A stretch of DNA of 22,034 bases from a virus. The stretch is taken from the IMG/VR virus record IMGVR_UViG_3300009152_000236, positions 1 through 22,034 of that record; one strand, 5' to 3'. This document shows, one piece after another, positions 1 through 22,034 of this stretch. The position numbers were made by a program, and so were the translations under genes. Within the stretch, counting starts at the first letter, position 1; each line of letters starts with the position of its first letter. Under the pieces are notes generated by a model, which was not told where the DNA came from, searched no databases, and saw only the letters and a list, made by a program, of their open reading frames with translations.

Positions 1-1511
1 CAAACTAACTTATCAACAATAAAATCAACCATGTCCTCAGTGACACGGACGTTTAGATAGTATGGGTATTCTTCAAATGGTGGAATATCCATATCTCTAT
101 TTCGATAATTAAATTTAAAACTCTCAGATCCTACTTGAAATAATTTTCCACCTAGAAAAAAGTTTCTTCTAAAACTTGTGCATGTTTGGTGGATAATTTC
201 ATCTACACAGATTCTAATGTTTTCATCCATACTACTAGTGCTGTAATATGGGATTCCAATTGAGGTTGCAACGCCCCGAGTCCAAGTATTAAAACTTTCT
301 AAAAGTCTAGACTCAGTGGCTAAAGCATAATAAATTAAATTTGGAACATAAGATTCCCACAGCTCATTTATACTTGAACTTACATTAAATACATCTTGTC
401 CTAAAACTGAATCAACAGCAACTTGGAGGGATTTTTTAGTTCCAACTTGTCTGTAAATATCAATTGCGTTAGCTATCTGCAATCTCCACCTATCAGGCTC
501 TGATCCAAATAATCTCCAGCCTATGATCTCCGCTAATTTTGGTAGAAGCTCGTCTGGGCAAAGATTTATGTCATTCAATACTTCAAGCTTGTCCACGCTG
601 TCGTTATAATCTGCAAAAGCAAACGAAAACGCTTTTACAAGATTTATGAAAGAACCAGTGTTTATTTTTTTATCTAACTTATAGCCGTTAATCAGATAAT
701 CATCTATCGCATCCTTCACTCTGGTATCCGACATATCGGTGAATAACGGAGAGTATAGAATGTCTACAAGAGTTAATAATTTATCTAATTGTTGAGTTCC
801 ACTTGTGTAAGCGTCTGGTGCAGCAGGAAGCTTGAAATCACTAGGAATTAAATCTAATGCTTGCCAAGTTGGTTTTGTATCATAATTTTTCCATAAGTAT
901 GTTGTAAGGCCCCTCATTGCATCATTTAATTGAATATTTCCACCGGGATATATTTTTTCAACTAGAAGATCATGGACAAACGATGAAGGGTTGTATGTCA
1001 GGGAATCACTTCTATTTAAGAAGTAGAGCCAGGACAAATTATTTATTAGATAATTATGATTTGCGCTAACGCTATTGTTACCTACAAAATCTAAAGTAGG
1101 AGAATTAGTTCTTATCCTAGGTAACAAAGTATTTCTTAAATAGTTTGAAAAATCTGAGCTTGTTTCAAAGTCTCTATACGAGGATCCTACTTTTAACAAA
1201 ATTCTTCGCTCAAAATCATTACAGTCTAAATCCATTAGACCGTTTTGTTTAATGAAGAACTGGGAAATACCTTGTGGAGAATTTATTGAACTGAATACCG
1301 TCCCAGAAACTGCGCTAACATAAAGGATGGAACCTATATTATTAATTACGTCTAATTGTGTATTTATTATCTGATCAAATACATCTATCTGCTTTTGATT
1401 AAGAATTTCATCTTCTTCATAATAAATATATGGAACTACCTTTCGCAAAGCTTGATCAAAATTTGCTTTGTGGTAATTCCTATCTTTAACTAATTTAGAT
1501 TTATTAGACAT
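1..1511 (-). CDS. Baseplate wedge protein, P2 gpI-like (partial, 3' end outside window)
   Basis: This open frame runs from the ATG at 1511 to the window edge without a stop, giving 503 codons; the C-terminus is missing. Residues about 315-370 carry the tail-protein-I signature: LPKLAEIIGWRLF, then an Arg/Ala-rich helix, then RQVGTKKSLQ. In P2 gpI and relatives this is the L-P-x-L-A...GT...L pattern. The family joins the wedge to the J/gp6 protein at the baseplate rim. P2 gpI is under 200 residues, so this protein is greatly enlarged, with about 300 extra N-terminal residues of unknown role. The start overlaps the upstream gp6/J-like gene by 8 bp and has no clear Shine-Dalgarno, so translation is probably coupled. 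Assignment to the I family rests on this motif plus the V-W-J-I gene order; a T4 gp7/gp53-type role is the alternative. Confidence 0.72.
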   Translation of the reverse strand, partial: MSNKSKLVKDRNYHKANFDQALRKVVPYIYYEEDEILNQKQIDVFDQIINTQLDVINNIGSILYVSAVSGTVFSSINSPQGISQFFIKQNGLMDLDCNDFERRILLKVGSSYRDFETSSDFSNYLRNTLLPRIRTNSPTLDFVGNNSVSANHNYLINNLSWLYFLNRSDSLTYNPSSFVHDLLVEKIYPGGNIQLNDAMRGLTTYLWKNYDTKPTWQALDLIPSDFKLPAAPDAYTSGTQQLDKLLTLVDILYSPLFTDMSDTRVKDAIDDYLINGYKLDKKINTGSFINLVKAFSFAFADYNDSVDKLEVLNDINLCPDELLPKLAEIIGWRLFGSEPDRWRLQIANAIDIYRQVGTKKSLQVAVDSVLGQDVFNVSSSINELWESYVPNLIYYALATESRLLESFNTWTRGVATSIGIPYYSTSSMDENIRICVDEIIHQTCTSFRRNFFLGGKLFQVGSESFKFNYRNRDMDIPPFEEYPYYLNVRVTEDMVDFIVDKLV

Positions 1512-3111
1512 AAGATATATTTAATGTAAAATTGTTCAGTTGAATTATTTCATTAAATTCAACTTTAATCGACTCAGGCGCATTGTCAATCGTAGCGAAT
1601 CTCACTTCATCAACCTCAAATATTTTATAGAGAAGTTCTTGAGGATTGTATTCTTTCCCGAAGTCATTATTGTCTGTATTGAAGTGTGCTAATATTTTTT
1701 GTGAAACTTTATTCTTTATTGTATTTTCAATTGTAGAATATTTATTATCAATTCTAAGTGTTATGATTAAATCAAGAGTTCTTATTAATCCGTCTACTAC
1801 AACGACTTCATCGGTAAGCATTTTCTTATCTGAAATAGCTTCAGCAATTTGTCGTTTAAATTCTGGGGTAGCCTTTCTAAGCTGTATATTGTTTGATTTT
1901 TCCAAAACATAAATATCAATTATGTTTGCCGAAGAATAAGCTCTTCTTGTAACAGCAGTGGCTTTTCCTATTGACCCATAAGAACTCATGAATGAGTTGA
2001 CGAATGATTTATAGTCTAATAGAGTGACTAATCGGTTAAGTGACCTAAACACCAAAGGACCATACTTCTTGGCATGTTCAGCGGTTTCAGCGTCAGAGCC
2101 TCCAGTTCCTTTTGAAGTATTCTCAATTGTCATTGCGTAAGTGACTGGGCTTGCTGCTGGAGTTGAATAGAACTGTGCATTAGCCTGAACATTGATAGCC
2201 CCTCGGATAATATTGCCGCGAGTGCCGCCACCAGTCCTGTATATTATTCTATAAGTGTCTCCAATAGCAGGAGATTTTCCAATGTTATTATCTCCAAAAA
2301 CTATTGACGCTCCAAAATTATCATCTGCTAATGTTTGAAATACTTTGTCACCCTCACCTGAAGCATAGAAAATATTGTTTACTTGTCTGTAAACTCCGCT
2401 AGTCGAGGGTTGCCCCTCTATGAACGCTTGGACACTCCCCTCAATAATTGGGGAATTTGATAATTTTATTGATTTTAGGGCTTCAGTATCTGCAAAAGTC
2501 CCTTCCTCTATGGACAGTCCACCCTCTAAAAGAATTAAACTAGATACAACTGTATTGGAAGCTTTTTCAGAGTTGTATATTATTATATCTCCATTTAAAT
2601 TTGATGAGTCTATGTCTCCATTTTGGGAGACTTTATACAATGTGAAATTTAATGGGTTTCCATCCTCTGGGGATGCCACAGAAAGAACCCTGCTCGCTGG
2701 AGGAATTCTTAAGAATGATGTGGCTCCCCATGATGGAGCTTGGGCGAGCGTTCCTTTGGCGTCTGCTGCGGCAGCTATTGGGCCTTTCATATTGATGCCA
2801 ATTAATTGCAGAAGTCTTCTAACACTCTCTCTTGATCTTGCTGTTGACAGATAATTTTCATTCGCCAAATAATCAGACTTGTAAGACATCACATGACCCA
2901 TGTATGCAACTAATTCTACAAGCATAATTCCTAAATCTGATTCTGCAAAGTAGTTGTATTCGAGAGGGTATACTGCTCTGATATATTCGATTAAAGAATT
3001 TCTTAAACTTAAGAAGTCTGATGCAGCAAAGTTTATTAATTTATCTTTGTCAGAGTCTTCTACTCTTACAAGTTTTAAAAAATCTGATTGAACTGTTCCT
3101 TTAAAAACCAT
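1504..3111 (-). CDS. Baseplate wedge protein, gp6 / baseplate J-like
   Basis: The 535-residue product has the N-terminal hallmark of the gp6/gpJ family. At about residues 57-110 it reads ESDLGIMLVELVAYMGHVMS and continues through a YKSDYLANENYLSTA segment and a GI turn. In T4, gp6 dimers form the baseplate inner ring that ties the wedges together; P2 gpJ is the counterpart. The rest is beta-rich, with a conserved-looking GGTRGN turn near residue 295 and a C-terminal mixed domain. T4 gp6 is longer (about 660 residues). The stop of the upstream gp25 gene and this ATG overlap as TAATG, so translation is likely coupled; GTAGAG just upstream is a weak ribosome site. It belongs to the late minus-strand baseplate operon. 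Confidence 0.88.
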   Translation of the reverse strand: MVFKGTVQSDFLKLVRVEDSDKDKLINFAASDFLSLRNSLIEYIRAVYPLEYNYFAESDLGIMLVELVAYMGHVMSYKSDYLANENYLSTARSRESVRRLLQLIGINMKGPIAAAADAKGTLAQAPSWGATSFLRIPPASRVLSVASPEDGNPLNFTLYKVSQNGDIDSSNLNGDIIIYNSEKASNTVVSSLILLEGGLSIEEGTFADTEALKSIKLSNSPIIEGSVQAFIEGQPSTSGVYRQVNNIFYASGEGDKVFQTLADDNFGASIVFGDNNIGKSPAIGDTYRIIYRTGGGTRGNIIRGAINVQANAQFYSTPAASPVTYAMTIENTSKGTGGSDAETAEHAKKYGPLVFRSLNRLVTLLDYKSFVNSFMSSYGSIGKATAVTRRAYSSANIIDIYVLEKSNNIQLRKATPEFKRQIAEAISDKKMLTDEVVVVDGLIRTLDLIITLRIDNKYSTIENTIKNKVSQKILAHFNTDNNDFGKEYNPQELLYKIFEVDEVRFATIDNAPESIKVEFNEIIQLNNFTLNISYV

Positions 3112-3578
3112 TATCTTATCTCTACTTTAACTTCAAAACTTAAATTATTAGCTTCTTTTAGTGAGCATACTAATTTAATTAACAAAGCCTGTCCGCCATT
3201 TGACCCAGTGCCGCTCTCCAAGGGGAAGACCTGGAGTAGCAATATGTCTACGAAAGGTGCATACTTATATATAGATTGAGAGATTTCTCTTCTAATTTGG
3301 CTTAATAAAGCTTGATCCAGAGGCTCCATCAAGTAATTTTTTAAATTAGTTCCAAAATTAGGGAGCATAACCCTCTCCCCTCTCCTGGTTAGTAGCAATT
3401 GTTTTAAATTGGATCTAATTAATTCTACGTCAGACGCCTTTTTTAAGAACTTACCATCCTCTAAATTGCCAAATGGAAATTTTAAACCATAAATTTTGTC
3501 ACTTTTTGATTTTACAGAGAAAGTGCTTTCTTTTACAACCTCTCTACCATAGTAATTTGTATTTTGATTTATTGGCAT
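3111..3578 (-). CDS. Baseplate wedge protein gp25 / gpW-like
   Basis: The product has 155 residues and is a member of the gp25/W/TssE family, a structural wedge component that contacts the sheath and transmits the contraction signal. Seen directly: LLLTRRGERVMLPNFGTNL at about residues 58-76, then a MEPLDQAL helix and a final beta-hairpin with KYAPFVDI near residues 106-113. This matches T4 gp25 in order and spacing. One oddity is that T4 gp25 and TssE have a Glu-Pro-Arg triplet where this protein reads Ala-Pro-Phe. The ribosome site GAGG sits 7 bases upstream of the ATG and includes the stop of the preceding LamG gene. It lies directly upstream of gp6/J, the usual W-J arrangement. Confidence 0.92.
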   Translation of the reverse strand: MPINQNTNYYGREVVKESTFSVKSKSDKIYGLKFPFGNLEDGKFLKKASDVELIRSNLKQLLLTRRGERVMLPNFGTNLKNYLMEPLDQALLSQIRREISQSIYKYAPFVDILLLQVFPLESGTGSNGGQALLIKLVCSLKEANNLSFEVKVEIR

Positions 3579-3587
3579 GATTTACCT

Positions 3588-6302
3588 CTAATCCTGGCAG
3601 GGGGTTGGGCCTAAGAGAGAAACGTCAATATTTTTAAAGAAATCTTTTTGAGTTTTATAATTACTCATAACTTCTTGATCAGATAAAGGTTTTGAATAGA
3701 ATTTTAAACTTCCTAAATGACCATTAAGACCACTCTTAATACCCCCGTAAATTCCTCCCATGAAGTTTCCATATTGATACATTCCATCCGTATACCCACC
3801 CCCGACAATCCATGGAGTGAAATATCTATCAAGTCTTGGCCCATACTTTAGGGAATTTGGAGCGTTTGAATTTACTGTTGTAGAAGAGTATTGGAAGCTA
3901 TTAGATTTTTTAAATGTCGGTATGTTTGGCATTTGGTATTTAGGTATTCCAAAAACGTAAGACATACTAGAGGTGGTTATTGGAACTCCATCTAAATAAA
4001 ATTTCACTGTATCAGCTACTCTGTCAAAGGTTACTGCCATATGACAGAACTCATTTTCACATGAGGATATTGAAACTCCGCCCTTTACTTGAGTAACTTT
4101 TTGAATCATGGAATGATATCTAGCATCTTTTCCACACTGAATTCCATCAAACTGAGATCTGTTTATAAACCCTACTGAGGATGCGCTCAGAGATTGAGTC
4201 GGAGCTATAAAGAACACTGAAGATACAACAGGGTTGCTAGTTAGTGACGGACGCTTGTCTGCTGTAAGTCTCACATCTCTAGTGAATCCCATCATAAATC
4301 CTTTTACAGATTTGCTGTTATCATCCACAGAGAAAGCCTCGGTATTGCCCGTGGGAGTTCCGTCAAATCCAGTATTTTCATTAGATAGAACTAACCTAAA
4401 CAAGCTAGACACTGGCCCGTCATTATATCCGCCACTTACACACATCAGGTTTGGCATATGAATCCAGAAATCTACAGTCGCCCCGTTTTGATTGTATAGC
4501 AGATCACTAAATTCTTTAATTCTTGGCAACTTTACATAGCTTCCAAGTGAACTTGTTTGAGTTGGGTTTGTTCTTGAATGTTTTGTTATACCCTCTAAGA
4601 AGGGGACCCCCAGTCCAACTTTAAATATTTGTTCCTGAGAATTTCCAACTAATTGAGCATAGTTTTTGTTAGATTGTGATGCTGCATTTCTAGTGGTAAA
4701 AGATGTTGAAGATGGATCTTCAATATTTGTATCCAAGAAATTATACATCGAGATAAGCGAATCAGTCGTTAAGAAGTTCTCAGCCTGAAGAACAACTGCA
4801 TTAGTTGATGACACAGAGCTTCCGTCATAAATTATTGCTCCTCCAGCGACATCAGAAATTATCAAGTGCTCTATGGACGAGTCCTTTGAATTAACTTTTG
4901 AAACAATATAATTACTTTTGAGTTTTATTGGGGAGACAACTCCATCAATTTCAACTTGTGAGAAGGATAGTGCTTTTTGTTTCTGTAAATCTAGTGCTAT
5001 ATTCAAACCCGCCAAATATGAGAAATCGTTTACTGGTATCTCCCCTGGCTTGAATATTTTTATATTTGAATAAGTGTCTGGCATCTTTACCGCGAGTTCT
5101 ATCTGTTTCTTTCGTTTATTTATTTTATTTTGGAAGATAGTATTCTCTGACATCAATGCTTGCTTCTGATTAAATATGACTGACTCAGGAGCGGAGTCTG
5201 ATTCCAACTCATTTATTTGAGAAGACAAATCATAAATTCTTTTGTTCTTATTGTTTATTAATTCTTGAAGGAATCCATCCTTGTCATAATAATTTTTTAA
5301 GAAAGAGGAGTCATCAATGATTTTGGGGTCAAGTAAGGTATTAACATAAAGCTTTAAATCCTCTGTAGAGAAAGCTGTTCCCCTTCCACCCTCGTTAGCA
5401 TCCTGAGAAAATTTCCACCTATCACTAATTTTAATTTGATTAGATTTTTCGAATACGTAAGTTAAAGCTGGGATTATTCCACTGGATTGTGAATCGAAGT
5501 AAACACCATCATTTGATAGAATGAATTGCCCCTGGATGGCTCTAGGAGGCCCGTAGACGAGCCTGAAGATCTCAGTGGGTTCAGCAGGGGGTAGGCAATT
5601 TGAAGCAAGCCCAGTGCCCGACAGGTAGGAGAAAGCCTCACAGGCGAACGCTGGCTCGGGCTCTGATCCATCTGCTCTGGAAGATATAATATCAGTTATG
5701 TTATTAATTTGATTCGTGAAGGCATTGTAGGCATCAATCGCCTGCTTTAATGCCCGCATCTGAAGCATATACTCAGTATTTATAAAATCTGCATATGCCG
5801 TGGGATCCAAGTTAGATACTTGATCTGCGGTGGCACCCTGCTTACCCTTAAGATAATCTTTAAACTGTTTAATACAGTCTAAAATTTGATCTATTTGTTC
5901 TTTAATTGCTAAATAATTAGCATATAATCCAGCACCAATCCCTGCAACTGCATTAATAAATGCTCCAAGGGATCCCAGCATCGAGGTAAAGTTAGACTCG
6001 TAGCCCATCTTGGACGAATTAGATACGAACCTCAAGGTTCCGTCTTCGCTATCCCATTCTATTATGCCCAAAACATTTCTTATTTGAGACATAATACCTT
6101 TTACCACTCCATCTGCCATGGATTGTCCGTTTTCCATCTCCCCAAGAACTCCAAACAGAGTTTCCGTGGGTAATAGGGCTAAAACATCTCTGCCCAAATC
6201 CATCATACATTTTGGGACACCAAACACTGTCCCAACAGCACCTAGGGTATCTTCCCCCTGGCCTACCAAAGTTAAATATGTTTTTACGTCAAAAGCTGCC
6301 AT
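3588..6302 (-). CDS. Large virion protein with C-terminal LamG/concanavalin-like domain
   Basis: The 904-residue product contains three visible regions. The N-terminus (about 1-150) is helical with a glycine/alanine-rich hydrophobic stretch near 88-115. Residues about 344-400 look like a coiled coil (LSSQINELESDS and following heptads). The C-terminal 300 residues resemble a LamG-type jelly roll: VDFWIHMP near 600, and HMAVTFDRVADTVKFYLDG near 750-765, the typical W/F...VKFYLDG strand pair. Such lectin-like domains often bind glycans. The gene lies between the spike (V/gp5) and W/gp25 genes, where P2 has no extra gene. I infer a baseplate-attached fibre or cell-surface-binding structural protein. 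The start is preceded by no strong ribosome site. The exact function is unknown. Confidence 0.65.
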   Translation of the reverse strand: MAAFDVKTYLTLVGQGEDTLGAVGTVFGVPKCMMDLGRDVLALLPTETLFGVLGEMENGQSMADGVVKGIMSQIRNVLGIIEWDSEDGTLRFVSNSSKMGYESNFTSMLGSLGAFINAVAGIGAGLYANYLAIKEQIDQILDCIKQFKDYLKGKQGATADQVSNLDPTAYADFINTEYMLQMRALKQAIDAYNAFTNQINNITDIISSRADGSEPEPAFACEAFSYLSGTGLASNCLPPAEPTEIFRLVYGPPRAIQGQFILSNDGVYFDSQSSGIIPALTYVFEKSNQIKISDRWKFSQDANEGGRGTAFSTEDLKLYVNTLLDPKIIDDSSFLKNYYDKDGFLQELINNKNKRIYDLSSQINELESDSAPESVIFNQKQALMSENTIFQNKINKRKKQIELAVKMPDTYSNIKIFKPGEIPVNDFSYLAGLNIALDLQKQKALSFSQVEIDGVVSPIKLKSNYIVSKVNSKDSSIEHLIISDVAGGAIIYDGSSVSSTNAVVLQAENFLTTDSLISMYNFLDTNIEDPSSTSFTTRNAASQSNKNYAQLVGNSQEQIFKVGLGVPFLEGITKHSRTNPTQTSSLGSYVKLPRIKEFSDLLYNQNGATVDFWIHMPNLMCVSGGYNDGPVSSLFRLVLSNENTGFDGTPTGNTEAFSVDDNSKSVKGFMMGFTRDVRLTADKRPSLTSNPVVSSVFFIAPTQSLSASSVGFINRSQFDGIQCGKDARYHSMIQKVTQVKGGVSISSCENEFCHMAVTFDRVADTVKFYLDGVPITTSSMSYVFGIPKYQMPNIPTFKKSNSFQYSSTTVNSNAPNSLKYGPRLDRYFTPWIVGGGYTDGMYQYGNFMGGIYGGIKSGLNGHLGSLKFYSKPLSDQEVMSNYKTQKDFFKNIDVSLLGPTPCQD

Positions 6303-6315
6303 GATTTAATACTAT

Positions 6316-7836
6316 TTAGGGTTGCTTGTCCAAAGCATAGAATCCAACCTCAGGTATAATTGGAAGTGGTGGGGTTGAGGGCACTACGGGTTCTGCTGGT
6401 CTGGTGGACGGAGCATACACAGGGTAGTCCCCGGCATATTGATTTATGTTGGAATTAATAGTTCCAAGGGTAAACAAAGGACCTTGAACTAAGACTTGTT
6501 CAGACGATTGAATAGTCACTGGGTTTACAGAATTTAAATTCATTAAATTTGAAGATTTTAAGTTTACAGAATTTATTGACTCTAAATTAACTGAGTTATT
6601 TGCATTTAAGTTTATTCTTCCGCCTGCATACAAATTTATATCCTCGGAAGCTTGCATATTTATAGACCCGCCATCTGTCTGTATTATTGCGACTGGTAGA
6701 AACAGCGTTACTGGATCGCCTCTGGACACGCTTTGGGTTACAACCGAACCTTTATAGGGGCATTTAATTGGGATAAGTTTTGGGGCGTCCGCGCCTCCAA
6801 CATTTATCAAGGCGATAGTATCCCCACTATTAACTTGCTGAAATTGGGTTACTAGCCAGCTATCAAATGTAGCTGTGGAGTTAGGAAGGTTAGTTAGTTC
6901 ATTATTGCCTAAGGATTGAACAACAACTGGTTTGAACGTGCTTACAGAGGCAATGTTTATTTTTCCTTCAGAATAAATTGTTATTCCATCACTTCCAGAC
7001 TTTAATTGAATGACTCCCTGGGGAGTGGATATTAAAACCCTTCCAGCTTGACCCGTTATAACATTTGGCAGCTCTTCAGTGTAAATATTAATATCTTTAA
7101 ATTTTGTAACAAGATTAAGATTTCCTGCGGGTATAGGATTAAAAGCCCCAAAAGGAGTGTCAATTTCACTTCCACCTTTCATTCCGCTAGATGAATTTTT
7201 TATAGTTATATCTCTGCCGTCTATCAAGTCTACTCTATATTCACCTTGAACCGTAGTATTTCTTATTGAATTTAATGTTCTTATATCAATGCATCTCTCT
7301 TCTAAAGTTTGAGTTTTAGATGCTGTGATAATAATTCCTTCTTGGTTTCTATTTTTTAATGAAACTTGATCTCTTGATGGAGTATCCCCGAGTTCCAACC
7401 TGTGTCCCATTGTGGTTTCTAACACCACAGATTTTACTAGTGGTTTGCGAGTTCCGCCTAGATAATTGTTAACTTTTAACCCAGCTCCATCACTGTTTGT
7501 AAATGAAACAACTGAAGGGGCACCGGAGTCGTTGTAAGCTCTTTTATTGCCAACTATTGGAGCATCAAATTTTACATCAGTGTTCTCAACAAATTTTGGT
7601 TTTCCGACGATTGTCCCCATGTAAAAGTATTCCCCTAGGGACTCATCATACATTACAAGAACTTCTGCACCTTTGACCGGAGGTGTTAGCACACCACCTC
7701 TGAAAGGATCAAAAAATGGACTCACATAAGTCACTGGGACACTTGTTGGAATTCCCCTCTCTAGAAGATTCACCAAAAATGCTCCTGATTCACTGGAGTC
7801 AATTACTCCATCTACTATCCCTTTATAGAATTTCAT
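6316..7836 (-). CDS. Baseplate spike/hub protein, gp5/gpV-like, no lysozyme domain
   Basis: The product has 506 residues. Residues 1-85 look like the OB-fold of gp5/VgrG/gpV spikes: KGIVDGVIDSSESGAFLVNL, then PPVKGAEVLVMYDE and FYMGTIVG. Residues about 395-465 show short alternating polar/hydrophobic repeats (VNLESINSVNLKSSNLMNLN) expected of a trimeric beta-helix needle, and a similar short stretch lies near 270-290. Between them I see no T4-type lysozyme module, so it is closer to P2 gpV than to T4 gp5. The last 35 residues are proline-rich, unusual for a spike tip, and no PAAR gene is visible in this window. Its ATG overlaps the hub gene stop as ATGA, indicating translational coupling to its binding partner. 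Confidence 0.83.
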   Translation of the reverse strand: MKFYKGIVDGVIDSSESGAFLVNLLERGIPTSVPVTYVSPFFDPFRGGVLTPPVKGAEVLVMYDESLGEYFYMGTIVGKPKFVENTDVKFDAPIVGNKRAYNDSGAPSVVSFTNSDGAGLKVNNYLGGTRKPLVKSVVLETTMGHRLELGDTPSRDQVSLKNRNQEGIIITASKTQTLEERCIDIRTLNSIRNTTVQGEYRVDLIDGRDITIKNSSSGMKGGSEIDTPFGAFNPIPAGNLNLVTKFKDINIYTEELPNVITGQAGRVLISTPQGVIQLKSGSDGITIYSEGKINIASVSTFKPVVVQSLGNNELTNLPNSTATFDSWLVTQFQQVNSGDTIALINVGGADAPKLIPIKCPYKGSVVTQSVSRGDPVTLFLPVAIIQTDGGSINMQASEDINLYAGGRINLNANNSVNLESINSVNLKSSNLMNLNSVNPVTIQSSEQVLVQGPLFTLGTINSNINQYAGDYPVYAPSTRPAEPVVPSTPPLPIIPEVGFYALDKQP

Positions 7837-10484
7837 TCAAGCTCCCTAATTTTGTATTCAACATTTACAGCAGTATCATATCTTCTGGGTCTTGGTCCAT
7901 CGTCTGAAGTTCCAAACTTGTTAAGTAAGAATTCGGAGTAACATTCAGAAGTTGAGATAATATGTCTAAAACCAGTTATCATGTATTCACCTGAAAAGAA
8001 ATCAAAAGTATCCACTGGAGTTGTTCCTATAACCGAGTTTCTTTTTGATAAAAATACACATTTTTTACTCATGGTATCAAAATTTGATAAGTAGAAAAAA
8101 GGTAAAGTTTTTATGCTTATTTCAACTGCTAATCTTTTAGAATATTCGTAAGCTCTAGCTAAAATAGACGATTCACCTGGGGTGTATAGCCCTGGTGTCA
8201 ATAACAGTGCAGAGTCAGTTTCGTTATCTACTCTATTAAATAAAATAATTAATTTAGATAATAAAGAGAGATCTGCTGGTTGTAACTTATAAGTTTGATT
8301 TATTAAAAATCTTATGTTCAATTCTACTAAAGATATCTCTTCTTTTGAACTTTGATTTATTACTAACCCTTTCATTAATTCATTTGTTTTGTTATATGCA
8401 AACTCACCAAGTGCTTTTTCTTTATCATAAAATCCAAATATTTTAGATACTTGTCTAAAAATTTCGTTGCGATCAAATGTTTTTTTAGCCTGTATTCTGG
8501 TATTTTCGTCCTTAGAGCCTATTAATTCTGTGGTGACTATATCCTCAGAAGTTAATTTAGATTCAGAATCTATTTGAAGATTTTTTAAATCTTCAAAAGC
8601 TTTTTGATATATCTTTTTAGCTGAAATTAAAGGGTTTAATTTTTTAAAATCTTCAATTTTCTCTGGGTCTAGGCCAGCACTTAGTAACAACTTATTTTTT
8701 TGGTCATCGTTTAGTTGTGAATATAGATATTTTAATCTGTTATCTCTTACAGTTTGATTTATTACAGTTCCATAGTTTTCAGAATTTTTTAATGAAAATG
8801 ACAAAACATTTGAATTTCTAAAGTTATTTATAAAAATAGGTTTTCCTTTGATCTGTGATTTTCTTTCTATCTCACTTAAAGCTTTTCTGGTGTCTTCATT
8901 CCCTAACGACAAATCATCCAAAAATAAACTCTCCCCGAAAGATGATCCTATTTTATTTTTCCCGAACACAGATAATACAAAATTTTTGTATTCATCTTTT
9001 TCTGTTATTTTTAAATTATCAAGTTCGTTAAATTTATAACCTATATCATTTGCTTCTTGAATAAATCTTCCACCATAAAGATAATGTAGTATTAAACCTC
9101 TATCTCCAATAATCAAACAAGGAATTTCTTCGTTTTCTATTAAATTAAATTTCTTAAAAACTTTTAACCATTTTATATTTGTTTCAAATGACATTGAGGG
9201 TGGAACGCTACCTTCAAAAAACATATTTATACCATCAAAAACTTCAATAATCGACTGTCGGGTGTCCAGAACGAACCTTCCTTGGAGATCTTTATTGTTT
9301 CTATCAATACTAGATCTCATAACTAACTTTTTAGAGTATGGTGCATCATTACCTTCTGAATTATTTAACAAATTTAACCTTGTCTCTATAAGCTCTAATT
9401 CAGAATTTAACTCATCTATTTCATTAGAATAACTTTCTCTTTCTGATAAAGGTAAATTTTCTATATAATTAAGTTGACTATTTATTTCTTGGATTCTTTT
9501 TTGAGATTCTAATTTTTCTTTTGAATTTCTTGAATTTTGATCAGATACAAATTTTTCATAATCTCGTCTATCCGCTTCTTTTTCGTTTGAAATATCTGCA
9601 TTAGAGAGTTTGGATTGTTGAGTTGGAATATTGGTTGGTGTATAATTAAAACTTACAGATTTAAATATTTTAGCGTAATAATCAGTTAAATCGCCAAAAA
9701 AAACAGTTCCTAGAGGATTTCTAGTTTGATCCTCATTTACTAAGTTAAGATAAAGTTTGTCTATATCAGGAATGCAAATTATTACATTACCCTTTGGTGT
9801 AGATACGGCTTTTGCAGCAAATCCAGTCATCACATCTTTTAAATTTTTAGAAACTTCATTTGGCGTTGTAACAAAAATATCTTCTGACATCTCCATAGAA
9901 GCAAAAGGGATATTAAAAATATCATTTGAATTAGGATCTGAATTATCTTTTTCTGGTATGAGTGAGAAGAACGCGTTTGGAATCGGTTGAAATTTATAAA
10001 CGTAATTTCTAACTCCGTTCGAAGCTACGTCTATTGATGCCTCAACTAGTGTGCAGCATTTAGGGTCAGCCCAATTTGATAAATCATCTCCAATCCCATA
10101 ACTTATATAAACTCTTATGTTGCCATGAGCATAAGTTTGCATGTAATTGTTGAAGTCTTTCGCGGGGAGATTGTCAGCAAAAAATTTCTCTAGCTTAGTT
10201 GATATTGTTTTATTTAAAAAATTATCTGAAAATATCGAGGATTCAAAATTTCCATCAACATCTAGTATTTTTAAAGTAATCAAAAGATCGGATTGACCAA
10301 AGTTGTGACTGTGTTCCAAACCATAAATATACTTATTTTGTTCTCCTACAAACATTAAAGTATCTTCTAAATCTTTTGATTTTATGTCTTGTAAACTTCT
10401 GCCAGACATAAATTTTAGCATTGATCCGTAATTTCTAGTTATTACGACATTTGGAGTAAATATTGGATTTAATGTTGAGGGCAT
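7833..10484 (-). CDS. Baseplate hub protein, gp27/gpD-like, enlarged
   Basis: The 883-residue product sits immediately upstream of the spike gene, the standard hub position. The C-terminal 90 residues carry the hub pattern: a beta-barrel segment, then FFSGEYMITGFRHIISTSEC and a YSEFLLNKFG strand, like the G-x-Y-x-I-x-x-x-x-H motif of late-control D/gp27 proteins. A SNVLSFSLKNSENYG segment near residue 560 is also typical of hubs. Residues about 295-378 are highly charged with heptads and look like a coiled-coil insertion. T4 gp27 is 391 residues, so about 500 residues are extra. The hub trimer should cap the tail tube and hold the spike. The gene is extremely A+T-rich. Assignment rests on position plus these motifs. 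Confidence 0.72.
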   Translation of the reverse strand: MPSTLNPIFTPNVVITRNYGSMLKFMSGRSLQDIKSKDLEDTLMFVGEQNKYIYGLEHSHNFGQSDLLITLKILDVDGNFESSIFSDNFLNKTISTKLEKFFADNLPAKDFNNYMQTYAHGNIRVYISYGIGDDLSNWADPKCCTLVEASIDVASNGVRNYVYKFQPIPNAFFSLIPEKDNSDPNSNDIFNIPFASMEMSEDIFVTTPNEVSKNLKDVMTGFAAKAVSTPKGNVIICIPDIDKLYLNLVNEDQTRNPLGTVFFGDLTDYYAKIFKSVSFNYTPTNIPTQQSKLSNADISNEKEADRRDYEKFVSDQNSRNSKEKLESQKRIQEINSQLNYIENLPLSERESYSNEIDELNSELELIETRLNLLNNSEGNDAPYSKKLVMRSSIDRNNKDLQGRFVLDTRQSIIEVFDGINMFFEGSVPPSMSFETNIKWLKVFKKFNLIENEEIPCLIIGDRGLILHYLYGGRFIQEANDIGYKFNELDNLKITEKDEYKNFVLSVFGKNKIGSSFGESLFLDDLSLGNEDTRKALSEIERKSQIKGKPIFINNFRNSNVLSFSLKNSENYGTVINQTVRDNRLKYLYSQLNDDQKNKLLLSAGLDPEKIEDFKKLNPLISAKKIYQKAFEDLKNLQIDSESKLTSEDIVTTELIGSKDENTRIQAKKTFDRNEIFRQVSKIFGFYDKEKALGEFAYNKTNELMKGLVINQSSKEEISLVELNIRFLINQTYKLQPADLSLLSKLIILFNRVDNETDSALLLTPGLYTPGESSILARAYEYSKRLAVEISIKTLPFFYLSNFDTMSKKCVFLSKRNSVIGTTPVDTFDFFSGEYMITGFRHIISTSECYSEFLLNKFGTSDDGPRPRRYDTAVNVEYKIRELE

Positions 10485-10485
10485 A

Positions 10486-10773
10486 CTAGATCTTCGGCAA
10501 TAAAATTCTATCGTTCACATTCAAATCTTGAAATGGATCTTTAATATTATTAAGCATCATAATCATCCAATCTTTACTTACTGTATCATAGAATAAATTA
10601 GATATTAGGTCAGGTCTATTTTCATATCCAGCAGGAATAAATCCAATTTCGACATCGCCTAGTTTTAAACTGTCCAAGTAATCAGTTACCTTAGAATGAA
10701 GGGAAGTAACAATTTTCTTACCTTTGTGAGTAACTTCATAATAATCAATAGAATGGTGATTTAAATAGTTCAT
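10486..10773 (-). CDS. Small baseplate protein, gp53/LysM-like
   Basis: The product has 95 residues. The C-terminal half reads RPDLISNLFYDTVSKDWMIM, then NNIKDPF, then NDRILLPKI. T4 gp53 has the same order: an R-P-E-x-L helix, a Y...W-x-x-L-x-x-x-N segment and a DPY/F turn. The final I-L-x-P strand is typical of the LysM-like fold in P2 gpX. T4 gp53 is 196 residues, so this is a minimal version. In contractile tails such small LysM-like proteins clamp hub, tube and wedge. The ribosome site AGGAT is well placed downstream for the next gene, and the gene is separated by one base from the hub gene. The position between tube-initiator and hub genes matches gpX of P2. Confidence 0.66.
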   Translation of the reverse strand: MNYLNHHSIDYYEVTHKGKKIVTSLHSKVTDYLDSLKLGDVEIGFIPAGYENRPDLISNLFYDTVSKDWMIMMLNNIKDPFQDLNVNDRILLPKI

Positions 10774-10781
10774 GATAAATC

Positions 10782-11819
10782 CTATAAACTTTCTTTCATG
10801 TTTTCCATAATTGTTTCGTATTCAACTAATCCATCTGTATCTTTTCTTACAATTCTTAATATTTGATTGTGTGGATCTAAAGTTCCTTTACCAAGCATAA
10901 TTGATTCCCATCCTGTAAGATTATCTCCCTTAGCTTCATCGAATGGAACAAATTTATCAAAATCGCCCACTCGCACCTCAGACAAATTCATACTAATTTC
11001 AACTTGTCTTGGAGCCAAAGATAGTAGTTCATATCCAGCGTTATTAACTATTCTAACCGAATAGTTAGTGCAGACACATGGGATATTGTTATACATCGTT
11101 CCATGATTTAGATAAACAGTTGGTGGACCATATTGAGTTTTTTCAGAATTGTTTAGAACCGAGGACCTTATCACGTTTATCCACATCATTAAGTAATTAA
11201 CAGCTTGTTCAGAAGTAACATCAGGAAATCCACTTCTTTTTAAATCTCCATCAAATAAGTTTCCTAAAAACCAACGAGTATTTAATGCTTCTGTCAACCC
11301 TTGAAAAAAAGACCCTAGAGAACCCCGTGCTCTTGCATCAGCCCCATCTCGGAACGAAGCATCTATCATATACATGTCTTTTTTCCCCTCTTTATAGTAG
11401 TTGAACCTTCCTTGCTTTTGATATGTCACAGCGTTTGCAACATCTTCTGTTTTTCCTCTTCTAAAAAATTTAAATCTTTCTTCCGAAGAATTCATTCCCA
11501 TAATAATTTTTCTAAAATTATCTGAGAACATATCACTTAGGCCCACAGTGTGAATGTAATCAATTATGTTTGGTAAAGTAATATTAAACCTTAAATTTAA
11601 CTCTCTAGATTTTGTTCCCAAATAAGCAAACAGAGTTCCATTTCTCCCTATCAAATCATAGCTAGCTAAATTAGGTCTTTGAGACTCACTAACTTCTATG
11701 TTCTCCATAAAAGGAAGGTAAAACTCAATAGATTCTTTTGCTGATGGATACTTAAAATAGAGATAAGATCTCTCAGCTAGTTTTCTTGATCTTACAATGT
11801 TTCTATATTCTTTTCCCAT
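10782..11819 (-). CDS. Baseplate tail-tube initiator/cap protein, gp48/gp54-like
   Basis: The product has 345 residues. The C-terminal third contains PRQVEISMNLSEVRVGDF near residues 265-285, the pattern of tube-fold baseplate proteins (the P-x-x-V-x-I-S-M-x-L-x-E beta strand shared by CIS-tube and gp48/gp54-like proteins). Upstream is a beta-rich domain with YLNHGTMYNNIPCVCTNYSV. The N-terminal 120 residues contain an FYLPFMENIEVSESQR segment typical of structural subunits lacking a signal peptide. The neighbours are the tape measure gene and the LysM-like gene, which fits a protein that nucleates the tail tube on the hub. The start has a clear AAGGT ribosome site. The split between a gp48, a gp54 or another tube-like role cannot be decided from sequence alone. 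Confidence 0.58.
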   Translation of the reverse strand: MGKEYRNIVRSRKLAERSYLYFKYPSAKESIEFYLPFMENIEVSESQRPNLASYDLIGRNGTLFAYLGTKSRELNLRFNITLPNIIDYIHTVGLSDMFSDNFRKIIMGMNSSEERFKFFRRGKTEDVANAVTYQKQGRFNYYKEGKKDMYMIDASFRDGADARARGSLGSFFQGLTEALNTRWFLGNLFDGDLKRSGFPDVTSEQAVNYLMMWINVIRSSVLNNSEKTQYGPPTVYLNHGTMYNNIPCVCTNYSVRIVNNAGYELLSLAPRQVEISMNLSEVRVGDFDKFVPFDEAKGDNLTGWESIMLGKGTLDPHNQILRIVRKDTDGLVEYETIMENMKESL

Positions 11820-11830
11820 AATTGATTACC

Positions 11831-13405
11831 TTATATTGATCCACCAATTCTTCTTTCAGGTATCCTGCTTGCTGGAGAATTGTTTGGTGAGTTCCAATCA
11901 TTCTGCTGCTTTGTCAATCTTAAAAGTTCCCGTTGAGTATTAAGCATTTCTCTCTGTATATAACCCTGATTTGTGTTTGTTACTATATTTATCAATTGAG
12001 AGAATATTTGATTAGACAAACTAGATTTTTGTTTGTCCATTGGATCTGGAGTTTTATTATTTATATCCTTAATATCGCTAGCCATACCGTCCAAGCCGTA
12101 TGCTAGCCCGATAATAGTGGATATTGCAGCGGTTATAATTCCCAGAGGTCCAAAGCTAAGTCTAGATGCAAAAGCAAAAGACCTAACATCAATGCCAAAT
12201 TTAGTGGCAGCTACATTAAATAATCTAGTTGACATTTGGTATGTGAATTGTAGTGCAGACCAAATTCTAGTTATAGAAAGATAAGTAGCAGCTACTCCTG
12301 CAAACAATGCCAAGGCTTGGGATAATTGCTTCACCACAGGCCAATTTATAACTGCCATTAAAGCTTGACCCAGTAAATTCATTGGAGTTGCAAATATATT
12401 GGCTAGCTGAGAGAAGCCCATCATTGAATTGCTTAAGTCATTTATAGGGTTCTTCGCATCTTCTAGAGCTTTTGCTAATTGAGGGAATATCAAAGCTGAT
12501 TGCCCGCCATAGGGCTGTAACAACTTCTCAAATATTCTAGAAGACATTACATCAGTTCCAAGACCACCTTGTAACCCCTGAACAGATTGAGCAGCAATCT
12601 TAACCATCTGCTCCACAATTGCTTTTTGTTTCGCTGGGTCAGTCTCCGCTGCAAGTCTTTCCTGATATCCATCTGCTATATTTAAAAGCTGTAATTGAGC
12701 ATAAGAAGCCTTGCTAAAAAATTGAGCAGCTTGATTGATAAGCTCTGTCCCTCTGCCACCCAACGTAGCTCCAAGGGCACCAAATCCCCCAGCTATTCCA
12801 GCACCCGCGCCTAACTGAGATTGAATTTGTAAGTTTTTCGAAAGGTCAGCAGTCAGCCTTAGTATTTCATCTTGTCTTGTGCCATATGTTCTTGAGAAAT
12901 TAGCTAGGTTAACAGCCAAATTTTGAGCTTCCCTTTGGTTTAACATCAAGTAGGAAGTGTTGGCACCTAAAAATTTTATTAAAGATTCTGTGCTTTGACC
13001 AGTAACCTTCATCCTAGCTAAAAGTCCCAGGGTTGATCTGTCTAACTTCTCAACGCCCTTTTCTCTTAGAGCTATGACTTGTGCCGTCATCTCATTAATG
13101 TCTGCTCCTAAACTTACGCTGGCGGCTACTTGATCAACTGATATTGTTTGTATTAAGCTTTTTTCTGTTGCGAATGATCTATTTTGTAGATCAGACATCT
13201 TCTTCATTACGCTGCTAAGTCCCTTTATAGCTTCTAACCCGTTCTTTATAATTGGGACTTTAGTAAACTTTTCAAATTCTTTGCTAAATCTTTCTTGCTG
13301 CCTTAAGTATCTGTTTATCGGTTGCCGATTGAAAAAGGTGTTCATCGACTCAAACTGGCTAGTCAGCAGCCCAAGTTCAGTTGCTAGTTGTGAAAAGTTA
13401 GTCAT
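11831..13405 (-). CDS. Tail tape measure protein (gp29-like)
   Basis: The 524-residue product is mostly helical, with glycine/alanine-rich hydrophobic stretches near 195-215 (GAGAGIAGGFGALGATLGG) and two membrane-like segments near 365-390 and 408-438. This is the usual layout of a tape measure protein: a rod that spans the tail tube, sets its length and enters the host membrane. The N-terminal 150 residues form long polar helices. The C-terminus is polar and ends in an Arg/Gly-rich tail. T4 gp29 is 590 residues; at the known ratio of roughly 0.15 nm per residue, a tail near 80 nm is inferred. The start overlaps the preceding gene stop as ATGA. Position upstream of tube-initiator and hub genes supports the call. 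Confidence 0.8.
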   Translation of the reverse strand: MTNFSQLATELGLLTSQFESMNTFFNRQPINRYLRQQERFSKEFEKFTKVPIIKNGLEAIKGLSSVMKKMSDLQNRSFATEKSLIQTISVDQVAASVSLGADINEMTAQVIALREKGVEKLDRSTLGLLARMKVTGQSTESLIKFLGANTSYLMLNQREAQNLAVNLANFSRTYGTRQDEILRLTADLSKNLQIQSQLGAGAGIAGGFGALGATLGGRGTELINQAAQFFSKASYAQLQLLNIADGYQERLAAETDPAKQKAIVEQMVKIAAQSVQGLQGGLGTDVMSSRIFEKLLQPYGGQSALIFPQLAKALEDAKNPINDLSNSMMGFSQLANIFATPMNLLGQALMAVINWPVVKQLSQALALFAGVAATYLSITRIWSALQFTYQMSTRLFNVAATKFGIDVRSFAFASRLSFGPLGIITAAISTIIGLAYGLDGMASDIKDINNKTPDPMDKQKSSLSNQIFSQLINIVTNTNQGYIQREMLNTQRELLRLTKQQNDWNSPNNSPASRIPERRIGGSI

Positions 13406-13872
13406 TTAATGCTTCTCTTAGAAATTTTCTGAGCGTCAGGTTTTCGTGCGTTTAAATTAAAAACCGATGACATCTTCCTGGTGTTAAAAGTTTTGTAATT
13501 GCTCTTTCCAAAAATAGAATTCATAGTATTTTTAAGTCTATTGTAAGTAGATCTTCTTTTCTTATAAAATGAATTAAAAATCATTATTAACCCAGGCAAG
13601 GTTTCTCTGTCAGTTAGGTCATACCCACAGATTAGATAGTTACCTCTGTTGGACATAAACTTACCCTCTGGAGCGGCTTTCGTGGATACAACTAAAAACT
13701 TCCTAGAACTAAAAAGATTTCTCTCGTAGGAAAAAGTTACTAGATCTCCTGGGACCAAAGACTGAGGGGACACAGCAACTAACTCTAACTTATCAGCTCC
13801 AATGGAATCTAACGCAGCCTCCCGATACGTCGAAGGCAGTTGTAATTTTTTTATTATTTTTCCAAAAACCAT
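13402..13872 (-). CDS. Unknown basic protein upstream of the tape measure gene
   Basis: I do not recognise this 156-residue protein. The middle (about 38-90) looks beta-rich with SLVPGDLVTFSYERN and KFLVVST, followed by GNYLICGYDL. The C-terminal 55 residues are strongly basic (KKRRSTYNRLKNTM, KMSSVFNLNARKPDAQKISK). It is the first gene of the late minus-strand tail operon and its stop overlaps the tape measure start (ATGA), so a role in tail or hub assembly is inferred; T4 gp28 occupies the comparable position upstream of gene 29, but I see no similarity. The only good ribosome site, AAAGGAG at 13900-13906, is 27 bases from the ATG, with an A/T hairpin in between. Confidence 0.7.
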   Translation of the reverse strand: MVFGKIIKKLQLPSTYREAALDSIGADKLELVAVSPQSLVPGDLVTFSYERNLFSSRKFLVVSTKAAPEGKFMSNRGNYLICGYDLTDRETLPGLIMIFNSFYKKRRSTYNRLKNTMNSIFGKSNYKTFNTRKMSSVFNLNARKPDAQKISKRSIK

Positions 13873-13906
13873 GGATTTTATTGAAAAATTAAAATTTTTC
13901 TCCTTT
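13873..13906 (-). promoter_or_regulatory. Candidate folded ribosome binding site (long-spaced SD plus hairpin)
   Basis: On the minus strand AAAGGAG (13906-13900) is followed directly by a perfect 7-bp inverted repeat with a 2-base centre (13899-13884), then 11 bases, then the ATG at 13872. Linear spacing is 27 bases, far too long. If the A/T stem folds, the effective spacing drops to about 11. T4 gene 38 is the known precedent for such a folded initiation region. The stem is A/T only, so it is weak. Confidence 0.45.
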
Positions 13907-13909
13907 AAT
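13881..13909 (+). promoter_or_regulatory. Candidate sigma70-type promoter for the 101-aa gene
   Basis: TTGAAA at 13881-13886 and TTTAAT at 13904-13909 are each one mismatch from the consensus hexamers and are separated by 17 bp. Transcription would start near 13916, leaving a leader of about 30 bases that contains the 13922-13938 palindrome. The region is A/T-rich, so a chance match is possible. Confidence 0.4.
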
Positions 13910-13913
13910 ATAT

Positions 13914-13919
13914 ATTATA
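13914..13919 (-). promoter_or_regulatory. Candidate -10-only (late-type) promoter for the tail operon
   Basis: The minus strand reads TATAAT (13919-13914), continuing as TATAATAT. No -35 is visible. Transcription would start near 13907, just before the AAAGGAG ribosome site. T4 late promoters are also -10-only (TATAAATA), but this is not an exact match. A similar TATAATA lies in front of the gp26-like gene. Confidence 0.3.
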
Positions 13920-13921
13920 AC

Positions 13922-13938
13922 TCCTGTTAATAACAGGA
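13922..13938. repeat. Perfect palindrome in divergent gap
   Basis: TCCTGTTA-A-TAACAGGA forms an 8-bp perfect inverted repeat with a single central base, midway between the divergent tail operon and the 101-aa gene. It overlaps the 5' leader of the plus gene and includes its AGGA ribosome site. It could be an operator for a dimeric regulator or a leader hairpin that hides the ribosome site. Confidence 0.5.
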
Positions 13939-13946
13939 ATAAGTAA

Positions 13947-14252
13947 GTGTTTATGAGTAATATAGATGAAGATATAGTAGATTTTTTAGATTTAATTAAT
14001 TTCACTCTAAGTGATGAGTTTTTGAATAAGTGGAGATACAGATTTAGTGTAAAGTTTTTAAAGGAATTTCAAACAAAAGTTATTAAGTCTCTTAAAGATC
14101 GAAAGCCACTTAAGCTAGAATCTCTGTATAAACACTTGTCAAAGAAGTGTGGTTACTCACCAGAACAAGTTAAGAACTTCTTTGAAGCGATAGATATTAA
14201 TATTTATCATCCGCTAGTTTTAGGCAAGGTTTCTTCTTTAGCCTTGAGTTGA
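13947..14252 (+). CDS. Unknown small helical protein
   Basis: I do not recognise this protein of 101 residues from GTG 13947, or 99 from ATG 13953. GTG is 8 bases past AGGA (13935-13938), while the ATG is 14 bases away, so spacing favours GTG, though an ATG start cannot be excluded. The sequence is charged and helical: DEDIVDFLDLINF, FLKEFQTKVIKSLKDRK, then SPEQVKNFFEAIDINIYHPL. It has no cysteines pairing for zinc and no membrane segment. It stands alone on the plus strand behind its own promoter candidate, and its last 46 bases overlap the 3' end of the convergent nuclease gene. A small regulatory or replication accessory protein would fit, but this is only inference from position. Confidence 0.6.
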   Translation: MFMSNIDEDIVDFLDLINFTLSDEFLNKWRYRFSVKFLKEFQTKVIKSLKDRKPLKLESLYKHLSKKCGYSPEQVKNFFEAIDINIYHPLVLGKVSSLALS

Positions 14253-15007
14253 GCCGTCTGCTCCTCGATCCTCTGCTGAATTGAGCACTGGTCGTTAAAC
14301 AGCGGGCACATTGGCTTATACTCACACCAGTCACAGAACTGGTTCTGCATAGCTGGGAATTCGTCCTTCTTCTTCTTACGGATCTTCCAGACCTTGGAGA
14401 TTTCCTTCTCTCTCCAGGAGTTAACTGCCCCTTGCGTGAACTTAACTGATACTAAACTATCGGTTAAAGGGTAGTAGTGAGCGCAGTAGATCTCACTCAG
14501 TGGAATTTTAAACTCTTGGCTGACGGCAAAAGCGTAGCCCATAAGCTGCTTATCCCTGCCAAGCTCGACTCTGGACTTTTCCTTCTTGGAAGTCTTGTAG
14601 TCAATAATTAGCATGCCCCCGTTGAGTCCTCGCACGATACGGTCTATAAACCCGTTGTATTTAATACCTTCCGCGAGATTCACGGAAAATTCGTGTTCGA
14701 CAGCTACGGTTTCCCCCAGCCCCTTGTTAAACTTTAAAAAGTTATCGAGGCATTGGTGGATGCGTTCTTTGTATACAAATGGAACCTTGTAGTCTTTTTT
14801 AATGTTTTCTGCAATTTTCTCTAGTTGCGAGATATGATTCTCGGTGTAGCCTAACTCAAAGATACGGTGAATATATGTTCCGAAGTCCAAAGCGTCCTCG
14901 TTTTTTGATGGAAACCCTGGGAGCTTCCTGATATATCTATACTCATACTTGAGTAGACACTGATCTATAATATCGGATTTTGAATTACTTAGTCGGTCGA
15001 TAAACAT
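14207..15007 (-). CDS. PD-(D/E)XK nuclease with Fe-S cysteines (RecB/Cas4-like)
   Basis: The 266-residue product shows the RecB-family nuclease core: His47 in GTYIHRIFE, Asp122 in GFIDRI, Asp136 and Lys138 in IIDYKTSK, and Gln154/Tyr158 in KQLMGYAF. Cys17 near the N-terminus with Cys225, Cys228 and Cys234 near the C-terminus (FCDWCEYKPMC) reproduce the C...CxxC...C arrangement that holds a 4Fe-4S cluster in Cas4 and AddB nucleases. Such proteins are DNA exonucleases or end-processing enzymes. It is head-to-head with the primase, with start codons overlapping at CATG. The ribosome site GAGGT is well spaced. Codon use is more G+C-rich than in the tail operon. A role in phage recombination or host DNA degradation is inferred; no other CRISPR genes are present. 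Confidence 0.85.
   Translation of the reverse strand: MFIDRLSNSKSDIIDQCLLKYEYRYIRKLPGFPSKNEDALDFGTYIHRIFELGYTENHISQLEKIAENIKKDYKVPFVYKERIHQCLDNFLKFNKGLGETVAVEHEFSVNLAEGIKYNGFIDRIVRGLNGGMLIIDYKTSKKEKSRVELGRDKQLMGYAFAVSQEFKIPLSEIYCAHYYPLTDSLVSVKFTQGAVNSWREKEISKVWKIRKKKKDEFPAMQNQFCDWCEYKPMCPLFNDQCSIQQRIEEQTAQLKAKEETLPKTSG
14966..14971 (+). promoter_or_regulatory. Candidate -10 element for the primase, inside the nuclease gene
   Basis: A perfect TATAAT lies 34 bases upstream of the primase ATG, inside the antisense coding sequence of the nuclease. No recognisable -35 hexamer sits at 16-18 bp. It is listed because there is no intergenic DNA for a promoter. Confidence 0.25.
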
Positions 15008-15980
15008 GATTACCTCAAATTACATTAGAGCCTACCTGCTGGAAAAGTTCAACGGTAAATACAGAATATTAAGTGGCGGACGCGAGATGGTCATCCCTTC
15101 AATATTTATGGATCGTGACCCCAAGCGGCACATGTCTATTAATTTAGACACCGGACTTTGGCAGTGCTTTAAGTCCCAGAAGAAAGGTAACTTCATCCAG
15201 TTATACTCAGAGTTGGAGCACCTGACGTATAAACAAGCCTACTCTAAGTTTTTAATAGACGAGTTCTTTGCCGAGGAAAAAGAAGAGCCAAAGCAAGAGC
15301 CAGTTAAAGTTTTAATTGAAGACGAGTTTAAGAACTTCTCTAAGGTTGACGCATTCAGCTTTGATGTGGAGCTTAACTCTTTGGCAGCGATGACCCTGGT
15401 TCGAAGAGGCGTCCTCAATCAGGGACCATTCTACTACGCGCATACGGGCCCCTACATGGGCCGATTGGTCATCCCCTACCTGCATGAGGGTCGCACCATT
15501 TTCTTCCAAGCACGGGCCTTATACGCCGACCAGGAGCCAAAGTATTTGAACTTCCGTGGAGTGAAGGCATCCGCAATCCTGTATCCATTCAATTATGAAT
15601 CAGAAGAGCCCCTCTATATTTGTGAAGGCGTATTCGATGCAATGTCCATTAAGGCTCTTGGCTACAATGCAACCACCACGATATCCTGCCATGTATCTAA
15701 GGAGCAGATTGGACAACTCAAGTTTTACAAGGGACCAATCGTAGTGGCTTACGACAGTGACGCGGCTGGGCTAAAGGGCTTGCGTAACTTTGAGATCTTT
15801 AGACGCAGAAACCGCATGCCAAAGATTCACTACACTCTGCCACCCAAGAGGTTCAAGGATTGGAATGAGGCTTACTGCCAAGATGTTGATGCTGTCCATT
15901 ATGCCTGTAAAAATTATCAAGTATTTAATCTCAACGAATGGGATACTATGACAGCGTTAGATACATCGGGTCTGATATAA
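15006..15980 (+). CDS. DNA primase, gp61/DnaG-like (Toprim)
   Basis: The 324-residue product contains a Toprim core. Glu207 is in YICEGVFDAMS, and Asp250/Asp252 are in VVAYDSDAAG, the metal-binding residues for primer synthesis. RLVIPY near 153 and FFQARAL near 166, followed by PKYLN, match the RNA-polymerase domain seen in T4 gp61 and DnaG. KRFKDWNEAY near 281 matches the conserved K-D-x-N-E motif. The N-terminal 70 residues align in layout with the primase zinc ribbon (RHMSINLDTGLWQCF, KKGNFIQLYSEL), but the metal ligands are missing except Cys54. T4 gp61 is 342 residues. It should lay primers for lagging-strand synthesis with a replicative helicase encoded elsewhere. Its ATG has no strong ribosome site. 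The 3' end overlaps the convergent structural gene by 35 bp. Confidence 0.87.
   Translation: MITSNYIRAYLLEKFNGKYRILSGGREMVIPSIFMDRDPKRHMSINLDTGLWQCFKSQKKGNFIQLYSELEHLTYKQAYSKFLIDEFFAEEKEEPKQEPVKVLIEDEFKNFSKVDAFSFDVELNSLAAMTLVRRGVLNQGPFYYAHTGPYMGRLVIPYLHEGRTIFFQARALYADQEPKYLNFRGVKASAILYPFNYESEEPLYICEGVFDAMSIKALGYNATTTISCHVSKEQIGQLKFYKGPIVVAYDSDAAGLKGLRNFEIFRRRNRMPKIHYTLPPKRFKDWNEAYCQDVDAVHYACKNYQVFNLNEWDTMTALDTSGLI
15024..15052 (-). promoter_or_regulatory. Candidate promoter for the nuclease, inside the primase gene
   Basis: On the minus strand TTGAAC (15052-15047) and TCTAAT (15029-15024) are 17 bp apart. Transcription would begin near 15017, leaving a leader of about 10 bases that holds the GAGGT ribosome site (15016-15012). 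Both hexamers are imperfect. Confidence 0.3.
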
Positions 15981-16899
15981 GTGTTTCTCCAAACACGCTA
16001 TACTTAGCCCGAATAGCATACACACCTTGAATTGAGCCGAAGTTGCCTGCGGCTAATTGAGCGTGGGTTTTCAGTTGAGTGGTGTCCCAGGGCAATACCA
16101 TAACATTGTCTGACGTTACAGTGATTAGAGATGATGTGTCAGAGAATGACGATACTGTCACCCTTGAGGGTAGATTGGCAGCTTCGTTAATTTTTTGAAT
16201 TTCTACCGCGCCACTGGTGATGACGTTTTCTCTCAGTAGGTTCTTTATTGAATCATCAATATCTCTATTTTCTACGTGAACATCCGTGGCTATCTTCAAA
16301 TCAATTTTTGAATCTAATGTTACTTTGCTGTTTACCAATCTGCTCTTTAGTTTAAGCATCAAGGGTTGAGTTATTACTGTAAACCCTCCCTTGCGAAGGC
16401 TGAATTCATTTACAACAGTCTGGGGTAGCGAGCCAGCAACCCATTTAATAGTCCAAACGTCAATGTAATCCCCAGTCGCTGAAGCATTATTGGATATTAC
16501 TTTGCTTCCTCCATCCAGGTTAATGACCCCGACAGAGTTTACAGTCCCATCTAAAACTACCACATACTTGCCAACACCAGTTCTAAATATGCCACTTGTG
16601 GTGTTCACAGTGCCAGCATAGTTTGAAACATTGAAAGAACTATTTGATGTTAATGTTGATGAATTGCAGAAATTCATCAACATAGATCCACTAACATTGG
16701 CTGTATCAATAAGCTGAGTATCCGAATCCAATACGGAGCTTGGATATAAATTAGAATTTCTAGAAAATACAGTTACAGCACTGATCTCGTAAGGGTCCAT
16801 AAATTGACCATCCGAGATAAAAAATGCCTGCAATCCGACCTTGGATAAGACCACAGGTCTGTTGTGCCTGTCACTAATATTTATGTTGTTCAACTGCAT
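15946..16899 (-). CDS. Beta-rich virion structural protein, family unknown
   Basis: I do not recognise a named family for this 317-residue protein. It is rich in Ser, Thr, Val and Asn with short alternating strands throughout, no signal peptide and few cysteines, as expected of a virion component. Visible segments include SDGQFMDPYEISAVTVFS near 29-46, TGDYIDVWTIKWV near 140, and a mid-protein VHVENRDIDDSIKNLLREN helix. It is the last gene of the short minus-strand unit that begins with the gp26-like protein. Its ATG lies 26 bp inside the preceding frame and has AAGG 9 bases upstream, so it is probably translated with it. A baseplate or tail-tip component is inferred from this company. The 3' end overlaps the primase gene. 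Confidence 0.68.
   Translation of the reverse strand: MQLNNINISDRHNRPVVLSKVGLQAFFISDGQFMDPYEISAVTVFSRNSNLYPSSVLDSDTQLIDTANVSGSMLMNFCNSSTLTSNSSFNVSNYAGTVNTTSGIFRTGVGKYVVVLDGTVNSVGVINLDGGSKVISNNASATGDYIDVWTIKWVAGSLPQTVVNEFSLRKGGFTVITQPLMLKLKSRLVNSKVTLDSKIDLKIATDVHVENRDIDDSIKNLLRENVITSGAVEIQKINEAANLPSRVTVSSFSDTSSLITVTSDNVMVLPWDTTQLKTHAQLAAGNFGSIQGVYAIRAKYSVFGETLISDPMYLTLS
15981..15996 (+). terminator. Hairpin directly after the primase stop, weak terminator candidate
   Basis: GTGTTT-CTCC-AAACAC is a perfect 6-bp stem with a 4-base loop, starting at the base after the primase stop. No T-run follows, so factor-independent termination is doubtful. It lies within the antisense coding sequence of the structural gene. 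Confidence 0.25.
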
Positions 16900-17062
16900 C
16901 TTTCTGAGCCTTCAAATCGTCGGAATATAACTTTAAAAAGACCGCCCTTTCCAGTTTGGTCATTTGTTTAACGTCTTGATAAGTAAAACTACATTTACTT
17001 ACCAATATGTAGGCTTCAAGCAGTAATGATTCTAAATTTAATTCAGATATCAGGTCACTGAA
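16874..17062 (-). CDS. -1 frameshift extension of the gp26-like protein (tail-assembly-chaperone-like)
   Basis: This is a 62-codon open stretch in the -1 frame, entered from the slippery T-run. It has no credible start: the frame opens only with TTG at 17119, deep inside the upstream gene, and its first ATG comes 33 codons downstream of the slip site. The sequence reads FSDLISELNLES, then EAYILVSKCSFTYQDVKQMT and KLERAVFLKLYSDDL with a charged helical tail. The pattern of a sequence ending in T-K-x-E-R-x-x-x-L followed by a charged helix resembles the small second proteins found after baseplate-hub/chaperone genes in many phages. Translated by a -1 shift it would give a 306-residue fusion. 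A T9 sequencing miscount at the homopolymer would instead make it one continuous gene. Confidence 0.65.
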   Translation of the reverse strand, partial: FSDLISELNLESLLLEAYILVSKCSFTYQDVKQMTKLERAVFLKLYSDDLKAQKDAVEQHKY

Positions 17063-17793
17063 AAAAAATTTTCGTTTATTGGGACCTCCACCTTGCTTTC
17101 CCTGGAGCAGAATCCACAATCAAACAAAAATTTTGGATTTAAACCTAAATCCGTTCGCATTATTTGGGATATTATATATTTAACATCCATAATGTGCATC
17201 TTAGGGATTGCTTTGGAAACAAACACTGGGTCAGTTATCCCATTTAATTCAGTAACAAATCTCCAGAGATTAGTGTAGGTCTGGTCGGACGATGAGATGT
17301 AATCCTCGTCTGATACTCTAGGGAATCTAACCTTTGCGGTCTTATTTAGTTTTGGTAAGGTTATTTCTCTTGGGTCTACTACATCATGGGGAATATAATT
17401 AACTAAAAGATTACTTAAATTAATTTTAATTTCACTTTTAGATTGACAGTGAGGGCATATGACCTCCGCAGGATATTCTGCCCCGTAAGATATCTCCCTT
17501 ATTTTTAATAGTAAAAATAACTTGTCTATTAGCAATAACGAGTTGACATCAGCCCCTTTAACACATTTAGTTAAAATTAAATTAATGGGGTTTAAATTAT
17601 TTTTAGCACTAGAAGCCAGTTGCTTTTCATCTTCAAATTTAATTGAAGTGATGGTTACCTCAGGGGCCTTATTATTATAAAATCTTCCCTCTGATGGTAA
17701 TCTAACAATGACATCCGTTTCCGCAGGTATTTCCCCAAATAGCTGCTCTAATCTTGAATCTCTTTGATCTGCAAACTTATCTAAATTTGACAT
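17050..17793 (-). CDS. gp26-like baseplate hub assembly protein (T4 baseplate family) with zinc ribbon
   Basis: The 247-residue product has features of the T4 gp26-type baseplate family: RLPSEGRFYNN near 31-41, then FEDEKQL near 53, then LLLKIREISYGAEYPAEV near 94-111. Four cysteines, Cys113/Cys116 (CPHC) and Cys226/Cys229 (CGFC), are arranged to form a zinc ribbon that brackets the central domain. In T4, gp26 is required for hub assembly. It starts a short minus-strand unit, divergent from uvsW across 30 bp. The ribosome site AGGA is 7 bases from the ATG. The zero frame ends NENFFSVT at a run of eight T, just past a canonical -1 slippery heptamer, so this is probably the short form of a two-product gene. 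Confidence 0.78.
   Translation of the reverse strand: MSNLDKFADQRDSRLEQLFGEIPAETDVIVRLPSEGRFYNNKAPEVTITSIKFEDEKQLASSAKNNLNPINLILTKCVKGADVNSLLLIDKLFLLLKIREISYGAEYPAEVICPHCQSKSEIKINLSNLLVNYIPHDVVDPREITLPKLNKTAKVRFPRVSDEDYISSSDQTYTNLWRFVTELNGITDPVFVSKAIPKMHIMDVKYIISQIMRTDLGLNPKFLFDCGFCSRESKVEVPINENFFSVT
17061..17068 (-). promoter_or_regulatory. Candidate -1 programmed ribosomal frameshift site (T8)
   Basis: In zero frame the minus strand reads AAT TTT TTT TCA GTG ACC TGA. The heptamer T TTT TTT (17068-17062) fits the X XXY YYZ rule with perfect re-pairing of both Phe tRNAs after a -1 slip. The zero-frame stop lies three codons beyond the slip, and the -1 frame is open for 62 codons. A weak stem (CTGAAT/ATTTAG, loop of three) follows about 14 bases downstream. 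Confidence 0.6.
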
Positions 17794-17816
17794 AATTGTT
17801 TCCTACTAACTATTAT
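17787..17816 (+). promoter_or_regulatory. Strong sigma70-type promoter candidate for uvsW
   Basis: TTGACA (17787-17792, perfect) and TATTAT (17811-17816, one mismatch) are 18 bp apart. The expected start is about 17823, at or one base before the uvsW ATG (17824). The -35 overlaps the first codons of the divergent gp26-like gene. The transcript would be leaderless or nearly so, which fits the absence of a usable ribosome site. Confidence 0.55.
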
Positions 17817-17822
17817 AGTAGG
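17802..17822. repeat. Palindrome in the gp26-like/uvsW divergent gap
   Basis: CCTACTA and TAGTAGG are perfect 7-bp inverted arms separated by ACTATTA. The repeat covers the -10 of the plus-strand promoter and also holds a minus-strand TATAATA (17817-17811). It places an AGG on each outward side. An operator that silences both directions is the simplest reading. Confidence 0.45.
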
Positions 17823-17823
17823 G

Positions 17824-19197
17824 ATGAAAATTAGATCAGGCATTATAGACTCGATAATAGAAACAGATAACTCAAATATTATAAAAGTTTTATCTGATAA
17901 GTGGGCGTTCCATGTGAATGGCTACCAATACACGCCCACCTACAAGAGGGGGCACTGGGACGGGAAGAAGCGGTTCGTATCGGCTGCTGGAAAGTTCAAG
18001 ACGGGGATGCTGGCAAACATCCTACGGGACTTAAATCAAGTCGGATGCACCCCAGAAGTCATTAGAGAGCATGGAGATGGTCCTAAGCTAATTTTCAAAC
18101 GCAATATCAAGGAGTTCAAGCTCCATGATTATCAGCAAGAAGCTATCAGCAACGCACTGGTCGCTGAGAGAGCCATAATCAAGTCACCTACGGGATCAGG
18201 TAAAACTTTAATTATGGCAGCAACCCTAACTGCTTTCCCAAAGGCTAAGATTACAATCCTGTTTGATGAGAGAAGCATTCTAACTCAGACATATGAATAC
18301 CTCACGCGCAAGTGCGGATTCAAGGATGTTGGAATAAACTTAGGTGGAGACTTCAAAGATGGGCGTATCATGCTCTCAACTGTGCAGAGTATTGATAAGA
18401 TCCTAGACAGTCATCTAAACCAATCAGAAGTGTTGATGGTAGACGAAGTTCACAAGTTCTGCCGGGGGGAGATGACCGTTGCAGCCATCCAGAGCTTCCC
18501 CAATGCCCGCTACCGCTTCGGATTCACAGCCACCATGCCAGATGACCGGATCGGGGAATTGACGCTTGTAGGGGCCTTTGGTGACGTCATAGAGACTAAA
18601 TCAACTCAGGAGCTAATCGCTGAGGACAAGCTGGCGAAGCCCATAATACAGATGTTGGAGTATGAGGATGAGATATCAGAGCAGGATTTGGACAGCGATT
18701 ACGCTACTATCTACGAGAAGTTTATTATCACCTCCGAAAAGAGAAACGGAATCATTTTCAGTTTGGCTGCAAAGATTGCTGAAGCCAATCCAGAAGCTAA
18801 AGTTTGTATTCTCGTCAAGAATCTTGAGCATCTTCAGACGCTGAGGAATGCCATACCTAATTCATTCACGCTAGAAGGCATCAATACCATTCACGAACGT
18901 AAGCAGGCGATTAAAGATTTCCTTGAATGTGATAGTGCAGCCTTCCTAATCGGAACTAAAGTATTGCAGACTGGCATTAACATTGAAGAGATCACCCACC
19001 TAGTTAACGCTAGAGGTTTGAAAGATAAGATCCCAACTTTACAGGGTCTAGGCAGAGGAATGAGAAAATCTGTTGGAAAAACCTCTGTGATGGTATATGA
19101 TTTCTTTGATCACATCCCTTACTTGAGGGAGCATTCAAAAGCCAGAATTAGACACTATGAGGACGAGGGACATGAAGTCTCTCGGATAAAACTATGA
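17824..19197 (+). CDS. uvsW: UvsW-type SF2 DNA/RNA helicase
   Basis: The 457-residue product has all superfamily 2 motifs: Walker A SPTGSGKT (121-128), DEVH box (207-210), motif III-like FTAT (234-237), and motif VI QGLGRGMR (407-414) after LQTGINIEEI. The N-terminal 90 residues match the T4 UvsW extra domain in layout, with FHVNGYQYTPTYKRGHWDGK near 29-48. T4 UvsW (503 residues) unwinds R-loops and branched recombination intermediates, switching origin-type to recombination-dependent replication. The same job is inferred here, with the nearby primase and nuclease. The ATG abuts the predicted transcription start, so the mRNA may be leaderless. It overlaps the next gene by ATGA. G+C is higher than in the tail genes. 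Confidence 0.9.
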   Translation: MKIRSGIIDSIIETDNSNIIKVLSDKWAFHVNGYQYTPTYKRGHWDGKKRFVSAAGKFKTGMLANILRDLNQVGCTPEVIREHGDGPKLIFKRNIKEFKLHDYQQEAISNALVAERAIIKSPTGSGKTLIMAATLTAFPKAKITILFDERSILTQTYEYLTRKCGFKDVGINLGGDFKDGRIMLSTVQSIDKILDSHLNQSEVLMVDEVHKFCRGEMTVAAIQSFPNARYRFGFTATMPDDRIGELTLVGAFGDVIETKSTQELIAEDKLAKPIIQMLEYEDEISEQDLDSDYATIYEKFIITSEKRNGIIFSLAAKIAEANPEAKVCILVKNLEHLQTLRNAIPNSFTLEGINTIHERKQAIKDFLECDSAAFLIGTKVLQTGINIEEITHLVNARGLKDKIPTLQGLGRGMRKSVGKTSVMVYDFFDHIPYLREHSKARIRHYEDEGHEVSRIKL

Positions 19198-19415
19198 AGA
19201 GAGCCGAAGACGTATTAGACAGCCTTTACAACTTTACTGAATCACAGAAGATGAAGCTTGAAGCATTAGCTGCACAGATTAACAGTATTAAGGATACCAA
19301 GATTAGCAAGGATACTTATGATACGCTAACTAACGTATTTCAAGAAGTCCACATGCTTCGGGATAATGTTACGATTAGGTTGTTGGCTAGTATGAAACGT
19401 GGGGATATGCTCTAG
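19194..19415 (+). CDS. Small helical protein downstream of uvsW (UvsW.1-like position)
   Basis: The 73-residue product is charged and all-helical with heptad-like spacing: LDSLYNFTESQKMKLEALAA, then VFQEVHMLRDNVTIRLLASM. It has no cysteine and no membrane segment. Its ATG overlaps the uvsW stop (ATGA), so it is translated with the helicase. In T4 a similarly small protein, UvsW.1, follows uvsW and the recombination mediator UvsY (137 residues) is near; position suggests an accessory of the helicase, but I cannot show homology. Its TAG stop and the stop of the convergent glycine-rich gene share the palindrome CTAG, a 4-bp overlap. Confidence 0.7.
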   Translation: MKRAEDVLDSLYNFTESQKMKLEALAAQINSIKDTKISKDTYDTLTNVFQEVHMLRDNVTIRLLASMKRGDML

Positions 19416-20383
19416 AACTCGCATGTAATAATTATTACGCCTGCGCCTCCGCTTCCCCCAGCACCAGAACCTATTGCGGTAGTGCCAGAACCTCCCCCAC
19501 CTCCCCCACTACCAAAGCCTCCGTCAGCCCCAGCCCCTGCCGAACCAGCGGTAGCTGCTCCCCCACCGGACCCCCCTGAGGATACTAAAGGAAGAAAATT
19601 ACTTATACTTTCATAGTTATTTATAAAATTATTACCGTAATTTATCCCGTTAGTTCCTGGCAATCCAGCAGCCCCGCCAGCTATGCTCCCCCATACAGTT
19701 TGCCACATTCCCCCAGTGTTCACAGTTCCGCCCGCGAATGCTGTTGTTGTGCTTTTCCCACCTCCTGCTGCACCCCCACATGCCATACAGTGGGAAGCTG
19801 CTCCAGTGGCTATAGCAGTTGAATTTCCCCCTGCTGCTCCTGTTGATCCTGCTGCACCACCTCCCCCTGCGTAGGATGCACATATACCTAAAAAAGATAT
19901 TGGACTTGTCGCCCCAGTAGATGCAGCACCACCACCTCCAGCGGCACCCGCAGCGGTTCCTAGAGAGCCCCCGTTTGCAAGAACCACTCTATTGCTTGCA
20001 GTGTATGCACTGTCTGGATAGAATAATACATAACTAGCCGCACCGTTAGTCCCGTTACCATTTCCTGTGCCGCCAGGACCGCCATTCCCAGGTTGAACAT
20101 ATAATATATCTGGGAGTAATGCGGCTGGGATACTTGCTACAGTCAAAGCTCCTGCCCCTCCCCCCCCCCCCCCTATTCTATTAGCAGTGTTATCCCCCGC
20201 AGTGTTTTTACCGACTCTACGGCCACCACCGAGAGCTAAAATAAATATATTTTTAACTCCTTTAGGTTTTTGCCAAGTATAAAATGCAGTTGCGATTGTT
20301 GCTGCCCCAGGAAATCCAGTATAAATTCTAGTTGTTCTATCGGCCCCAAAGCAGCAGATTCCTTGATAATTTTGTAATACCAT
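19412..20383 (-). CDS. Glycine-rich tail-fibre-type protein with G14 tract
   Basis: The 323-residue product starts with about 35 residues of ordinary sequence, then TWQKPKGVKNIFILALGGG, the entry to a glycine-rich domain found in phage fibres and adhesins (W-x-K-P-x-G-V-K-x-I). The remainder has long Gly/Ala runs broken by LLPDILYVQPGNGGPGG and ends GGSGGAGVIIITCEF. Polyglycine sandwich folds of this kind present receptor-binding loops, as in T-even gp38 adhesins; that function is inferred. It is a paralogue of the next upstream gene (20385-21401) and follows it by one base. The coding strand has 14 consecutive G at 20173-20160, in glycine codons. It has no strong ribosome site. Confidence 0.75.
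   Translation of the reverse strand: MVLQNYQGICCFGADRTTRIYTGFPGAATIATAFYTWQKPKGVKNIFILALGGGRRVGKNTAGDNTANRIGGGGGGAGALTVASIPAALLPDILYVQPGNGGPGGTGNGNGTNGAASYVLFYPDSAYTASNRVVLANGGSLGTAAGAAGGGGAASTGATSPISFLGICASYAGGGGAAGSTGAAGGNSTAIATGAASHCMACGGAAGGGKSTTTAFAGGTVNTGGMWQTVWGSIAGGAAGLPGTNGINYGNNFINNYESISNFLPLVSSGGSGGGAATAGSAGAGADGGFGSGGGGGGSGTTAIGSGAGGSGGAGVIIITCEF
20160..20173. repeat. C14/G14 homopolymer inside a glycine-rich gene
   Basis: Fourteen uninterrupted C on the plus strand (G on the coding strand) lie about 70 codons into the 323-aa gene. They are read as four GGG codons and part of a GGA. A change of one or two bases would frameshift the protein. Neighbouring glycine stretches use mixed codons and are not homopolymers. 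Confidence 0.9.
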
Positions 20384-20384
20384 T

Positions 20385-21401
20385 TTAAAAGTTACTAATT
20401 ATAATGACAAATCCAGGGCCGCCTGCACCACCATTTCCACCAAATCCAGTTGTTCCTCCAGAGGCAGTCGATCTTGATCCTCCTCCCCCACCTCCGCACC
20501 CTAATCCTCCAGAACCACCATTTCCACCATTAAAAGTGCTTGTAGAGTTACCAGATCCACCTCCCCCACTACCACCAGTAAATAATAAAGGATATCTACT
20601 ATTTATTATATCAATATTATTAAATATATTAATTCCATAATTTATACCCTCTACTCCGTTGCTTCCATTAGCATTTGTTCCTAATGCTCCTGCTGTTACG
20701 GTAGGCCAAGTTCCACCTGTAGTTATGGCACCCCCGGTAAATCCAGCAGCAGCACCCGCTCCTCCTCCACCAGCCCCTCCGCAAGCAATATTATTGCTAG
20801 TGCTAGCAATTGCGGTTATTGTTGTTCCTGCTGCTCCGTTTCCACCTCCGCCACCAGCTATCCCCGCGACAGGAAGTGCAAACCCTAAGTAAGCTAGTGG
20901 GCTAGTGGAACCAGTGCTCACCGCGCCAAGAGTTCCACCTGTAATACTCCCGTTTGCTCCTGCACCTCCACCGTTAGCAAGACATACAATATCAACAGCA
21001 GTAGGCACAGTAGCTGACAATGCATTTATGGTTACATAACTTGCTCCTCCCGCTGTAGCAGCAGTTCCAGTGCTTCCATTTCCGTTACCCACGCCACCAG
21101 TTCCACCCTGTCCAGGTTTAACGTATAAAATATCTGGTAATAGAATTGCTGGTATTATTGTTCTAATCAAAGCTCCTCCGCCTCCGCCAGCACCTCCAAT
21201 AGTATTTGCATTTGCTGCCCAAGCACCACCACCTCCACCACCCCCACCCCCTTGAGTTAAAATTATAACTGATTTTACGCCTTTAGGCTTTTGCCAAACA
21301 TTATAATTCCATGAGGTTGTAGCACTAGTGGAAACTTCACCAACATATACTTGAGTAAGTTGATTAGCGTTTGCAATAGAAGCGTAATTTTGATATGCCA
21401 T
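20385..21401 (-). CDS. Glycine-rich tail-fibre-type protein (paralogue)
   Basis: The 338-residue product begins MAYQNYASIANANQLTQVYV and enters the glycine-rich domain at VWQKPKGVKSVIILTQGGGG, followed by alternating glycine runs and IIPAILLPDILYVKPGQGG. It ends GGAGGPGFVIIISNF. The order of segments is the same as in the downstream 323-aa gene, so the two arose by duplication. The variable parts are the loops between glycine runs, as expected of receptor-binding surfaces. The ATG overlaps the stop of the 151-aa gene as TAATG. Glycine codons here are mixed GGA/GGT/GGG with no long homopolymer. A virion adhesin is inferred; the host receptor is unknown. Confidence 0.75.
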   Translation of the reverse strand: MAYQNYASIANANQLTQVYVGEVSTSATTSWNYNVWQKPKGVKSVIILTQGGGGGGGGGAWAANANTIGGAGGGGGALIRTIIPAILLPDILYVKPGQGGTGGVGNGNGSTGTAATAGGASYVTINALSATVPTAVDIVCLANGGGAGANGSITGGTLGAVSTGSTSPLAYLGFALPVAGIAGGGGGNGAAGTTITAIASTSNNIACGGAGGGGAGAAAGFTGGAITTGGTWPTVTAGALGTNANGSNGVEGINYGINIFNNIDIINSRYPLLFTGGSGGGGSGNSTSTFNGGNGGSGGLGCGGGGGGSRSTASGGTTGFGGNGGAGGPGFVIIISNF

Positions 21402-21856
21402 TAATAATCACCAGCAACAGCAGTTACAAACCATCCAGCAGGAGTAAGATTTGCAGTGGATCCTAAAGATACATAAATTCTATATGTTGGTGGTAGCTGC
21501 AACATTAATGGAATTTCTATGTGAGGTGTAGCCGCAGCCGCCGTGCCATTCACTAAGGGCAAAGAATATTGCATATACAATGCATTAGCACTAGCGTTAG
21601 TGGGTGATGTGCCGTTGTTAATATGAATTCTTAATACTGATGCCGTTCCAGTGGATCCTCCTGCTTCACATACCAATTTTTGAATAAATGATCCATTAGA
21701 TCCAGCAACATAAACTAATGTAGCGTTAGTGGTTCCGTCATAAGATGTAGTTCCTGTTCCGGTATTTACTGCTGAAACTGTGACCGTTCCGTTTACAGCA
21801 GCAGGCCATGTTATATCTGGCACGTTTGTAAAAATAGGACTTGTATTTGCTGGCAT
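21401..21856 (-). CDS. Beta-sandwich-type small virion protein, tail-fibre associated
   Basis: The 151-residue product starts MPANTSPIFTNVPDITWPAA and reads as strands separated by small-residue loops: TLVYVAGSNGSFIQKLVCEA, then SVLRIHINNGTSP, LPPTYRIYVSLGS and a final GWFVTAVAGDY. Proteins of this shape occur beside phage tail-fibre genes and are usually annotated as hypothetical; a structural role at the fibre is inferred. It has a good AAGGAA ribosome site 6 bases from the ATG. It lies between a longer upstream fibre gene and the two glycine-rich genes, all on the minus strand, and is probably co-transcribed with them. Confidence 0.72.
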   Translation of the reverse strand: MPANTSPIFTNVPDITWPAAVNGTVTVSAVNTGTGTTSYDGTTNATLVYVAGSNGSFIQKLVCEAGGSTGTASVLRIHINNGTSPTNASANALYMQYSLPLVNGTAAAATPHIEIPLMLQLPPTYRIYVSLGSTANLTPAGWFVTAVAGDY

Positions 21857-21865
21857 GATAATTCC

Positions 21866-22034
21866 TTAGAAAAATAATCCATTTGTTATTGCATTACTTA
21901 AACCTATTATACTAGGTCCAAGATTATAATAGTTAGTAGCACTAACTGAAGTTAAATTTATTGAAGATGATGGGGCCCAATTAGTTCCATTGCGAACGAG
22001 GACATCATTTACTTGAGGAGTTGTGGTTGCTACA
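21866..22034 (-). CDS. Tail-fibre-like protein, C-terminal fragment (partial)
   Basis: This frame enters from the right window edge and stops at 21866-21868, giving 55 residues of C-terminus. It reads VATTTPQVNDVLVRNGTNWA, then PSSSINLTSVSATNYYNLGP, and ends NAITNGLFF. The V-N-D-V-L-V-R-N-G-T-N-W-A phrase is typical of the shaft repeats of phage fibre proteins. The upstream part and true length lie outside the window. It is followed 9 bases later by the 151-aa gene, whose ribosome site includes the stop region. Confidence 0.7.
   Translation of the reverse strand, partial: VATTTPQVNDVLVRNGTNWAPSSSINLTSVSATNYYNLGPSIIGLSNAITNGLFF

What the first reader, a model, noticed from the sequence alone, without database searches (positions are those of the whole stretch)
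16874..17793. Probable -1 programmed frameshift fusing a gp26-like protein to a chaperone-like tail
The gp26-like gene carries T TTT TTT in the correct frame, the zero frame stops three codons later, and the -1 frame stays open for 62 codons with no usable start and no ribosome site. Frameshifted tail-assembly chaperone pairs (lambda G/GT, P2 E/E') are well known, but a zinc-ribbon T4-baseplate-family protein as the frameshifting partner would be unusual. The predicted products are 247 and 306 residues. The alternative is a homopolymer miscount (T9), which would simply make one 306-residue gene.
Basis: partly seen in the sequence, partly recalled or inferred. Interest (0 to 1): 0.8.

Follow-up and report, generated by a model that had tools for sequence, protein, structure and literature searches.

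The report
Frameshifted T4-type tail assembly chaperone
A phage gene for a tail-building helper protein carries a conserved slippery run of T's that very likely makes some ribosomes slip back one base and produce a longer second version; this is a well-known trick in phages, already reported for T4-like phages, and not a sequencing error.

Summary
A gp26-like gene (17793..17050, minus strand, 247 aa) carries GAA AAT TTT TTT TCA, stops three codons later, and the -1 frame stays open for 62 codons (306-aa fusion).

A homopolymer miscount is ruled out. All 30 distinct sequences of its group (relatives 33-86% identical, separate metagenomes) keep an in-frame Phe-Phe TTT TTY at the same place, with a 56-64-codon extension in the -1 frame. 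The extension evolves as protein in that frame (median pN/pS 0.22), and some relatives have no start codon anywhere in it.

The gp26-like part is PF12322, the family of both T4 gp26 and T4 gp51. The extension matches the C-terminus of gp51. T4 gp26 ends where the frameshift occurs; gp51 is the same domain plus the extension. T4 and five other Straboviridae have two such genes. The window's wider group, giant phages, SP-15 and LIS04 have one gene with an out-of-frame extension.

Best reading: the T4-type tail assembly chaperone, short form plus frameshifted long form, equivalent to lambda gpG/gpGT. Chaperones of T4-like phages and their poly-T slippery sites are already published (Vladimirov et al. 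2022), so this is a new member of a known kind.

The parts
17050..17793 (-). Short chaperone form (TAC-N, gp26-like, 247 aa, zinc-ribbon cysteines C113/C116 and C226/C229)
   Evidence: PF12322 T4_baseplate E=2.6e-14; phrog_150 baseplate hub E=8.6e-16; all four cysteines invariant in the 14-sequence alignment
17061..17071 (-). Slippery site A AAT TTT TTT T (T8 run; T TTT TTT and A AAT TTT heptamers in zero frame)
   Evidence: Direct reading; TTT TTT or TTT TTC in frame in all 30 distinct group-A sequences
17050..17052 (-). Zero-frame stop TGA, three codons after the slip
   Evidence: same distance in all group-A relatives except L023 (4 codons) and L035 (6 codons)
16874..17062 (-). -1 frame extension (TAC-C, 62 aa plus stop), gp51-C-terminus-like, read only after frameshift to give the 306-aa TAC-NC
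   Evidence: phrog_634 'baseplate hub assembly catalyst' E=0.0027; profile match to T4 gp51-family C-terminus E=1.5e-6; pN/pS 0.22 in this frame; three-helix AF2 model, pLDDT 88.5
11831..13405 (-). Probable tape measure protein (524 aa), the presumed client of the chaperone
   Evidence: Inference from position in the tail cluster and from hydrophobic Gly/Ala-rich segments in the sequence; no informative family hit

Best explanation
[quoted passage not shown] Most ribosomes stop at 17050 and make the short form (TAC-N, 247 aa). A minority slip back one base on the Phe-Phe codons TTT TTT, with tRNA-Phe re-pairing on T TTT TTT (A AAT TTT is also possible), and make the long form (TAC-NC, 306 aa, junction ...INEN-FFF-SDLISEL...). 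The extension is a small helical domain homologous to the C-terminus of T4 gp51. The two forms are expected to coat and deliver the tape measure protein during tail tube assembly, as lambda gpG and gpGT do. T4 gets the same pair from two paralogous genes, 26 (short) and 51 (long). Shown here: conservation, coding in the -1 frame, absence of a start codon, homology to gp26/gp51, one gene versus two genes per genome. Inferred: the slippage itself, its efficiency, and the function with the tape measure.
For: Conserved split and slippery site in 30/30 distinct sequences. Lowest synonymous variation at the slip codons and pN/pS 0.22 in the -1 frame. No start codon at all in the -1 frame of L043, L045 and L048, and none in phage PA5oct. 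T4 gp26 and gp51 both PF12322, with gp51 carrying the extra C-terminal part. Profile matches of the extension to the gp51 C-terminus and of the gp26-like part to the gp51 N-terminal part. One PF12322 gene in 16 genomes or contigs with out-of-frame extensions against two in six Straboviridae. In SP-15, LIS04 and immuto the gene lies between the tube-side gene and the tape measure gene, or a large ORF in that place. A shifted continuation also occurs in the other non-Straboviridae phages examined, though the shift is +1 in some and several giant phages also have an overlapping ATG.
Against: No protein or ribosome-profiling data. No convincing stimulatory RNA structure: only a weak 12-bp stem 55 nt downstream with one covarying pair. 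The upstream GGAGGT of the window is not conserved. In the window the gene is not directly next to the presumed tape measure gene. The fold comparison found no significant match to solved chaperones (HK97 gp13 and YqbN appear in the list, but at E>1).
Confidence: 0.92

Rival explanations
1. Homopolymer sequencing or assembly error: the true run is T9 and there is one 306-aa gene.
For: A T8 run is a place where errors can occur.
Against: The same split is present in all 30 distinct sequences, including ones whose run is only six T's ended by C (AAT TTT TTC) where no miscount is expected; a near-identical second contig also has T8.
Confidence: 0.01
2. Transcriptional slippage: RNA polymerase adds a U at the T8 run, so a minority of mRNAs carry U9 and encode the fusion in the zero frame.
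For: T8 in the window clade is near the run length at which slippage becomes noticeable (established knowledge, not tested).
Against: Relatives L035-L040, L042, L046, L047 and L049-L051 keep the same -1 extension with only T6 followed by C, too short for efficient polymerase slippage, while the tandem Phe codons in frame are always kept.
Confidence: 0.05
3. The 62-codon frame is a separate small gene made by its own start or by termination-reinitiation.
For: In several giant phages the extension has an ATG overlapping the upstream stop (TAATG; L015, L052-L057), and 121Q is annotated that way.
Against: In the window there is no ATG or GTG near the stop; the TTG at -19 codons is not conserved, and L043, L045 and L048 have no start codon at all in that frame.
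Confidence: 0.03
4. Pseudogene: an ancestral in-frame 306-aa gene broken by a deletion.
For: A single out-of-frame split.
Against: The split is fixed at one codon across the clade; the extension is under purifying selection; T4 gp26 ends at the matching place.
Confidence: 0.01

Closest known systems
T4 gp26 and gp51 (PF12322; tail assembly chaperones of T4-like phages, Vladimirov, Gautam and Davidson 2022, Virology 566:9-15)
   Same: Same protein family; gp26 ends at the EFF motif where the frameshift lies; gp51 has the same domain plus the C-terminal extension.
   Different: T4 uses two separate genes without a frameshift; here one gene with a -1 slip makes both. The 2022 paper is not held in the library; its title and the statement in PMC12846349 show that T4-like chaperone genes and poly-T -1 sites are already described. 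From memory, its abstract says frameshifting is conserved in several T4-like groups.
Lambda gpG/gpGT and P2 E/E' (programmed -1 frameshift tail chaperones)
   Same: Short and long forms by a -1 slip near the end of the upstream frame; extension without its own start; part of the tail gene cluster.
   Different: Sequence similarity was not tested; the short form here carries two zinc-ribbon-like cysteine pairs; in the window the gene is not directly upstream of the presumed tape measure gene.
Pakpunavirus/Vandenendeviridae chaperone locus (PMC12846349)
   Same: Invariant poly-T site (GTTTTT) and a -1 extension open in all 56 alleles, annotated in databases as a separate hypothetical gene.
   Different: Different phage family; homology of the proteins was not tested here.
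Phage 0305phi8-36 two-gene tail chaperonin (PMC2147016)
   Same: Two-gene alternative to the frameshift, formally like T4 26/51.
   Different: Proposed for other proteins, without a frameshift; homology not tested here.

Membership tests
T4-like tail assembly chaperone (PF12322, gp26/gp51) | PF12322 domain in the short form above the curated cut-off | tested here: met
   53.9 bits against cut-off 24.5, E=2.6e-14
T4-like tail assembly chaperone (PF12322, gp26/gp51) | C-terminal extension homologous to the gp51 C-terminus in the long form | tested here: met
   hhalign E=1.5e-6 to the gp51-family C-terminus; phrog_634 E=0.0027
T4-like tail assembly chaperone (PF12322, gp26/gp51) | Both a short and a long form are encoded, by two genes or by a shift | tested here: met
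   One PF12322 locus with an out-of-frame extension in related contigs; two loci in six Straboviridae
Programmed -1 frameshift tail chaperone (lambda G/GT kind) | Conserved slippery heptamer in zero frame just before the zero-frame stop | tested here: met
   T TTT TTT or T TTT TTC in 29 of 30 sequences; L044 has GGG TTT TTT
Programmed -1 frameshift tail chaperone (lambda G/GT kind) | -1 frame encodes a protein domain without its own start | tested here: met
   pN/pS 0.22; no start codon in L043, L045, L048
Programmed -1 frameshift tail chaperone (lambda G/GT kind) | Position between tube and tape measure genes | tested here: inconclusive
   True in SP-15 and LIS04, and likely in immuto; in the window a 317-aa gene, a primase/nuclease pair and a 156-aa gene lie between it and the presumed tape measure gene
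Programmed -1 frameshift tail chaperone (lambda G/GT kind) | Both proteins made at a fixed ratio and absent from the virion | not testable with these tools
   Needs expression data
Programmed -1 frameshift tail chaperone (lambda G/GT kind) | Shared fold with solved chaperones (HK97 gp13, YqbN) | tested here: inconclusive
   Both appear in the Foldseek list, but at E>1

The most novel reading that the evidence does not exclude
At the same Phe-Phe codons of one homologous chaperone gene, different phage lineages obtain the long form in different ways: -1 slip (window clade, XacN1, PA5oct, Vibrio 2.275), +1 (or -2) slip (SP-15, LIS04, Mel-JY01, immuto and a large uncultured group, mostly with TTT C, TTT T or CTT T sites), overlapping stop-start (giant phages), or a second gene (T4). 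The slip direction has therefore switched while the protein product was kept. Whether the 2022 paper already describes the switch could not be checked.
Probability: 0.6. Interest if true: 0.45.

Novelty: new member of a known kind. Interest (0 to 1): 0.33.

Why it matters
It corrects annotation: in many T4-related phages the gene called 'baseplate hub subunit' (gp26) and a missing or 'hypothetical' small gene after it are one recoded tail chaperone. It supports the reading of T4 gp26 and gp51, long called hub protein and hub assembly catalyst, as the short and long forms of that chaperone. It also offers one homologous site for comparing -1 slip, +1 slip, stop-start coupling and gene duplication as ways to set a protein ratio.

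Tried and rejected
Downstream stimulatory RNA: a stem 55 nt after the slip is predicted in most relatives, but it has one covarying pair, is interrupted in L025 and L033, lies too far downstream and sits in a conserved coding stretch; not claimed. Upstream Shine-Dalgarno-like stimulator (GGAGGT in the window): absent in many relatives. Solved structures: sequence search gave only unrelated weak hits; Foldseek of both parts had no match with E<=0.001. Reading the fusion with a four-letter codon code did not give the product. The 317-aa downstream gene also showed a shifted continuation in some relatives; its translation is not clearly conserved across relatives and lies antisense to the primase gene, so it is not taken as a second frameshift. 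The paper by Vladimirov et al. could not be opened.

Full report
The observation. On the minus strand, ORF 17793..17050 encodes 247 residues ending P-I-N-E-N-F-F-S-V-T. The DNA there is GAA AAT TTT TTT TCA GTG ACC TGA, with T8 at 17061..17068. The -1 frame is open from before the run to 16874, so a slip on T TTT TTT (or A AAT TTT) gives ...NENFFFSDLISEL..., 306 residues.

Not an error, not chance. Relatives were fetched from IMG/VR with the protein (11 loci) and with a profile (72 loci). In the window's own wider group (30 distinct sequences including the window, relatives 33-86% identical in protein) every gene has Phe-Phe TTT TTT or TTT TTC in the zero frame, a zero-frame stop 3 (rarely 4 or 6) codons later, and a 56-64-codon extension in the -1 frame. 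A second contig almost identical to the window also has T8. Several relatives have only six T's followed by C, so neither a homopolymer miscount nor polymerase slippage fits. The extension shows median pN/pS 0.22 in the -1 frame, against 0.85 and 2.46 in the other frames. The only fully conserved degenerate codons without synonymous change are E241, N242 and F243, at the start of the slippery site. There is no conserved start: most -1 frames are closed by a stop just upstream, and three relatives have no start codon at all in the extension frame. Among 203 other long ORFs in the same loci, 20 have a shifted continuation of 40 codons or more without ATG/GTG, against 30 of 45 of these genes under the same rule.

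What the two parts are. The 247-aa part is PF12322 (E=2.6e-14) and phrog_150, baseplate hub. The extension weakly matches phrog_634, 'baseplate hub assembly catalyst', the gp51 family (E=0.0027). T4 gp26 and T4 gp51 are both PF12322 (8.8e-64 and 3.9e-52). T4 gp26 ends ...KEFFELL, at the place of the slip, and gp51 continues for about 48 residues past the PF12322 match. A profile of 26 extensions aligns with the C-terminus of six gp51 proteins at E=1.5e-6; the gp26-like profile aligns with their N-terminal part at E=4.9e-5. So gp26 is the short form and gp51 the long form of one protein kind, and the window gene encodes both through a frameshift. Gene counts agree: eight IMG/VR contigs, SP-15, LIS04 and 121Q have one PF12322 locus each, as do five more phages with an out-of-frame extension, whereas T4 and five other Straboviridae have two (two further phages were below the detection limit). 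The IMG/VR contigs may be fragments.

Named relatives. In Bacillus phage SP-15 and Listeria phage LIS04 the gene lies between tail tube and tape measure genes, the classic chaperone position; in Flavobacterium phage immuto it follows a gene annotated as tail completion protein and precedes the tape measure gene. A shifted-frame extension after the FF motif is present in SP-15, LIS04, Streptococcus GXN1, Microcystis Mel-JY01 and immuto (+1 frame; immuto has Phe-Leu), in XacN1, 121Q, Vibrio 2.275, Atu_ph07 and PA5oct (-1 frame), and in giant uncultured phages. Alishewanella Slickus01 has a plausible but weaker +1 case. Where annotated, the extension is treated as a separate hypothetical gene or left out. 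Some giant phages have an ATG overlapping the stop (TAATG or similar), so coupling instead of slipping is possible there.

Mechanism. Tandem slippage of tRNA-Phe on T TTT TTT or T TTT TTC is standard for -1 frameshifting (established knowledge). No near downstream structure was found; a stem 55 nt downstream is weak evidence only. For the +1 lineages the sites TTT C, TTT T and CTT T would allow the P-site tRNA to re-pair one base forward (LIS04, with TTT A, fits this less well); a -2 slip on T6 cannot be excluded by sequence. The extension is predicted as three helices (pLDDT 88.5), the short form as a mixed alpha/beta fold (pLDDT 84.8). Foldseek listed HK97 gp13 and YqbN, both described as tail assembly chaperones (PMC9603447), but not significantly.

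Known or new. Frameshifted tail chaperones are classical. [quoted passage not shown] That paper is not held; its title appears in reference lists, and PMC12846349 cites it for poly-T -1 slippery sequences in TAC-N genes of T4-like phages. My memory of its abstract is that gp26/gp51 are named as the T4 pair and that several T4-like groups keep the frameshift. The window is therefore a new, well-supported member of a known kind from an uncultured group. The least documented aspect is the change of slip direction at one homologous codon pair; whether it is already described could not be checked.

Noticed in passing
L055, L058-L090; L014, L016, L017, L092, L094: The homologous chaperone gene carries its extension in the +1 (or -2) frame instead of -1, with conserved GAG TTT TTT CGN CCT TTC TTC TGA in a large uncultured group and TTT TTT TGG or TTT CTT TGG in others.
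   Followed up: partly
L015, L052-L057: In giant uncultured phages the gp51-like extension starts with an ATG overlapping the stop (TAATG), suggesting coupled re-initiation instead of slippage, although the frame is also open upstream to the FF motif.
   Followed up: partly
window 14207-15980: An exonuclease gene (Cas4/RecB-like, -) and a DNA primase gene (+) are inserted in the middle of the tail gene cluster, on opposite strands.
   Followed up: no
window 17824-19197: A UvsW-like helicase gene lies divergently next to the chaperone gene, recalling T4, where uvsW lies close to genes 25, 26 and 51.
   Followed up: no
window 19412-21401: Two adjacent, similar, glycine-rich tail fibre-tip-like proteins (323 and 338 aa) in tandem; the first matches phrog_863, tail fiber assembly. 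Possibly duplicated adhesins with polyglycine motifs.
   Followed up: no
window 15946-16899: The 317-aa gene downstream of the chaperone overlaps the end of its -1 extension by 26 bases, so extension and next gene may be translationally coupled.
   Followed up: no
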